Positions 1 through 64,000 of a DNA stretch of 64,000 bases are shown here, piece by piece. The stretch's first letter is position 1. Every line of letters starts with the position of its first letter. The notes beneath the pieces were generated by a model that was not told the origin of the DNA, searched no databases, and saw only the letters and a program-made list of their open reading frames with translations. A program made the translations under genes and the position numbers. This DNA comes from Candidatus Poribacteria bacterium (lineage in GTDB: Bacteria; Poribacteria; WGA-4E; PCPOR2b). The stretch covers positions 1 to 64,000 of the forward strand of contig JAJECO010000033.1 in assembly GCA_022822005.1 (NCBI GenBank), in the 5' to 3' direction.

Positions 1-2714
1 TTGTCTGAAGCACCAAAATAGCCTACCCACTGTTGCGTTTGTGAGTCATAGGTGGCGAGGAAGGTGACTTTTGATGCCCCACCGAGCGCGTCATAGAGGT
101 CGCCAACCCTGTCGATGGTCTTCTCTTCCCCATTAACGGCTGCTACCTTCAGGGGGACATGGATTAGACTCAGACCCACCGGCAGGGAGAGGTCAAATTC
201 AAGCAGTTTAGCGATGGCGTTAAAGGTTAACATTTCGGTGATTCTTTCAACGCTGACCGCGACGGTATTCGTTCCCGGATTCGATCCCAACGTAAGCGTA
301 CTTTCTGCTCGTCCGTTTGCGTCAGTGGTTATTATCTCAGGACTGGGTGTCCCTCCACCTGCACTGACAGTAAAGGTCACTGTTACCCCTTCCATCGGGT
401 CGTCGTACTGATCACGGACTTCAACAACAAACGGGTTAGCCAACGCTTCACCGGTCAAACCGCTCTGATTATCGCCTGAGACGATTGATAGCGTCGTCGG
501 CACCGGGGGCGGGAGTGCCGCTTCCGCACTAAAGACTACTGTTTGGGCAATACCTTCGACGCTGACCGCGACGGTGTTCGTTCCCAGATTCGGTCCCAGC
601 GTGAGCGTACTCTCTGCCCTGCCATTGGCATCGGTCACGGTGCTTCTGATACTCAGTACGCCGCCACCCTCAGTGACAGTAAATACCACCGGAACCCCTG
701 CGAACGCTTTACCATTCTGATCCTGTACATCAACGGCAAACGATTGATCGAGTATTGTACTGGGTGTACCCTCTTGGTTATCGCCCGAAATTTTCAGAGG
801 GATTGCAGGGGTTCGGTTGTCAAACTCAACCCTAACCCCTCTGCGTTGGAGGGTGGGAATATGGGTATGGATAGATTGATAGCTCAAGGGATTGCTCTGC
901 ACATAAACCTTATCTCCCCTTCCCAATCCCGTATTGGTTACTAGAGGTGAGAGATCCGAGATAGAGTTGTACGCAAGCCCCAATGTTGTCAGGTTAGTTA
1001 AGCCCGCCACAGGCGATATGTCAGTTATGGGGGTGCCCCAAATATCCAGAAATGTCAGGTTAGTTAAGCCTGCTACTGCTGAGATGTCCGAGAGGGGGTT
1101 GCCGTCAAGATCCAGGAATGTCAGGTTAATTAAGCCTGCCACCGGTGATATATCCGAAATTCTGTTATAAGAAAAATCCAAGAATGTCAGATTAGTTGCG
1201 TATTCAAGCCCGGTTACATCTCTGATGTTGGCGTTTTTGGCTTCAATGCGTCTCAAAGTCTCCATATCCGATGAGAATATTTGGGTGCCCGATGCCACCC
1301 CGAGCTCGTTCTCAATATCAGCACGAAGGTTGGCGTCGGGGATGTCTACCACTACCGCTGTCAATACTGCCGAGAGACGTTCAAGCAAAACAATCCCTTT
1401 TTTCAGAACTTCATTTTCAACCTCAAGTTGTTTAGCGAGGGTTAGCCACTTCTGAACGTCTGCCACAGTAAATGTCTCAACGGTTTGTCGTGATAAAGAA
1501 GATATGACACTTGCAACCAGAAGCACATCCACAATATCGACAACCCCATTGTCATTGACATCTGCCTTATCTTGCCCTCGCTGCCCGAAACGCGAGGCAA
1601 GCTGTGCCAAATCCGAGAGGTTCACAACGCCATCACCGTTAACATCTAAGGCGTTTTGGGTAGGCACTGACTCATCCAATTGGATTGGGAGGGTAGCCCA
1701 GGTGATGTTTCCCCCTACATCAATCATTTGAAGCGTTACCCTGTCGACGAGCTCTGCTGTTTTAATAGCAGACTCGACTGTGCCCGTTTTGCCGTTTAAC
1801 CGTTTACAGTCGAATAACCAAGGGTTCCATCTAGTACCTTCCGGTGCTAGCAACTGAACTTGATGAAGCCCATCGAAGTCTGTCACCTTGAAACGGAGGC
1901 TTGTTATGTCTTGACTATAGGCCCTTGATGAAAGAAGCTGAATTTTTCCTGGCTGGTTGACGAATGTTGATTTGGTATTAAAAAAACGATTGACAGACAA
2001 CCATTCTGCAGCACATTGAGACAAAGACAAACGGTTTGCGGGACCGTAAGCCATAACGTAGGAACTGTGAATACCTTCCCGGAAATCGTGCGCTAATCCA
2101 AGCGCATGTCCGAGTTCGTGGGCGGTCGTACGAAGTCTAAAACAGTCCCCGGACGCCGGAATTATGGCAAAACCGCCAATAATTTCTTCTCCTTCTGTTT
2201 TGTCTCTATGTCTCAACCGAAATCCTCCTCCATCTGAAGGAGAAAAACTGACGCTGGCTATCCCGCATGACATTCCTTTGTATAGGGTTTCGTAACTGAG
2301 ATCTATCGCGACGAAATAGGTGTGGTGAAGGTCATCAAAGTGTTCTCGAATTTCTGCCCAGACTTCATAATCGGTGGCACTATTGTGATAATGTTCTTCT
2401 GTGAACTTCCCATTAACCCGATGAACTATGAGATCTCTATTGTCATCGGTTTCAACAGTAAAGGTTTTCCTACCGAATCCGTGTCTGTGCATTTCGTCAG
2501 CGTAAAACTGCTGTGCATCTTTAATTAATTGTCGAAGTGCTGCCACTCGGTCTGGCCGTGCAGGACGATCGTTAGGAAGAAAGTAGACTAGTCGAACCAT
2601 CCCGTTTGTGTTGATGGAAGGTCTGTCAGGATCTGCCTGCCCTTGTTGGGTAATTGCTAGAAATAGGGTAGAAGCCAATATGAGCGCAAAACCCCCAAGT
2701 CGTAGTTTTTTCAT
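1..2714 (-). CDS. Secreted zinc metallopeptidase with dockerin-like, LRR and Ig-like modules (3' partial)
   Basis: My reverse-strand translation is open from ATG 2714 to the window edge (about 904 residues), and frame checks at the start, middle and edge agree. A Sec signal covers residues 1-27. The motif HELGHALGLAHD at 199-210 is the HExxHxxGxxH zinc site of metzincin-type peptidases. A dockerin-like or type I repeat segment follows at about 357-410, with two D-x-N-G-x-V calcium loops. Leucine-rich repeats of 22 residues lie at about 480-600, and two Big/invasin-like Ig domains at about 635-830. The C-terminus is off the window. The likely role is an exported, possibly surface-anchored protease with binding modules; the substrate is unknown. 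Mosaic proteins of this type are known from uncultured marine bacteria. The gene is monocistronic here, with an orphan DUF433 gene upstream on the same strand. Confidence 0.85.
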   Translation of the reverse strand, partial: MKKLRLGGFALILASTLFLAITQQGQADPDRPSINTNGMVRLVYFLPNDRPARPDRVAALRQLIKDAQQFYADEMHRHGFGRKTFTVETDDNRDLIVHRVNGKFTEEHYHNSATDYEVWAEIREHFDDLHHTYFVAIDLSYETLYKGMSCGIASVSFSPSDGGGFRLRHRDKTEGEEIIGGFAIIPASGDCFRLRTTAHELGHALGLAHDFREGIHSSYVMAYGPANRLSLSQCAAEWLSVNRFFNTKSTFVNQPGKIQLLSSRAYSQDITSLRFKVTDFDGLHQVQLLAPEGTRWNPWLFDCKRLNGKTGTVESAIKTAELVDRVTLQMIDVGGNITWATLPIQLDESVPTQNALDVNGDGVVNLSDLAQLASRFGQRGQDKADVNDNGVVDIVDVLLVASVISSLSRQTVETFTVADVQKWLTLAKQLEVENEVLKKGIVLLERLSAVLTAVVVDIPDANLRADIENELGVASGTQIFSSDMETLRRIEAKNANIRDVTGLEYATNLTFLDFSYNRISDISPVAGLINLTFLDLDGNPLSDISAVAGLTNLTFLDIWGTPITDISPVAGLTNLTTLGLAYNSISDLSPLVTNTGLGRGDKVYVQSNPLSYQSIHTHIPTLQRRGVRVEFDNRTPAIPLKISGDNQEGTPSTILDQSFAVDVQDQNGKAFAGVPVVFTVTEGGGVLSIRSTVTDANGRAESTLTLGPNLGTNTVAVSVEGIAQTVVFSAEAALPPPVPTTLSIVSGDNQSGLTGEALANPFVVEVRDQYDDPMEGVTVTFTVSAGGGTPSPEIITTDANGRAESTLTLGSNPGTNTVAVSVERITEMLTFNAIAKLLEFDLSLPVGLSLIHVPLKVAAVNGEEKTIDRVGDLYDALGGASKVTFLATYDSQTQQWVGYFGASD
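244..640 (-). repeat. Duplicated Ig-like (Big) domain coding segments
   Basis: The stretch at about 244-330 is repeated with few changes at about 553-640; both contain acgctgaccgcgacggt followed by ttcgttccc. They encode the same part (D-A-N-G-R-A-E-S-T-L-T-L-G) of two consecutive Ig-like domains, showing recent intragenic duplication. Confidence 0.75.
988..1207 (-). repeat. Tandem 66-bp repeats encoding LRR units
   Basis: The block starting gtcaggttagttaagcc recurs at 988, 1054 and 1120, and in diverged form at 1186, exactly 66 bases apart. Each copy encodes one 22-residue leucine-rich repeat of the secreted metallopeptidase (consensus L-T-N-L-T-F-L-D plus D-I-S-P-V-A-G). The exact 22-codon period resembles internalin-type LRRs. 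Confidence 0.85.
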
Positions 2715-2790
2715 ATTTCGCACGTTTTTTTATGACAACCCAAACAAGATTTAATTTTTTTGAATACCGATTGGGGTAATCATTTTAGTG

Positions 2791-3039
2791 CTAAACAGCA
2801 CGCGCACTAGGGTTCTCCATCAGAGCAGCTTCGAGAACCATGTCAAAAAGAGCGACAGCTTGCGCGCGCTTGACTGTAGGAAAGCCAGCCAGAAAACGTT
2901 CCAAAGAGTCCCCAGCCTTAAGATAATCAATCAGTATTGCGACGGGAACACGCGTGCCAGCAAAGACGGGCGTTCCACTGACCACTTCTTCATCGCATAC
3001 AATAATCTGTTCTTTTTTTATGGGAGGTAGTTTTCTCAT
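2791..3039 (-). CDS. DUF433 family protein, VapB-like antitoxin candidate
   Basis: An 82-residue protein starting at ATG 3039. The segment from about residue 17, with E-V-V-S-G-T-P-V-F-A-G-T-R-V-P-V, is the family signature of DUF433, followed by the L-x-x-G-D-S-L-E-x-F-L-x-x-F-P stretch of a small helix-turn-helix fold. DUF433 genes are commonly the antitoxin half of pairs with a DUF5615/PIN-like toxin placed directly downstream. Here the downstream neighbour is the secreted metallopeptidase (77 bp away), so no partner is visible. The ribosome binding site is weak. The family call is firm; the function is inferred. Confidence 0.8.
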   Translation of the reverse strand: MRKLPPIKKEQIIVCDEEVVSGTPVFAGTRVPVAILIDYLKAGDSLERFLAGFPTVKRAQAVALFDMVLEAALMENPSARAV

Positions 3040-3072
3040 GACCTATTTGGAAAGTCATGATGATATATCGTG

Positions 3073-3146
3073 GCGGGGCAAGATGCCCCGCCTACGGGGT
3101 TGAATTTGTTTCCTGTTTGTAGTGGGCAAGATGTCTCGCCTACGAA
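3073..3146. repeat. Palindromic dispersed repeat and degenerate copy
   Basis: Bases 3073-3091 form a 7+5+7 palindrome (GCGGGGC arms around aagat) followed by cctacg. A degenerate copy (gggcaagatgtctcgcctacg) lies at 3125-3145. The reverse complement of the first element is found exactly at 57110-57128, marking a dispersed intergenic repeat family. It sits between the DUF433 gene and the aminomutase gene, where it could act as a transcript hairpin. Confidence 0.7.
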
Positions 3147-3184
3147 GTGAGAGTTATTTTCTTTTTCAAACAGGTTCAAAAATC

Positions 3185-4246
3185 CTACCAATCCTCATCA
3201 TAAAAAGAGGTACTTGGATAGCTGTAGGTGTTCCCCTCGTAGTTTTTCAGGCGGATTTCTTCATCATCGAACGACACGACTGGATCTGGGATGAGCGCGA
3301 TTTTGCCGCCGCCGCCGGGGGCATCAACCACGTAATGTGGCACGCCGAGTCCAGAGATATGCCCGCGCAATGCCGAGACAATTTCCAGTCCGGTTTTGAT
3401 TGATGTGCGGAAGTGATCTGTGCCGTAAACGAGGTCTGCCTGATAGATATAGTAGGGTCTGACACGGATTTTGAGGAGTTTCTTCATTAAATCGACCATG
3501 ACTGCGGGATCGTCGTTGACGCCTTTGAGCAGGACCGCCTGATTGCCGACAGGGATACCGGCATCCACGAGCAGACCGCACGCCTTCTCGGTTTCTGGTG
3601 TAACTTCGCGGGGGTGATTAAAGTGGGTGTTAATATAGAAGGGATGGTACTGCTTGAGGATTGCACATAACTCCGGCGTAATGCGTTGTGGCAGGGTAAC
3701 GGGAACGCGTGAACCAATTCGGATAATTTCAAGGTGCTCAATGTCGCGGAGGCTGCCGACGATATAATCGATCTTCCGGTCGGTCAACATCATCGAATCC
3801 CCGCCAGAGATGATCACGTCCCGGATTTCGGGGTGACTGCGGATATAGTTCAAGCCCATCTCAATATTGTTGTCGGGAATCGAGTCGGGATCTCCCACTT
3901 TGCGTTTTCGGGTGCAAAAACGGCAGTAGATAGGACACATGTAATTGACATAAAACAACGCCCGATCCGGATAACGATGCGTAACGTTGGGGACAAGGCT
4001 ATCATCTTCTTCGCCGAGTGGATCATCTTCCTCAAAGCCGGTTCGGATCAGTTCCTTTGGGTCTGGGACAACCTGTTTCCAGATTGGATCTCCCGGTTCC
4101 TCGATTAGGCTCAAATAGTAGGGATTGATACGGATAGGAAATACGTCGTGAACGCGTTTTATCTCGTCGAGATCGACATCAAAGATAGCGGCGAGTTTTT
4201 CAGGTGTGTTGACCGTATCCCGAACGAGCTGTCTCCAGTCTTCCAT
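3185..4246 (-). CDS. KamA-family radical SAM enzyme (lysine 2,3-aminomutase type)
   Basis: 353 residues. The radical SAM cluster motif CxxxCxxC is at C104, C108 and C111 (C-P-I-Y-C-R-F-C). The PLP lysine is K315 in the motif P-G-G-G-G-K, preceded by V-V-D-A; this Asp and the one in Y-Q-A-D-L match the two carboxylates that hold the substrate amine in lysine 2,3-aminomutase. It lacks part of the C-terminal multimerisation region of clostridial KamA (about 416 residues) and is closer in length to the EF-P lysylation enzyme EpmB. No efp or epmA gene is in the window, so beta-lysine synthesis (for example for osmolytes) or EF-P modification both remain open. It lies 28 bp downstream of the cyclophilin gene, probably in one operon. 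Confidence 0.9.
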   Translation of the reverse strand: MEDWRQLVRDTVNTPEKLAAIFDVDLDEIKRVHDVFPIRINPYYLSLIEEPGDPIWKQVVPDPKELIRTGFEEDDPLGEEDDSLVPNVTHRYPDRALFYVNYMCPIYCRFCTRKRKVGDPDSIPDNNIEMGLNYIRSHPEIRDVIISGGDSMMLTDRKIDYIVGSLRDIEHLEIIRIGSRVPVTLPQRITPELCAILKQYHPFYINTHFNHPREVTPETEKACGLLVDAGIPVGNQAVLLKGVNDDPAVMVDLMKKLLKIRVRPYYIYQADLVYGTDHFRTSIKTGLEIVSALRGHISGLGVPHYVVDAPGGGGKIALIPDPVVSFDDEEIRLKNYEGNTYSYPSTSFYDEDW

Positions 4247-4274
4247 CAGTTCTTTTGCCTTTCTGGGTAAATCA

Positions 4275-4832
4275 TCAGTTGTTTTCTGCGGTCGTCGGAT
4301 GGTAGTCGTTGAGTGTAATTTTTTCTATTTTATCACCTTGTCGCAGCTGATCAAGCACATCTAACCCTTCTATGACGCGTCCAAAGGTGGTGTATTCACC
4401 GTCAAGATGCTGGTACCCTTGAGAATCCGGATTCAAACAGATATAGAATTGACTTCCCGCAGAATTCGGTTGTTGCGTACGCGCCATTGCGACGACACCT
4501 TTTTCGTGATTCGGCATTCTCGCTTTGAGCTCGGCATCCTGAAATTCACCGTAAATTGTCCATCCGGGTCCTCCGGTGCCATCCCCCTTTGGGTCGCCTC
4601 CCTGAATTACAAAGTCGGGCACATAGCGATGGAAGGAAAGGCCATCGTAGAACCCCTGTTGGATGAGGGTGGCGAAATTATCCACTGTTTTCGGTGCAGC
4701 ATCAGGATAGAGTTCGATAACAATCCGTCCCTTGCTAGTTTCTAAAACTGCATTGGGTGTGGATTTGTCACACCCGTTGCTGGTGGTGAGGATGATAGCC
4801 CCCAACCATAACAAAGATTTTGTAGTTGGCAT
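4275..4832 (-). CDS. Cyclophilin-type peptidyl-prolyl isomerase, exported
   Basis: 185 residues from ATG 4832; a TTG three codons upstream is possible. A hydrophobic N-terminus (L-L-W-L-G-A-I-I-L) ends at a cysteine (T-S-N-G-C), suggesting a lipoprotein with an imperfect lipobox. The cyclophilin core is clear: F-H-R-Y-V-P-D-F-V-I-Q-G-G-D-P carries the catalytic arginine and the Q-G-G-D loop, and Q-F-Y-I-C lines the proline pocket. It should catalyse cis-trans isomerisation of prolyl bonds in exported proteins. It lies between argD (upstream, with a hairpin in the gap) and the KamA-type gene. Confidence 0.9.
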   Translation of the reverse strand: MPTTKSLLWLGAIILTTSNGCDKSTPNAVLETSKGRIVIELYPDAAPKTVDNFATLIQQGFYDGLSFHRYVPDFVIQGGDPKGDGTGGPGWTIYGEFQDAELKARMPNHEKGVVAMARTQQPNSAGSQFYICLNPDSQGYQHLDGEYTTFGRVIEGLDVLDQLRQGDKIEKITLNDYHPTTAENN

Positions 4833-4885
4833 TAGCGTCAAGAAAGACTCTGTTTCTCTTGAGCCTTAATTTTTCTCCTATGTGT

Positions 4886-4919
4886 AGAGACCGAGCTGTT
4901 CGCAAAGAACTCGGTCTCT
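4886..4919. terminator. Perfect 10-bp inverted repeat between argD and cyclophilin gene
   Basis: Arms agagaccgag (4886-4895) and ctcggtctct (4910-4919) are exact reverse complements around a 14-base loop that can itself pair (gttc/gaac). It sits 39 bases after the argD stop. No T-run follows on either strand, so it may be a processing or attenuating hairpin and not a classical terminator. Confidence 0.55.
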
Positions 4920-4957
4920 GGTTGTGTTTCGCATGTAAATTACTTCTGCGCCCTGCA

Positions 4958-6148
4958 CTAGACAGTCTCAGCGAGCGATTTCTCGACAATTGAAACCGCT
5001 TCATCAACATGTGCAGTGGTGATATTGAGCGGTGGTAAAAAGCGAAGGACATAATCGTTTGTACAGATTGTGATTAATCCATTTTCGATACACTTTGCAG
5101 CGAGCGTATTGGCATCGACAGACAGTACTAAACCCCGCAGCAACCCTTTACCGCGAACCTCTTTGATCGGATAATGATCTTTGAGTGCCATCAACTTACT
5201 CTCTAAATAGTCGCCCATCTTGACGGCATTTTCACCGAGGTTTTCGTCAAGGATGGTTCTTACCGTTGCACATGCTGCGGCAGTTACGAGCGGATTTCCT
5301 CCAAACGTCGCCGCGTGTGTGCCGGGGACAAAACTCGCTGCGATGTGCCCCTTAGCGAGCATTGCACCGATTGGTGCTCCACCACCGAGGGACTTTGCCA
5401 TCGTGATAATGTCGGGGATAATCCCGTAACTTTCATATCCGAAAAGTGGTCCGAGCCGTCCCATCGCTGTCTGTACTTCGTCAAGGATGAGTACCAGATT
5501 GTGTTTGTCGCAGAGTTCGCGCAGCCCCTCAATGTAACCGCTACTCGGTGTGTTGACACCTCCTTCAGACTGAATCGCTTCGACAAGGATGCCACAGGTC
5601 TTGTCGCTAATCGCCCCTTCCACAGCCGGAAGGTCATCGTACGGAACATAGGTGAAACCCGGAACCATTGGCTCAAATCCCTTGTGATACTTGGGTTGAG
5701 CGGTCGCGGTTATCGTTGCCATCGTGCGGCCATGGAACGAATCGTCCATCGTGATGATCTCGTAGGCGTCGGGTCTGCCTTGATCCTTGGTGAACTTTCG
5801 TGCAAGTTTAATCCCTGCTTCGTTGGCTTCTGCCCCACTGTTGCAGAAGAAGCACTGATCCATATCGGAATTATCAATCAACAATTTCGCCAATTGGGCT
5901 TGCGGTTCAATGTAATAGAGATTGGACACGTGCAAGAGTTTTCCTGCTTGCTCGCGGATGGCTGCCGTTACGTTGGGATGGCAGTGTCCCAATCCGTTGA
6001 CAGCTAACCCGCCCAGAAAATCGAGATATTTTTTTCCATCCGCATCCCACAGATAAGCTCCTTCTCCGTGAATGAACGCAAGTGAGCGTTCACCGTAGGT
6101 ATTCATGATGTACTTTGTAGCCATCGCTTTAATTTCGGCGGTTGTCAT
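4958..6148 (-). CDS. argD: Acetylornithine aminotransferase (class III PLP)
   Basis: 396 residues, full length for ArgD. It converts N-acetylglutamate semialdehyde to acetylornithine in arginine synthesis; family members often also serve the succinyl-diaminopimelate step of lysine synthesis. The motif I-L-D-E-V-Q (D223) binds the PLP pyridine nitrogen, and K252 in I-T-M-A-K-S-L-G-G-G forms the Schiff base. F-C-N-S-G-A-E-A-N-E at 101-110 is the phosphate-binding loop. The start at 6148 has a strong AAGGAGG site 9 bases upstream. No other arginine genes are nearby. Ornithine-oxoacid aminotransferase is a less likely alternative. Confidence 0.92.
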   Translation of the reverse strand: MTTAEIKAMATKYIMNTYGERSLAFIHGEGAYLWDADGKKYLDFLGGLAVNGLGHCHPNVTAAIREQAGKLLHVSNLYYIEPQAQLAKLLIDNSDMDQCFFCNSGAEANEAGIKLARKFTKDQGRPDAYEIITMDDSFHGRTMATITATAQPKYHKGFEPMVPGFTYVPYDDLPAVEGAISDKTCGILVEAIQSEGGVNTPSSGYIEGLRELCDKHNLVLILDEVQTAMGRLGPLFGYESYGIIPDIITMAKSLGGGAPIGAMLAKGHIAASFVPGTHAATFGGNPLVTAAACATVRTILDENLGENAVKMGDYLESKLMALKDHYPIKEVRGKGLLRGLVLSVDANTLAAKCIENGLITICTNDYVLRFLPPLNITTAHVDEAVSIVEKSLAETV

Positions 6149-6474
6149 TTTGTGTGTCCTCCTTGTTGGGTGCGTCTGTATCCGCTCATTGACGCACCAA
6201 ACCGTTGACTGCCTTGAGGCAATCGGTTAAATGGTAAAAATGTCCAATGTTACAGCGCGTATTCACCAAGTACGAGAAATTCTTCTTGTACGTACGCCTG
6301 AATGAAATTCGGTGTCGAAACAAAAGTCTGGTGAGTTGGTATATTAGATCTTTATAGCGTCAAATATTATAAGAGAAACACGGCTGATATTCAAGATCAA
6401 AGTCACCAACCTCAGGAAAATTCCGAGAGTCCGGTCGATCATATCAAGTGATATGTTGATGTCGGTCCCATGTC
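6149..6474 (-). promoter_or_regulatory. argD leader with two hairpins
   Basis: A 326-bp gap. Just before the argD ribosome binding site are two stems: ggtgcgtc/gacgcacc (6169-6176 with 6191-6198) and an interrupted stem aaccg...tgcct/aggca...cggtt (6200-6228). They would lie in the argD 5' leader. I recognise no known riboswitch and no confident promoter; the remainder holds nothing I can identify. Confidence 0.45.
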
Positions 6475-6687
6475 TTATCGGCGATCCTCTTTGTTTGAGT
6501 TTATGCGCTGTTTCCGTGCATGGTAGCCCGGGCAGGTTAGCACTGGCAAACGCGGATATTTCTGAAAATCGGGGTTGGAATCTGAGAGGAGGCACCGATA
6601 GAAACGGTTCTGGTTGATGTTTTCAACTGTTTTAACGTGTTGACAAGTGTGGCACAATCCGATTTCTATGCGGCTTTTAGTTTTCAT
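6475..6687 (-). CDS. Small four-cysteine (zinc-ribbon-like) conserved protein
   Basis: 70 residues from ATG 6687; a TTG three codons upstream is also possible. The protein has a G-L-C-H-T-C-Q-H motif near the N-terminus, then N-R-F-Y-R-C-L-L, then the end pattern F-Q-K-Y-P-R-L-P-V-L-T-C-P-G-Y. I recognise this arrangement (CxxC ... FxRC ... YPxLPVxxCxGY) from small hypothetical proteins of several phyla. Four conserved cysteines suggest one zinc site. The function is unknown. It stands alone, convergent with nothing, between argD and the glycosidase-like operon. Confidence 0.7.
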   Translation of the reverse strand: MKTKSRIEIGLCHTCQHVKTVENINQNRFYRCLLSDSNPDFQKYPRLPVLTCPGYHARKQRINSNKEDRR

Positions 6688-7026
6688 GTGAGGCAACGGA
6701 AACCTTGTTCTTCAGCGAGATCAGTATCTTCTGTAAAGTAGGTGTTTGCAAGTTTTGCGGCGTATGGAGCGATAACGTGGCGCTGTTTGGGAATACCGAT
6801 CCTGCCTTTGAAATGGCTTCAGGAGGTCTCGGAGCAACATGCGAAATATTAGTCTATGCAACTTCCTGCGCTTTGTCAACTTTTTTCCAGTCCAAGAAAC
6901 TACTGTCAGTATCGGGATTTGGCGTTGAAAAATAGCTGCTAATATGAGATAATGAGAATCCTTGCAATGTGATCCGAGTTGAATATTCGGACGAAGCTTT
7001 TCGGCTTTCTTATTGGAGGTCAAACG
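6688..7026 (+). promoter_or_regulatory. Intergenic region with sigma70-type promoter for the 7027 operon
   Basis: A 339-bp gap without a convincing gene. At 6925-6953 there is TTGAAA, a 17-base spacer and GATAAT, a good sigma70-like match. It would start transcription about 65 bases before the GTG at 7027. The rest of the region is unexplained, and open frames in it look like chance. Confidence 0.55.
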
Positions 7027-8949
7027 GTGACAGGACCAAATATGCCAGAAGATCTGGTATCTATTAAGGCGACTGAGATTTCTGCTCCACCGGCGTGGGC
7101 ACTGATTGAGCATCAGCTTATTCACCTTATGGAAAAGGCAGTTGATCTCGCCGCGCAGAAGTACGGTCGCCTCGATGGAACCCCCTATAACGTGAACGAT
7201 GTTGATGATACATACGAAGCGCACTCATACAAAGGACTCCTCTATGCCATCGGCGCACATGAAAGGGTGCTTGAGATCGGGCTCCAAGAGTGGAATGCCA
7301 TTACGCGGCTTTATGACGATGGCGTTGCGCGCCGGAATGATGAGCCACAACACCCAGAGTTTCGTGTGCAATTACACAATGAATACTATAACCTGAACGG
7401 TCCGGCTGACTGGTTCCACATGGGGGAGGGAAATCAGTCCTTCTACTCCTTCGGTCTGGCAGACCCAACTCATCTGGAAAATATCAGACGTGCAAAGCGG
7501 TTTGCAGCCATGTACATGGCTGAGGACCCCGATGCCCCCAACTATGACCCTAAGCATAAAATCATTCGTTCCCCTTTCCACGGCAGCGTCGGGCCCCGTT
7601 TTCATGCGGATCTCGAGATGGCAAAGGTTCTGCTCGACCCGATTTACTATCCGGGAGGCGTCGCACACGGACACGCTCAGCGGTCTAACCTCTACCCGGT
7701 TGTCAAGAATTTGGAAGAGAATTGGTTTGAAAATCCAGAGCGAGCCGAAGAGATTCTAAAAATTTTCGACGAGGTCGTTCTTAACGGAGATGTCCCCGAC
7801 AATCTGGCAGCGACCAGTCTCATAACCAATGCGTATCTTTACACTGGGGAAGAGAAATATAAGCGATGGGTTCTCGACTATACAGAAGCTTGGATGGACC
7901 GGACACGCGAAAACAACGGGATTATTCCGGACAACGTCGGACCCACAGGGAAGATAGGTGAGCAGCGTAACGGTCAATGGTGGGGCGGATTCTACGGATG
8001 GAACAGTCGGAATTCGGCTCGCAACGCATTCTTGGCAGCAACAATCGCCTCCGAATGTGCCCTGTTGCTCACGGGAGATTATGGTTATCTTGAGTTTATC
8101 CGCTCACAGATAGAATTTCTGTTGAGTCTTGCCCAGATCCGAGAGGACGGTCAACTGCTTGTTCCGACACGGATCACACCAGATGGTTGGGAAGGCTATC
8201 AACCAAGGGGAATTCAGTGGCTGGGACGGGTGTATCATGCATCAATGGAGGTAGGGGATTATGAGTTGATTGCGAGGCTGCGCGCAGGGGAAAAAGAAAC
8301 CGATTGGAATGCGGTCGATGTTGCGGGCGATCGGAGCAGCGGGAATCTGGAAGCACGTTTTAACTACTACGATGGGATAAATCCAGACTGGCCCGAAAAA
8401 CGGCTCCAGACGGAGTATCAGTACGTCTTGGCGATGTATGAGTTTATGTGTCAAGATCCACGGGATGTACCACAAATCATAGCCGACAATCGCTGGCCCC
8501 CCAATCCTGTTGTTACCAAAGGACTGACGCAGGTGACGATGGGTTCGCCACAGCCCATCTATAACGGTGGACTCTTACGGGCAACGGTGCGTTATTATGA
8601 CAAGGATCTTGGTCGCCCCGGTCTTCCGGCAGATGTTGCCGCTTTAGTCGATGACTTAGAAGCTAACCGGGTAGGCATCCAGCTTGTGAACCTGAACCGA
8701 ACTAAAGCTCGGAACGTAATCGTACAGGCAGGCGCGTTCGGGGAACATCGATTCACGCAAGTACAGTTTCAAAGCGCCAACCAAGATGAAAAGACGGGGG
8801 CGACTGTCCTTGTTGATAACAAATACTTCGTAGTCCAACTGCTGCCCTCCACCAGTATCCGGTTGGCCTGTGGAATGCAGCGTTTTGTGAATCAACCGGG
8901 CTATGCCTTCCCATGGCATGGCGACAGGGTGCCTATACCGTTTCAATAG
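7027..8949 (+). CDS. Large protein, probable alpha/alpha-barrel (glycosidase-like) fold
   Basis: 640 residues. I choose GTG 7027 because GGAGGT lies at 7014-7019; an upstream TTG at 6979 lacks such a site. There is no signal peptide, so it is probably cytoplasmic. Many regularly spaced helices with Trp/Tyr/Gly-rich turns (such as W-W-G-G-F-Y-G-W-N and H-A-Q-R-S-N-L-Y-P) are typical of alpha/alpha six-hairpin barrels of carbohydrate-active enzymes. I cannot name a family or catalytic residues. It begins an operon with a GH5-like hydrolase (44 bp downstream) and a sugar phosphate isomerase, which argues for carbohydrate breakdown. Confidence 0.6.
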   Translation: MTGPNMPEDLVSIKATEISAPPAWALIEHQLIHLMEKAVDLAAQKYGRLDGTPYNVNDVDDTYEAHSYKGLLYAIGAHERVLEIGLQEWNAITRLYDDGVARRNDEPQHPEFRVQLHNEYYNLNGPADWFHMGEGNQSFYSFGLADPTHLENIRRAKRFAAMYMAEDPDAPNYDPKHKIIRSPFHGSVGPRFHADLEMAKVLLDPIYYPGGVAHGHAQRSNLYPVVKNLEENWFENPERAEEILKIFDEVVLNGDVPDNLAATSLITNAYLYTGEEKYKRWVLDYTEAWMDRTRENNGIIPDNVGPTGKIGEQRNGQWWGGFYGWNSRNSARNAFLAATIASECALLLTGDYGYLEFIRSQIEFLLSLAQIREDGQLLVPTRITPDGWEGYQPRGIQWLGRVYHASMEVGDYELIARLRAGEKETDWNAVDVAGDRSSGNLEARFNYYDGINPDWPEKRLQTEYQYVLAMYEFMCQDPRDVPQIIADNRWPPNPVVTKGLTQVTMGSPQPIYNGGLLRATVRYYDKDLGRPGLPADVAALVDDLEANRVGIQLVNLNRTKARNVIVQAGAFGEHRFTQVQFQSANQDEKTGATVLVDNKYFVVQLLPSTSIRLACGMQRFVNQPGYAFPWHGDRVPIPFQ

Positions 8950-8993
8950 CGCGCAAGACTTGTGTTTTTCAAACATGGCGAAGAGGAGATGAT

Positions 8994-10022
8994 ATGGCGA
9001 GGAAAACTGCCGTAAGTATTAGTGACGATGCATTTTACATCAATGGAAACATAACCTATCCTGGGCGGTTCTATAACGGATATAAGATCGAAGGACTACT
9101 CATGAATTCGCGCATGGTGCAGGGAGTGTTTGATGATCGGAATCCAGAGACGGTCAGCATGTGGGCTTATCCTGACACCGGAGAGTGGGATGCGGAACGG
9201 AACACGCGTGAATTTCTTGACGCAATGCCTGATTGGCGGTCTTACGGATTGCTTGCGTTGACAATTAATCTCCAAGGTGGGAGTCCCGAAGGATACTCAA
9301 AAGGGCAGCCGTGGCACAATTCAGGGATTGAAACTGATGGCAGCCTAAATCCTGACTATATTGATAGATTGAGACGTATCATTGATCGTGCCGATGAACT
9401 TGGGATGGTTGTGATTCTGGGATACTTCTATTTCGGGCAAGATGAGCGCGTCCGTGACGAAGCCGCGGTCATTCGTGCCGTGGATAATGTCACGCACTGG
9501 ATCTTTGATCAGGGGTATACTAACGTCCTTGTTGAGGTCAACAACGAGTGTAACGTACAGCGATATGTTCACGATATCCTGATGCCGGATCGGGTGCATG
9601 AGTTGATCGAACGGGTTAAGGGGATAACCCGCGACGGACGGCGGTTGCTCGTTGGGACGAGCTACGGCGGTGGCAGAGTTTCTCGAGAAAACGTCGTGCG
9701 AACATCGGACTTTCTGCTGATGCACGGCAACGGTGTCAGCGATCCTAACCGTATTGCGGAAATGGTTCAGCAGGCGCGACAGGTCCCCGGCTACCGAACC
9801 ATGCCAATCTTATTTAACGAAGATGATCACTTTGATTTCGATAAACCGCTCAATAACTTCGTTACTGCAGTTAGCGAGTACGCGTCATGGGGTTACTTCG
9901 ATCCGGGAGAAAACAACTACCATGATGGCTACCAGAGTGTACCGGTACAATGGGGACTTAATACAGAGCGAAAGAAAGCTTTCTTTGAGAAGGTTCGAGA
10001 AATCGTGGGGGATAGCGCGTAG
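8994..10022 (+). CDS. GH5-like (clan GH-A) TIM-barrel glycoside hydrolase
   Basis: 342 residues from ATG 8994, preceded by GAGGAG; a longer in-frame start at 8913 would overlap the upstream gene. The strand-4 motif V-L-V-E-V-N-N-E-C ends in the N-E pair (E185) expected for the acid/base residue of clan GH-A. P-I-L-F-N-E-D-D at 271-278 offers E276 as nucleophile. There is no signal peptide, so the substrate is probably an imported oligosaccharide or glycoside. The specificity cannot be read from the sequence. It is coupled to the genes at 7027 and 10073. Confidence 0.7.
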   Translation: MARKTAVSISDDAFYINGNITYPGRFYNGYKIEGLLMNSRMVQGVFDDRNPETVSMWAYPDTGEWDAERNTREFLDAMPDWRSYGLLALTINLQGGSPEGYSKGQPWHNSGIETDGSLNPDYIDRLRRIIDRADELGMVVILGYFYFGQDERVRDEAAVIRAVDNVTHWIFDQGYTNVLVEVNNECNVQRYVHDILMPDRVHELIERVKGITRDGRRLLVGTSYGGGRVSRENVVRTSDFLLMHGNGVSDPNRIAEMVQQARQVPGYRTMPILFNEDDHFDFDKPLNNFVTAVSEYASWGYFDPGENNYHDGYQSVPVQWGLNTERKKAFFEKVREIVGDSA

Positions 10023-10072
10023 ATGGATGTCTGTCATTTTTTGAACCAGTCTCAAAAAGATAGGAGAACACT

Positions 10073-10840
10073 ATGAGATTCGGCGTTTGCGCTCCGCTCG
10101 AAAAGATTGATACGCTCGCAGCGGTTGGCTATGACTACATTGAGTTGGGAGTGCAGAGTGCACTCATTCCGGAAGCAAGTGATGAGGAATTTCAAAAGAT
10201 CCAGGATCGTGTGGCAGAAGCAGATCTAAAACCCGAAGCCTACTCCGGCTTTATCCCCGGTGATCTGCGTGTTGTGGGCGATACCATCGACTTTCCACGA
10301 TTGTCGCGCTATGTCGAAACCGCCTGCCATCGAGCGAAGGCGATCGGCGGCGAAGTGATCGTGTACGGAAGCAGTGGATCACGCAATCTTGAGGAAGGTT
10401 ATTCAGAGGAGAGGGCATTAGGTCAGATTGCGGAATTCTTAGACATGGCTGCCGATCACGCTGAAGCCAATGATATTACGATCGTGATTGAGCCTATATG
10501 TCACAGAGAGGGGAACATCCTCCGCACCGTTGCGGACGGACTGGAGATGGCACAGCGGGTTAATCGAGAAGGGATTCAGTTGCTGGCAGATCTCTACCAC
10601 GTCTGGCAGGAGGACGAGCCGATGCAGAATATCATTGATGGGGCAGAATGGCTGGCGCATGTCCACATCGCCGAACCTGTTAAACGCTCGTATCCCGGTA
10701 ACGATGACTTTGACTACCAAGAATTCTTCACTGCGCTTGAGGGGGCGGGCTACGATGGCCGTGTCTCCTGCGAGTGCAGTTTTGATGATTTTGACAGCGA
10801 CGTGGAGACTGCACTCGGGACGATGAGGGCGTATATCTAA
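10073..10840 (+). CDS. Sugar phosphate isomerase/epimerase (xylose isomerase-like TIM barrel)
   Basis: 255 residues with a good AGGAG site. It starts M-R-F-G-V-C-A-P-L-E-K and has the family's conserved metal-site pattern: E-P-I-C-H-R-E (about residues 142-148), L-L-A-D-L-Y-H-V-W, and H-V-H-I-A-E-P. These fit AP endonuclease 2/xylose isomerase-like enzymes that epimerise or isomerise sugars or keto sugars with divalent metal. It lies 50 bp after the GH5-like gene, so it probably processes the sugar released by it. The exact substrate is unknown. Confidence 0.8.
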   Translation: MRFGVCAPLEKIDTLAAVGYDYIELGVQSALIPEASDEEFQKIQDRVAEADLKPEAYSGFIPGDLRVVGDTIDFPRLSRYVETACHRAKAIGGEVIVYGSSGSRNLEEGYSEERALGQIAEFLDMAADHAEANDITIVIEPICHREGNILRTVADGLEMAQRVNREGIQLLADLYHVWQEDEPMQNIIDGAEWLAHVHIAEPVKRSYPGNDDFDYQEFFTALEGAGYDGRVSCECSFDDFDSDVETALGTMRAYI

Positions 10841-10920
10841 TCCGATGTTCCATTTCGGTGCCAGTTGTCAGGAGAACAGAGGCTAAGGAGGGTCAATCAC
10901 CGCTCATAGTGGATTGCGTT

Positions 10921-11880
10921 ATGGATACCATTCAAGGCAAGGTTATTCGAGCCAGAACCAGCTTCTATGATGTTCAAGATGGTGACATGGTACTTCGGTG
11001 CCAATTACGTGGACGTGTCAAGCGTGCGCAGAGATCTGCGGAAGGGAGGCAAATCTACGCGGATCCGGTTGCTGTTGGTGATGAGGTCAGCGTGATGCCT
11101 CGCGACAATGAGGAGGGGGTCATTGAGGAGATTTTGCCGCGTCGAACCAAATTCTCGCGCCGATACCCCGGAAAGCGTGATCCGATTGAACAGATTGTTG
11201 TCGCGAATGCAGATCAAGTGGTCACGGTCCTCTCAACTCGCCAGCCTGACCTTAACCTACGCTTCTTGGATCGATTCCTGATTTTAGCGGAAGTTGGGGA
11301 GATGGATGCAGTGGTCTGCCTGAATAAAATCGACCTGATTGATGCAGCAGAGCGGCGAAAACTGGGCTCAGTTTTGAGTGCCTACGAACGACTTGGTTAT
11401 CCAGTGCTTTTTACCAGCATGAATCAGCCGCAGACCATCGAACGCCTTCGAGACCTGCTGCGGGATAAATTCAGCGTCATTGTCGGTGCATCAGGTGTTG
11501 GCAAGTCAAGCCTGCTGAATGCGGTTCAACCGGGACTAGCCTTACGTGTAGGTGAAGTGGGGGCGAAAACAGGGAAAGGCAGGCATACAACGACGTTGGT
11601 TGAGCTTTTCTGTTTAGAAGTCGGGGGTGAGGTAGCGGATACCCCAGGCATTCGAGAGGTTGGTTTGTGGGGCGTTGATAAGGAAAATCTTGACCTCTAT
11701 TTTCCGGAGATGGAAAGTTATCTCGGGAAGTGCAAATACGCAGATTGTGTCCACCTATCTGAACCCAGTTGTGCGGTTACGGACGCCGTTAACATAGGCA
11801 AAATTAGCGAGGTCCGATATGCAAGCTATGTGGCGTTGAAAAGCGATGAAAACATAGAAGATTTGAACTCGATACCATAA
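10921..11880 (+). CDS. rsgA: Ribosome biogenesis GTPase RsgA
   Basis: 319 residues from ATG 10921; in-frame GTGs at 10858 and 10909 are alternatives, and the nearest strong site (AAGGAGG at 10885) fits none of them well. An N-terminal OB fold is followed by a circularly permuted GTPase: the G4 motif N-K-I-D (135-138) precedes G1 G-A-S-G-V-G-K-S (189-196) and G3 D-T-P-G (240-243). The C-terminal zinc site is C271, C276, H278 and C284. The protein assists late 30S subunit maturation. It follows the sugar genes on the same strand and converges with pth. Confidence 0.92.
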   Translation: MDTIQGKVIRARTSFYDVQDGDMVLRCQLRGRVKRAQRSAEGRQIYADPVAVGDEVSVMPRDNEEGVIEEILPRRTKFSRRYPGKRDPIEQIVVANADQVVTVLSTRQPDLNLRFLDRFLILAEVGEMDAVVCLNKIDLIDAAERRKLGSVLSAYERLGYPVLFTSMNQPQTIERLRDLLRDKFSVIVGASGVGKSSLLNAVQPGLALRVGEVGAKTGKGRHTTTLVELFCLEVGGEVADTPGIREVGLWGVDKENLDLYFPEMESYLGKCKYADCVHLSEPSCAVTDAVNIGKISEVRYASYVALKSDENIEDLNSIP

Positions 11881-11913
11881 GCGGTTCTTCCGTCCACTTG
11901 ACACTAAAGCACA

Positions 11914-12504
11914 TCACGGATTATCTCCCACAGGGACCCGTCCATTAAATCGGTTCATTGCTGTCTGAACGCCCTCCGTAACAAATGTCTCAATGGCGTC
12001 GGCTGCACACGGGATTGTCCCATCAATGTATTCTCTTTCTGCATCAGAAAATTCGTTCAGCACGTGATCCATCCAATCTCCCTCCACCTGCCCAATTCCT
12101 ACCCGCAAGCGCGGAAAATCCTGTGTATCGAGATGACGGATAATTGATTTCATGCCGTTGTGTCCGCCGTCGCTGCCTCCCTTTCGCATCCGCAACACAC
12201 CAAGGTTCAAGTTCAGATCATCATAAACGACGCATAAATCCTGCGGAGAGATGTCAAATTTCTTGACCATCAGGCTGACTGCCTGCCCACTATTGTTCAT
12301 GTAGGTCATCGGTTTGGCAAAGATCACCTCCAAGTCGTGCCATTCTGTTCGCGCGATAAGTGACTTACACATTGGCTGTAACCGGGGCAGTTGCGATCTC
12401 AGGAGGAGTTCGTTAACAACCCAAAATCCGAGGTTATGCTTGGTTTGTTCGTATTTGGGACCCGGGTTCCCGAGTCCAACGATCAGTTTTGTTGGCGTGG
12501 ACAT
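11914..12504 (-). CDS. pth: Peptidyl-tRNA hydrolase
   Basis: 196 residues, normal length. It frees tRNA from peptidyl-tRNA dropped by ribosomes. The hallmark G-L-G-N-P-G-P-K-Y-E-Q-T-K-H-N-L-G-F carries catalytic H23. K-P-M-T-Y-M-N-N-S-G and the D-D-L-N-L loop are present, as is the G-G-x-x-G-H-N-G-M-K-S segment. It is the last gene of the ispE / tRNA-Gln / rplY / pth neighbourhood that is common in bacteria, here separated from rplY by the amidase and GerMN genes. Confidence 0.95.
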   Translation of the reverse strand: MSTPTKLIVGLGNPGPKYEQTKHNLGFWVVNELLLRSQLPRLQPMCKSLIARTEWHDLEVIFAKPMTYMNNSGQAVSLMVKKFDISPQDLCVVYDDLNLNLGVLRMRKGGSDGGHNGMKSIIRHLDTQDFPRLRVGIGQVEGDWMDHVLNEFSDAEREYIDGTIPCAADAIETFVTEGVQTAMNRFNGRVPVGDNP

Positions 12505-12559
12505 TATTGTTCCCTAATTTCAGGAAACCTTGGAAGGGGTTCTGGGTTGAGGAGTGACT

Positions 12560-13279
12560 TTATTGATCTGCTTCGGGCGTGCTAACTTGGTCTGTTTCCA
12601 GTTGCTCGGTTTTCACCAATTCGGCTTCCACCGGTGCTTCTTCTGCCTGTTCCGCTTCGAGTGACTCTGCTTCCGATGATTTTACCTCTGTCGGTTCCAC
12701 CTGCCTGCTCACAACTTCCAAGTCCAATGAGAGGTTCAGGGGCTTTGAGATATCGATATGCCCTCCGATCGTATCTGTTTCAAGCCCTTCGATAAGAATC
12801 TGGACCTTTCTAATGTCATCTGCGAAATTCAGCCTAACAGTTCGCAGAATTGCCGCTATCGTAAGTGCTTCGCTGGTCGTGCCGCCAATCTGTTCGTCTT
12901 TGAGATGGTGCGAAAAATTCAAATACGCCGTTGACTGCTCATCGATATAGACGTCGTACAACAGAGTACCTGTGGGAATAGTTTGGTGTAAACCGCTGGT
13001 AGAATCACCGAGGAGTTCGGTGACGGTCTGTTTGAGGCGTTCGTTGACATCCTTGGATAGGTCTAACTCCCGTTCTTCACCGGCGAGTCTAAGCGAGTTG
13101 ATGTCGAAGAAGAAAAGTGTACATTTTTGCAGGTGGGTCTCCGCCGAATCAGATATGACAACGGGGCCCGCGGGAGGAGGCGGGGCAGGATTCGTCTGTT
13201 GTGCATCGCATGACATTAATATCATAGAGATGACAACACTCATGGCGAAAGTGGCGGCTGAGATGTCCATAAACCGCAT
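12560..13279 (-). CDS. GerMN-domain lipoprotein
   Basis: 239 residues from ATG 13279; a TTG at 13327 would overlap the amidase gene. A short signal ends in the lipobox I-L-M-S-C. A proline-rich linker is followed by a GerMN fold at about 75-190 (V-Y-I-D-E-Q-S-T-A-Y-L-N-F-S and the A-I-L-R-T-V segment), then a low-complexity E/A/T tail of about 45 residues. GerMN domains occur in spore proteins but also widely in non-sporulating envelopes. The gene starts 31 bp after the cell-wall amidase gene, so a partnership in peptidoglycan remodelling is plausible, as seen in other genomes. Confidence 0.8.
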   Translation of the reverse strand: MRFMDISAATFAMSVVISMILMSCDAQQTNPAPPPPAGPVVISDSAETHLQKCTLFFFDINSLRLAGEERELDLSKDVNERLKQTVTELLGDSTSGLHQTIPTGTLLYDVYIDEQSTAYLNFSHHLKDEQIGGTTSEALTIAAILRTVRLNFADDIRKVQILIEGLETDTIGGHIDISKPLNLSLDLEVVSRQVEPTEVKSSEAESLEAEQAEEAPVEAELVKTEQLETDQVSTPEADQ

Positions 13280-13310
13280 CTGTCTAAACCTCAGATTCCT
13301 GTGTATCACA

Positions 13311-14462
13311 TTATCTGTCACTTCCAACTCCCTCCGCTTGATCCAATCCTGCGATATACGTCTGAATTGCTTCTACTATCTCCCTTGCCATGAGGGCAAG
13401 GTTGTCAGCCTCAGTAAGCCTCGCTTCGTCGATTTCATTGGATAGATAACCGACTTCAATCAGAACTGCTGGCATATAAACTGCTGCCAACGTTGACAAC
13501 GGTATCTCAGTCAAGAGAATCGGGACCGGAGAGAGCGCCTCCAATTCTGTCTGGAGAATCCTAGCGAATTGCCTGCTCTGTGCTAGATACTCTTCTTGGG
13601 AGACAGCCTTGATTGTTGCGCTAGGTTGTGACGTGTGACTTGGATTGGTTGGTGGATCGATTTGGGTGATACCCAAGGAATTGCTGACATAAAGATGGAT
13701 TCCTGCAGCGCGTGGTGAAAAAGAGGCGTTGCAGTGTAGACTCAGAAACAGTTTCCCCTGGTTCTGCTGTGCAATATCGATTCGTTCTTTCGGGTGCCGA
13801 TGGGAATCTGCATCCCGCGTCAATACAACCTTCATCTGATACTGACGAGCAGCCTTTTCAATCTCTTTGGCAAGGTCGAGAACAATATCTTTCTCTGCCA
13901 CCCTTGTACTTGCAAGGTAACCTGTATCTGAACCACCGTGTCCTGGATCGAGGATAACCAGAAAGTTCCCCGGTCCTTCCGTAACCCGTGTGGGAGTAAG
14001 ATCCGGGACTGGGGCATCTTTTTCAGTGATGTGTATCGTCTGTATCAGGGGGTTATGAGCTACCCCAAAATCGTACACTTGGGGGAGAATGTCGGTAAAG
14101 AATGTGAGAGGAAGCATCAACTGGCCCTCTATGATTAGTGGGGGCTGAGAGAGGGACAATTTCATTTCATCCGCATCGACACTAACAGATAACGATTCTA
14201 ACCGGAGATGCAGCTGCTTCCCTCTGAGGTTCAAGGTCAGTTGCTTCGTTAGCGAGGTGTATTGCTGTTTCATCTCCGGATCAAATGCTTCTCGTAGGGT
14301 CTGAACAGGGAGATACAATCCACCGCTTTGGTCAGTAACCTGTGCTCGAACAAGCGTCTTTCCACTTCCATCAACAAAACGGATTGACGGGGATTGAGCA
14401 ATAACATAACTGCTGCAACTCCATAACAGAATTGCAATAGATAGAATACGTTGATGCACCAT
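13311..14462 (-). CDS. N-acetylmuramoyl-L-alanine amidase (Amidase_3)
   Basis: 383 residues. A Sec signal covers about 1-22. An N-terminal beta domain like the copper-amine-oxidase N1/stalk domain (about 26-145) precedes the zinc amidase. Ligands are H175 (L-D-P-G-H-G-G), E190 and H243 (L-H-C-N-A), with catalytic E336 in L-I-E-V-G-Y-L-S-N. It cleaves the amide between MurNAc and the stem peptide in the periplasm during cell separation. An operon with the GerMN lipoprotein downstream is likely. Confidence 0.92.
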   Translation of the reverse strand: MVHQRILSIAILLWSCSSYVIAQSPSIRFVDGSGKTLVRAQVTDQSGGLYLPVQTLREAFDPEMKQQYTSLTKQLTLNLRGKQLHLRLESLSVSVDADEMKLSLSQPPLIIEGQLMLPLTFFTDILPQVYDFGVAHNPLIQTIHITEKDAPVPDLTPTRVTEGPGNFLVILDPGHGGSDTGYLASTRVAEKDIVLDLAKEIEKAARQYQMKVVLTRDADSHRHPKERIDIAQQNQGKLFLSLHCNASFSPRAAGIHLYVSNSLGITQIDPPTNPSHTSQPSATIKAVSQEEYLAQSRQFARILQTELEALSPVPILLTEIPLSTLAAVYMPAVLIEVGYLSNEIDEARLTEADNLALMAREIVEAIQTYIAGLDQAEGVGSDR

Positions 14463-14644
14463 TAAGCACCTGACTACAGGATTATAGTAGAATGGTTCCG
14501 ATAATCGGGCGATATTCTCCCAGATGTATCGGGGTTAGCCTTCCACGATTTATTCTGATGATCTATTGTAGAGTAGGTCGTGGAACTGCTTGGTCTATCA
14601 GAAATCCTCTTTCGAGAACAAAGCGTGGGCAAGACACGATGCGC

Positions 14645-15316
14645 CTATGCTTCGGCTTCGTCATCATCATCGCTGCGGCGAGAAATGACCTCAGGTTCTG
14701 CATCTTCGTCGACTGCTTCCTCTTCTCCTTCAAGCTCTTCCTCTTCCGTCGGTTCTTCCTCTATTCTTGGTGGGACGACGGCCACGATTCGCGTGTGTGG
14801 GTCATCCAGAACTTCAATCTCTTCAGGGAGAGAAATATCTTCGACAGAAAGCCGGTCATCAATATCCAATTCGCTGATATCAACCTCAATCTCCTCAGGC
14901 AAAAGCGTTGGGAGACAGTGTAACGTTAGCTGCCGATGGGGGAACTCAAGGATGCCTCCCTCTTGGATGCCGGGAGCCGATCCGACTAAGACGATAGTTG
15001 CTGCTGCTGTAATCGGTTCGTCCATTGAGATGCGCAAGAGATCGGTGTGAAGCAGCTGATTGCTCACCGGATCTCTCTGAATCTCTTTCACCATAACGTT
15101 TTCCGTGCCATGATCTGCAATTTCCAAATTGATAAAAGCGTTCTCACCGTAGTTTTGCAGAAAATCCCGAAATCCTCGTGCATCGATTCGGATTGGGATA
15201 ACCTCGTTCTTACGACCATACAGGACTCCAGGAATATGCCCTGCACGTCGCATGCCACGCGCGGCTCCTTTGCCAGCGGTCTCCCGTTTCTGAGCTTCAA
15301 GTCTAACTTGTTGCAT
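14645..15316 (-). CDS. rplY: 50S ribosomal protein L25 (Ctc form)
   Basis: 223 residues from ATG 15316, chosen because GGAGGA lies 7 bases upstream. The N-terminal L25 domain (about 1-95) binds 5S rRNA; the C-terminal TL5/Ctc domain (about 100-185) follows. The last 40 residues form a strongly acidic tail of Glu/Asp runs. The order tRNA-Gln then ctc matches the usual ispE/tRNA-Gln/prs/ctc/pth cluster, but prs is absent from the window. Confidence 0.93.
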   Translation of the reverse strand: MQQVRLEAQKRETAGKGAARGMRRAGHIPGVLYGRKNEVIPIRIDARGFRDFLQNYGENAFINLEIADHGTENVMVKEIQRDPVSNQLLHTDLLRISMDEPITAAATIVLVGSAPGIQEGGILEFPHRQLTLHCLPTLLPEEIEVDISELDIDDRLSVEDISLPEEIEVLDDPHTRIVAVVPPRIEEEPTEEEELEGEEEAVDEDAEPEVISRRSDDDDEAEA

Positions 15317-15379
15317 ATCGTATTCCTCCAAAACATAAGAAAGCCGTAGCTGTGACACTAGCTACGGCTTATGAAAATG

Positions 15380-15451
15380 CTGGGCGGGTAGGGATCGAAC
15401 CTACGCATGCGGGTGCCAAAGACCCGTGCCTTACCGCTTGGCGACCGCCCA
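15380..15451 (-). tRNA. tRNA-Gln (UUG)
   Basis: The reverse strand folds as a cloverleaf. The acceptor stem is tgggcgg/ccgccca with discriminator G at 15380. The anticodon stem cgggt/acccg encloses loop ctttggc (anticodon TTG), and the T arm has gtagg-ttcgatc-cctac. The U1-A72 pair and G73 are glutamine identity features. CCA is not encoded. The 5' end touches the ispE stop codon directly. Confidence 0.96.
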
Positions 15452-16336
15452 TCAAAAGATACATACTCCCGCGCTACTCATGGGGGTTGCTCTACAAAAA
15501 TCAAAATCGCTCTCGAAATTCGCGGCAGCCAGATTCGCTTGAACCTCGCTTTGCATAAACGCAAACACCGTTGCGCCGCTTCCTGACATGAGCACCCCGC
15601 AGCTGCTTGGGTATTTGTTCAGTTTTGTTTTTATTTTATTAATAGCGGGGTATTTCGAGAGAACAGGTACTTCTAAGCCGTTATAAAGATGGCGCGCGAT
15701 GTCAACAAAATCGTCATTCCGCAAACAACGAACCAAGATTATAACATTTTTTTTGGGGCGAGTCAATGATAAATTGATCTGTTGGTAAGCCCAAGCAGTG
15801 GGAATTTCAAAGCCGGGATTTGCCAGCAAGATCCACGCTTCCTCCAGAGGCGGAAGCGGCGTTAAGATTTCACCGATACCGCGCCCAAGTGCGGCTCCAC
15901 CCAGTATGCAGAACGGCACGTCAGCACCGAGCTGTGCGCCCAATCGCATCAAATCTGTCCGTGTAAAACCCAAACTGAAAAGGGTGTTCATTCCACAAAG
16001 CACCGCAGCAGCATCCGCACTGCCGCCACCAAGCCCTGCTGCAACCGGTATCTGTTTCCGAATCTCAATATCTACGCCACTCAAATCAGGTATATCGTCG
16101 AGTAGAAGCTTCGCGGCGCGATAAGCAAGGTTGCGTGGGTCGCACGGCACATACGGGTGTTCACAGTGCACAGTGATTTGTCTATCAGTGCGTCTGCGGA
16201 GGTAGACATCGTCGTGTAGTCCGATAGAATGAAAAATCGTCTCGATCTCGTGATACCCATCAGGACGTTTTCCAATTATGTCGAGGTACAGGTTAACCTT
16301 CGCGTGTGCACGTATACGCATGTCGAAATCTACCAT
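15452..16336 (-). CDS. ispE: 4-diphosphocytidyl-2-C-methyl-D-erythritol kinase
   Basis: 294 residues from ATG 16336, one base after the stop of the upstream lipoprotein gene; ATG 16321 is a second option. It is a GHMP kinase of the MEP isoprenoid pathway. The ATP loop P-V-A-A-G-L-G-G-G-S-A-D-A-A is at about 94-107, the N-terminal H-A-K-V-N-L-Y-L-D carries the conserved lysine, and the end has the G-S-G-A-T-V-F-A motif. The last codons coincide with a copy of a dispersed repeat (15482-15504), so the C-terminal end is probably not ancestral. The stop codon abuts the tRNA-Gln 5' end. Confidence 0.93.
   Translation of the reverse strand: MVDFDMRIRAHAKVNLYLDIIGKRPDGYHEIETIFHSIGLHDDVYLRRRTDRQITVHCEHPYVPCDPRNLAYRAAKLLLDDIPDLSGVDIEIRKQIPVAAGLGGGSADAAAVLCGMNTLFSLGFTRTDLMRLGAQLGADVPFCILGGAALGRGIGEILTPLPPLEEAWILLANPGFEIPTAWAYQQINLSLTRPKKNVIILVRCLRNDDFVDIARHLYNGLEVPVLSKYPAINKIKTKLNKYPSSCGVLMSGSGATVFAFMQSEVQANLAAANFESDFDFCRATPMSSAGVCIF
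15482..15504. repeat. Dispersed repeat copy inside ispE 3' end
   Basis: The 23 bases here match 45715-45737 (within the modB-modC repeat) with one mismatch; both contain gggggttgc followed by ctacaaaaatcaa. A match of this length is unlikely by chance in 64 kb. Confidence 0.7.
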
Positions 16337-16337
16337 G

Positions 16338-17177
16338 TCATTTCCCCAAAATTCGACGCGGAGTGCCCTGCTGCAAGAATCGCTCGAAATCAAACTTACT
16401 GTCATTGATATTAAGGTTGATTTCAGGTTTTACAATCCTTAGCATAACTCGCGTTTCTTCGATCGGACGTTCGATTTCAATTTTATGCGGTCTGAGGATG
16501 CCACCGACCTCTCGATAATCTGAGAACTTTGCCCTTTGAATGGTCATGCCGGTGGTATTGCGGATCTCCCAATCGCTGACCTGTGGCTCGGAATCACGCA
16601 CAAAGATGGTTACCTGCTCTGTTTGACCGGAGACTATACCGGGACGCGTCACCACATATTTTGCGCCGGAATGTGCTAAGGCTAACTCGTCTGTGCGTCC
16701 GTCGAGGAAGGGGTTCGCAAAAATCGCGCTACGAACATCAGATACCCGGAGATCTACCCCGAAAATTTCTTGGAGCACCTGATCTTCCAACGGTTCAAAA
16801 ATCACCTCTTCCTCATTGACAAGATATAGCAGAAACTGATTTCGTGCAGCAATGGCAACCACTCGGGGTTCATTCAGCGGACCCATCGCTTGAATGTGCA
16901 GCAGATCGCCATCTGTGTCGGATTTCTTGTACCAAAGCGACTCTCGGACCTCTTCTGTTTTTCCCTCTTCCTCGATGGTCACAACCAGCTGCAGAATCCT
17001 CAAGGTCGAAGTTAAATCATAACTCAATTGGAGTTCCGCGAGAATTGGATTCAACTTTTCCGCATCAGCCGGAGATAACTGAAAGTTTGCAGCCGATCCC
17101 CCGCACCCAGTGAATGCTATCACTGTGCAAAAAATGCTTGCGAGGAGGGACGACATGAAACCTCTACAGGATCGCAT
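16338..17177 (-). CDS. Lipoprotein of DUF4292/LolA-like type (unassigned)
   Basis: 279 residues from ATG 17177 (AGAGGT site 6 bases upstream); longer starts up to 17273 would bury the signal peptide. The lipobox is A-F-T-G-C. The mature part alternates short beta strands, with segments such as L-L-H-I-Q-A-M-G-P-L and a late F-S-D-Y-R-E-V-G-G-I-L-R-P-H-K-I. These resemble the beta-sheet fold of LolA/LolB or DUF4292 envelope lipoproteins (threshold similarity, by eye). The stop overlaps nearly into ispE (1-bp gap), so the two are cotranscribed. Confidence 0.6.
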   Translation of the reverse strand: MRSCRGFMSSLLASIFCTVIAFTGCGGSAANFQLSPADAEKLNPILAELQLSYDLTSTLRILQLVVTIEEEGKTEEVRESLWYKKSDTDGDLLHIQAMGPLNEPRVVAIAARNQFLLYLVNEEEVIFEPLEDQVLQEIFGVDLRVSDVRSAIFANPFLDGRTDELALAHSGAKYVVTRPGIVSGQTEQVTIFVRDSEPQVSDWEIRNTTGMTIQRAKFSDYREVGGILRPHKIEIERPIEETRVMLRIVKPEINLNINDSKFDFERFLQQGTPRRILGK

Positions 17178-17274
17178 CAAGAACCTCTGTATTCCACGGC
17201 CGACTCCGATTTTTGAGATCTTGCAAAAGGGACGTGGAATGTCAAGCATCAAATACGTAGGTCTAAAATTCATA

Positions 17275-18621
17275 TCATCGCCCTTGGGTGTCGATTCTTG
17301 AAATCTGCCACCCATTTTCAGATTCAGTCAATGTAAAAAATAGCTTGCCCGAGAGCACGGTGGGCGAGCTTCCTGCTGGCGTTAAGATGACTAAATAATC
17401 TGCGCCAACCCTTGCTGTACCGATTTTGCCCTGAATGCGCAGTTTCTCCAACGAAAAATCAATTTGCGTAAATCTGCGGAATACATCTGCCATCTTTTTT
17501 CGCAATTGCTCGTAATCCTCACCATCTCTTAAATAGCTGGGCGATATAGTTGCCATCAGTCCGGAAAGATCGCGATTCGTATACGCGGTCGCATATCGGT
17601 GGATAATACCTTCAATAGATCCTTGGGGTGCGATTATTGGGGGCACCTCTAACGCTGAAGAATCCTCGAAAGTGGGGGCAGCTATGTCTGACGCCGGCGA
17701 CGCGGTCGATTCCTCTGTGAAAATCGCGTCAAGCATCCGTTCGTCAGCTGTGTCTCGGCTTGCTGGTATTGAAGACGTTTCGTCTTTCTTCTCAAGCCCA
17801 TAAATCTCGATTTCGGTCAAGCGAATCGTCCCGCGCATAGAACGGAGGCTGATGCGACTGTATATGCCACGAACGAAGCCAACAGAACGCCGTTTGTCGT
17901 AGATTTCGGTGTCGTTTGTCAAACGAATAAGCAAGCGAATCCGTGACGTCCGCACCGGTTTAAACCGCACCACAACGCGGCCCTGCTTGTTGTTACGGAT
18001 ACTGTTATGTTGGTCTCCAATTTTTTTGCCGATCCTATCAACGTTCTTCCATCCGTTTGCATGGGGTGTCCAATATTGCACAACAAAATCACTGATACCG
18101 TACTGCCTGGCGGGATACTTCTCCGAATCAACGGTGTGGACAATAACACGGGTTACCAGTTCTTCCTCCGCGAGCTGAATAACGGCCCACCCCACCGCTG
18201 AAGATCCAGTGCTATCCAACCCTGACCCGTAAAGATCTACACTTCCGTAATCCCGTTGATTCCTATCTTGGCGGGGTCGTCTTGCGGCTGCTCCCATACC
18301 GAAGCTTGCTAACTGCTCACGTTCCCCTACCTCGAGGTATCCCCCATATTCATATTCACCATCAAAGCGTGATTCCCACCCTTCACCTTTATCCCAATCT
18401 TGGGAGCTAACGATCCCGTTCGTCAAGGTTGCAGCGGGATGATCAGGGTTATCCTGAGAAACATAAATCACCCCTCCATTTTCAGGCAGGGCATAGTTGA
18501 CAAGCTGTTTGTCAATTTCACTTGTCTCAGTAAAAACCTGTTTTAGCGGTGTCTGGCAGCCACAGATCAATACCATATATGCAATAATGAAAGTTATGGT
18601 CTGAAAATTCTTCATAGACAT
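17275..18621 (-). CDS. Lipoprotein with discoidin-like (F5/8 C) and NTF2-like domains
   Basis: 448 residues. The signal ends at L-I-C-G-C. Residues about 50-275 look like a carbohydrate-binding F5/8 type C domain (G-W-A-V-I-Q-L near 145 and R-V-I-V-H-T-V, ending in L-T-E-I-E-I-Y-G). A Ser/Ala-rich linker with many acidic residues follows. The last ~115 residues (I-I-H-R-Y-A-T-A-Y onward) fit a SnoaL/NTF2-like domain with the expected helix-helix-sheet pattern. No catalytic site is seen; a surface ligand-binding role is inferred. It is probably first in the operon leading to ispE. Confidence 0.65.
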   Translation of the reverse strand: MSMKNFQTITFIIAYMVLICGCQTPLKQVFTETSEIDKQLVNYALPENGGVIYVSQDNPDHPAATLTNGIVSSQDWDKGEGWESRFDGEYEYGGYLEVGEREQLASFGMGAAARRPRQDRNQRDYGSVDLYGSGLDSTGSSAVGWAVIQLAEEELVTRVIVHTVDSEKYPARQYGISDFVVQYWTPHANGWKNVDRIGKKIGDQHNSIRNNKQGRVVVRFKPVRTSRIRLLIRLTNDTEIYDKRRSVGFVRGIYSRISLRSMRGTIRLTEIEIYGLEKKDETSSIPASRDTADERMLDAIFTEESTASPASDIAAPTFEDSSALEVPPIIAPQGSIEGIIHRYATAYTNRDLSGLMATISPSYLRDGEDYEQLRKKMADVFRRFTQIDFSLEKLRIQGKIGTARVGADYLVILTPAGSSPTVLSGKLFFTLTESENGWQISRIDTQGR

Positions 18622-18705
18622 TTTCCTGCAGTAGTCTTAGGAGTGGCCAGTGGATGTAGAGACATGTCTCCATCGATGGTTGGCTTCGGGGACATACATC
18701 CTGTG

Positions 18706-19980
18706 TTAAAGTTTCTCAACTATGGCGGCTGTTTTTGCGACAATCAAGTTCTCAATCTCTTTTGCAAACGGAGCGGGGCGCAAAAAGTAGAAGTGTGAGC
18801 CATCCACCTCGTATCCGCCAAGGTCGTACGTCTCCTTGCTTGGCACATACGCGATTAAACCGTTGCTGTAAGCGACTGCGATCGTCGTTGCAGGTTGGAG
18901 TTCGGTCTTGATGTGTAGACCTATTTCTGCTAACACCTCGCCGCCGAGGAAAATTGCTCGGATCGTGTCACTGAACTGTATTACCTGAATTTCCTGTGGA
19001 CAGCTCTTGGGCAATCCGCCTGCCTCACATAACTTGAGCATTTCTGATGCCCAATGTCTGATAAACGGATTGGTATGGTTTTTCGCCTGATCTTGGAGAG
19101 CGACAGCATCGGGTAGTTCGGCATAAGGTAACTGATGAAATTCACTTGTGATAGACAATCCTTCAGCACTTACTGGGGTTTGGTCCCATTGGGACTCCAT
19201 CACTTCGGTCGCAATGCGTTGGGATGCGGCTTCCAGTTCTTCAAGGGAAGGGGTGTTAAACCCGGCGTTCTCCCCTCTAAACCAGGGACGAATATTTCCC
19301 GCACAGCCGGTCGAGAAAAAGGACGGTGCTCCTGTTTGTTCGCTCAGCGCACGGCACAGAAAGCCAGGGTAATCCCCACCAAGCAGATACCCGCCTCGGC
19401 TTGTTGGGTGACATCCGAAAATAGTTAGGCTGCCAATCAGCTCTCCCTCTGCATTGCTGAACCAGAGTGTATCCAGATCCCGATCCATTGGGCCATCCGG
19501 ATTTGGTGCGAACAGCACACCTCCCTTACCATCGGGCAGGCGACGACTGACCCCAAATTCCGAGCGGCCCCTCGAAAATGCGACTGTTCCTTCAACCTGT
19601 TGAGTCTTTGCCGAAACCGCAACCTCAACAAGCCGGTTCAGGAGAAATTCCGCATACTCCGTCTCGACCTCGCCCGGCATCGCCATTGGATAGAAAAACG
19701 GGGCACAGTGCGTATGTGTTGCCGTCAATACGACCTGATGCGGTAACAAGCCGACGGATTCTGCAATCCGACTCTTCGCTGCTGCTGCGTAGGCGAGGTC
19801 GTATCCGATGAGGTCTGCCGTTAAAATCAATGCCTCGTCTGTGTCACCAGCGATAGAGATAGCTCCCGCGATGAGCGACTGATAAATGCCTTCCGATCTG
19901 TGGTCGCGGTTTCCATAGCCCGTTAACCAGACAGGCTGCTGCGGGGTTATGTCAATGCTCGCAATACCAATCTTTGTCAT
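18706..19980 (-). CDS. Neutral/alkaline non-lysosomal ceramidase-like protein
   Basis: 424 residues without a signal peptide. The N-terminal S-I-D-I-T-P start, the A-T-H-T-H motif (about 90-94) and the F-G-C-H-P-T-S segment (about 172-178) are zinc-site features of the neutral ceramidase superfamily; S-T-G-C-A-G-N-I matches the family's catalytic-serine region. Bacterial proteins of this short class are abundant in Poribacteria and Planctomycetes, and their real substrates (often not ceramide) are unknown. The gene is divergent from leuC. Confidence 0.85.
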   Translation of the reverse strand: MTKIGIASIDITPQQPVWLTGYGNRDHRSEGIYQSLIAGAISIAGDTDEALILTADLIGYDLAYAAAAKSRIAESVGLLPHQVVLTATHTHCAPFFYPMAMPGEVETEYAEFLLNRLVEVAVSAKTQQVEGTVAFSRGRSEFGVSRRLPDGKGGVLFAPNPDGPMDRDLDTLWFSNAEGELIGSLTIFGCHPTSRGGYLLGGDYPGFLCRALSEQTGAPSFFSTGCAGNIRPWFRGENAGFNTPSLEELEAASQRIATEVMESQWDQTPVSAEGLSITSEFHQLPYAELPDAVALQDQAKNHTNPFIRHWASEMLKLCEAGGLPKSCPQEIQVIQFSDTIRAIFLGGEVLAEIGLHIKTELQPATTIAVAYSNGLIAYVPSKETYDLGGYEVDGSHFYFLRPAPFAKEIENLIVAKTAAIVEKL

Positions 19981-20405
19981 GAACTTCCTCGTTTCACGCT
20001 TGCCGGTTTCATTAGGTTTTCCCGATGGACAGATTTACTTTTGTGTTCCTCATTTTACCATAATCGAGAGCATTGGACAAGTGTGAAGGAAATACGGGAA
20101 AACCGCGAATCGGAAATTGCAGAGCAGTTAATTCTGCTGATTTGTCGGTATGCTTGTTTCGATGTGCTTATGATATTGCACAGGAGAGCAAAAATGAGGT
20201 ATACTATGGTGAATTAGAGAAATAAGTGGACATTTACCAATACTCCGACCTTCGTGAAGTTTCGAAAGTCCCCCTGACAAGGGGGATTTAGGGGGTTGGC
20301 TGTGCATTGAAAGTGTCTAAGTAATTCTAAAATCTACCATAAATAACATTTAACATCCGAAATTAAAATAAATTTTCATAAGCTGTTCATACGCAGGAGA
20401 GATAG
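19981..20405 (+). promoter_or_regulatory. leuC upstream region: promoter, tiny ORF and hairpin repeat
   Basis: A 425-bp gap. A sigma70-like promoter TTGCAC-18-TATACT is at 20176-20205. A seven-codon frame with its own AGGAG site (ATG 20194) overlaps it; it has no leucine codons, so it is not a leader peptide for attenuation. At 20266-20299 there is a ccccct/aggggg hairpin repeat of the kind dispersed in many genomes (ccccctgacaagggggattta). It would lie in the leuC 5' leader. The ribosome site before 20406 is good. Confidence 0.5.
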
Positions 20406-21809
20406 ATGACACCGAAAACGATGTTTGAAAAAATTTGGGATGCACACATCGTCCACGAAATACCGGGCGAAACGACAATCCTCTATATCGACACCCACCT
20501 TGTTCACGAAATCACCTCCGCGCAGGCGTTTGAGGGACTCCGTCTCGCTGGCCGAAAGGTGCGCAGGCCTGATCTCACTTTTGCCACCATGGATCACAAT
20601 GTGCCAACCACGGATCGAACCCTTCCGATCCTGGATGAGATTGCTGCCAAGCAGATGGAGGTATTGGCACAGAATTGCGCGGAAACTGGTATCACCTTAT
20701 ATGATCTACATAGCCCCAATCAAGGGATCGTGCATGTGATTGGACCTGAACTCGGTATCACTCAACCGGGGAAGACGATCGTTTGTGGCGACAGCCACAC
20801 CTCTACGCACGGTGCGCTTGGGGCACTCGCCATCGGCATCGGGACCAGCGAGGTGGAACATGTCTTGGCAACCCAGTGTCTCTTGCAGCAACGTCCCCAA
20901 ACCTTCAAAATCGACATTGACGGTACACTGGGGCGCGGCGTTACTGCAAAAGACATCATTCTCGGAATTATCGGCAGGATCGGGACCGCTGGCGGCACCG
21001 GCTCCGTTATTGAATACACCGGATCCGCCATTCGGGGATTGAGCGTTGAGGAGCGGATGACCGTTTGCAATATGTCCATTGAAGCGGGTGCTCGCGCCGG
21101 CATGATTGCCCCCGATGATAAGACGTTTGAATACCTCGTGGGTCGTGAATTTTGCCCGCAGGGTGAGGCGTTTGATCAGGCGGTCGAGCGGTGGAAACAG
21201 TTGCCGACAGATGAGGGGGCGGTCTACGACAAGTCGATTGCTATTGACGCAGCAACGTTGGCACCCCAAGTGACGTGGGGAACGAATCCGGGGATGGTGA
21301 CTGAAGTCACGGGACAGGTCCCGGATCCGGATAAGATGCCGACGCAGGATGAGAAACAGGCAGCGGAACACGCGTTGGAGTATATGGACCTGAAGCCGCT
21401 GACGCCGATTGAGGAGATTCAGATTGATAAGGTGTTCATCGGAAGCTGTACCAATTCTCGAATGGATGACCTCCGTGTCGCCGCTGAGGTTGCCCAGGGA
21501 CGTAAGATCGCTCCAACGGTAAACGCTCTCGTCGTGCCTGGGTCGCAGGCGATTAAGCGGCAGGCGGAAGCGGAGGGTTTGGACAACATTTTCCGTGAGG
21601 CAGGTTTTGAATGGCGTGAGTCTGGTTGTAGCATGTGTCTCGGTATGAATCCCGATATCTTAATGCCGGGCGAGCGGTGTGCGAGTACCTCGAATCGGAA
21701 CTTTGAGGGCAGACAGGGCAAGGGAGGACGGACGCATCTCGTCAGTCCGCAGATGGCTGCGGGTGCTGCGATTGCTGGACATTTTGTCGATATTCGGAAG
21801 TGGGGGTAG
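20406..21809 (+). CDS. leuC: 3-isopropylmalate dehydratase large subunit
   Basis: 467 residues, full length. With LeuD it isomerises 2- to 3-isopropylmalate in leucine synthesis. [4Fe-4S] ligands are C348 (G-S-C-T-N-S-R), C408 and C411 (S-G-C-S-M-C). The motif [14 protein letters not shown] and the [10 protein letters not shown] loop are as in LeuC. No leuD, leuA or leuB is nearby; both flanking genes are on the minus strand, so this is an isolated leuC. A homoaconitase-type activity is a less likely alternative. Confidence 0.93.
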
Positions 21810-21831
21810 ATCGGCGTTAAACGTAGAGGGA

Positions 21832-22686
21832 TTATTGCTTTGGCGAAATAAATCCTTTAATTTTTTCTATCACGATATCTGGGACATCTTGATTTTCCCA
21901 GAATTCAGCATGAGTTATGCCCATTGATTCCAACCATGTTCGCCAGTATTTTTCAAGAATAGGTCGGTCTAGCATATGTCGAAGTTTGACTTCAACCATT
22001 AAAAATTTCACATTGTAACTGCTGAAATTTTTGCTGATTTCCAATAACCCGTGGTCCTTGCTGTCAAATTTCTTTTTCCAGTTCAGGTCATCACGAAACT
22101 TAGCGACTTGCATGAATGTTGTTTTATTGCCTTGCTTGGGACGATTCTTTTGAATATCAGCATCAAAATCAAGGTAACCATCCGAGACGCAAATAATATA
22201 ATTAAGTGCCTCCTGCTGTAAATAGGCTTCTGCGCTACCCCGAAACCAATCCCAAATATCCGACCCTGTATATTCTTCAACAGATGGATACAAATCACGA
22301 ATTTTCTTAAGCAATTCTTTTTTCTTGTTTTTGAACTGTGGGGCACCACCACCTGTATCCTTTGTAATATTCAACGGGATTGGTGCTGCGCCCGTTTGCT
22401 CTGGAACAACGAAAGCTAAACGATGTGGATAACCTATGTATAACTCTGGGCGAACAAGTTTCTCCTCAAAAAAATCAATGATGCCTTCCGCGATTGCGAT
22501 GTCTGTTTCAGCCTGACCGGGATTCTTATCTGCAGAGACCCGATCGGAGGTATCAAGGATAACGATGATATTTATAGGTTGGGCCGGGGATGGGGTTGGC
22601 GGTGGATCCGTACATCCTATGTAACCTGCTATCAATAAAAGAAAAAAAACGGCAAAGACAGTTCCAGAAACCTTTATTTTCTCCAT
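21832..22686 (-). CDS. VWA-like lipoprotein (nuclease-cassette gene 3)
   Basis: 284 residues with AAGGAG site. The signal ends at A-G-Y-I-G-C. After a proline-rich spacer, I-V-I-L-D-T-S-D-R-V-S resembles the first MIDAS segment of von Willebrand A domains (D-x-S present, third position not serine). Y-I-I-C-V-S-D-G-Y-L-D-F at about 170 matches the later V-x-D-G strand. The C-terminal ~90 residues are charged and unassigned. It follows the membrane nuclease gene by 74 bp on the same strand and shares its low G+C (about 38% in a sampled line). Role unknown; an envelope sensor or partner of the nuclease is inferred. Confidence 0.6.
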   Translation of the reverse strand: MEKIKVSGTVFAVFFLLLIAGYIGCTDPPPTPSPAQPINIIVILDTSDRVSADKNPGQAETDIAIAEGIIDFFEEKLVRPELYIGYPHRLAFVVPEQTGAAPIPLNITKDTGGGAPQFKNKKKELLKKIRDLYPSVEEYTGSDIWDWFRGSAEAYLQQEALNYIICVSDGYLDFDADIQKNRPKQGNKTTFMQVAKFRDDLNWKKKFDSKDHGLLEISKNFSSYNVKFLMVEVKLRHMLDRPILEKYWRTWLESMGITHAEFWENQDVPDIVIEKIKGFISPKQ

Positions 22687-22760
22687 ATAAAACTCCTTAA
22701 ATTCCAGTAATTTTAACCCTGACGAACGGGTTTGAAACTACTCACCACAGTGGATTTGTG

Positions 22761-24935
22761 TCAAGATTGGGAGGAGTAATCTAGCGAGTTTTCATAATAT
22801 TGGTTGAGCGTCTCGTATGCAACTTGTCTAATTCTGTTGATTTGATCGGATACGTCAGTTGTTCCATCTGCACTATGGGCAACAAACCTGCACCATCCAT
22901 TCAAAAATTGGTTGACCTGCGATTCCATTTTATTACCGTTGACGATTCGTTTGTTTCGACGCGCTGACAATTCCTCAATTTTTTCTTGGCTTTGGCCTAT
23001 CTCCCGTTGAATGTTCTTAACTTTCTCATTGAGTTGGTTAATCTTGTCTTGTAAGTTTTCCATTTCAACTTTTAAGACAGCAATTTGAGCCTCAATTGGA
23101 GTTTTCGCCTCTTTTATCCGATTTTCCTGTTGTTGTCTTGATAGCCCGTCAATTTTCCGTTGGGTGCTTTCAACCTTTTCATTGAGTTGGTTAATCTTAT
23201 CTTGTAAGTTTTCCATTTTAGCTTTTAAGGTGGCGACTCTCTTCTCAGTTGAACTTCTCTCGGATCTTATTTGTATCTCTAACTGTTTAGATTCGTCCCG
23301 GCGCGGTCTCACGCCTTTCCACAGTTCAATAGTAGCCGGGTAGAGAATGCTTACAAATAGTGCAACTACAAAGCCACAAAAAATAACAGTCCACATATTG
23401 AGATCGCTTGTTCTGAATGTCCATTTCTCTGTTTCTGGAATCAACCCCGCAAGTTTTTTAACTTCATGTATCTTTTGCGAGATATGAATCGCAAGTATAA
23501 AGTCAAACACAAGAGTCACTAGAAGAACGAGCGCAATAACGCTCCAAAGCCACCATCGCTTTGATTGGTTCCAAAAATCATGAAAAGCATGTGTTATAAT
23601 TACAACGGCCATGAAAATAGAAGGGAATAGAATAACAAATGGATTTCCCGGCCTTTGGAAAGCTTCAAATAAAGCAGTCGGATTAACAATATCAAGAGCA
23701 TTGAGTATGTCTTGCGATTTCTCTTTGAGCGATGCTACGTCTAAAAAGAAAGCCTTATCAACAACAGAAGCATAAAAGATAAAGAGGTAAGCTACCAAAG
23801 GAATAAGGAAAAACACAGCGATAATTCCTGTGATAAGCTGGCTATAAGAGAATCGTTGTTTGGTGGTAACTTCCGCAGATATTGGATTTAACTCTGCCTG
23901 CGTTGGAGATTCTAATTCCACTTCGAGTCCTACTAGTTCCTCTTTCTTCTGGGCGAATTCTTGAGACTTCTGCTCGATTTCTCGTTCCAATTCATTTTGG
24001 TTTTCACGTAGCTGGCTGACTTCTTCTACTAGTTGTTGTTTAGCGACATCTTGGTTGGACTCTTCCAGAATTGGAGAGCTTAGCTCTATTTCCGTTAGTG
24101 CTTGCAATTGGACCTCAAGTTCCGCCAGTTTCTCTTTCCTTGGAGCGAGTTCTTGGGTGCTTTGTTCGATTTTCTGTTCGTAATCTTGCTTCTGTTCTTC
24201 CAGTCCATTTTTCTCATTCACTAACCAGTTAACTTCTGCTTGCAGTTGTTCTCGACTGGATTTTATCTCTAGCTCCTCATTAGAAATTATATGTTTAACA
24301 TGCTGTGGCACACACTCAGCGATTCCTTGGTGGTTTGCCGCCCAATAAAAACCGTTTTGTTCACTGTAATAAGGGTTGCCATTCAAACTTGGGTCGAAAT
24401 CCGCATTATTATCGTTTTGCAAAGGTTGGTTTCCTCCTGTATAGACGATATTAGGGTGATTGGGACCAACTGCGGGCGGACGAATTGGTTCAGGAGCAGG
24501 CGATTTGACAGGCGACAGTCTGTCGGGGCGTGGACGAAAAATCCCTCTCGCAAAATTGTCCAACGTCTTAATTATACCTTTTTTAAGAACCTGTGCCTCA
24601 AATTGAGGGCGATCGATCTGCTTAAATTGGTTTTGCCCTAGATTCTCATAGAATGTCCAATAGGCGGGATCTGTTTCATTAGCAAATACACCTAGCGGTG
24701 TATCAGTTGCACAGAGATAGCCTTTCAGTTGGTCGGGACCACTGCCTTCGTAGCCAATTTTTTTACACTCTATGATAGCAGCTACCTTTTTATCGCTATC
24801 AAGCAGCACAACATCTGCTCGTCCCTTGTAAACGCCCATCTGAACTGGATATTCTGTTCTTGTAGATAACCGCTCAAATTTGGGGGTAGAGAAGTAATCG
24901 ACGACTTTCTCTACCACTATATCTTCGGGCCCCAT
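22761..24935 (-). CDS. PD-(D/E)XK nuclease fused to coiled coils and four membrane helices
   Basis: 724 residues. The N-terminus (about 25-110) resembles the type I restriction HsdR N-terminal domain: D41 (G-R-A-D-V-V), E56-x-K58 (I-I-E-C-K-K) and Q69-L-K-G-Y73, the QxxxY motif. A proline-rich linker (140-190) leads to a long coiled coil (222-345). Four hydrophobic helices lie at 367-391, 432-451, 461-485 and 512-537. A second coiled coil (548-690) contains a duplicated N-L-Q-D-K-I-N-Q-L-N-E-K-V unit. The gene is AT-rich (33-38% G+C in sampled lines). I know no named family with this layout. A membrane-anchored nuclease for defence is inferred from domains only. Confidence 0.7.
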   Translation of the reverse strand: MGPEDIVVEKVVDYFSTPKFERLSTRTEYPVQMGVYKGRADVVLLDSDKKVAAIIECKKIGYEGSGPDQLKGYLCATDTPLGVFANETDPAYWTFYENLGQNQFKQIDRPQFEAQVLKKGIIKTLDNFARGIFRPRPDRLSPVKSPAPEPIRPPAVGPNHPNIVYTGGNQPLQNDNNADFDPSLNGNPYYSEQNGFYWAANHQGIAECVPQHVKHIISNEELEIKSSREQLQAEVNWLVNEKNGLEEQKQDYEQKIEQSTQELAPRKEKLAELEVQLQALTEIELSSPILEESNQDVAKQQLVEEVSQLRENQNELEREIEQKSQEFAQKKEELVGLEVELESPTQAELNPISAEVTTKQRFSYSQLITGIIAVFFLIPLVAYLFIFYASVVDKAFFLDVASLKEKSQDILNALDIVNPTALFEAFQRPGNPFVILFPSIFMAVVIITHAFHDFWNQSKRWWLWSVIALVLLVTLVFDFILAIHISQKIHEVKKLAGLIPETEKWTFRTSDLNMWTVIFCGFVVALFVSILYPATIELWKGVRPRRDESKQLEIQIRSERSSTEKRVATLKAKMENLQDKINQLNEKVESTQRKIDGLSRQQQENRIKEAKTPIEAQIAVLKVEMENLQDKINQLNEKVKNIQREIGQSQEKIEELSARRNKRIVNGNKMESQVNQFLNGWCRFVAHSADGTTDVSDQINRIRQVAYETLNQYYENSLDYSSQS

Positions 24936-24961
24936 GTTAGGTTTCTGTGACTCCTTCTAAA

Positions 24962-25495
24962 TTAATGATGCTCTGAACACCCTTTAATTGCCTCTGCATC
25001 GTTTTGAGGGAGGGCCCTGCCATTTTCGTACATCCAGTTCAGATTATCTTGGGCTGCGGAATAGCCACCTTCAGCGGCTTTGCAATACCACCTAACTGCT
25101 TCCGTATCACTTTGGGAAACACCCCTGCCATGCTGATACATCCATCCAAGATTATCTTGGGCTTTTGCGAGATTACCGTCCTCAGCAGCTATGCGATACC
25201 ATTGGACTGCCATTACATCATCTTGAGAAACGCCTCTGCCGTGCTGATACATCCAGCCGAGATTATCCTGAGCTATTGCATAATCTTGTCCGGCAGCTTT
25301 TCGGTACCATATGATTGCCTCCGTGTCGTCCTGAGGAACTCCCTTCCCATTTTGATACATCCAGCCAAGGTCATTCTGAGCAGTAGGATCTCCACCCTCG
25401 GCAAGTTGTCGCAGTTGCCTTAATGTTTCGGTTTTCGGTGTTTGCCCTTCGGCTTCAAGCCGTTGATGTGCTGATGATGTCGCATCATCTGGCAT
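24962..25495 (-). CDS. Sel1-repeat protein (nuclease-cassette gene 1)
   Basis: 177 residues, no signal peptide, with AAGGA site. At least four Sel1-like repeats of about 36 residues are visible, each with A-Q-D-N-L-G-W-M-Y-Q-x-G-x-G-V followed by D-x-x-A-x-x-W-Y. These helical repeats bind protein partners. It starts 15 bp after the thiG stop and ends 26 bp before the membrane nuclease gene, so the three cassette genes could be read from the thi operon. A cytoplasmic adaptor is plausible. It is related to the larger Sel1 protein at 54219-55739. Confidence 0.8.
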   Translation of the reverse strand: MPDDATSSAHQRLEAEGQTPKTETLRQLRQLAEGGDPTAQNDLGWMYQNGKGVPQDDTEAIIWYRKAAGQDYAIAQDNLGWMYQHGRGVSQDDVMAVQWYRIAAEDGNLAKAQDNLGWMYQHGRGVSQSDTEAVRWYCKAAEGGYSAAQDNLNWMYENGRALPQNDAEAIKGCSEHH

Positions 25496-25510
25496 AGAAT
25501 TTTTCCTTAA

Positions 25511-26287
25511 TTATTCTTGACCAATCATACCTTCCAAAGGGCTCGAAGCTGTCGCGTAGAGTTTTCTCGGAATGCGTCCTGCAAGGAACGCCTCCCTACC
25601 CGCCTCAACTGCCTTCCGCATAGCGGTTGCCATCAGTACCGGTTGACGCGCTTTGGCGACTGCTGTGCTGAGTAGGACCCCATCGCAACCGAGTTCCATC
25701 GCAATCGCTGCATCAGAGGCAGTTCCCACGCCGGCATCGACAATCACAGGGACACTGACAGTATCGCGAATAATCTGGATATTGTACGGATTTCGGATTC
25801 CCATACCCGATCCAATAGGTGCCCCCAACGGCATAACCGTCGCACACCCGATGTCTTCCAATTTCTTACACGTAATCGGATCGTCGTTGCAGTAGGGCAT
25901 CACGGTGAACCCATCTTTGACCAACGTTGCAGCTGCCGGCAACAACTGCTCAACATCGGGAAATAGGGTCTGATCGTCACCGATGACTTCGAGCTTGACA
26001 AGTGACGTGTCGAGCGCCTCACGCGCAAGTTGTGCTGTCAACACAGCGTCCTTTGCTGTGAAGCAGCCTGAGGTGTTCGGCAAAATTGTGTATCCCTTCT
26101 CCCGGAGGAGGTTGAACAAATTTTCCCCTGAAGCGTCGCTGAGTTTTACTCGACGCATGGCGACGGTGGCGATTTCCGCACCGCTCGCCTCAAGCGATCG
26201 GATCATCAGGTCGAAGTTGGGGTAACCGGCGGTGCCGATTAAAAGTCGTGATTGATATAGGGTATCACCAATTCTGAGTCCTTCCAT
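25511..26287 (-). CDS. thiG: Thiazole synthase
   Basis: 258 residues from ATG 26287 with a GAGGAG site; the in-frame extension upstream is rejected. ThiG condenses deoxyxylulose phosphate, dehydroglycine and ThiS thiocarboxylate to the thiazole of thiamine. The Schiff-base lysine is K98 in V-K-L-E-V-I-G. G-T-A-G-Y-P-N at the N-terminus and the phosphate loops [10 protein letters not shown] and V-L-L-S-T-A are present. It is last of thiO-thiS-thiG. No ThiF or ThiH is nearby; the glycine oxidase ThiO supplies dehydroglycine. Confidence 0.95.
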
Positions 26288-26380
26288 TTTCTCCTCGTTT
26301 TTGTTCTCTCTTTTATATGGCACTCAAATATATATTTTCGTAGCGTGTTGCCAAATCAGTGCTCTTTTGCTTCTGAACGC

Positions 26381-26587
26381 CTATCCTCCCTGCGCTGCCC
26401 GAATAATCTCAATCTCGCTGTCCGGTTGAATTTCTGTGTCTGCCCACTCTGTTCTGAGAACTACCTCTTGGTTAATTGCAACAGCTATCCCTGGTCGGGA
26501 GGGATCGATTTCCAAGTCTAAAAGCAACTGATGGAGGGTTAATCCCGGTGAAACTTCTTTGGTTTCGCCGTTCACTTTTATGTTCAT
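26381..26587 (-). CDS. thiS: Sulfur carrier protein ThiS
   Basis: 68 residues with the ubiquitin-like beta-grasp pattern and the obligatory C-terminal Gly-Gly (R-A-A-Q-G-G) that is thiocarboxylated. It sits 18 bp after thiO and 93 bp before thiG. Confidence 0.95.
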   Translation of the reverse strand: MNIKVNGETKEVSPGLTLHQLLLDLEIDPSRPGIAVAINQEVVLRTEWADTEIQPDSEIEIIRAAQGG

Positions 26588-26605
26588 GTCTTCCCTCCCT
26601 GATTA

Positions 26606-27760
26606 TTAAAACCGAGACAGTTGAAAATGTGCGATGTTTTCCGAAGTTTCACCGGTTAAGATAAGCGCAGCAATCTCACGGGCGGTAATGGGAGTAAGCA
26701 GGATGCCGTTGCGGTAGTGGCCTGTCGCCATGATGAGATTTTCAACGCCCGTCTCGCCCAGAATCGGCGCGTTATCTCGACTACCGGGACGCAGACCCGC
26801 CCAAGTCTCAATAACAGGAAGGTCATATATTCCCGGAACAGCCTCCCAAGTACCTCGAAGGAGTTCAAATAAGCCACCTGCCGTCAATCGTGTGTCGAAG
26901 CCCATCTCTTCGCTCGTTGCGCCAATCACCAAGCGACCATCATCCTTGGGAACGAGATAGACATCCGTCGGATACTTGGCACGCGGTGCACGGATGACCT
27001 TTTCCAGAACAATTCCTTCCTCCATCTGTAACGCGAGCATTTGCCCTTTGACAGGACGGACAGGCGGTTGCACCGCTTCTGGTAAGCCATCAATGTCGTT
27101 CGACCAGCAGCCCGCCGCCAACACAATGACATCAGCTTCTTCCAAATTGTCTTTGACCCAAATCCCTTTAGCTTTTCCGTCGACGATCTCAATTTTGCCC
27201 ACGGATGTGTCTTCGTGTAATATCCCGTCTGCGTTCTGATAAGCCCTGATCAGCGCTTCAACCATCGCTCGGTTGTCAACCTGATGGTCATCCTTGCTCC
27301 AAATGGCTGCAGTAATCTTAGGAGAGAGCAGCGGTTCCATCTCACGGGCTTCCCTACCAGTAATCCACTCCACTTTCAGATCCAAGAGTTTTTGGGATTC
27401 GTAAAGGTGTTCCAACTCGCGTGCGTCGTCCCGATCTACCCCGACGATGAGTGTCCCTTCTGCCCGGTAGCCGACGTTCATCCGGCTGTCAGTCTCTAAC
27501 TCGGCAACCCACTCAGGGTACATCCGACAACTCTGAACGCCCATGTTGAGAAGTTCGCGTTCCTCAAAGTGCACTTCTGCGTGCGGTGCTAACATCCCTG
27601 CGGCTGCCCAAGATGCAGCGCGCCCCGCTTGATTTCGTTCATAAATTGAGACAGTGCAGCCTGCTTTTGCTAACTGCCAGCCGATACCGAGTCCAATTAC
27701 CCCGCCACCCACAATAATTACACGTTGATTTAAATGTGTTTTGCTGATTGGTATAGTCAT
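26606..27760 (-). CDS. thiO: Glycine oxidase ThiO
   Basis: 384 residues. It oxidises glycine to iminoacetate (dehydroglycine) for thiazole formation. The FAD site is V-I-I-V-G-G-G-V-I-G-L-G-I-G at the N-terminus, and the late motif G-L-R-P-G-S-R-D-N-A-P-I-L-G plus A-T-G-H-Y-R-N-G-I-L-L-T is typical of ThiO. The upstream region up to rpsA has small hairpins (such as gggaaa/tttccc) but no TPP riboswitch consensus that I can find. It is first in thiO-thiS-thiG. Confidence 0.94.
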   Translation of the reverse strand: MTIPISKTHLNQRVIIVGGGVIGLGIGWQLAKAGCTVSIYERNQAGRAASWAAAGMLAPHAEVHFEERELLNMGVQSCRMYPEWVAELETDSRMNVGYRAEGTLIVGVDRDDARELEHLYESQKLLDLKVEWITGREAREMEPLLSPKITAAIWSKDDHQVDNRAMVEALIRAYQNADGILHEDTSVGKIEIVDGKAKGIWVKDNLEEADVIVLAAGCWSNDIDGLPEAVQPPVRPVKGQMLALQMEEGIVLEKVIRAPRAKYPTDVYLVPKDDGRLVIGATSEEMGFDTRLTAGGLFELLRGTWEAVPGIYDLPVIETWAGLRPGSRDNAPILGETGVENLIMATGHYRNGILLTPITAREIAALILTGETSENIAHFQLSRF

Positions 27761-27894
27761 AGACAGGCTTCCAAGCTGTTGCTTAGTCAGGGAAAACTTT
27801 CCCGGAAACGCAGACTACTGCACAGCGCAGTCTCCCTAATTTTAGCGCACTTTTACCCCCTCTGCAATGAAAAAATTTCTATTTGGAAATTCCG

Positions 27895-27924
27895 TTGCGT
27901 CTTTCTGCCCAGTTGTGCTATACT
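27895..27924 (+). promoter_or_regulatory. Probable rpsA promoter
   Basis: TTGCGT (27895-27900), 18-base spacer, TATACT (27919-27924). It precedes rpsA by about 130 bases and lies in the divergent gap with thiO. Confidence 0.6.
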
Positions 27925-27985
27925 ATATATATGCTTAACCTATGTCAGAAGTTTGACCCAGATAGGTCGTTACTGACCCTAGAAA

Positions 27986-28005
27986 AGGAGGAGCTGGTGA
28001 ATTAA
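27986..28005 (+). promoter_or_regulatory. Strong ribosome site with two-codon mini-ORF ahead of rpsA
   Basis: AGGAGG at 27986-27991 is followed after a 5-base spacer by GTG AAT TAA (27997-28005). The real rpsA start (ATG 28056) has no comparable site. This may be a leader mini-ORF, or a ribosome loading site used for S1 autoregulation. Confidence 0.4.
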
Positions 28006-28055
28006 ATCTATCAAATCTAGTGCCGTTATTGAGTTTGAATAGAGCCAGTTACGTG

Positions 28056-30137
28056 ATGAACGAGGATTCAAAAAAGGAACAGGAAACAACGGATCAGCCC
28101 ACGGTCGAAGTGGAAGCCACTGATGCAGTTGCAACTGAGGAGGAACTGGACACCTCTCCAGTGAGCGACGACAACCAGTCGGAGGAGCGACCTGCGGAAG
28201 CAGATCAGCCACAAGACGAGCGGCAGGACGCACCGTCAACGAAGGAGACAGAGGCTGATGGCGAGGAGACCTCTCTGTCTGAAGATGGAGCGGACGCAGC
28301 CGAGACGGCCGATGAGGCTTCCTCTGTTGATGAATCGGCAGCAGTAGAAGCATCCGCTGAGGCATCGGAAACAACTCCAGACCTTGTGGAAGTCGAATCC
28401 CTGGAAGAGGCTTATGATAATTCCCTCAAAGCTTTTTCGGAGGGCGAAATTGTCAAGGGTACTGTGATTAACGTCGACCATGACGAAGTTATGATTGATA
28501 TTGGGTTCAAGTCAGAAGGGTATATCCCGGTATCGGAGTTCCCAATTGGGGAGAAAAGTGCACCTCCCGTAAATGTCGGTGACCAGATCGATGTGTACAT
28601 TGTCCGGAGAGAAGATTCCGAAGGTCAACTTGTCCTATCCAAGGAAATCGCTGACCAGAAACTGGTTTGGGACGAAATTACTGAGGCGTATGAAGCGGAG
28701 CAGGTAGTGACCGGAACCGTCGTGCAGCGCATTAAGGGTGGGCTGCAAGTAGACCTTGGTAAGCTACGCGCCTTCCTGCCGGCGTCTCAGGTGGAATTGC
28801 GACCTCCACAAGATTTTGACCAATATATCGGTCAGACACTTGAAGCCAAGGTTGTTAAATTGAGCAAGCGTCGCCGCAATATTGTCCTGTCACGCCGCGT
28901 GATCCTCGAGGAAGAGTTAGCAGCACAAAAGACTGCTCTCTTTGAGAACATCGAAACCAGCCAGGTGCGACCAGGGGTTGTAAAGAGTATCACGACCTTT
29001 GGGGCGTTTGTTGATCTTGGTGGTATTGATGGCTTACTCCACAAAACAGATATGTCGTGGCGTCGAGTCAATCATCCCTCCGAGGTTGTTGCTGTGGGAG
29101 ATGAGATAGAGGTGATGGTTATCTCTGTTGACCGCGATACGGAGAAGGTCTCTCTCGGGTTAAAACAGAAAACCTTGGATCCATGGGAGTCGGTCGAAGA
29201 AAAATATCCCACTGGCTCCACCGTTACAGGGAAAGTAGTGGGCATTGTCAACTACGGGGCATTTCTGGAGTTGGAAGAGGGGGTTGAAGGGCTCATCCAT
29301 ATCTCTGAGATGTCGTGGACCCGGCGAAACATTGCCCCGTCGAAGGTTGTTGCAAAGGACGATGTCATCGACGCAGTTGTTCTGGATATCGACAAGAATA
29401 ATCAGAAGCTTTCTCTCGGATTGAAGCAACTGCACCCCAACCCTTGGGAGCTGTTGGAGACAAAATACCCTGTCGGCACAAAACTCACAGGCCGCGTGCG
29501 AAATCTCACTAATTTTGGTGCCTTCGTCGAAATCGAGGAAGGAATCGATGGTCTGATCCATATTTCCGACCTATCGTGGCTAAAGCGAATTGTTGATCCT
29601 CGCGAGGTCCTTAAGGAAGGTGACGAAGTTGAAGTCATGGTTCTAAGCATTGACCCAGCACAACAGAAGATTTCTCTCGGGTTGAAGCAGATTGAACCTG
29701 ACCCGTGGATAGAAGTTCCCAATAAATACAAAATTGGATCGGTCGTCCGCGGTAAGGTTGTGAACATTACCAGCTTTGGTGTGTTTGCACAACTTGAAGA
29801 TGATATCGAAGGGCTAATCCATATCTCTGAATTGGCTGAGCAACGTATCGAAAGACCAGAAGACATTGTCTCCGTTGGTCAGGAATTGGATCTGAAAGTC
29901 ATTCACTTAGATCCGACCGAACGCCGAATCGGGTTGTCCCTAAAAGCTGCACAGGCTGAACAAGATCGTGCAACCATCACTCAATACGAGCAGGAACAGG
30001 AAGTGCGTTCACAGGCGCAAGAAAAGGATCGGGAGGAACTGACTGCGTTTGGAGGGTTGTTAAAAGAAGAACTAAATCGATCCGGGTCTGAAGATACCAC
30101 CGAGGAAGAACCGGAAGAGGCTTCCAAAGAAAATTAA
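28056..30137 (+). CDS. rpsA: Ribosomal protein S1
   Basis: 693 residues from ATG 28056; in-frame starts at 28020 and 28053 are possible. S1 helps mRNAs with weak ribosome sites reach the 30S subunit. An unusual acidic, Glu/Ala/Thr-rich N-terminal extension covers about residues 1-115. Six S1 OB-fold repeats follow: the first two are the diverged ribosome-docking type (G-x-V-I-N-V-D-H-D, G-T-V-V-Q-R-I-K-G-G), and the next four carry F-G-A-F-V-x-L or close variants and G-L-I-H-I-S. A short acidic tail ends the protein. No cmk gene precedes it, unlike in many bacteria. Confidence 0.95.
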   Translation: MNEDSKKEQETTDQPTVEVEATDAVATEEELDTSPVSDDNQSEERPAEADQPQDERQDAPSTKETEADGEETSLSEDGADAAETADEASSVDESAAVEASAEASETTPDLVEVESLEEAYDNSLKAFSEGEIVKGTVINVDHDEVMIDIGFKSEGYIPVSEFPIGEKSAPPVNVGDQIDVYIVRREDSEGQLVLSKEIADQKLVWDEITEAYEAEQVVTGTVVQRIKGGLQVDLGKLRAFLPASQVELRPPQDFDQYIGQTLEAKVVKLSKRRRNIVLSRRVILEEELAAQKTALFENIETSQVRPGVVKSITTFGAFVDLGGIDGLLHKTDMSWRRVNHPSEVVAVGDEIEVMVISVDRDTEKVSLGLKQKTLDPWESVEEKYPTGSTVTGKVVGIVNYGAFLELEEGVEGLIHISEMSWTRRNIAPSKVVAKDDVIDAVVLDIDKNNQKLSLGLKQLHPNPWELLETKYPVGTKLTGRVRNLTNFGAFVEIEEGIDGLIHISDLSWLKRIVDPREVLKEGDEVEVMVLSIDPAQQKISLGLKQIEPDPWIEVPNKYKIGSVVRGKVVNITSFGVFAQLEDDIEGLIHISELAEQRIERPEDIVSVGQELDLKVIHLDPTERRIGLSLKAAQAEQDRATITQYEQEQEVRSQAQEKDREELTAFGGLLKEELNRSGSEDTTEEEPEEASKEN

Positions 30138-30154
30138 CACGTATGCATTCAGAA

Positions 30155-30198
30155 AAGTAAGATTGCGCTCCCTTGTCAAACGGAGGGCAATCTTACTA
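30155..30198. terminator. Hairpin after rpsA
   Basis: Arms agtaagattgc (30156-30166) and gcaatcttact (30187-30197) are exact reverse complements, with further ctcc/ggag pairing inside. The hairpin starts 19 bases after the rpsA stop. The following bases are not a T-run, so it may end or protect the transcript. Confidence 0.6.
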
Positions 30199-30199
30199 C

Positions 30200-30229
30200 T
30201 TGAACCTTCGTATTAGCCTAAGGTATAAA
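30200..30229 (+). promoter_or_regulatory. Possible metK promoter
   Basis: TTGAAC (30200-30205), 18-base spacer, TATAAA (30224-30229), placed right after the rpsA hairpin. If used, it gives metK a leader of about 590 bases. Confidence 0.45.
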
Positions 30230-30822
30230 TTGCTATCGCCTAGCTCTATAATAGATTTTGATGATGGTAATCTGCCGTTCAGCGGTTACAATGAGGCATG
30301 AAACGTAATTTTCTCCTTTCACGCTTCATATTTCATTTATGGATGCGGCGATTGTCAAATTGCGCACAGGCTATGCGATAGGATGATATGATTTCGTATA
30401 TGTATCCAAGACCTTACCATTATCTTTCCCCTGTTGCTAAAACCTTACACGGTTAGCAACAAATGGCTAGCATCGCTTCTCTATCGCCTGCGCTTGCTGG
30501 CACGTATAACCTATCACGCCTCATGTTAGTCCGTCCGTGGCTAGGTCAGCCATCCAAAATGGCGGCAGTTGAGTTGGCAGACTTTCTCAAGAATTGGTGA
30601 TAGGGTACTACCCTCTCCAGCAATACCCGCTCAGATCGTTGGAAATCCCTAATAACTGCTAAGGATTTCTCATGCTGCCTGATTGGAGAGAGGAAGGGAT
30701 ATATTTAACCTTGGCACACATTAGCCACGGTTAGCTTGAGGTTTTGTGATGCTCAAAAAACAGGGTTTTCGAAGAATTGTTGATACATCGAATATAAAAG
30801 TATTAAATCAGGAGAAACTCAA
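30230..30822 (+). other. Long metK leader with clustered stem-loops (candidate structured RNA)
   Basis: No gene is seen here. Stems visible by eye include tgttgctaa/ttagcaaca (30432-30440 with 30453-30461) and cctatcac/gtgatagg (30510-30517 with 30597-30604), which encloses gccat/atggc. Also present are agggta-c-taccct (about 30602-30614), and ctctcc/ggagag (30613-30618 with 30685-30690), which encloses gaaatcc/ggatttc (30642-30648 with 30663-30669). It does not match the SAM-I, SAM-II or SAH riboswitch consensus that I know. The whole lies in front of metK. Confidence 0.45.
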
Positions 30823-31977
30823 TTGGCTCAAAACTATGTATTTACCTCTGAATCTGTAACTGAAGGACACCCCGACAAACTTGCAGACCAGATCTCTGAC
30901 GCCGTGCTCGACGCGGTGATGGCAGAAGATCCGATGGGGCGTGTTGCCTGCGAAACGCTAGTAACAACCGGGCTCGCACTAATCACCGGTGAAATGACGA
31001 CCTCTGCCAATTTTATTGATATTCCTGCCCTTGTTCGTCACACTATCCAACAGGTCGGCTATGTTAAAGCAACCTATGGGTTTGACTATGAACACTGTGC
31101 GCTGTTAACGGCAATTGATGAACAATCGCCTGACATTGCGATGGGCGTGGATCGGCTTGGTGCTGGAGATCAAGGGATGATGTTTGGCTATGCTTGCCGC
31201 GAAACAGCGGAGCTAATGCCGATGCCGATTATACTGGCGCATAAACTGACCCGCCGTCTGGCACGGGCGCGGAAAGAGGGTATATTGAACTTCCTAAGGC
31301 CCGACGGGAAGTCGCAGGTGACCGTTGAATATGCCGATGGACAACCCCTACACGTTAATACTGTCGTGATTTCTACCCAACATGCACCCGAGGTGACGAC
31401 TGACGAACTCAGGGAAGCCGTTATTGAGGAAGTGATTAAACCCACTATTCCTGAAGAACTGCGTCAGAAGCCATCCGACATCATCTACCATGTCAATCCC
31501 ACAGGGCGCTTTGTTGTCGGTGGGCCCCAGGGCGATTGTGGACTCACGGGTCGAAAGATTATCGCAGATACCTATGGAGGCATGGGACGGCACGGCGGTG
31601 GAGCTTTTTCCGGAAAAGATCCGACGAAAGTGGATCGGAGCGCTGCATATGCGGCGCGCCACGTTGCGAAAAACATCGTCGCAGCTGAACTGGCGGAGCG
31701 GTGTGAAGTCCAGCTGTCCTACGCCATCGGTGTTGTAGAACCGATTTCGATTATGCTAGATACATTTGGCACAGGTGTGGTCCCCGATGAAAAACTGACG
31801 CAACTTGTAGAGAAACATTTCGATCTGACGCCAGCCGGAATTATCGAACGCCTTGAACTCCGGAAACCCATTTACTCGGCAACAGCTGCTTATGGCCACT
31901 TTGGACGTGAAGAGCCGGGGTTCACGTGGGAATTAACGGACTATGCAGATCTGCTAAAGTCTGAGGCAGGAGTGTAG
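30823..31977 (+). CDS. metK: S-adenosylmethionine synthase
   Basis: 384 residues, full length, with a TTG start and an AGGAG site 8 bases upstream. It makes SAM from methionine and ATP. The N-terminal [19 protein letters not shown] motif (catalytic His and Mg site), [11 protein letters not shown] and [17 protein letters not shown] are all present. It is the first gene of a methyl-cycle operon with ahcY 12 bp downstream. Confidence 0.97.
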
Positions 31978-31989
31978 GAGGCGAAACTT

Positions 31990-33252
31990 ATGAATTACGA
32001 CATCAAAGATCAAGGACTGGCAGACGATGGAAAGCGGCGGATTGACTGGGCAGACCGATTCATGCCTGTCCTACGGCTAATTCGCCAACGGTTTGAGCAG
32101 GAGCGTCCGCTTGAAGGTGTGCGGATTTCTGCCTGTTTGCATGTTACGACGGAAACAGCGAACTTAGCCCGAGCACTGAAAGCTGGTGGTGCCGAGGTGC
32201 TGCTATGCGCTTCTAACCCGCTTAGCACGCAGGATGATGTTGCCGCGTCCCTTGTAGCACACGATGGAATCCCCATTTATGCGATCAAAGGGGAGGATAC
32301 TGAGACCTATTACCAGCATATCGATGAAGCGGTCAACTTCAAGCCAGCAATTACAATGGACGATGGTGCGGATTTGGTCTCGCGCCTGCATGCTGAAGAT
32401 ACAAACCCCTCCTACGTGGAAAATGTGTTGGCTGGAACTGAAGAGACAACAACCGGAGTTATCCGCCTCAAGAGTATGGCTACCGAAGGTGTCCTCAGGT
32501 ATCCAATCATCGCTGTGAACGATGCCAAAACTAAGCATTTCTTCGATAATCGCTACGGAACCGGACAGAGCACACTGGACGGGATAATTCGTGCAACCAA
32601 TCTGCTCATCGCTGGAACGACCGTTGTTGTTGCCGGTTACGGTTGGTGCGGGCGGGGATTTGCTGATCGCGCACGGGGCCTCGGCGCAAATGTTATCGTC
32701 GCGGAGGTTGATCCGTTGAACGCCTTGGAAGCAGTGATGGACGGATTCCGCGTTCTGCCCATGGTCCAAGCCGTCACGGAAGCAGATGTGGTTGTTACGC
32801 TTACTGGTAATATGCATGTCTTGCGGCGCGAGCATTTTGAAGCGATGAAGGATGGAGCCATTATCTGTAATTCGGGGCATTTCAACGTTGAGATTAACAT
32901 TCCCGATCTCAAAGATTTAAGCACCGAAGTGAGAATGACACGGGAGTTAGTTGAGGAATACGCTCTCAAGGATGGGCGTAAACTGTATCTCCTTGGTGAA
33001 GGAAGGCTTATCAATCTCGCTGCAGCGGAAGGGCATCCAGCCAGCGTGATGGATATGAGTTTTGCCAATCAAGCGTTGTCTGCGGAGTATGTGGCCCAAA
33101 ACCATGAGCGGATGGAAAACCGCGTCTATGATGTGCCGGAGGAGCTTGACGACTCTATCGCAGCGTTGAAACTACAAGCTCTCGGTGTTGCAATTGATGA
33201 ATTGACCGAAGAGCAGGAAACCTATCTCAATTCTTGGACGATGGGTACTTAA
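31990..33252 (+). CDS. ahcY: Adenosylhomocysteinase
   Basis: 420 residues with an AGGAGG site. It splits S-adenosylhomocysteine into adenosine and homocysteine, relieving inhibition of methyltransferases. [10 protein letters not shown] and the [18 protein letters not shown] segment are active-site signatures; [12 protein letters not shown] is the NAD-binding loop. The length suits the shorter class without the plant-type insert. It is cotranscribed with metK, a small membrane protein and a PfkB kinase. Confidence 0.96.
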
Positions 33253-33269
33253 TGCAAGGGGGCTGACTC

Positions 33270-33506
33270 ATGAAAAAATCGGATCTCTGGGAAAGTATCA
33301 TTCTGCTCGTGTCGGCGATTCTGCTTGTACCAATCTGGATGTACAAATCAAATTCGGCGCAACTGTCTGACGGAATGTTCAAGCTATTTCAGATACTGCA
33401 AGTGGTGTTAGTCGTTGTCCTTGTTGCCATCTTGGTTCGGCGTGTTCGGCGTGTCATCACAGCACTACGTGAAAACAAAAACCGTCAGGGACCCTTTCCT
33501 TCCTAA
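33270..33506 (+). CDS. Small membrane protein, two helices
   Basis: 78 residues; two hydrophobic segments at about 9-25 and 40-58, with a basic C-terminal end (R-R-V-R-R-V). It lies between ahcY and the PfkB gene, 17 and 55 bp from them. I recognise no family; the topology suggests both ends in the cytoplasm. Confidence 0.65.
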   Translation: MKKSDLWESIILLVSAILLVPIWMYKSNSAQLSDGMFKLFQILQVVLVVVLVAILVRRVRRVITALRENKNRQGPFPS

Positions 33507-33561
33507 ATCCACTTTCACACGGTAGTAGACTTCAGAGTAGATCTGGTTGCGAGGTTGATTC

Positions 33562-34467
33562 ATGAGTATTTTGGTCGTCGGATCGGTGGGGTTGGATGAT
33601 GTTAAGACCCACGCCGGTAAAGTCGAAAATGCGCTGGGCGGATCAGCTATCTATTTTTCGACAGCAGCGAGTTTCTTCTATGATTCGATTCGGTTGGTCG
33701 CTGTTGTCGGAGATGATTTTCCGCAAGAGCATCTCGATTTCCTGGAGGTACGAGGGATTGGACTCGAAGGCTTGGAACAGATCCAAGATGGCAAAACCTT
33801 CCGTTGGGGCGGAGACTACACAAGCGATCTCAACGCTGCGACGACGCTCTTTACCGATCTGAATGTCTACGGTGACTTCAATCCGAAGCTGCCGGAGGCG
33901 TATAAAGACACTCCCTACGTTTTTCTTGCTAATATCAATCCTGAATTGCAGCTGAATGTGCTTCGGCAGGCGACAACGCCGAAATTGATCGTATGTGATA
34001 CGATGAATCTCTGGATCAACAATAGTCTTGATGCGCTGATGCAAACTTTGAGCGAAGTAGACATCTTAATCCTAAATGATGGGGAAGCGCGCCTGCTAAC
34101 GGGAGAAAGCAACCTAATCCGTGCTGGAAAACAGATTCTCACCTACGGTCCAGATCGGGTTGTTATTAAAAAGGGGGAACACGGGGCGATTTCCTTGACA
34201 GACTCAACCGTCTTCACTGCGCCGGCTTATCCATTAGAATCAGTATCCGACCCCACGGGAGCAGGTGACAGCTTCGCTGGTGGATTCTTGGGGTATCTCG
34301 CTTCTGTTGGAGAGACCTCGGAGGCAACAGTTCGCAAAGCAGTTATCTACGGAGCCGTTGTTGCCTCCTTCAATGTTGAAGATTTCAGTTTGAACCGTCA
34401 GCGCCGATTGACACGATCCGAAATTGAAGACCGCTACCATCAACTGTACGAAGCGGCCCTCTTCTGA
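33562..34467 (+). CDS. PfkB-family kinase, possible adenosine kinase
   Basis: 301 residues. The N-terminal V-V-G-S-V-G-L-D-D and G-G-S-A-I-Y-F-S segments bind the sugar; D-P-T-G-A-G-D-S-F-A-G-G carries catalytic D236 and the anion hole. PfkB enzymes phosphorylate ribose, fructose, nucleosides and similar substrates. The position after metK and ahcY suggests that it phosphorylates the adenosine released by AhcY; ribokinase or another sugar kinase remains possible, because the substrate loop does not decide. The last gene of the run. Confidence 0.8.
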   Translation: MSILVVGSVGLDDVKTHAGKVENALGGSAIYFSTAASFFYDSIRLVAVVGDDFPQEHLDFLEVRGIGLEGLEQIQDGKTFRWGGDYTSDLNAATTLFTDLNVYGDFNPKLPEAYKDTPYVFLANINPELQLNVLRQATTPKLIVCDTMNLWINNSLDALMQTLSEVDILILNDGEARLLTGESNLIRAGKQILTYGPDRVVIKKGEHGAISLTDSTVFTAPAYPLESVSDPTGAGDSFAGGFLGYLASVGETSEATVRKAVIYGAVVASFNVEDFSLNRQRRLTRSEIEDRYHQLYEAALF

Positions 34468-34526
34468 ATCCAAAATCCACGCGGATCACTTCATGCACAG
34501 CGCGCTCCGTCAGAAAACTTTGACAC

Positions 34527-35558
34527 CTACCTCGTCCCTTGCGCGATCAGCACCCACCACGGCATATTGCCTACATCATAAGTTTCCAGAGGATACAGAT
34601 ACCCAGCGTCCGCATCGACTCGGTACGAAGCCAGTCGGTCAGCGGATTCGCCAGCACTGATCAGAAATTTGCCGTTCGGATCAATCCTAAAACAGCGTGG
34701 GGTCTTTTCCGTTGGGAAAAAACCGATAGATTCCAACGAGCCATCAGCGTTGACGGCGTAGCCGGCGAGGCTATCATGCCCCCGGTTCGCGGCGTACATA
34801 AACTTCCCTGAGGGGTGCATCTCCAAACGGGCGCACGAATTACTGCCGTCGTAATCTGTAGGCAGCGTTGAGAGTGTCTGGAAGGCAGTAAGTGTGCCAT
34901 CGGCAGCATTGAATTCATAGGCGGTTACGCTGCTGCCCTGTTCATTGTCCGCATAGACGAAGGGTCGGTTTGGATGGAAGCAGACGTGACGCGGACCATC
35001 TGCGCCTTCAGGGATAACTTGGGGTGTAGAATTGGGCGAGAGGGTGCCAGAAGTAGAGTCAAACTGGAATTGAAAGATCGAATTGGTAGGACATGTGTGA
35101 GACACAAAGACGAATCGGTTTGATGAATCAATAGCGACTCCGTGCGCGTGTTCGCCCGTCGAATATGTATCGCTTGGTTCGTTGCCAAGCGTCCCGTCAT
35201 CCAGCAGAGGATAAACCGTTACCTTGCCAGGGACATAGTAAGGCGTTATCAAATAGTTTCCCGTTCTATCAATCTCAAGGTATGCTGGATCTTCCAGCCC
35301 TGTCACGGTTGTGTTTATCATGTCAAGCTGACCTGTATTTCGGTCAACCTTGAAACTGATGATGTCTCCAGTGGCTCGAATCGCAGCGTAGAGGACATCC
35401 CGCGTCGGATGGATATTCAGTATGCTCGGAGGACTGTAGACCGCGACCTCCCCGTGGGGCGTAAGTGCTCCCGTTTCAGGTGACATATTGAAGATCGAAA
35501 TTTTATTCTCCCCTGCGATGGAGACATATACATATAGGCTTGGCTGTGGTGAATCCAT
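34527..35558 (-). CDS. Lactonase-family seven-bladed beta-propeller protein
   Basis: 343 residues from ATG 35558 (GAGGA site 5 bases upstream). Repeated blades carry N-x-x-I-S-I-F-N-M-S-P-E-T-G-A-L-T-like strands, G-E-H-A-H-G-V-A-I-D, G-P-R-H-V-C-F-H-P-N and M-P-W-W-V at the end. These are features of the YbhE/6-phosphogluconolactonase (Pfam Lactonase) family. It lacks a signal peptide. The true substrate may be 6-phosphogluconolactone or another lactone. Convergent with the PfkB gene. Confidence 0.85.
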   Translation of the reverse strand: MDSPQPSLYVYVSIAGENKISIFNMSPETGALTPHGEVAVYSPPSILNIHPTRDVLYAAIRATGDIISFKVDRNTGQLDMINTTVTGLEDPAYLEIDRTGNYLITPYYVPGKVTVYPLLDDGTLGNEPSDTYSTGEHAHGVAIDSSNRFVFVSHTCPTNSIFQFQFDSTSGTLSPNSTPQVIPEGADGPRHVCFHPNRPFVYADNEQGSSVTAYEFNAADGTLTAFQTLSTLPTDYDGSNSCARLEMHPSGKFMYAANRGHDSLAGYAVNADGSLESIGFFPTEKTPRCFRIDPNGKFLISAGESADRLASYRVDADAGYLYPLETYDVGNMPWWVLIAQGTR

Positions 35559-35745
35559 TCTATTCCTCGTTAGTCCAGAAGTATGCTGTGCAGGCAAGTT
35601 AAATTGCTGATAGCAGAAAAAGAGATTGTTGGGATTTTATTCAATCATCGCCTACCTGTCAAGGATTTTTCCCTTCGGTTCCACATCGAAGGTTTTTACT
35701 CCACCAATCCTTACTGCCCAGTGATTCATCAAGGTTGATTCGTAG

Positions 35746-35765
35746 GGAATGCAGATCTGCATTCC
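35746..35765. promoter_or_regulatory. Perfect 20-bp palindrome, possible operator
   Basis: Half-sites ggaatgcaga/tctgcattcc (35746-35755 and 35756-35765) are exact reverse complements with no spacer. It lies 47 bases before the dehydrogenase start at 35813. The form suits a dimeric repressor (LacI or GntR type). The surrounding 215-bp gap holds no gene. Confidence 0.5.
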
Positions 35766-35812
35766 ACTCGCTCTTGCCAAAAAAAACTTGCTTCTCAACT
35801 TAGGAGGATACG

Positions 35813-36853
35813 ATGAAAGCCGCACGATTTTATGGCGGGAAAGATATACGACTCGAGATACTACCCGATCCAGTGCCGGAACAAGATGAAATACTGGTTC
35901 AGGTTGCGGCAACCGGTATCTGTGGGAGCGATCTCCACGGCTACCATGCTGAGAACCCCAAGCAGCTCGCCCCTCGTACTGCGGGGCATGAGTTGACCGG
36001 TGAGGTAGTCGCTCTTGGATCGGAAAATGTCAAATACAGGGTAGGTGCCCGTGTTGCCATCGAGCCAACCATCCCCTGTAACGCGTGTCCAGAGTGTCTC
36101 AGCGGGAACTATAATATCTGCTCTAACTTGGTACACATCGGTGGGATCGCTCGCGCCGGTGGATTTGCCGAATACATGGTCGCGCCTGAGGATAACGTCT
36201 ATATCCTCCCGGACAATGTCTCTTTTGAAGCGGGGGCATTAGCCGAAGTCTACGCCGTGGCTGTGCATGCCTTGTCTATGGTGCCAGTGAAGCCGGGGGA
36301 TCAGGTTGCGGTAATCGGCAGCGGACCTATCGGACTAACTATCGCTCAAATGGCGCATCTGGCGGGCGCGGAGTCAGTTGCGATTTTAGGTAAACCCGAC
36401 GGTCCACTACAAATTGCACAACGAGTGATGGGTGCAATTCCAATAAATGTTGACACAACGAATCCGGTGGAAGCGGTCAGAGCATGGACCAAGGGCAGGG
36501 GTGCAACCGTTGTCTTTGAAGCGGTGGGCGGCAAGGCAAACACGCTGATGCAGGCAACAGAAATTGCTGCCAAACGTGGAAAAATTTGCATGGTCGGCGG
36601 TCACGTCGCCCCTTTTACGCTGGATGCCCGATACGCACGTAGTCGCGAGTTGACCGTTACCTGGGCTTTCTGTTATGGACGGCGTGATGGGGAGAGGGAG
36701 TTCCAGATTGCGTTGAACTTGATGGGAGCAGGTAAACTCGATGCCACCCCGCTTATTACCCACCGTTTTCCGCTCGATGAGATTGAAGAGGCATTTGCTG
36801 TTGCTGATGGACGGGAGGCACACGGTTCGGTAAAGGTGCTTGTCCTTCCATAA
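35813..36853 (+). CDS. Zinc-dependent alcohol/polyol dehydrogenase (MDR)
   Basis: 346 residues with AGGAGG site. Catalytic zinc ligands are C37 (G-I-C-G-S-D) and H59-E60 (A-G-H-E); structural zinc is held by C89, C92, C95 and C103. The NAD loop I-G-S-G-P-I-G-L-T follows. It is most similar by pattern to sorbitol, galactitol-phosphate or threonine dehydrogenases; the substrate is not decided. A palindrome just upstream suggests substrate-controlled expression. It stands alone on the plus strand. Confidence 0.88.
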   Translation: MKAARFYGGKDIRLEILPDPVPEQDEILVQVAATGICGSDLHGYHAENPKQLAPRTAGHELTGEVVALGSENVKYRVGARVAIEPTIPCNACPECLSGNYNICSNLVHIGGIARAGGFAEYMVAPEDNVYILPDNVSFEAGALAEVYAVAVHALSMVPVKPGDQVAVIGSGPIGLTIAQMAHLAGAESVAILGKPDGPLQIAQRVMGAIPINVDTTNPVEAVRAWTKGRGATVVFEAVGGKANTLMQATEIAAKRGKICMVGGHVAPFTLDARYARSRELTVTWAFCYGRRDGEREFQIALNLMGAGKLDATPLITHRFPLDEIEEAFAVADGREAHGSVKVLVLP

Positions 36854-36964
36854 AGTAGTTCAAGAAATTAGGCTACCACGACGGTTGCTCCTACGGGAAT
36901 CAATTTATGGTAGGGGTAGGTCTTGTACCTGCCCAAAAATATGCGGGTGATATTACCAATCCTA
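36854..36964. repeat. Convergent gap with dispersed GTAGGGG repeat
   Basis: 111 bp between converging genes. At 36909-36934 is gtaggggtaggtcttgtacctgccc, related to the gtaggggcgggt...cctgccc element in the modB-modC gap (45743-45793). Confidence 0.45.
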
Positions 36965-37744
36965 TCACAGGCGAACTGCCGATCCCTCTGCGCGGAGTAG
37001 CGCTGCTTCTCCTAACAACCATCCACGCTCGACAGGGTTCACCACAACTAAAGTCAGGGTAATTTCATACGTTCCTAAACCGGTGATGATTCTTGATAGG
37101 TCCACCTCTCCCGTTATGCTTATTCCTTCAGCGGGATCTACCTCTCCGATCGCTTCTTCTTCGACAAGCGAAACTCCGTTGACATCAATACCCAAAAACG
37201 CTCCGGTTCTCGCTTTATCCTGAACGATATCATATCGCAATATTACGGGCTGATGCAAAATCCGGGTAACATTGACCTGATATCTCAATACGAGCGTTTC
37301 GCCATCACCTGTCCAATAGACATCCGAATCTATTAAGAATGATTGTGCGGCGAGGACCGTAACTGTAGCCGAGTGTTTAGCCATTGCAAACCCATCGGTT
37401 AACTGCAATGTGATGGTATGTGCGCCATGCGCGTTTGGGGCAAGGTAGGTCACGCTTGATCCATTCCCAACAATTGCTCCGCTACTTGCCTCCCAGCTAA
37501 AGATTAAGTCGGCCTCATCGCCCGAATAATCAAACGTTACCATGATCGTTGTGGTGTCGCCCGACTCTAGCGTTAGATCGGTCAGGTTTAGTTCACTGAT
37601 TCTTAGGGTATGGCGGATCGGAGGGGCGACTGTTTGATCTGTGTCGCAGCCAATTAGCGGGACAATGAAAATACCAATCGGCAAGAGCGAAATCCAGGTT
37701 TTAAACAGTTTAGAACGCTTTGGGGGTCTGAACCGATTTTGCAT
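36965..37744 (-). CDS. Lipoprotein with PKD-like domain
   Basis: 259 residues from ATG 37744; ATG 37795 is also possible. The signal ends with V-P-L-I-G-C. A PKD/Ig-like domain (about 45-130) shows V-T-F-D-Y-S-G-D-E-A-D-L-I-F-S-W-E-A and H-T-I-T-L-Q-L-T-D-G-F; a second beta-rich domain follows with no family recognised. No catalytic features; an extracytoplasmic binding role is inferred. It overlaps the end of the upstream small gene by about 35 bases. Confidence 0.6.
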   Translation of the reverse strand: MQNRFRPPKRSKLFKTWISLLPIGIFIVPLIGCDTDQTVAPPIRHTLRISELNLTDLTLESGDTTTIMVTFDYSGDEADLIFSWEASSGAIVGNGSSVTYLAPNAHGAHTITLQLTDGFAMAKHSATVTVLAAQSFLIDSDVYWTGDGETLVLRYQVNVTRILHQPVILRYDIVQDKARTGAFLGIDVNGVSLVEEEAIGEVDPAEGISITGEVDLSRIITGLGTYEITLTLVVVNPVERGWLLGEAALLRAEGSAVRL

Positions 37745-38108
37745 CAGTCTCTTTCTCCAAGATGTTGTTTCGGAATACATACCTTCGATCGCCATACCAC
37801 TCTATTCGCCACCTATCAAAGCCACGTTCAAACGTAACCACGCGCTCCGGAGGTCCGAGTTTGGCATGGAGTGCCTCAACAGCTTGTTGATCGCGTTCAC
37901 CCAGATATTTCGTCAAAATAGCAACGCCACCTAAAATCACGGCGAGCGCCAGCTTTCCCTGAGTTTTCACACTTATGCTGCGCACATCTGAAGCGGTACC
38001 CAGCAATAAAACGACCACCACAATGCAGCAAGTAAATTTTGTTATAGGTTTGAAATGTGTGGCTCGGGAAGGAGTAGCACATTTCAAACCGGTATCTCTA
38101 CTGTTCAT
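37710..38108 (-). CDS. Small exported or membrane protein of unknown family
   Basis: 132 residues if ATG 38108 is used, which overlaps the Rieske gene stop by 11 bases. A perfect 13-bp inverted repeat (38047-38090) falls inside the frame, so a later GTG or TTG start nearer the hydrophobic stretch (V-V-V-V-L-L-L-G) is possible. The mature part has a short hydrophobic L-A-L-A-V-I-L-G-G-V-A-I-L-T and a W-R-I-E-W-Y-G-D-R-R-Y-V-F beta end. The function is unknown. Confidence 0.45.
   Translation of the reverse strand: MNSRDTGLKCATPSRATHFKPITKFTCCIVVVVLLLGTASDVRSISVKTQGKLALAVILGGVAILTKYLGERDQQAVEALHAKLGPPERVVTFERGFDRWRIEWYGDRRYVFRNNILEKETDAKSVQTPKAF
38047..38090. terminator. Perfect 13-bp inverted repeat after the first Rieske gene
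   Basis: Arms ggtttgaaatgtg (38047-38059) and cacatttcaaacc (38078-38090) around an 18-base loop. It begins 7 bases after the Rieske gene stop (38098) on the minus strand, and could end or attenuate that transcript. No T-run follows. Confidence 0.5.
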
Positions 38109-39846
38109 ACAGGTCAACCGCAGTCTCACCTTTTGCGAATCGTAGGGCTGTTTTTGCAGCGGAATCACTATTGGTGTTTTTGCGTTCATCGGTCGTCCAA
38201 CGCGCAAGTCCAACGAGCAATTGGTTCCGAGCCGGATGATCTTCGCAGAATTTCCACTCGTCAAAGGCTGTCCGCAATGTATGCAGGATATCCCAACCGT
38301 TATCGTCTCTGAGGATACACTGTCCCAGTTCTGCCAGTAGCCTATCGCCGGAGAAATCGCTATTGAGATATCCTCGGGTTACCCGCCCGACCTCTTGGAT
38401 CTGTACTGTTTCAATAGCGCTGATAACATCCTCAATCCCAGCGTCTTCGTTTGGGGCATCAGAGGGAGTCGTACTCCGAGGGGTGCTGAGGGGCATCTGC
38501 CGAATGTTAAGCCAACGGTTACTGAAAAATTCCCATGCTACATGGTAGAGTGCCTTGGCTGCGACCTGATAGCCACCAAACCGTAACGCCTTACGGATTG
38601 ACGAGGAAAGCGTGATTTCCTGTCCCAACTCCCACCAGCCCGGGCTCATGCTTGCCGGGGTGCGTGCCATCCGGTCAGCACCCAGAAGTACCATTGTTTG
38701 AACGATTTGGTCTATTCCTGCGCCACTCTTCAACGCGTTTGTGATTGTATCAAAGGTGTTGTCGAGATCGCCGCTTACAAGCCCCGCTGCAAAGACATCC
38801 TCGTCAAAATCAGACGCTTCAGATGGTGGATTCGCAGCAATTTCCGCTACAAAGTCCGCCAGCGATTCCAGTTTGCCAATCGCCTCCCGCCGGATTTCGT
38901 CCGGTGCGCCACGCCCGCGCCCCAAAACCTTCGCGGTGAGACCACACACCAACTCCTCCGACACCTCCCAGCCGAACTGTTCAAGCAGTTCGGCGAGATA
39001 GCCGATATAGAGCAAGCTATCACTATGTCCCAAGAAAAAAGGTTCAACAATACATTCATAAGCTAACGGGATAATTTTATCGTCATGTCCACCGAGGCGT
39101 CGGGCGGTGATCAAGCATTTTTCTATACCTTCCCACTCGCGGTCGGCGGAGAACACGCGAATCCATCGCTCTAACTTCTCCCACGTTATATCTCCCGGCA
39201 AGCGGGCAACACCTGGACGATCTCCTGCTCGTCCCGATGCTCCTGCCGCTGCCATCATCAGCGGGATAAGGCGGTCCTCCGGTTCATATTGGCTGGCAAC
39301 CTTCACACCGTTGACCAGATTAGCCAGGTGCCGTCCGCCCTCCCTCGCGTCCAGTTCGGTCACAAAATGTCTGCCCGCATGGCGTACCAATCGATTGAGG
39401 ACATCGCCTTCGGAAACTCCCTTAGCGAGTATAATTGCAACCGCTTTCGAAAGAGTCCAATTGTCACCAAACAACATCCCTTCTTGGAGCAGAAGGAAGT
39501 GAGCGTCGTCCCGTTTGTTGCCACCGCTAGCAATATCAATGTATATGTCGTTCTCACGCACTTCGACCGGGAACGTTGCCAAATCATCGCAGCCGCCCGT
39601 GAAACAACCGCCACCCCTCATGTCGTAGCTCCATCCATGCCAGTCACAAGTAAGCACACCGCCTCGTACGCGACCTCTCGTTAACGGGTAACCCATGTGT
39701 GGACATTGATTGTCGGTGGCGTAGATACCTCCATTGTGCTTAAACAGAGCGATGCTCTGTCCCTCAACTTTAATAGCTCTCGGTTTCCCTTCAGCGAGTT
39801 CATCCAATGTAGCAACTTTGACAAAGTTAGATGATGCGCTTAACAT
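38098..39846 (-). CDS. Rieske [2Fe-2S] protein with large helical domain, copy 2
   Basis: 582 residues with a GGAGG site. The N-terminal Rieske domain (about 8-100) has ligands C48-x-H50 and C67-x-x-H70 (C-P-H-M-G-Y-P-L-T and C-D-W-H-G-W-S). The remaining ~480 residues are helical, rich in L-G-R-x-x-x-x-G patterns; H-S-D-S-L-L-Y-I-G-Y-L-A and a conserved D-R-M-A-R-T-P element are shared with the upstream paralogue. I do not recognise the helical family. It looks like a soluble oxidoreductase or electron-delivery protein with a built-in partner domain. 98 bp separate it from its paralogue. Confidence 0.7.
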   Translation of the reverse strand: MLSASSNFVKVATLDELAEGKPRAIKVEGQSIALFKHNGGIYATDNQCPHMGYPLTRGRVRGGVLTCDWHGWSYDMRGGGCFTGGCDDLATFPVEVRENDIYIDIASGGNKRDDAHFLLLQEGMLFGDNWTLSKAVAIILAKGVSEGDVLNRLVRHAGRHFVTELDAREGGRHLANLVNGVKVASQYEPEDRLIPLMMAAAGASGRAGDRPGVARLPGDITWEKLERWIRVFSADREWEGIEKCLITARRLGGHDDKIIPLAYECIVEPFFLGHSDSLLYIGYLAELLEQFGWEVSEELVCGLTAKVLGRGRGAPDEIRREAIGKLESLADFVAEIAANPPSEASDFDEDVFAAGLVSGDLDNTFDTITNALKSGAGIDQIVQTMVLLGADRMARTPASMSPGWWELGQEITLSSSIRKALRFGGYQVAAKALYHVAWEFFSNRWLNIRQMPLSTPRSTTPSDAPNEDAGIEDVISAIETVQIQEVGRVTRGYLNSDFSGDRLLAELGQCILRDDNGWDILHTLRTAFDEWKFCEDHPARNQLLVGLARWTTDERKNTNSDSAAKTALRFAKGETAVDLYEQ

Positions 39847-39944
39847 AATTAACCTCCAGTGTTATTCTGTCTGATATCTATCTGAATTCTCCCCATGACG
39901 ATTTAAATGCTTGACTCCAATTCGGGTCTGCGAGGGCGAGCTGA

Positions 39945-41678
39945 TTAATCGTCAAATATCTCGACCGTCGTCCTCCCTTCCGCAAAGCGCATAGCCGTGG
40001 TTGTAGCGGATTGGCTGTCCTTGTTCGTGCGGATATCGGTGGCGTAGCGTGCGAGTGCGACGATAAGTTGGTTGCGAGCGGGATGTCCGGCGCAATTCTT
40101 CCATTCGTCGAGGACAGTGCGGAGCGTCGGCAAGATTTCCATACCGGTGTCGTCCCACAGGATGGCTTTGCCCAGTGCATGGAGCAGTCGCTCACTGGAA
40201 TACCCGGCATTGAGATAGCCGAGCACCTGCCCACCGACTGCTTGGACGTTGAGAGTTTCGATAGCATTGGTAATTTGCTGAAGACCTTCTTCTTCGCTGC
40301 CAGCATTGAATTCCACTTCCACTGGCAGTGGCGTCAATGTCCGTGACGGGATGTTGAGCCACCGATTGTCAAAAGTAAGCCATGCTGAGTGGAAGATACC
40401 TTTTGCCGCAGCAGCATCACCGGCGATGTGTTGCACCGTACGCAGTGAGGCCGCGAGGTTCAGTTCCGTTGTCAAGCATTCCCAGCCAGCATCCACATTA
40501 ACCGGTGTTCGTGCCATCCGATCAGCGGAAAGAATTACCAGTGTTGAAATGAGCTTGTCCACTGAAACGCCACCTCTCAGGGCACTCGTGACAGCGTCGA
40601 ACGCTCTCTGTACATCTACGCTTGACACTGCATTCACAAAGGCATCCTCGTCGTAATCTGTCGTTGTCTTCTCGCCTGTCTCCAATTCACTGAGTTTCTC
40701 TCTCATAATCCCAATAGCATCCCGACGGAACCGTTGAGGTTCACCACGCCCACGTCCGACCAGTTTAGAGCCGAGATTGAAGACCAGTTCAGACGCTTTC
40801 TCCCATCCAAACTCGTCAACCGCTTCGGAGAGATACCCCAGCGAAATAAGGTTATCTGAGAAACCAAGAAAGTGCGGCTCAACTGTACATTCAAAAAGCA
40901 GGGGCAGAATCTTTTCCGCATCGCCAAGCGTATAAGCGGTGAAAAGACACCGCTCAATCCGGCCAGAATGCCCGTCGCGCGAGAAAGTGCGTACCCACGG
41001 CTCGATATTCTCCCATCCCACCGGCTCAGGCAGCGGTACCACCTCAAGACGTTCCGCAGCGCCGCCGGAGGAAGCACTTGCCGCGGTCGTCAATGCTATC
41101 AGGCGATCTGAATCGTTATACCGCCGTCCTACCGCAAGCCCATTCATCAATCGGGCGATATCCCAACCCGCTTCTGATCCGTGCGAGCTAGCGATGTGTC
41201 GTCCGAGATGTTGTAGCACCAACTCCACAATCTCTACTTCCGCCACACCTCCTTTAAGGAGTAGGGCAATCGCTTTTGACATTGTCCAGCGATCTCCACT
41301 CAGAAGCCCCTCCCACAACAAGCTGAGATGCTCCGCCTTCCGTCTATAGGTCCAATCCCCGAGTTCCACCCAAATTTCGCCGCCCCGTACTTCGGCGGGG
41401 AAGGTTTGTAAATCATCGCACTCGACATTAAAGCAACCACCGCCCTCAAGATCGAAACTTCGCTCGTGCCAATCGCAGGTAAGGATGCCGTGTCGAACGC
41501 GGCCCCGTGTCAACGGATAACCCATGTGGGGGCATTGGTTATCGGTCGCATAAAGTTTGCCGTCAATGTTGAACAGCGCGATACTTCGTCCTTCACCGAT
41601 TTGGACTGCTTTTGCTTCCCCGAGAGGAACTTCACTCAAATCCGCCAATTTTGTCCATTCTGCTTCTTGAGTTACCAT
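39945..41678 (-). CDS. Rieske [2Fe-2S] protein with large helical domain, copy 1
   Basis: 577 residues. Rieske ligands are C49-x-H51 and C68-x-x-H71. The layout and length match the downstream gene: the Rieske part is near identical around the cluster, and the helical part is clearly related but diverged. A tandem duplication is therefore visible. The same D-R-M-A-R-T-P and G-R-G-R-G elements appear in the helical domain. AAAGGA lies before the start. Heme-free oxygenase, nitrite-reductase small-subunit-like or a new redox enzyme are all possible; nothing in the sequence decides. Confidence 0.7.
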   Translation of the reverse strand: MVTQEAEWTKLADLSEVPLGEAKAVQIGEGRSIALFNIDGKLYATDNQCPHMGYPLTRGRVRHGILTCDWHERSFDLEGGGCFNVECDDLQTFPAEVRGGEIWVELGDWTYRRKAEHLSLLWEGLLSGDRWTMSKAIALLLKGGVAEVEIVELVLQHLGRHIASSHGSEAGWDIARLMNGLAVGRRYNDSDRLIALTTAASASSGGAAERLEVVPLPEPVGWENIEPWVRTFSRDGHSGRIERCLFTAYTLGDAEKILPLLFECTVEPHFLGFSDNLISLGYLSEAVDEFGWEKASELVFNLGSKLVGRGRGEPQRFRRDAIGIMREKLSELETGEKTTTDYDEDAFVNAVSSVDVQRAFDAVTSALRGGVSVDKLISTLVILSADRMARTPVNVDAGWECLTTELNLAASLRTVQHIAGDAAAAKGIFHSAWLTFDNRWLNIPSRTLTPLPVEVEFNAGSEEEGLQQITNAIETLNVQAVGGQVLGYLNAGYSSERLLHALGKAILWDDTGMEILPTLRTVLDEWKNCAGHPARNQLIVALARYATDIRTNKDSQSATTTAMRFAEGRTTVEIFDD

Positions 41679-42100
41679 CCGTTATTTTCCTTTCTGCTGA
41701 TGTAGTGTTCCATGACTATAATGCGATTGCTTAGATAACTATAGGTTACGGCGTCATCAATAATGAAATGATAGATTTTATTTTACCATAACAGGTGTTA
41801 AGTATCAAGGGCAAATTTCAAAAAAAACACCTATTTTCTTTTTTTTAGACGTTTAGCTTCATGTAGCTGTACTTTTCAATGTATGAGATGCGTTCTCAAG
41901 ATGGGGAATGGAGATAGAAGCTGACAATTACGAAAAGGTCAAATACTAACCCACAGCGCATCGAGCCACACGAAGTCCAGAAACCGATTGACAATACGGT
42001 GCAAATTCGCTATTATTATTGCCGTGAGATTAAACCTAAATATCTCAATGCAGATAAAATTACAGCTGAGGTAGTCTATCGTCTATTGAAGGAGCACTGA
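41679..42100 (+). promoter_or_regulatory. Divergent gap with strong sat promoter
   Basis: 422 bp without a convincing gene. TTGACA (41988-41993), a 17-base spacer and TATTAT (42011-42016) form a near-consensus sigma70 promoter for sat, giving a leader of about 78 bases. An AT-rich stretch near 41810-41850 contains aggtgtt/aacacct with a following T-run. Confidence 0.65.
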
Positions 42101-43291
42101 ATGATTAAACCACACGGTTCTGATACTCTAAATCCGCTTTACGTTGCCGACGATTCCAAGCGCGCAGCGTTGACTGAAGAAGCTAAAAACCTACCCGCTA
42201 TCCTAATATCTTCGGGAGCTGCAGCATCTGCCGTCATGCTCGGATCGGGTTATTTTAATCCGCTCACCGGCTACATGAACCTCGCTGAAGCCACGAGCGT
42301 CGCGCAGAATATGACGCTGCCGAACGGTCTGTTTTGGCCCGTCCCAATCATGAATATTGTCAAAGCAGAACAGGTTACTGATGCGATTAGGAACGCTAAT
42401 CGGATTGCGCTGCTCGATCCAAATGTAGACGGTCAGCCCCCCATTGCTATCATGGAGATTGCAGGGATTGAAGAAATCTCCGATGACCAGAGAACGTATC
42501 TGATTGAGCAGATTTTTAGAACGACGGATCCGGCACACCCCGGTGTGGAAGCCTTTACGGATATGGGAAATATGGTGATCTCTGGCTCAATTCAGGTTCT
42601 CAACTATTCCTACTTCAGATCTGACTTTCCCGAAACATTCCGCACCGCCAGCGAAATCCGAGAGGATACTGAGAAACGGGGGTGGAGTACAGTCGTTGCC
42701 TTCCAGACAAGGAACCCGATGCACCGTGCACACGAGGAGCTCTGTAAAATTGCACAGAAGGAAGTCAATGCCGATGGGGTACTGATTCACATGCTACTTG
42801 GGAGGTTGAAACCGGGCGATATCCCCGCCCATGTCCGTGACGCTTCCATCCGTAAAATGGTCGAACTGTATTTCCCCGAAAACACTGTCTCAATTACAGG
42901 TTACGGATTTGATATGCTCTACGCAGGTCCCCGTGAAGCTGTCTTACACGCGGTCTTCAGACAGAATTGTGGATGCACACACCTGATTGTTGGTCGAGAT
43001 CACGCAGGCGTGGGAGACTACTACGGTCCCTTTGATGCACAGACGATTTTTGACGACATCCCCGAAGGCGCACTTGAAATCGAAATTTTCCGGGGTGATC
43101 ACACCGTTTGGTGTAACAAGTGTGGCAAGATTATAATGATACGTGATTGTCCGCACGAACCGGAAGACCATCTATTCCTATCAGGCACCAAGGTCAGAGA
43201 CATGCTAGCAGCGGGTGAGATGCTGCCGCCGGAATTTGCGCGTCCCGAAGTTGCAGAAATCTTGATGAAGTTTTACCAAGAGGAGGAGTAA
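42101..43291 (+). CDS. sat: Sulfate adenylyltransferase (ATP sulfurylase, homo-oligomeric)
   Basis: 396 residues. It makes adenosine 5'-phosphosulfate from sulfate and ATP (or the reverse). Q-T-R-N-P-M-H-R-A-H holds the nucleotide-binding residues, and G-R-D-H-A-G-V-G-D-Y-Y-G-P-F-D is the second signature. The Cys pairs in W-C-N-K-C-G-K and nearby D-C-P-H suit the zinc-binding form of dissimilatory-type Sat. No APS kinase domain and no aprAB or cysH gene is nearby. The stop codon of a chance frame ends directly at this ATG. Confidence 0.94.
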   Translation: MIKPHGSDTLNPLYVADDSKRAALTEEAKNLPAILISSGAAASAVMLGSGYFNPLTGYMNLAEATSVAQNMTLPNGLFWPVPIMNIVKAEQVTDAIRNANRIALLDPNVDGQPPIAIMEIAGIEEISDDQRTYLIEQIFRTTDPAHPGVEAFTDMGNMVISGSIQVLNYSYFRSDFPETFRTASEIREDTEKRGWSTVVAFQTRNPMHRAHEELCKIAQKEVNADGVLIHMLLGRLKPGDIPAHVRDASIRKMVELYFPENTVSITGYGFDMLYAGPREAVLHAVFRQNCGCTHLIVGRDHAGVGDYYGPFDAQTIFDDIPEGALEIEIFRGDHTVWCNKCGKIIMIRDCPHEPEDHLFLSGTKVRDMLAAGEMLPPEFARPEVAEILMKFYQEEE

Positions 43292-43331
43292 TCCCGCAAT
43301 TTCCTTGCACCGTCAATCCTGAAGATCTTTG

Positions 43332-44123
43332 CTACCATTTCATATTCAGCGCAAATCGCGGCTGATCGCTCACATTTTTGCTCCCTGAATGGATACACAG
43401 GTGATGTAGAAACAGGATATCGCCGCGATGAAGGGGCATGCCAACAGGATCACCGAGATTCAGATCAGGCAGGTCGGCGTTCAAGTTGGTTCGGTATTCG
43501 TAGCGGGCTGGTTTTTTTTTCGCTACACGCTCTAGTTCGTGATGAGATCCGGGCCAGACAAACGTTCCCCCGCCGTGCGGTGCGATATCGTTCAAATAAA
43601 TCAATGCACCGACCCGGAAGACGGGTGGGAATGTCTTGTGATAGTGTTCTTCAAGAGAGTGGTCCAGGTGTCCACCTGTCGTGATCGTTGGAGATTCCCA
43701 CTCATCGGAGGTCGGGTAGATATTGATGGCGTAGGCGCAGTCCCATCTGAAGAACTTGGAAACATCTTCCTTTGCTTCCTGTGCTGCAAGAAAATCAGGC
43801 GCACAATATGTCTTCGGATGCCGATGCAACTTACTAAATGTAGCAGGATCGTCTTCCGTCAACTGTGCCGCTGCCGCAAGGCATCCCGGAGTGAAGCAAT
43901 TGACTAAGGCCGCGCTGTTGTATAAGCATATCCCTCCTTGGACCTTCTCCCAGGAGGAGGGCGGATCCTCCGGATCAATTCCCACGCAACGCCACATAGC
44001 AGTCTCCGCTTTTGCAGCAGTGCCTTCGGGGATCAAGCCCGAAACAAGCAGGTAGCCGTCACGATGATATTGCTCAATTTGTGCCTCTGAAATGAGGGAG
44101 CTATTTGAACCTCGACTGGTCAT
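43332..44123 (-). CDS. Phytanoyl-CoA dioxygenase family protein
   Basis: 263 residues from ATG 44123 with GGAGG 7 bases upstream; the longer frame is rejected. Fe(II)/2-oxoglutarate enzyme of the PhyH superfamily: H152-x-D154 (G-H-L-D-H) and distal H245 (C-I-H-S) bind iron, and R256 (Q-P-R-F-A) binds 2-oxoglutarate. Substrate unknown; this family is greatly expanded in Poribacteria. It is divergent from modA and convergent with sat. Confidence 0.9.
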   Translation of the reverse strand: MTSRGSNSSLISEAQIEQYHRDGYLLVSGLIPEGTAAKAETAMWRCVGIDPEDPPSSWEKVQGGICLYNSAALVNCFTPGCLAAAAQLTEDDPATFSKLHRHPKTYCAPDFLAAQEAKEDVSKFFRWDCAYAINIYPTSDEWESPTITTGGHLDHSLEEHYHKTFPPVFRVGALIYLNDIAPHGGGTFVWPGSHHELERVAKKKPARYEYRTNLNADLPDLNLGDPVGMPLHRGDILFLHHLCIHSGSKNVSDQPRFALNMKW

Positions 44124-44230
44124 GTCAATTCCTCCATAGAGCCTTCGGTTATGGCGATCGATTGTTTCTGGCAAGATAACACACTATTGGAAGTTAAGCA
44201 ATACAAATTAATGGATACTGATTAAAATTG

Positions 44231-44980
44231 ATGAAGTCGTATCTTCTTATTTTTCTGAGTATTGCTTGTATATCTGTTGGCTGTTCAGGCGAAGAACTGA
44301 TCATCTTTGGTGCGATGAGCTTGACAGACGCACTCACAGAGGTCAGCCAGCGATTCGGGGCTGTACGGAATATCAAGGTATATTGTAATTTTGCCGGATC
44401 CTCAACACTACAGCGCCAGATCGAGAAGGGAGCACCAGCGGATGTGTTTATCTCTGCCAGTCCCAAGCAGATGGATGCGTTACAAGGGAAGGGACTGATT
44501 CATGAGGACTCGCGCCAAGCGGTCTTAAACAACCGATTGGTGTTGATCGCGCCCATCAATAGCCCGCTTATCATGACTAACGTGGGAATGCTTGCCCAAA
44601 ACACAATCCAACGGGTTGCCATTGGTCAACCGAGTTCAGTCCCCGCTGGTATTTATGGGAGAGAGGCCTTGACCCACTTGGGAGTCTGGAACGCTATACA
44701 GCCAAAATTGATTCCCAGCAGCGATGTTCGATCCACTCTGGCGTACGTAGAATCCGGTGAGGTCGATGTTGGGATTGTCTATCAAACGGACGCAGCGATC
44801 AGTAAGAAGACCAAAATTATCTATCAGTTTCCTGATTCGAGCCATTCTCCAATTGTGTATCCTGCAGCACTGGTCCGAAACACCGGGCATAAAGTTCTCG
44901 CCCAAGCATTTCTCGACTATCTACAAACCTCCGAAGTAACGACAATCTTTGAAAAACACGGTTTCTCTGTGGTGAAATAA
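44231..44980 (+). CDS. modA: Molybdate-binding lipoprotein
   Basis: 249 residues from ATG 44231 (a TTG precedes it). The signal ends at I-S-V-G-C (C18). The mature start E-E-L-I-I-F-G-A-M-S-L-T-D-A-L and N-F-A-G-S-S-T-L-Q-R-Q-I-E-K-G-A-P-A-D-V-F-I-S-A are ModA signatures that hold molybdate or tungstate. It overlaps modB by one base (TAATG), so the genes are translationally coupled. Confidence 0.93.
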   Translation: MKSYLLIFLSIACISVGCSGEELIIFGAMSLTDALTEVSQRFGAVRNIKVYCNFAGSSTLQRQIEKGAPADVFISASPKQMDALQGKGLIHEDSRQAVLNNRLVLIAPINSPLIMTNVGMLAQNTIQRVAIGQPSSVPAGIYGREALTHLGVWNAIQPKLIPSSDVRSTLAYVESGEVDVGIVYQTDAAISKKTKIIYQFPDSSHSPIVYPAALVRNTGHKVLAQAFLDYLQTSEVTTIFEKHGFSVVK

Positions 44981-45645
44981 TGCTAACAGCAGCAGAAGTC
45001 AGTGCGCTGGTTTTATCTATCAAAGCTGCCTCGTTGAGCCTGCTTTGCATCCTTCCCCCGGGTCTCCTCATCGGTTGGATCCTCGCCAAGTTCTCATTTC
45101 CCGGTAAGTCGCTTCTCAATACCGTCGTCATGCTACCGATGGTTTTGCCACCCGTCGTAAGCGGTTTTTTTCTGCTGATCCTCCTCAGTAAGCGTGGACC
45201 AATAGGAGGACTGCTCTTCCGTCTTTTCGGTCTTGAAATCGTATTTTCGTGGATCGCGGTGGTGTTGGCAATCTCTGTGCTTTCGTTTCCGCTGCTGGTG
45301 CGAGGCATCCTTACAGCGATAGAGACGGTGGACCCGCAACTGGAGAATGCCGCAAGAACGCTCGGTGCCTCACCGCTGAAAGTGTTTTTCACCGTCACAT
45401 TGCCCCTCTCATATCGTGGAATCATTGGGGGAGCAATCCTTGGATTTTCCAGAAGTCTCGGCGAATTCGGTGCCACTATGATGGTGGCAGGGAACATCCC
45501 CGGCAAGACGCAGACCCTACCGTTGGCAATCTATAACTTCGTTCAGGTCGGTCAAGATCTGAGCGCATACCGTCTGGTGTTTATATCTACACTAATTGCC
45601 TTCGCGACACTGTGGATAGCAGAACGGATGTATATAAAGAGATGA
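44980..45645 (+). CDS. modB: Molybdate ABC transporter permease
   Basis: 221 residues with five hydrophobic helices. The EAA-type loop A-A-R-T-L-G-A-S-P-L-K-V-F-F-T-V-T-L-P-L contacts ModC, and R-S-L-G-E-F-G-A-T is the late ModB motif. It follows modA by coupled start and precedes modC across a 183-bp repeat-filled gap. Confidence 0.94.
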   Translation: MLTAAEVSALVLSIKAASLSLLCILPPGLLIGWILAKFSFPGKSLLNTVVMLPMVLPPVVSGFFLLILLSKRGPIGGLLFRLFGLEIVFSWIAVVLAISVLSFPLLVRGILTAIETVDPQLENAARTLGASPLKVFFTVTLPLSYRGIIGGAILGFSRSLGEFGATMMVAGNIPGKTQTLPLAIYNFVQVGQDLSAYRLVFISTLIAFATLWIAERMYIKR

Positions 45646-45653
45646 GGCAAGGA

Positions 45654-45777
45654 AGGGCAACCACAAGTTGAGCGCAGCGAAATCCCGCCTGTCCCGATTT
45701 ATCGGGGATCTATCGGGGGTTGCCCTACAAAAATCAACCCAATGTAGGGGCGGGTTTCTTAATCCCGATTCATCGGG
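45654..45777. repeat. MITE-like repeat element between modB and modC
   Basis: Terminal arms agggcaacc (45654-45662) and ggttgccct (45718-45726) enclose 55 bases that include the hairpin cccgat-tt-atcggg (45693-45706). A second cccgat-tc-atcggg follows at 45764-45777, within gtaggggcgggt...cctgccc. Part of this element also occurs in the ispE 3' end. It splits an otherwise tight operon. Confidence 0.65.
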
Positions 45778-45828
45778 GTCTTATGCCTGCCCAAAACGCA
45801 AACTGTTATCTGTTAGGCATTACCTCCC

Positions 45829-46908
45829 ATGCTAAAACTCAGTTTTCGCAAGCGGCTTGGCGATTTTCAACTTGAAATCGACCATACCGTCACAGAAAAA
45901 GTGACAGCGTTTTTAGGTCCTTCGGGAAGCGGCAAGAGCACACTGCTCAACTGTATCAGCGGCATCCTAAACCCCGATGAGGGGGAACTCCTGTTCTCTG
46001 GTCAGACGTTATATTCCTCCTTCCAGAAGAAGCGTGTGCCGCCCGAAAAACGTGATTTCGGATATGTTTTTCAAGAAGGATATCTTTTCCCGCATCTAAC
46101 GGTTCAACAGAACATCTCCTACGGTCGGCCCCGCCGACCGAGTGACAATGCTCAGATTGATATAGGCACAATTATTGATATCCTTGAAATCGGCGAACTG
46201 CTAAGTCGTTATCCAAACCAACTTTCCGGAGGACAGCGGCAACGTGTCGCGGTTGCGCGCGCTTTGGGGATGTCGCCGCGCCTGCTATTGATGGACGAGC
46301 CACTCACTTCTCTGGATGCCGGCTTGAAAAATCGCATCCTGCCCTATCTGTATCACATCAAAGAGGCGTTTGATATACCACTTCTTTACGTTACCCACTC
46401 CATCTCCGAGGTGATGGCACTCGCGGACGAAGCGTTCTTGCTCTCCGAAGGCCGCATCACGGGGCGCGGAGAACCGCACCAACTGCTAACCTCCCCATCG
46501 GCGTTACCTGTTGCCCAGATGACAGGCGTGGAGAACATTCTCTCTTTGCCCGTGGTCGTTGCATCCGAAGAGCGCGGGGTAACAGAGTTGGCACTGGGAG
46601 AACAGAGACTCATGGTGTCGTACACGCAGACGAAACTCGGCGCAACGATGCCAATCGCCATCAGAGCACGGGATATCATCGTTGCAATAGACCCAGATCT
46701 GCGGATGAGTGCACGGAATATTTTGCGCGGCACAATACGGCAAATCGCTGTCCAAGCGGGGCGTGTGATGCTCTCGGTCGATATCGAAGGACATCTGTTG
46801 TCGGTAGAGGTTACAAGCGATGCCCGCGAGCAGCTTGGGCTTGCCGAGGGGACGGTGTGCTACTTTATCATCAAGGCGAGCGCGATTAACCTGCTTTGGG
46901 AGAGTTGA
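45829..46908 (+). CDS. modC: Molybdate ABC transporter ATP-binding protein
   Basis: 359 residues. Walker A G-P-S-G-S-G-K-S-T is at 30-38, the signature L-S-G-G-Q-R-Q-R-V-A-V-A-R-A-L and Walker B L-L-L-M-D-E-P follow. A C-terminal TOBE domain (about 290-355, I-A-I-R-A-R-D-I-I-V) binds molybdate for feedback control. The start at 45829 lacks a clear ribosome site, perhaps because a repeat was inserted upstream. Confidence 0.93.
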   Translation: MLKLSFRKRLGDFQLEIDHTVTEKVTAFLGPSGSGKSTLLNCISGILNPDEGELLFSGQTLYSSFQKKRVPPEKRDFGYVFQEGYLFPHLTVQQNISYGRPRRPSDNAQIDIGTIIDILEIGELLSRYPNQLSGGQRQRVAVARALGMSPRLLLMDEPLTSLDAGLKNRILPYLYHIKEAFDIPLLYVTHSISEVMALADEAFLLSEGRITGRGEPHQLLTSPSALPVAQMTGVENILSLPVVVASEERGVTELALGEQRLMVSYTQTKLGATMPIAIRARDIIVAIDPDLRMSARNILRGTIRQIAVQAGRVMLSVDIEGHLLSVEVTSDAREQLGLAEGTVCYFIIKASAINLLWES

Positions 46909-47185
46909 GGGGATAAATGTATCACCAAAGCCCCAGAGGGGCGGCATGTCTATAGCATACTAGGAACCCAAATCTCCAAGCCCCAGCGGGGCGACATGTG
47001 TCGCGTTAGGTTGATGCACGATATGTAGAGAAAATTACGCCTTGCCCAGCCAGCCTAATAATTGTGAATTCACAGTTTCGTAAGCAGTGAAACAACACCT
47101 CGAAATCAATGCGTAATCTGTCAGCCACAGAGACAAAATAAGAAACTTGATCAACTGGAATACCTAGTAGCTTGGGTGTACCCTA
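46909..47185. repeat. Intergenic direct repeats AAGCCCCAGnGGGGCGrCATGT
   Basis: 277 bp. Two 22-base copies at 46928-46949 and 46978-46999 differ at two positions and are exactly 50 bases apart. Each contains cccc-ag-ngggg, able to form a small hairpin. No gene is seen in the gap between the converging modC and solute-binding protein genes. Confidence 0.65.
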
Positions 47186-48541
47186 TCACTTCGCCGCTTT
47201 CCGCGCTTCCTTAAACTTTTCTTTAGCAAACCCTCTCCATTCCTTCAGTTTCTTGTTACGGAAGTCTGGCTTCTGCCAATCACCCTGAGAGAGTGTTGTT
47301 GCTTCCGTTTCCGTAATTGGAACCTGCCCCAAAATTTGAATCGCGGCGGCCCGTTTCTCCGGATCTTTACTTTTATTAATGGCTTTCCATGCACTGACTA
47401 GATCTTTGTGCGGTTCGATCACAAGCGCACCGATGAGATCCCCCACGATGTCCCACCGTACTCCACCTTTTACTGCGTCGTAGTCTATAGGGCTCAGGTC
47501 CAACTCAAACGGATTGGCAGCAACACTACGATCGCCAAGTTCATCATAAAGTGCTGGGATAACACTGCTGCGGTTCAATCCACCTTTCCATTTGGGTCCC
47601 TCGGGATCAGTGTCACGTAACACCCACAACTTTTGCGCTTGGTCCGACAAAACAAAATCAAGGAATTTCTGTGCAACCGTCATGTTCGGTGCACCTTTGA
47701 GGATAGCGATCGAGTCAGGACTGACGACAGCAGCATCAGCCGGCACAATGTATTGAATTTTATCTGCACCGATGACCGCAATCTGACCGTAGGCATAAAA
47801 GTCGATTGCCATACCGTAGATAACCTGTCCTGCGGCAACATCTCTGGGAATCGCGTTTGACCCAGCGGAAAACGCTCTGACGTTCGCACCGAGTTGTGTA
47901 ATTAGCTCGAACCCTTTTTCCCAACCATAGCCTTGCAGGATGAGTTCGTACATCATGTGTGCGCTGCCGCTTTCGCGTGGGTCTGCTGCCCCAACCCGGT
48001 TGATGAGTTCCGGGTGTGTCAAATCGTTCCACGTCCGGACCTCGGGCAGATTAAAGAGCGCGCGTAATTCCTCGTTATACATAATTCCAAAACTTGACAA
48101 TGCTGCGCCGTACCAACGGTACTCTGGATCATAAACAGGGATGCCAAAAATCTCTTTCGGGATTCGTGCCAGCTGCGTGTCCGGCAGTTTGTAGGGAGCC
48201 AGCAATCCCTTATTAGCCAGTTTGAGGTAATTGTCTGTCCCGCCCCCAAAAAAAAGATCTATCCCAATGCCTTCCGGCAGCCGCTTGAATTCTGATTCAA
48301 TGAACCGGAAGTCAGAAGAGGATCCACCTTGATCTAACCAATCTACAGTGACTTCGCGGCCCGTCTCCTTGGCGTACCAAGCCTTAAACGCGGTATCGAA
48401 CTCTGTCTCAATCCCTTCCCAATGTGGCGATATAATGACAAGTTTATCCTGAGCGGAAGCGGTCTGCCCCCAGATGAGGGCGATAACGCTGCAGACGGTG
48501 ATAAGGGTTGCAAAAGTTAATCTACTCTTTATTTTTAACAT
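47186..48541 (-). CDS. ABC transporter solute-binding protein (iron/polyamine type)
   Basis: 451 residues with a cleavable Sec signal ending T-A-S-A-Q. V-I-I-S-P-H-W-E-G-I, the L-F-F-G-G-G-T-D-N-Y segment and the late A-Q-K-F-L-D-F-V-L-S-D-Q-A-Q-K-L stretch place it with bacterial extracellular solute-binding proteins of the Fe3+/putrescine group. No permease or ATPase gene is adjacent. It closes the operon beginning with ggt and hemY, preceded by two tiny ORFs. An iron-related role would fit the heme and cytochrome neighbours, but this is inference. Confidence 0.85.
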   Translation of the reverse strand: MLKIKSRLTFATLITVCSVIALIWGQTASAQDKLVIISPHWEGIETEFDTAFKAWYAKETGREVTVDWLDQGGSSSDFRFIESEFKRLPEGIGIDLFFGGGTDNYLKLANKGLLAPYKLPDTQLARIPKEIFGIPVYDPEYRWYGAALSSFGIMYNEELRALFNLPEVRTWNDLTHPELINRVGAADPRESGSAHMMYELILQGYGWEKGFELITQLGANVRAFSAGSNAIPRDVAAGQVIYGMAIDFYAYGQIAVIGADKIQYIVPADAAVVSPDSIAILKGAPNMTVAQKFLDFVLSDQAQKLWVLRDTDPEGPKWKGGLNRSSVIPALYDELGDRSVAANPFELDLSPIDYDAVKGGVRWDIVGDLIGALVIEPHKDLVSAWKAINKSKDPEKRAAAIQILGQVPITETEATTLSQGDWQKPDFRNKKLKEWRGFAKEKFKEARKAAK

Positions 48542-48553
48542 AGTAATATATCC

Positions 48554-48616
48554 TTACTGTTGGAATTGTGATTCAAGTGGGGGTAGCCAATGGTCTGGAT
48601 CTGAATTCACCTTCAT
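48554..48616 (-). CDS. Tiny 20-residue ORF ahead of the solute-binding protein
   Basis: Starts at ATG 48616 with a CGGAGG site 7-9 bases upstream. The stop TAA overlaps the AAGGAT site of the next gene, 12 bases before its ATG, suggesting coupling. It is hydrophilic and proline-containing, and lies in the same frame as the 43-residue ORF upstream, so the two could be halves of one interrupted gene. Confidence 0.4.
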   Translation of the reverse strand: MKVNSDPDHWLPPLESQFQQ

Positions 48617-48637
48617 CTGGTGAATCCTCCGTAACAG

Positions 48638-48769
48638 TTAGATGGGGAGCCAGCGGACGATTGCTGACATCTTCCACATCATTATCAAAATTATTGCTAA
48701 TAAAATAACATACCATATAACGCGCTTCCATGAACCTCTACGTCGAACGGGACGTTCAGAAAGTTTCAT
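48638..48769 (-). CDS. Small single-span membrane protein, 43 residues
   Basis: ATG 48769, with AGGAGG 12 bases upstream. A basic N-terminus (R-P-V-R-R-R-G-S-W-K-R) precedes one hydrophobic helix (about 17-37, with V-I-L-L-A-I-I-L-I-M-M-W). It lies 61 bp after the cytochrome gene and 21 bp before the 20-codon ORF. No family is recognised. A small subunit or membrane anchor for the multiheme cytochrome is conceivable. Confidence 0.6.
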   Translation of the reverse strand: MKLSERPVRRRGSWKRVIWYVILLAIILIMMWKMSAIVRWLPI

Positions 48770-48830
48770 CTTCTCAGTGGACCTCCTGCGAATTGTTAAT
48801 ATCAAGCTGTTGAATGAATCGAGGGAAAGC

Positions 48831-49862
48831 CTATTGACTCCCCTCCGCCATCGTGACCCACTCCGTTTCTGGTGTCGTAGGTGTTAGGCGATAACGCAAC
48901 TTCACTTCAATCGTTTCCGTGTCACTGAGGCTGTACACAAAGTCTCGCGTTTCACCGGGAAGGAGGCGACTGGTCTCAGGCTTGCTTGATAAAGCGGAAA
49001 TCAGAACTTGCTCATCGCGGTTCACTGTCCCACTACTATCGGCGATTTTCACCTCAAGTATAATCGCTCGCAAGGCGTCACCCGGAAGGAGATGGCCCGC
49101 TTTATTGGTCAGACGAACAGTTGCTTTCCCCTCCGTACGCACGACTTTTAGGTTCACCGCGCTTTTGAGCTTGCTAACACTACGGCTGCCCGCCCATGTG
49201 TGCCGCCGAACCGTTACAGTCTCATAGGTATGGACACTCAGCTGCCGCTTGACCGCCGGCATGTGGCAGGAGGCGCAGTTCAATCCCTTTTCTGCAGCGG
49301 GACTATTCTTGAAACTATCAACCTGATTGTGTTCCGGTACACTCGGTTGGCCATGGCAGGTAGCGCAAAGTTCAGTCGGCTTGGCGTGAGCCTCAGAGGT
49401 CACGTTTGCGTGATACATCGGATTCTCACTCTTGTGCGGTCCGTGCATCGCGCCGTGTGCATCGATATGGCATACGATACATGAAACGCCATACTTCCGA
49501 TCTTCTGCCCGCAACTTTGGCATTTTGCCGATGCCAGTGATAAGAATCGGTTCGGGGGCGTGGCACGGATCGCACTTCTTCTCCCGATCTTCAACCTGGC
49601 TCGCGGCTTCTTGATAGATCGGGTCTTCCCACGCCTTTGCGTGCATCGATCGCTCCCACTCGCGCCATATCGCCGGGTGACACCGTTTACACATTTTTTT
49701 CTGTGTGAAATCTCGGTAAATGTCGTCGTAGCTCAGATAGCTAGGCTCAAAGATTGAGTCCTGTTCCATTTCATCAGCAGTTTCGACCTGTGCAGCACAG
49801 AACATTATGAGTGTGAGGAGCAGGCAGATCAGTGCTAGTCGTACAATTAAAGCCAATGTCAT
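48831..49862 (-). CDS. Pentaheme c-type cytochrome
   Basis: 343 residues from ATG 49862, which overlaps the hemY stop (ATGA) and has AAGGA upstream. After an N-terminal hydrophobic signal or anchor (5-24), five CxxCH motifs occur at C58-H62, C97-H101, C128-H132, C166-H170 and C196-H200. The last ~140 residues form a heme-free beta domain. The heme spacing resembles cytochrome c554 / multiheme nitrite or hydroxylamine-type proteins, but the partner reductase is not visible. It should carry electrons in the periplasm. Confidence 0.88.
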   Translation of the reverse strand: MTLALIVRLALICLLLTLIMFCAAQVETADEMEQDSIFEPSYLSYDDIYRDFTQKKMCKRCHPAIWREWERSMHAKAWEDPIYQEAASQVEDREKKCDPCHAPEPILITGIGKMPKLRAEDRKYGVSCIVCHIDAHGAMHGPHKSENPMYHANVTSEAHAKPTELCATCHGQPSVPEHNQVDSFKNSPAAEKGLNCASCHMPAVKRQLSVHTYETVTVRRHTWAGSRSVSKLKSAVNLKVVRTEGKATVRLTNKAGHLLPGDALRAIILEVKIADSSGTVNRDEQVLISALSSKPETSRLLPGETRDFVYSLSDTETIEVKLRYRLTPTTPETEWVTMAEGSQ

Positions 49863-51304
49863 TTTAATCCTTGTTCCAGCAGCAGAGATGCCGCTTGTTC
49901 CCCGCTGTTGATGCAATCAGGGATCCCGATTCCGCGATAGGCATTTCCGGCGAGCGCAAATCCGGGCAATTTTTTCGCCTGTGCCTCGATTTCGGTCACA
50001 AGATCCAGATGCCCCAGATGGTATTGCGCCATTGCGTTTGGGTGTTTGGCGACAAGGGCAAATTGCGGATCTCCTTTGATCCCGAGCAGTTCGTGCAGCT
50101 CTCTGAGAACTGATTCAACAATTTCAGATTCTGATCGGTTGAAATATACCTCTCCCTTACTCCCCGCTCCACCCACATAAGCCCGTAGTAGTGCATAGTC
50201 GGCAGGCGCCCGATCTGTAAATTTGACGCTGCTAAATGTGCATCCAATAATCGAACGTTCCTCGACGGTCGGTACAACGAAGCCCATTCCATTGAGAGGA
50301 TGTTCAACATCCGTGCGTCGGAAAGCGAGATTCACAATGGCAGATGAGGCGTACGGAATCGAGGCAAGGGATGCAGACAGGACCGGACTAACCGTTTTGA
50401 CCAGATCCGCTGTGCGGTGCGCCGGGAGGGCAAGGCAGACCAGATCACTCTCCATCTGTTCTCCATTCGCCAGGTGCACATCCCACTTCTCTTCATGGCT
50501 GTGGTAATTCAGGGAGCTGACCTGTGTTCCAAGTTGGATGCAGCCGTCGGGTAAACGCGCGGCGAGGGTGTCGGTCAACGTCTGCATCCCATCCTTAAAA
50601 GAGAGGAACAGACTGTACCGGGCACCACTTGTGCCGCTCGCCCCACCTTGGGATTCTTTCTTCCGTGCAACCAACGCTTTGATGATGCTGCGGTGCTTCT
50701 TTTCCATCTCAAGGAATTGCGGCATCGTGGCTTTGAGGCTTAGGTCTTTTCCATCAGCGGTGTAGATGCCCCCTATCATCGGCTGGGCTATCCGCGTGAA
50801 CGCTTCCTTGCCCAAGCGTCGCGTGATGAAACCTTCCAACGATTCGTCTTCATTCCCGCGACGCCGTGGTATCACCCAATCCAAGCCCATCCGAAGTTTC
50901 CCCGGCCAACTAAAAATTGGAGTTTGCACAAAGGGCCAAAATGAAGCCGGTGCCATCAGGTAGAAGCCGTCTGGAACAGGATGTAGCCTTCCCTTTCGAA
51001 GGACGAAGCTGCGTCGCTCTGTCTGATTTGTGCTTTGGAACTGATCGGCGATCCCCAACTCTTCGCACAATGCTTTCGCCCATGGCTTGGTAGAGATAAA
51101 AACATCGGGGCCGTGTTCGATGACGTACCCGTTCTGTTTTGAGGTATGGATCGCTCCCCCAACGCGATTCTCTGCTTCCAGCAGTTTCACGTCAAGCGGA
51201 ATGCCGCGCTTGGCTGATTCAGTTGCCAAGCGGTAGCATGTCGTCAGTCCGGCGATACCACCACCGACGACGATAGCCTGTTTTCGGTTTGAAATATCTG
51301 ACAT
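49859..51304 (-). CDS. hemY: Protoporphyrinogen oxidase, HemY-type
   Basis: 481 residues. FAD site A-I-V-V-G-G-G-I-A-G-L-T at 10-21; A-E-N-R-V-G-G-A-I follows, and the end A-G-N-A-Y-R-G-I-G-I-P-D-C-I-N-S-G is a HemY/PPOX signature. It oxidises proto- or coproporphyrinogen with oxygen in heme synthesis; the coproporphyrin-dependent form is equally possible. It starts 3 bp after the ggt stop and overlaps the multiheme cytochrome gene, linking heme supply to the cytochrome. Confidence 0.92.
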   Translation of the reverse strand: MSDISNRKQAIVVGGGIAGLTTCYRLATESAKRGIPLDVKLLEAENRVGGAIHTSKQNGYVIEHGPDVFISTKPWAKALCEELGIADQFQSTNQTERRSFVLRKGRLHPVPDGFYLMAPASFWPFVQTPIFSWPGKLRMGLDWVIPRRRGNEDESLEGFITRRLGKEAFTRIAQPMIGGIYTADGKDLSLKATMPQFLEMEKKHRSIIKALVARKKESQGGASGTSGARYSLFLSFKDGMQTLTDTLAARLPDGCIQLGTQVSSLNYHSHEEKWDVHLANGEQMESDLVCLALPAHRTADLVKTVSPVLSASLASIPYASSAIVNLAFRRTDVEHPLNGMGFVVPTVEERSIIGCTFSSVKFTDRAPADYALLRAYVGGAGSKGEVYFNRSESEIVESVLRELHELLGIKGDPQFALVAKHPNAMAQYHLGHLDLVTEIEAQAKKLPGFALAGNAYRGIGIPDCINSGEQAASLLLEQGLK

Positions 51305-51307
51305 CCA

Positions 51308-53044
51308 TTACCATCCAATTGCGTATGACGTTGATCTTGGATCCGCTCCACCGGCACGGACACCCGTTTCGGGATCGACCGTGATGGCACAGACGCAACT
51401 GACCGATCCCCAGTCCTGACTGTCGTGGACGATATGCCCGCGGCCCCTTAGAGTCTCTCGTACCCCCGTATCGACACGCGCTTCAACGGTTACCTCACCC
51501 GGTTGAATGCCGTGAGGCCAGAACGAGTTGGGAAAGCTGTGCGTGATGGCGCGAGGTGCCTCAATAGCCTCCTGCGGTTCCATCCCGAACTCAACGATAT
51601 TAAGAAACACCTGTAACATCCCCTGAACTTGTGCATCACCACCGGGGCAGCCAAACGGCATGAACGGTTTCCCATCTTTGAGCGCCAACGCGGGGTTCGG
51701 TGTGAGTCGTGGACGCTTCCACGGCTGCAAGCAACACGGATGCTCCGGATCGAGCCAAGTCTGCGTGCCACGGGACGAGATTGCGAAGCCTAAGCCCGGA
51801 ACAACCGGCGTGCCGCCAACGCCGTCTGACGGTGTCGCTGAAAAGGCGTTGCCTGCTTCATCAACCACACAGATGTAACTGGTGTCCGTCTCCCACTCCG
51901 AAGTGTATTCCGGTTTCAGACGATCCGGATCCAAGGTCGGGAACGGACCATTTTCGCGACGAGGTTCCGGATGGAATTGCCACGGATTACCGGGAGCTGG
52001 CATGTCGGGAGTCGCGTGCTGCGGGTCAATCGCTCCACGTCTTTCCGCAGCATATCTTCCATCTAACATGCCCGCCATCGGCACCTGCACAAAATCTGGG
52101 TCGCCAAAATAAGCGTGCCGATCTGCAAAGGCGAGCTTGAGCGATTCGATCAGGGTGTGGAGATAGTCCGCGGTGTTATGTCCGATCTGCTTCAGATCAA
52201 ATCCTTCGACGATTTTCAGAGCCATGTTTAACGTAGGCCCTTGGCACCATGGACCACAGGTGTAGACATCATAGCCTTTGTAGGTGACATGCTCCGGCGG
52301 TTCGATACGCACCGAGAATGATGCCAGATCCTCGTAGGTCAGCAAACCACCCTCTGCCCGATAGAAATCGGCGATTTCGTGGGCGATTTCACCCTTATAA
52401 ATCAGGTCCCGGGCCGCACGGAGGCCCGTGTGTCGGTCTCCGCTGGCGTTGCGTTCGGCTCTGATCATCCGCTTGAAGGTTTCCGTGAGGTCCTTCTGAA
52501 CGAAAATCTCTCCAATCTGTGGCACTCGTCCACCGGGGTTGTACGCCGCGGCAGTTGTGGGACAATTTCTGACGCCATCCCCGCTCACAAGTCCGTAAAA
52601 CTGATCATCTACGGGTCTACCGTTTTCGACAAGATCTAAGGCGGGTTGGATAACCTCTTCGAAGGTCATTGTGCCGAACCGGGCAAGTGCCGTCAGCCAG
52701 CCATCGGGGGCTGCGGGGGTCACTGTACGCAGGATCCCAGCGGGCAGATCGCTATCGTGATGTTCGTGGAAGTAGTCCATTGTCGCAGCTTTGGGCCATC
52801 GCCCAAGTCCGCTAACCGTTTCAACGGGTCCACCTGACGCGGGGCTGTAGATAATAGGGGCAACACCCCCAAAGTGTGCAGAACCGGGTTGCAGGACGTT
52901 GATACAGATTCCAGTGGCCACACCGGCGTCGGCTGCGTTGCCTCCACTTTCCAAAATGCGAACCCCCGCCATCGTTGCGAGATAGTGCAGCGATGAGACA
53001 ACATAACGTTTCCCTCGGACTGAAGGTCGATGACTATTCGGCAT
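51308..53044 (-). CDS. Gamma-glutamyltransferase (glutathione hydrolase) family
   Basis: 578 residues without an evident signal peptide and with GAGGAG before ATG 53044. The precursor is cleaved to make an N-terminal Thr; that Thr is near residue 388 in D-T-S-Y-I-C-V-V-D, in place of the usual T-T-H-x-x-V-V-D. Early motifs G-G-N-A-A-D-A-G-V-A-T and the late F-G-C-P-G-G-D-A-Q-V-Q are typical. It transfers or hydrolyses gamma-glutamyl groups. It is the first gene of the operon leading to hemY. A cytoplasmic acylase role is an alternative if no signal is really present. Confidence 0.9.
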   Translation of the reverse strand: MPNSHRPSVRGKRYVVSSLHYLATMAGVRILESGGNAADAGVATGICINVLQPGSAHFGGVAPIIYSPASGGPVETVSGLGRWPKAATMDYFHEHHDSDLPAGILRTVTPAAPDGWLTALARFGTMTFEEVIQPALDLVENGRPVDDQFYGLVSGDGVRNCPTTAAAYNPGGRVPQIGEIFVQKDLTETFKRMIRAERNASGDRHTGLRAARDLIYKGEIAHEIADFYRAEGGLLTYEDLASFSVRIEPPEHVTYKGYDVYTCGPWCQGPTLNMALKIVEGFDLKQIGHNTADYLHTLIESLKLAFADRHAYFGDPDFVQVPMAGMLDGRYAAERRGAIDPQHATPDMPAPGNPWQFHPEPRRENGPFPTLDPDRLKPEYTSEWETDTSYICVVDEAGNAFSATPSDGVGGTPVVPGLGFAISSRGTQTWLDPEHPCCLQPWKRPRLTPNPALALKDGKPFMPFGCPGGDAQVQGMLQVFLNIVEFGMEPQEAIEAPRAITHSFPNSFWPHGIQPGEVTVEARVDTGVRETLRGRGHIVHDSQDWGSVSCVCAITVDPETGVRAGGADPRSTSYAIGW

Positions 53045-53197
53045 CGGTTTCTCTCCTCTCTTAACAAGTTCGTTGCACTAATTGCCGATTTTCATTAGGT
53101 TCACGCATCACGTTTCACGTTTCACGCAGTCTATAAACATACCTCACAACTCAGAAAGCGTATGGAAAATTATACCTCATGGGGTTTTGAGGGATAA

Positions 53198-54181
53198 TCA
53201 AGCGTCTACTTCCCAATCAAGTAGCACACCCATTGCCTCGTTCATACGGGTGTAGAGTAGGTCGAATGCTGCAGCGGCTTCGATGTAAGGGAAGCGATGG
53301 GTGGTCATCTTCTCCGTTTGAATAACACCTGAGCCAAGCAACTGCATCGCTCGCAGTGAAACACCAGCTGGCACCACCTGACCATAATAGCCACCCAGAA
53401 GTTTCCGCCGCTGAATCTTACCAGACATAAGTGGCAACGGTTGATGTTCATACAGACCGATCAGATGCAGCAGCCCACCGACCGCTAACATGTCTAAGCC
53501 CTGATCGAAGGCTTTTGGTCCCGCCGGTCCCCCGACAGCGTACGCCACGATGTTCGCACCGACCCCGTTGGTAAGTTTTCTGATCGCTCGGACGGGATCT
53601 TCGTCGCTGGCATTGATGACGGCGTCCGCCCCTAATTCTTCAGAGAGTGTGCATCGGCTATCAAGTGCGTCCACCGTGATGATGCGCCCACGCCCATTCG
53701 CTTTTGCAACCTGCATCAGGAGGCTACCGACCAAACCCTGGCCGATGATGACAACCGTATCATACGGTTGGATGTCCTCGATATCTATCCAGGACACAGC
53801 GCCGGAGGTCAGTGGGTAGTAGGGCGCTTGATCAAAATCCACCGACGGTAGCATCGGGACCACCTGTGCTTGGTCTTGGGGTGAACTCAAGCGGACGGGA
53901 CGGACAGTGTATTGTGCATGCGGTGCTGAAGCGACCACGCGGTCGCCTACAGAATAGTGTTCAACTTCATCCCCGACAGCGTCCACAACTCCTGCAAGTG
54001 AATATCCCATGCTTTCGGGATTGACCGCAAATTCGCGGGTGTACCGTCCTCCCATCTCTGAGCCTCGACTGATGAGGCTTCGGACGGCTTTGACACGGAC
54101 CTCGCCGGGCCCCGGTTCAGGCATCGGCGCGTCTTCGATAATAACGTTAAATTTCCCCTCTGGCTTGGCGACTCGTTTCAT
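53198..54181 (-). CDS. MDR-family dehydrogenase lacking structural zinc lobe
   Basis: 327 residues with GGAAGG site. The GroES-like fold (1-125) lacks the four-cysteine structural lobe and the catalytic Cys; a Ser-rich S-L-I-S-R-G-S-E segment replaces it. The NAD(P) loop V-I-I-G-Q-G-L-V-G-S-L-L follows. Enzymes of this subgroup act on bile-salt-like, sugar or threonine-type substrates, or are quinone oxidoreductase-like. No clear operon; it lies between ggt and a Sel1 gene, all on the minus strand. Confidence 0.8.
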   Translation of the reverse strand: MKRVAKPEGKFNVIIEDAPMPEPGPGEVRVKAVRSLISRGSEMGGRYTREFAVNPESMGYSLAGVVDAVGDEVEHYSVGDRVVASAPHAQYTVRPVRLSSPQDQAQVVPMLPSVDFDQAPYYPLTSGAVSWIDIEDIQPYDTVVIIGQGLVGSLLMQVAKANGRGRIITVDALDSRCTLSEELGADAVINASDEDPVRAIRKLTNGVGANIVAYAVGGPAGPKAFDQGLDMLAVGGLLHLIGLYEHQPLPLMSGKIQRRKLLGGYYGQVVPAGVSLRAMQLLGSGVIQTEKMTTHRFPYIEAAAAFDLLYTRMNEAMGVLLDWEVDA

Positions 54182-54218
54182 TCAACCTTCCTTTCTGTTC
54201 CCTGTTAGCGTTTGACTG

Positions 54219-55739
54219 TTAGTCGTCCATCTTCTTTGGTTTCCATTCACGTGCCAAACGCTGGGCTTCGGCAAGTTGAGCGGGAGTCATCTTTTCGGCA
54301 ACTCTATTGCGGTGCTTACGAGCAGACTCAAATTCATGTGCTTGGGAGGCGAGATGATACCATAAATAAGAGGCAACATAATCTTGGGCTACACCCTCGC
54401 CATTTTCATACATCACGCCGAGACGGTACTGAGAACCACTATCACCTTGTTCGGCGGCTTTTTGATACCACTTGAATGCCTCCCCGTAGTCCTGATGAAC
54501 CCCCTCACCTTTGTAATACGCCCAGCCAAGTGCATATTGGGCACCGACATGGTCCTGTTCAGCAGCCTTACGATACCATTTAACCGCCTCACTGTGGCTT
54601 TGCGTAACGCCTGTGCCGAAGCTATACTTCATGCCAAGGCGATACTGTGCTGAGGTATAGTCTTGTTGAGTAGATTTACCGTGCCATTTTCTGCTGCCAT
54701 GATCATGTCTCAAAGCGAGTTCAAACAGAGCATCCGCATCGCCATGTTTTGCGGCTGTGTGATACCATCTGACTGCTTTCTCGTCATCTTGAGGGACACC
54801 CCAACCGTATTCATACAGCTTGGCAAGGCGGAACTGCGCTGTGGGATAATTGCGTTTGACAGCTGCTCGATACCACTCGATTATTCCCTCAATCTCCTGA
54901 GCGACCTCCTCGTAACTACGCGGCAGCCAGTCAAATTGTTTATACCCGGCGAATGTCGAGAAATGGAAAGAAGCTTTGTTATGCCATTTGATTGCGTCCT
55001 CGTTATTCCGAGAGACACCCCAACCATATTCATATCTCAAACTAAGCTCGAACTGGGCAAACGGATCGCCGTTTTCGGCAGCCTTGTGATACCATTTAAC
55101 CGCCTCCTTATCGTCTTGAGGAGTGCCCCACCCATATTGATACATCATGCCAAGCGGAAATTGTGCCTTGGGATAGCCGTGTTCGGCGGCTTTTCTGTAT
55201 AAATCGGTCTTCTCTTCATTGTTCTGGAGGATGTCCGTGCTAAGGGGAAACAGCCGACGCAGTTTATACCGTGCTAGATCAGAACCTTGTTGAGCGGCTT
55301 TGTAGTACCATTTGATTGCTTCTCCCTTGTCTTCAGGCAGCCCCCTACCCTTTTCGTACCATAGCCCAAGGACAAATTGGGCTATAGTATCACCACCCTC
55401 GGCGGCTTTTTTGTATAATGTTGCTGCTTCCTCGTTGCTCTGAGGGACTCCGCTGCCCTTTGCATACATCTGCCCAAGATGAAACTGTGCTTTAGGATTA
55501 CCCTCCTCAGCGAGAGGGCGCAAGTTCTGTAACGCGGTGTCGTAGTCTTCTCGTTCATAGGCATCCACACCTGCCTGATAGTCTGCCCGCGTTAATCCTA
55601 TGGTGAGCAGGCACATTATCAGACCGAGCAGGGTAACTTGCAGGATTGGATGGCACACTATTTGCCCGATATCCGAATGGAATTGGATCTGATGTGAACA
55701 CCCATTCGCAGCCTCAGTTCTCGGCACATCTGCGGTCAT
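54219..55739 (-). CDS. Large Sel1-repeat protein, membrane or exported
   Basis: 506 residues. An unusually long N-terminus (about 45 residues) ends in a hydrophobic stretch (L-L-G-L-I-M-C-L-L-T-I-G) that may be a signal or anchor. About eleven Sel1 repeats (36 residues each) follow, with A-Q-F-x-L-G-x-M-Y-x-x-G-x-G-V; some have diverged (about 155-175 and 250-270). Such proteins scaffold partners or act in stress and envelope signalling. The repeats resemble those of the shorter Sel1 gene at 24962. Confidence 0.85.
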   Translation of the reverse strand: MTADVPRTEAANGCSHQIQFHSDIGQIVCHPILQVTLLGLIMCLLTIGLTRADYQAGVDAYEREDYDTALQNLRPLAEEGNPKAQFHLGQMYAKGSGVPQSNEEAATLYKKAAEGGDTIAQFVLGLWYEKGRGLPEDKGEAIKWYYKAAQQGSDLARYKLRRLFPLSTDILQNNEEKTDLYRKAAEHGYPKAQFPLGMMYQYGWGTPQDDKEAVKWYHKAAENGDPFAQFELSLRYEYGWGVSRNNEDAIKWHNKASFHFSTFAGYKQFDWLPRSYEEVAQEIEGIIEWYRAAVKRNYPTAQFRLAKLYEYGWGVPQDDEKAVRWYHTAAKHGDADALFELALRHDHGSRKWHGKSTQQDYTSAQYRLGMKYSFGTGVTQSHSEAVKWYRKAAEQDHVGAQYALGWAYYKGEGVHQDYGEAFKWYQKAAEQGDSGSQYRLGVMYENGEGVAQDYVASYLWYHLASQAHEFESARKHRNRVAEKMTPAQLAEAQRLAREWKPKKMDD

Positions 55740-55800
55740 CGTGAATCACCTTTCTTTTATATTAATATTGACGCAGGTTAATGCTGAATGATTAATTGTG

Positions 55801-55829
55801 TTGAGCAAATTACCGAAACTGGGTACAAT
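55801..55829 (+). promoter_or_regulatory. Promoter of the enolase-superfamily gene
   Basis: TTGAGC (55801-55806), 17-base spacer, TACAAT (55824-55829). It lies 66 bases before ATG 55896, which has a GGAGGGG ribosome site. Confidence 0.6.
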
Positions 55830-55895
55830 AAAAAATATACCACGACGGATAAATTGAGTCAATTTAATTATCGAAGTTATATTGGAGGGGGCTCG

Positions 55896-57053
55896 ATGAA
55901 GATTACGGATATAAAGGCATTTCCGGTACGGGTGGGTGGAACCCAGCTTGTGGTGAAAGTGGAAACCGATGCGGGCATTTATGGAGTGGGTGAGGCTGGT
56001 ATACCGAGCCGCGCCTTGGCTGTGGTTGGGGCGATTCGGCATTATCGTGAATTTCTGCTCGGACAAGACCCGATGCGTATCGGTGCGTTGTGGCAGGAGA
56101 TGTATCGGAGCCAGTATTTCGAGGGTGGACGTATCCTCACCGCTGCGATTGCTGCGATCGATATCGCGCTGCATGACATTGCCGGTAAAGCTTTGGGGGT
56201 TCCGGTTTATCAGTTGCTTGGTGGAAAACAGCGGGACTATGTCCCCTGCTTTGCAACAACGCATGCCCAATCGGCGGAGCAGCTGATCGCCGATGCCAAT
56301 TTACTAATCGAAAATGGGTGGAATGTCATCCGCACATGGATAGCGCGGGGGGCACAGGGACCCAATCAGGATATTTTTGAGCCCCGCGAGTCAATTGCAC
56401 TGACTGCGACGTGGTTGACACAGGTGCGGGAGGCAATTGGTCCTGAACCTGTCCTCGGCGTTGACTACCACCACCGTCTCAGTGTGGCGGAAGCCGCTTC
56501 ATTCTGTCATCGGATGCCTCCCGGAACGCTTGACTTTTTGGAGGAACCGATCCGCGATGAGACGCCGGAGGCGTATGAATCGTTGCGGACGATGGTGGAT
56601 GTGCCGTTCGCCATTGGGGAGGAAATTTCGAGCAAGTGGGATTTTCTGCCTTATATTGAACGGGGTATCACCAATTTTGTTCGGCTTGATGTTTGTAATG
56701 TCGGGGGCCTGACGGAAGCGATGAAGGTCGCCAGTCTGGCGGAGTCCCACTACATTGACCTCATGCCACATAACCCCTTGGGAACAATATGTACTGCGGC
56801 GACGATTCACTTGGCGGCGGCGGTGCCCAATTTTGCGTGGCTGGAGATAAGGGAATCACCTACGGAACGGACGGGACGGTATGATGGCGACCTGTTCCCC
56901 GTCCAACCCCAGCCTGAAGGTTCGCGGTTTCCGGTTCCTGAGTTGCCGGGACTTGGAGTTGAGTTCAATGAGGAGTTTGCGCTTGCAAATCCTGCGGAGG
57001 TTGGGCAGGGACCTTTCCTCCGCAGGCGCGATGGATCGGTGACCAATGCATAG
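55896..57053 (+). CDS. Enolase-superfamily dehydratase (galactonate/mannonate dehydratase-like)
   Basis: 385 residues from ATG 55896. Mandelate racemase/muconate lactonizing enzyme fold. Metal ligands are D190, E216 (L-D-F-L-E-E-P) and E242 (G-E-E-I-S). The D190-Y-H192 element and late P-H292-N-P-L-G match acid-sugar dehydratases; the KxK pair of mandelate racemase is absent (an R-x-W occurs there). A sugar acid such as galactonate, mannonate or gluconate is the probable substrate. It stands alone, followed by a repeat-rich gap. Confidence 0.85.
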   Translation: MKITDIKAFPVRVGGTQLVVKVETDAGIYGVGEAGIPSRALAVVGAIRHYREFLLGQDPMRIGALWQEMYRSQYFEGGRILTAAIAAIDIALHDIAGKALGVPVYQLLGGKQRDYVPCFATTHAQSAEQLIADANLLIENGWNVIRTWIARGAQGPNQDIFEPRESIALTATWLTQVREAIGPEPVLGVDYHHRLSVAEAASFCHRMPPGTLDFLEEPIRDETPEAYESLRTMVDVPFAIGEEISSKWDFLPYIERGITNFVRLDVCNVGGLTEAMKVASLAESHYIDLMPHNPLGTICTAATIHLAAAVPNFAWLEIRESPTERTGRYDGDLFPVQPQPEGSRFPVPELPGLGVEFNEEFALANPAEVGQGPFLRRRDGSVTNA

Positions 57054-57568
57054 CAGGATTTACCACTTCAGTTGGGAATCGGAAGTCCCTCCTACCCAAC
57101 CAACCGTCAGCGGGGCATCTTGCCCCGCAACTGCGTAAGTCCTACATAAGTCATTGATTCGCTCAGATTTACTGGTTAGGGTGTGATAGAATAATTCAAG
57201 TTGCTGCCTATCGCCCTGTTGAGACAAATAATGAAAGTGAGCAGGTGAGAGAGTGAGAAAGCGAGTAACGACAAAGACCTCGGTTTCTCCTTTTCCTCAT
57301 CTCAGTTTTAACACCGATCGCCCTGTCCCAATCACATCGGGGAACGCTCCCGATAGCTCGAGAACAAGTCGGGAGATTCCAAGCAACTGGGGCTATAAAA
57401 TGAGTGTGCAAACAACGTTTATAGATTGCATCGTTCCTAATCCGATATAGTGTTAGGTTTCACTCTATTTGTGAGATTCTGAGTAGAATCGCCTCCGCAA
57501 TCTAAGTGTAATGCTTGATATGTCTTATAGATCCCGTTCAACCCAACCTACGTGAAGAAAGGATCATT
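57054..57568. repeat. 515-bp gap with dispersed repeats
   Basis: Bases 57110-57128 are the exact reverse complement of 3073-3091 (gcggggc arms). At 57347-57375, ctcccga/tcgggag arms enclose a 15-base loop. The frames here do not look like genes. The last 20 bases contain the AAAGGA site of the next gene. Confidence 0.6.
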
Positions 57569-58435
57569 ATGAACACTACTCCAATTTTACCGGGTGAGCC
57601 GTTTAGTGAGGAAAAAACACAACAGATTGCCAAACAGTTTCATCGTGATGGGTTTGTGCACATCCCCGGTGTGTTGACGGCTGAGGAAATCACCGCGCTA
57701 CGCGACACAACCGATAGGCTCTTTGCGGATGACTCTCTCGCCGAAAGAACGAATCCTCACCTCGCTGACACGAGATATATTCAGGTGAAACCGCATGATG
57801 AATCGGGAGAGGAACTTCCGTTCATTTTGCGGAATACAATCGAGCTTGATCCAATCTTTCGGGAGATGCTCGTTCGAGAGCCGATTCTCAGTTTAGCTGA
57901 GGCTATCGTAGGCGAAGGCTGTAAATTCTGCGGTCAAAATGTACTGCGAAACCTACCCGGTCTGTCAATTGAACGGTGGCATGTCGATGGCGGCGTTCAC
58001 TTCCCACTTCCCGAAGAGGTGCCCCGCTTCGATCCCCGTATTCAAATGCAGGTTCTGTGGATCACCGTCCAGATGGCGTTGACAGACATTGACACCATCG
58101 ATCAAGGACCCACGCAGTATGTTGCTGGCAGTCACTATTCGGGTCGCAGCCCAAACGATCAGGATCACCCTGAATTTGAAGGACGTGGTCCCACATCAAT
58201 TTTATGTAAGGCAGGGGACATCTATTTCCAAGACCCTCAGTGCTGGCACCGCGGTGCGCCCAACCGATCGAATCGCACACGTTATATCCTACAGTCCCAG
58301 TACGCTGCTCGATGGGCATATTGGCGTTTCAACTTGTGCAATCAGGTCCCCGTACCCGAAGACTATTTGCAAACTGCCGATGATCGCCTGTTGAGCCTAC
58401 TCGGTCGGAGCCGTCCGGATAGTAGCCACAATTGA
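57569..58435 (+). CDS. Phytanoyl-CoA dioxygenase family protein
   Basis: 288 residues from ATG 57569 with an AAAGGA site. Iron ligands are H138-x-D140 (R-W-H-V-D) and H227 (W-H-R-G), with R238 for 2-oxoglutarate. It differs strongly from the PhyH protein at 43332, so the two are separate lineages within the window. The substrate is unknown; halogenase or hydroxylase activity on a small acid or lipid are both open. Confidence 0.9.
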   Translation: MNTTPILPGEPFSEEKTQQIAKQFHRDGFVHIPGVLTAEEITALRDTTDRLFADDSLAERTNPHLADTRYIQVKPHDESGEELPFILRNTIELDPIFREMLVREPILSLAEAIVGEGCKFCGQNVLRNLPGLSIERWHVDGGVHFPLPEEVPRFDPRIQMQVLWITVQMALTDIDTIDQGPTQYVAGSHYSGRSPNDQDHPEFEGRGPTSILCKAGDIYFQDPQCWHRGAPNRSNRTRYILQSQYAARWAYWRFNLCNQVPVPEDYLQTADDRLLSLLGRSRPDSSHN

Positions 58436-58489
58436 TTGTTCTCGGTGCGGTCGAAATACTTTAGATAGCTGAAAGGAAGATACAAATCC

Positions 58490-61400
58490 ATGAAAACGAA
58501 AGCAACAATAATCGCCAGTCTAACTCTAATCATGCTGAATGTTGTGTGGGGTGCGTTCGGTCAGGAGGGAGTGACTGTTGTACCCGAAATCTTCCTGAGA
58601 GGCTACGATCCCATCACCGTCTTTCTACCTGAAACCGTTGCACAGAATGCCGGAGAACCGGCGGATGATCCTGGCGAACTGCTTCAAATTGTGCCAGAAC
58701 ACCCCGGCGAGTACCGATGGCTGGACAGCAAAACCCTACAGTTCCTCCCCACCGTGCGTTGGCCCCCCTTGCGACGTTTCACATTAACTGTCAGCGGTGT
58801 GACGCACACGCTGGTCACCTTGATGGCAGCCCCAACAAACATCTCGCCCTCCAGTGGTAGTCGAGAACTTGAACCGATCCAGGAAATACTATTGTCCTTT
58901 GCGGATTCGATAGATGTTGACGCGTTGAGCGCGATGCTTCATTTCGAAGTGCGCCAAGTGCCTGGGCACGGGCTTAGCAATGCCAGCAAAGTACCGGTGT
59001 CTGTACACATGACAAGGGCGGATTTCAGCGTAAAAGAGATTGAGCGCAAGACGATTCGAGATGCCGTCCAATACCAGATTACCTTTAACACTCCCATTCC
59101 TTATGGCAGAGTGCTCACGATGACACTTCAGCTTTCACTGGATGATCGCCTAAAGGGAGCACTCATTCGGCACACTTTTGCGACCCAGACTACCTTTAGA
59201 CTGACCGGCATCGGTTGTGGGCACGTCGTCTTTCCCGTTGCCGCCAAAGGTAGTGTCTATCCGATAGACCAACCACTCCAAGGCGGGTCGGGTGGAGAGC
59301 CACTTTTTCTTGAATTTAGCCATGAGTTGGGGGCGATTTCGATGCCGACAGTGAAGCAATTGGTGCGATTTGAGCCCGCCGTGAGGAACTTTCGTTTTGA
59401 GGTTTCTGGGAGACGCCTAAATCTCCACTTTAGTCCAGAAAGGGACCAAACATATCGATTAACACTTCAAGAAACCGATGTAGCGGACAGAAACGGCAGA
59501 AACTTGTTAACTCTTGGGGATACCTCCCTCTATTTTTACTACACACATGCCGACTCATATCTGGAGTGGCGGCAGAGCAGAGGAATCCTCGAACGCTACG
59601 GTGTGCAGAAAATTCCAATGGAAGGACGTGGTGAAGAACAGGTTGATCTCCGAATTTATAAACTGGATCCGCTTGATCGGAATTTTTGGCCCTACCCGGA
59701 CAAGCCTGTGGGAGTCGATGAAGAAGCACGTCCACCCGGACCCGGCGAAGAGCCCAGGTTTGCTACAAATATACCAAAACACATCCAGCTTCTTGGCAGT
59801 CCAATCGTCTCCCGGCTAATCCCTTTGCCCATGAAAGATCGAGCGGGCAGCCTCCGATTCGGTCTCGACTTGAAACCGTTACTGACGAAAATTGCCGGTG
59901 AAGATCAACCGGGGACATACCTCATCGGTTACCGCACGATAGGCAGCAGCACCCAGCGAGCTTACGCTCGTATTCAGGTAACTGATTTGAGTCTCAGCAC
60001 GGTCGAGGAGGATTCAGCGGTTCACTTTGTAGTGACCTCCCTACGTACTGGCGCGCCTGTGGTTGGGGCAAAGGTTCTCGTGGAAGGACGATATCATAGG
60101 GATCCGCGGGAAGTGTGGAAGCCAATTATTTCAGGTGTCACTGACAGCACAGGACAGTACCGCTATGTGCATACAGCGAAGCTTGAAGCCTATCTGCACC
60201 GCATCGTGATCAGTCACCAGGGGGATGTGTTGACAGTCAATCCTGCCAAACCGCCTCCACATTTTCTGGATAATCACTGGTATGGATCCCGTAGGGGGTG
60301 GCTTGCTTGGTTAAGGAGAGATCCCCAGCAAGTGAAAGACAAGTTGGTACGAAAGGCGCATATCTTCACAGAACGCCCGATGTATCGTCCAGAAGATCCC
60401 GTCCACATCAAGGGGTATCTACGTTTGCGAGAAAAAGGAGACCTCAAATATGAGGGCGATCGCGTTAGAAGTCTGGTGGTGGAAGGACCGAGAGATAAGA
60501 AGTGGACATATCCGCTCACCCTGACTGAACTCGGCAGTTTTTATCACAAATTTGATGAGAAAGAGGTGCCCACAGGATACTATCAGGCAAGCATCTTCGA
60601 TAATGTCGATCAGGAACGTCTTGCCTCTGTGGATTTCGAGAAAGAGAGTTATCGTATCCCGCGCTTTGAAGTTCAACTGTTTGGACCAGACACGGTTCCG
60701 ACGGATAGAGAATTCACACTGACGATGACCGCTGATTATTATGCGGGCGGTAGAGTGGTCGGTCAGGACGTGGGTTGGGATGTTGCGCAATTTCCTCATA
60801 CCTTTGAAACTCCGGACGAATATCTCGGTTTTCTGTTTTCAACAGATAAGCGCTTTAGCGACGACACCCCGCTCCGCAGAACAGGCAGCTCTAAGCAAGA
60901 GATCACGGACGATAACGGGTCCGCAACGCTGGAGCTGAACCCTGCCTTGGATCCAGATGGTAGACCGCGCCGCTACGTAGTGCACGCGACAGTACGAGGG
61001 GCTGATGAGCAAACAGTCACGGCTTCAAAGCGGATAGCAGCGGTTCCCGCTTTCATTCTGGGATTGAAACTGGAAAGATTTCTCAAAGATACAATGATTA
61101 TCAATCCAGAAGTGTTGGTGCTGGATCACGAAGCTAAACCGCTGGAAGGGTTGGAATTCCACCTGCGTCTGATGCACCGTCAGTGGCATTCTTACCTCAA
61201 GGAGAGCGATTTCACCACCGGAAAGGCGGAGTACGTAACCGACGTAGTAGATGTTCCCCTGATTCAACAAACTTTGGTTTCAACCGCTGGACCGATGGGG
61301 CTATCATACCCTGTCGAAGCCGCAGGCGTTTACGTCGTTGAAATTGAGGCCCAAGACCGTCTCGGCAGACGGCAGAGCGTATCGGCTGATCTTTATGTGG

Positions 61401-64000
61401 CGGGCGATACCCCCGTGGCATGGGAGAAACCTAAAGCGAACGTCTTTGAGACAGCGCCCGACAAAACCGCATACGATCCGGGCGAGATTGCCCATCTGTT
61501 CCTGAAGAGTCCGTTTCAGCAGGCACATGCCCTGATGATCGTGGAAGGACCGAAAGCCAATCAGTACCATTGGGTCCATATCGAAAATGGGCAGGGGGTT
61601 TTCCCACTTCCAGTTACCGGAGACATGACACCACGTGTCCCGGTCCATGCACTGCTGTTGCGGGGGCGACTCAAGGGGATGGAGATGCATGATAGAAGCA
61701 CAGTTGATGCTGCCAAACCGATTACAATGGCGAGCACCGCTTGGATTCAGGTCAACCCACGAGACAATCAGCTTAAGGTAGAATTAGAGCATCCTGCACA
61801 GAGCCTCCCCGGCGTATCCATGCCAATGACAATTAAACTCAGCGATCCTGATGGAAACCCATTAGACGGTGAAGTCACCCTCTGGTTGGTAGATCGGGCG
61901 GTCCTTGCCCTTGGTCGAGAGGAACAGCTTGATCCCGTCCCCTCCTTCATCGACGAGGTGAAAGCGCATCTCCGGATACGCGACACCCGAAACGAGGTCG
62001 TCGGAGATATGACCGTAAACGACACCCCCGGTGGGGATGGAATACTTGTACGGTATGCCATGGAGGAGGCACTGTTTGATAAGGTAACGGTACGGAAAAA
62101 CTTCCAGCCCGTTCCCTATTATAATCCTGCCGTGCGGGTGACCGATGGCATTGCAACGCTTGCCATTGACCTACCCGATAATCTGACGAACTTTGCTGTG
62201 CGAGCGGTGGCGACCGATGGCGCTGCACGTTTCGGTTATGCCAAATCCGTCCTCTCCATTCGTCTGCCGTTAATCGTTCAATCTGCGCTGCCACGCTTTG
62301 TACGTCCGGGTGACAGCTTAGTCGCTGGCGGTATCGGTCGTATCGTTGAGGGCGAAGGTGGACCGGGACAGGTCGAGGTTCAGGTGGAAGGATTACAGGT
62401 AGACGGTGAGATGCGTCGCGCGGTAAACTGGGTGAAAGATCAGCCCGAACAACTTTACTTCCCGATGCAGGTTGGGACGTCCGCTTCCCCTGATGGCGAA
62501 GCCAGTCAGGTGAAGATTCAGCTCGCTGTCAAGCGGGAGATCGATGGCGCAACGGACGCGTTTGAAGTAACACTTCCAGTCAAGACTGACCGCGAGAAGC
62601 GTCGGTTGGAAACCTTTGTACAGGTGAAACCGGAGGAAACAATCTCCTTCCCGTCCTTCGAGGAAGAGCCCAGACCGGGAACGGTTCGCCAATCTGTGCT
62701 GTTGACTTATCAACCCGCGTTGGTGAAGATGTTATCGGGACTCGATTACTTGGAGCGTTACCCGTATCACTGCACCGAACAGCGTATCAGCCAGTTGATG
62801 CCGGAGTTGGCACTCAAAGACCTGCTCGACCAGATCGATCGGGGGGATCGTGCGGAAGCAATTAATTTATCAATGCGAGAGAGTTTTACCTATCTGGAGA
62901 GCGTACTCCAGCCGGACGGGCTTTATAGCTATTGGCCCGGTTCCGATAGTTATGTCAGCTTAACTGCCTATGTAGTAGAGTTTCTGCTGATGGCGAAGGC
63001 GCAGGGGTACGAATTTAACCAAATTCTCTTAGAGCGGGGGCTTCATGCACTGCGGGCATCCCTGCGCTCAGATTATAGCAATTTTATTGATGGTGAATCC
63101 CATGTTGAGCGTGCCGAGGCACTCCACGCTTTAGCCATGGCAGGTGACTTCCAAGATACCTACGCGCATGACCTACTTGCTCGTGCTTTGACGATGGACC
63201 TCTACAGTGAGGCTAAGGTCCTATACGCCTTTCTCCGGGAGGCATCAGAGGAGACCGAGGCGATTAACCGGATCCGTGCCGATCTATCAAAAAGCTTGAT
63301 CTTCGCACTCCACAACGGCGAGGAAGTCTATCAAGGGCTACAGTATCGGGCGAGAAGCTGGGGTGGGTTAATCAACTCCAGCGAAATTAAGACCCTCGCG
63401 AGCGTCGTCAGATCACTCTACACCGCTTCCCCGCAAGAGCCGAGAACACAACTGCTGATTAACGAGTTGATTGCCCGTGGAGACAAAAACGGTTGGGGAA
63501 GCACCAATGCCAATGCCGCCGCACTGCTTGCTTTGGGTGAAGTATTTCAACTGCAAGAACCGCTCGCACAGAGCCATCAATTACTGCTGCGGTTTGGGGA
63601 AGAATCTGTAGAACTTGATACCGCTGGCAAGAGTATAAGTCAGTATGAAACCGTTACTTCTAATCCCGGTGATGTGCGATGGAAAGCGGGACCCACCGAT
63701 ACACTACCCCACGTACGATTAACCGTAGATTATGTGCCAGCAGCCCCCGGCGATCAGGTCACCGAAAAAAACGGAGGATTTGTTGTCGAACGGCGGATCC
63801 AGGTTATTCAGGGCGAAAATGAACCACCTGTCGTACGCCCTGTTAAGGCGGGCGATGCCATCGAACTGGAGCTGGGAACTATTGTCGAGGAACATATCCG
63901 TGTAGTAAACCCGGAAGAGCGGCATTATGTCGCAGTGGCTGCACCGTTTGCCGCTGGTTTTGAGCCGATGAATCCGAATCTCGCTACGGCTCCAAAGACA
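58490..64000 (+). CDS. Bacterial alpha-2-macroglobulin (3' partial)
   Basis: The plus frame is open from ATG 58490 to the window edge (1837 residues seen). A Sec signal covers about 1-24 (no lipobox cysteine). The MG domains and bait region lead to the thioester at C1428-T-E-Q1431, then a helical thioester-domain region. Such proteins trap proteases in the periplasm; usual partners (PBP1C, pbpC) may lie off the edge. The gene is full of carbohydrate-like repeats of beta strands, and the end is cut off here. Confidence 0.88.
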   Translation, partial: MKTKATIIASLTLIMLNVVWGAFGQEGVTVVPEIFLRGYDPITVFLPETVAQNAGEPADDPGELLQIVPEHPGEYRWLDSKTLQFLPTVRWPPLRRFTLTVSGVTHTLVTLMAAPTNISPSSGSRELEPIQEILLSFADSIDVDALSAMLHFEVRQVPGHGLSNASKVPVSVHMTRADFSVKEIERKTIRDAVQYQITFNTPIPYGRVLTMTLQLSLDDRLKGALIRHTFATQTTFRLTGIGCGHVVFPVAAKGSVYPIDQPLQGGSGGEPLFLEFSHELGAISMPTVKQLVRFEPAVRNFRFEVSGRRLNLHFSPERDQTYRLTLQETDVADRNGRNLLTLGDTSLYFYYTHADSYLEWRQSRGILERYGVQKIPMEGRGEEQVDLRIYKLDPLDRNFWPYPDKPVGVDEEARPPGPGEEPRFATNIPKHIQLLGSPIVSRLIPLPMKDRAGSLRFGLDLKPLLTKIAGEDQPGTYLIGYRTIGSSTQRAYARIQVTDLSLSTVEEDSAVHFVVTSLRTGAPVVGAKVLVEGRYHRDPREVWKPIISGVTDSTGQYRYVHTAKLEAYLHRIVISHQGDVLTVNPAKPPPHFLDNHWYGSRRGWLAWLRRDPQQVKDKLVRKAHIFTERPMYRPEDPVHIKGYLRLREKGDLKYEGDRVRSLVVEGPRDKKWTYPLTLTELGSFYHKFDEKEVPTGYYQASIFDNVDQERLASVDFEKESYRIPRFEVQLFGPDTVPTDREFTLTMTADYYAGGRVVGQDVGWDVAQFPHTFETPDEYLGFLFSTDKRFSDDTPLRRTGSSKQEITDDNGSATLELNPALDPDGRPRRYVVHATVRGADEQTVTASKRIAAVPAFILGLKLERFLKDTMIINPEVLVLDHEAKPLEGLEFHLRLMHRQWHSYLKESDFTTGKAEYVTDVVDVPLIQQTLVSTAGPMGLSYPVEAAGVYVVEIEAQDRLGRRQSVSADLYVAGDTPVAWEKPKANVFETAPDKTAYDPGEIAHLFLKSPFQQAHALMIVEGPKANQYHWVHIENGQGVFPLPVTGDMTPRVPVHALLLRGRLKGMEMHDRSTVDAAKPITMASTAWIQVNPRDNQLKVELEHPAQSLPGVSMPMTIKLSDPDGNPLDGEVTLWLVDRAVLALGREEQLDPVPSFIDEVKAHLRIRDTRNEVVGDMTVNDTPGGDGILVRYAMEEALFDKVTVRKNFQPVPYYNPAVRVTDGIATLAIDLPDNLTNFAVRAVATDGAARFGYAKSVLSIRLPLIVQSALPRFVRPGDSLVAGGIGRIVEGEGGPGQVEVQVEGLQVDGEMRRAVNWVKDQPEQLYFPMQVGTSASPDGEASQVKIQLAVKREIDGATDAFEVTLPVKTDREKRRLETFVQVKPEETISFPSFEEEPRPGTVRQSVLLTYQPALVKMLSGLDYLERYPYHCTEQRISQLMPELALKDLLDQIDRGDRAEAINLSMRESFTYLESVLQPDGLYSYWPGSDSYVSLTAYVVEFLLMAKAQGYEFNQILLERGLHALRASLRSDYSNFIDGESHVERAEALHALAMAGDFQDTYAHDLLARALTMDLYSEAKVLYAFLREASEETEAINRIRADLSKSLIFALHNGEEVYQGLQYRARSWGGLINSSEIKTLASVVRSLYTASPQEPRTQLLINELIARGDKNGWGSTNANAAALLALGEVFQLQEPLAQSHQLLLRFGEESVELDTAGKSISQYETVTSNPGDVRWKAGPTDTLPHVRLTVDYVPAAPGDQVTEKNGGFVVERRIQVIQGENEPPVVRPVKAGDAIELELGTIVEEHIRVVNPEERHYVAVAAPFAAGFEPMNPNLATAPKT

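What the first reader, a model, noticed from the sequence alone, without database searches (positions are those of the whole stretch)
21832..25495. Three-gene cassette: Sel1 protein, membrane-anchored PD-(D/E)XK nuclease, VWA-like lipoprotein
Seen: the central protein has D41, E56-x-K58 and the QxxxY motif of HsdR-type nuclease domains, then coiled coil, four membrane helices and a second coiled coil. All three genes are on one strand with gaps of 26 and 74 bp, and start 15 bp after thiG. Sampled lines of the nuclease and VWA genes are 33-38% G+C against about 60% in thiG. Inference: an acquired module behind the thi operon, with a nuclease held at the membrane, a repeat adaptor inside and a sensor outside. 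I know no named defence system with this layout.
Basis: partly seen in the sequence, partly recalled or inferred. Interest (0 to 1): 0.75.

Follow-up and report, generated by a model that had tools for sequence, protein, structure and literature searches.

The report
Membrane scaffold with swappable nuclease heads
In sponge-associated bacteria (Poribacteria), a membrane protein that is always paired with an exported partner carries, in different genomes, one of two unrelated DNA-cutting domains; its only known distant relatives sit in CRISPR-type immune loci, which suggests an undescribed anti-virus device built on an exchangeable nuclease.

Summary
The three ORFs, catalytic-type residues and spacings are real, but "three-gene cassette" is wrong. 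Sel1 belongs to the resident thiG neighbourhood (it follows thiG in four genus-mates without the other two genes) and is at none of the 20 relative loci examined. The real unit is two genes: a four-TM, double-coiled-coil protein plus an exported VWA-fold protein, adjacent wherever both are on one contig. All close relatives are Candidatus Poribacteria.

The N-terminal nuclease is a swappable head: PD-(D/E)XK (HSDR_N_2) here and in four relatives, GIY-YIG (T5orf172) in the others, fused or as the gene just upstream. GIY-YIG-headed proteins nest inside the PD-(D/E)XK clade (one-clade test rejected, p-AU 1.7e-72), at a shared chromosomal site.

The two non-poribacterial relatives found lack the head and lie in CRISPR-type loci; in Runella, scaffold and VWA are one protein inside a type III-B locus.

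Best reading: an envelope-associated anti-phage/anti-DNA-entry nuclease that works like SNIPE or Zorya but belongs to neither. Defence is inferred, not tested. A published CRISPR-neighbour survey mentions vWA-plus-transmembrane modules, so the scaffold may already be partly catalogued.

The parts
22761..24935 (-). 724-aa membrane protein with PD-(D/E)XK head (scaffold gene)
   Evidence: ORF; relatives in Poribacteria; AF2 model
24576..24935 (-). Head, residues 1-120: HSDR_N_2 / PD-(D/E)XK with D41, E56-x-K58, Q69-xxx-Y73
   Evidence: Pfam above cut-off; conserved in relatives; Foldseek probability 1.00 to restriction-endonuclease-like folds 3ijm and 3ot2, E 0.008-0.04. Cleavage not tested
24285..24383 (-). 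Conserved short segment (residues 185-217, N-G-x-P-Y-Y-S-...-G-F-...-G-I-...) at the start of the scaffold, after the variable linker
   Evidence: Near-invariant in all 19 bodies; resembling GF..AGR..G in the distant relatives
23910..24263 (-). First coiled coil, residues 225-342
   Evidence: Long helices in AF2 model
23310..23846 (-). Four-TM block, residues 364-542
   Evidence: Hydropathy, helices in AF2 model, conserved to G091 and Runella
22953..23297 (-). Second coiled coil, residues 547-661
   Evidence: AF2 model
22782..22937 (-). C-terminal helical tail, residues 667-718, with conserved F-x-x-G-W-C-R motif
   Evidence: Invariant columns
21832..22686 (-). 284-aa exported VWA-fold protein, obligate partner; D-x-S-x-R in place of DxSxS
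   Evidence: AF2 pLDDT 82, Foldseek to VWA domains, invariant residues, adjacency
24962..25495 (-). Sel1-repeat gene: resident neighbour, NOT part of the module
   Evidence: Present after thiG in G001-G004 without the module; absent at 20 other module loci

Best explanation
The unit is an envelope-associated nuclease module. The 4-TM protein holds a DNA-cutting head at the cytoplasmic face of the inner membrane; the VWA protein lies on the outer side of the same membrane and is its obligate partner. Invading DNA, most likely phage DNA during injection, or the envelope disturbance that goes with it, is perceived at the membrane, and the head then cuts the DNA near its entry point. Membrane tethering keeps the nuclease off the chromosome. 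The head is a replaceable effector: PD-(D/E)XK or GIY-YIG on the same scaffold. Shown: adjacency, scaffold-VWA fusion in Runella, head exchange, fold classes, conserved catalytic-type residues, purifying selection, CRISPR context of the two distant relatives. Inferred: topology, DNA cleavage, trigger, defence.
For: Scaffold and VWA adjacent wherever both are on one contig; fused in one Runella protein inside a type III-B CRISPR locus, and next to CARF and Cas6-like genes in G091. Two unrelated nuclease folds exchanged on one scaffold, which fits a cutting function better than any other shared property. GIY-YIG heads match the SNIPE nuclease region (PD-Lambda-1 model, 1e-7) and a PADLOC candidate, PDC-S57, 1.8e-33. 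Patchy, acquired, AT-rich insert with empty sites in genus-mates. TmtA-like genes beside two loci. dN/dS 0.13-0.46. SNIPE precedent: PMC13190303.
Against: No activity data. Only two relatives outside Poribacteria, one on a 4.35-kb contig whose Cas6-like match is weak. In Poribacteria most neighbours are ordinary genes, not a defence island, and the two TmtA-flanked loci share a neighbour family, so may not be independent. The distant relatives have no head, so the nuclease is not essential to the scaffold. The head domain is promiscuous in Poribacteria. Topology rests on TM counts.
Confidence: 0.55

Rival explanations
1. Zorya-like altruistic version: the membrane scaffold senses envelope disturbance and unleashes the nuclease on host and phage DNA alike, so the infected cell dies or stalls, rather than cutting only the entering DNA.
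For: Same general layout as Zorya: membrane complex with a long cytoplasmic helical tail, an outward domain and an exchangeable DNA-damaging effector (PMC11890865). Headless relatives in CRISPR loci fit a sensor that can serve other effectors.
Against: No MotA/ExbB or OmpA-type domain. A head fused to the scaffold would be expected to stay at the membrane.
Confidence: 0.17
2. DNA-uptake processing: the head acts on DNA taken up by competence or as food, not on phages.
For: The same head family is fused in Poribacteria to DprA (L128, L131) and to a TM protein with a ComEA-like helix-hairpin-helix (L127).
Against: Those are different proteins; scaffold and VWA show no competence linkage at the loci examined, and CRISPR context of the relatives points to immunity.
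Confidence: 0.12
3. The heads are DNA-binding or structural only; the module tethers the chromosome or organises the membrane.
For: SMC-like coiled coils; cleavage is untested; the VWA metal site is non-canonical.
Against: Catalytic-type residues conserved in both unrelated head families; patchy distribution and head exchange do not fit a housekeeping role.
Confidence: 0.09
4. A selfish nuclease gene of the homing type carried with accessory genes.
For: GIY-YIG domains are common in homing endonucleases (own knowledge); the module is acquired and found at several sites.
Against: A conserved 4-TM scaffold and an exported VWA partner under purifying selection are not features of homing genes; nothing found in the viral and phage collections searched.
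Confidence: 0.05

Closest known systems
SNIPE (PD-lambda-1), PMC13190303
   Same: Membrane-held nuclease; relatives of this window's protein carry a GIY-YIG head that matches the SNIPE nuclease region
   Different: No DUF4041 found; head at the N-terminus, four TM helices instead of one near the N-terminus, obligate VWA partner, and in this window a PD-(D/E)XK head instead of GIY-YIG
Zorya (ZorAB with exchangeable effectors), PMC11890865
   Same: Membrane complex with long cytoplasmic helical part, outward domain, modular DNA-damaging effectors
   Different: No MotA/ExbB or OmpA-like domain found; VWA instead of the peptidoglycan-binding ZorB domain; nuclease fused to or encoded beside the scaffold
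PADLOC candidate PDC-S57
   Same: Stand-alone GIY-YIG head gene matches at E 1.8e-33
   Different: The model covers one protein of 212-245 aa; the scaffold and VWA genes hit no PADLOC model beyond coiled coil
vWA/transmembrane modules near CRISPR loci in the FLSHclust survey, PMC10910872
   Same: vWA-related systems with transmembrane proteins listed beside CRISPR loci; the Runella and G091 relatives may be of this sort
   Different: Identity with this family could not be checked (supplements not readable); no nuclease-headed form is mentioned in the passages read
Type I restriction HsdR
   Same: HSDR_N_2 domain
   Different: No helicase motor in the protein; used as a small head on a membrane protein

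Membership tests
PD-(D/E)XK nuclease superfamily (HSDR_N_2) | Fold and D...E-x-K residues | tested here: met
PD-(D/E)XK nuclease superfamily (HSDR_N_2) | DNA cleavage | not testable with these tools
   Needs biochemistry
SNIPE | DUF4041 domain | tested here: not met
   Not among Pfam hits of the window protein (25 of 27 shown, E up to 1) or of relatives (E up to 0.05)
SNIPE | C-terminal GIY-YIG nuclease | tested here: not met
   Window has an N-terminal PD-(D/E)XK head; relatives have an N-terminal or separate GIY-YIG head
SNIPE | Membrane anchoring | tested here: inconclusive
   Four TM helices predicted; localisation not tested
Zorya | ZorA MotA/ExbB-like domain and ZorB OmpA-like domain | tested here: not met
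   No such Pfam hit shown; only a noise-level ExbB match in Foldseek (E 1.5)
VWA domain proteins | VWA (Rossmann-like) fold | tested here: met
VWA domain proteins | Canonical MIDAS DxSxS | tested here: not met
   D-x-S-x-R invariant, also in the G091 and Runella relatives
Lipoproteins | Lipobox Cys | tested here: inconclusive
   A Cys follows the signal segment in the window and some relatives, not in others; Runella has a hydrophobic segment instead
Type III CRISPR accessory genes | Location in a type III cas locus | tested here: inconclusive
   Met for Runella; supportive for G091; the window's immediate neighbours are thi and leu genes, and the poribacterial loci were not systematically scanned for cas genes

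The most novel reading that the evidence does not exclude
A general envelope-sensing scaffold (4-TM coiled-coil protein plus exported VWA) that evolution plugs into different immune effectors: PD-(D/E)XK or GIY-YIG nuclease in Poribacteria, and the type III CRISPR apparatus in other phyla. That would be a new kind of defence platform linking events at the cell envelope to nucleic-acid cutting.
Probability: 0.38. Interest if true: 0.88.

Novelty: new variant of a known kind. Interest (0 to 1): 0.72.

Why it matters
SNIPE showed in 2026 that a membrane-bound nuclease can tell phage DNA from self by place rather than sequence. A scaffold without detectable relation to SNIPE that accepts either of two unrelated nuclease folds, with an obligate exported partner, would suggest that this strategy arose more than once and that the membrane part, not the nuclease, carries the discrimination. 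Head exchange on one scaffold at one chromosomal site is a natural experiment, and the Runella protein WP_164490312.1, annotated hypothetical in a type III-B CRISPR locus, gains a testable role.

Tried and rejected
Sel1 as adaptor: rejected. Coiled-coil hits to LmuB, JetC, DndD, SMC, Rad50 and haemagglutinin stalks: set aside as coiled-coil composition. Phage or viral origin: no hit in the viral contigs or phage records searched. DUF4407 relation (E 0.011 in one member, coiled-coil part): not pursued. ExbB-like fold: noise level. Wider search for CRISPR-linked relatives: nothing in the single genome of G141's phylum or 82 genomes of G128's phylum; among 373 genomes around G137 only G091 and G010, both already known; among 386 around G091 only G091, G010 and a weak partial match in G235 that was not examined. 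Plasmids: only Runella. Literature searches returned no paper that I could recognise as describing this pair.

Full report
What is there. The 724-aa protein has HSDR_N_2 at residues 7-107 above the Pfam cut-off, with D41, E56-x-K58 and Q69-xxx-Y73, which are also conserved in the heads of relatives. AF2 gives a confident head, a disordered linker (about 128-193), a long coiled coil, four membrane helices, a second long coiled coil and a small helical tail (hydropathy). Foldseek places the head with restriction-endonuclease-like folds 3ijm and 3ot2 (probability 1.00, E only 0.008-0.04). The 284-aa protein hits no family, but its model matches VWA domains. Its metal site is not canonical: D-x-S-x-R, invariant, instead of DxSxS.

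The cassette is two genes, not three. The Sel1 gene follows thiG at about 78% identity in G002, G003 and G004, and as a short, more diverged copy in G001, where the nuclease and VWA genes are absent from that site. DNA alignment shows homology stopping at the leuC end on one side and in Sel1 on the other (in G002 leuC was not found in the stretch fetched). No Sel1 homologue appears at the 20 relative loci.

Distribution. VWA relatives occur in 24 of 73 genomes sampled around the window (two of these matches are fragments). A scan of the named genome collection found 22 loci, all Candidatus Poribacteria. The 4-TM body and the VWA gene are adjacent wherever both are on one contig; in G028 they lie at the ends of two contigs. 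Some copies are broken: an integrase gene lies within the body of G061 contig 65, and G028, G044 and G055 have split bodies.

The head is exchangeable. Bodies carry either the HSDR_N_2 head (window, L031, L032, L037, L038) or a GIY-YIG head of the T5orf172/MUG113 type (PF10544, E 5.7e-15 to 1e-17). The latter is fused in L033-L036, L048 and L050, and is a separate gene of 125-186 aa directly upstream in eleven loci, with 4- to 14-bp overlaps in seven of them. On the body tree, GIY-YIG-headed L033, L035 and L036 fall inside the HSDR-headed clade; at least two changes are needed, and forcing the HSDR-headed bodies together is rejected (p-AU 1.7e-72; the group was named after a first tree had been seen). 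L032 and L036 are 62% identical from residue 130 of L032 on, with no match before it, and their loci share flanking gene families, so the same site holds different heads. The VWA tree broadly follows the body tree. dN/dS is 0.13-0.46 for body, VWA and separate head.

Relatives beyond Poribacteria. Two were found. In G091 the VWA gene and a headless body overlap by 14 bp and follow a Cas6-like gene (weak, E 1.5e-4, below the curated cut-off) and a CARF gene (TIGR02619, 1.7e-22; PADLOC CARF_RelE 1.7e-53). In the Runella sp. SP2 plasmid pSP2_2 one 704-aa protein, WP_164490312.1, annotated hypothetical, contains body and VWA joined by a further hydrophobic segment, in a type III-B locus with Cas6, Cmr1, Cas10/Cmr2, Cmr3-6, Csx2, Cas1 and Cas2. 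The Runella-to-window body and Runella-to-G091 VWA matches are about 26% identical (blastp 3e-20 and 4e-19 against a small hand-picked set; the database-wide tblastn value is 2e-13). The fusion supports partnership and, by TM count, an outside VWA.

Mechanism. The most economical reading is a DNA-cutting head held at the inner face of the membrane, coupled to an exported partner, and acting on entering DNA. SNIPE provides the precedent: a membrane-bound GIY-YIG nuclease that cleaves phage DNA during injection, with the membrane anchor preventing self-damage (PMC13190303). A GIY-YIG head here matches the SNIPE nuclease region (PD-Lambda-1 model, 1e-7) and a PADLOC candidate (PDC-S57, 1.8e-33). 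Zorya offers the alternative of an envelope complex that unleashes a DNA-damaging effector (PMC11890865). Membership of either fails on missing defining domains. TmtA-like genes (Tiamat, by my own knowledge of the name) lie beside the module in G042 and G050, which hold one and two strong TmtA matches; these two loci share a neighbour gene family, so they may not be independent, and other loci have ordinary or transposon-type neighbours.

Limits. Function is untested. The outside sample is two. The FLSHclust survey mentions vWA-related systems with transmembrane proteins near CRISPR loci (PMC10910872); this pair may be among them, and supplements could not be read. The HSDR head is a promiscuous domain in Poribacteria, also fused to DprA, a ComEA-like protein, OB folds, TPRs and another VWA, which weakens any argument from the head alone; the argument rests on the conserved scaffold-VWA pair, the exchange of heads and the CRISPR context of the distant relatives.

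Noticed in passing
L128:265-1602 (+), L131:634-2037 (+): DprA (DNA_processg_A by Pfam in L128) with the same HSDR_N_2 head fused at the C-terminus: a nuclease-type domain on a protein of incoming single-stranded DNA.
   Followed up: partly
L127:694-1977 (-): HSDR_N_2 head, one TM helix, coiled coil and a ComEA-like helix-hairpin-helix in one protein.
   Followed up: partly
L130:1744-2985 (-); L125:879-2480 (-); L126:1567-3171 (+); L129:890-2380 (-): Same head fused to a different VWA domain, to OB folds with coiled coil, and to TPR repeats: the head is a promiscuous module in Poribacteria.
   Followed up: partly
L031:7089-8246 and 11495-11956: In G002 the module is flanked by a DUF559/MTES_1575-type nuclease with TPR and, on both sides, two similar small proteins without Pfam hit that look PUA/EVE-like by eye.
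   Followed up: partly
L035:2771-6526 (+), L046:2531-6235 (-): TmtA-like (sacsin/HSP90-type ATPase) genes next to the module in two genomes.
   Followed up: partly
L038:7227-7658 (+), L047:9462-9788 (-): Short, apparently truncated genes for another lipoprotein-like protein (IYFDA-x-x-SMQGFV) upstream of two modules, possibly remnants of a second VWA-type system.
   Followed up: no
L111:2011-4209 (-): In G003 the thiG-leuC interval holds a 732-aa protein with Sel1-like repeats instead of the module, so this interval looks like a variable site.
   Followed up: no
L041:10870-13434 (-), L038:2852-5416 (+): PNKP-type RNA-repair ligase genes (854 aa; Pfam for L041) within a few kb of the module in G045 and G055.
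   Followed up: no
L115:8875-9717 (+): Integrase gene (rve, HTH_21) inside the scaffold gene of G061 contig 65: a broken copy beside an intact VWA gene.
   Followed up: partly
L124:13591-15705 (+): Runella sp. SP2 plasmid III-B locus: WP_164490312.1, annotated hypothetical, is a scaffold-VWA fusion.
   Followed up: yes
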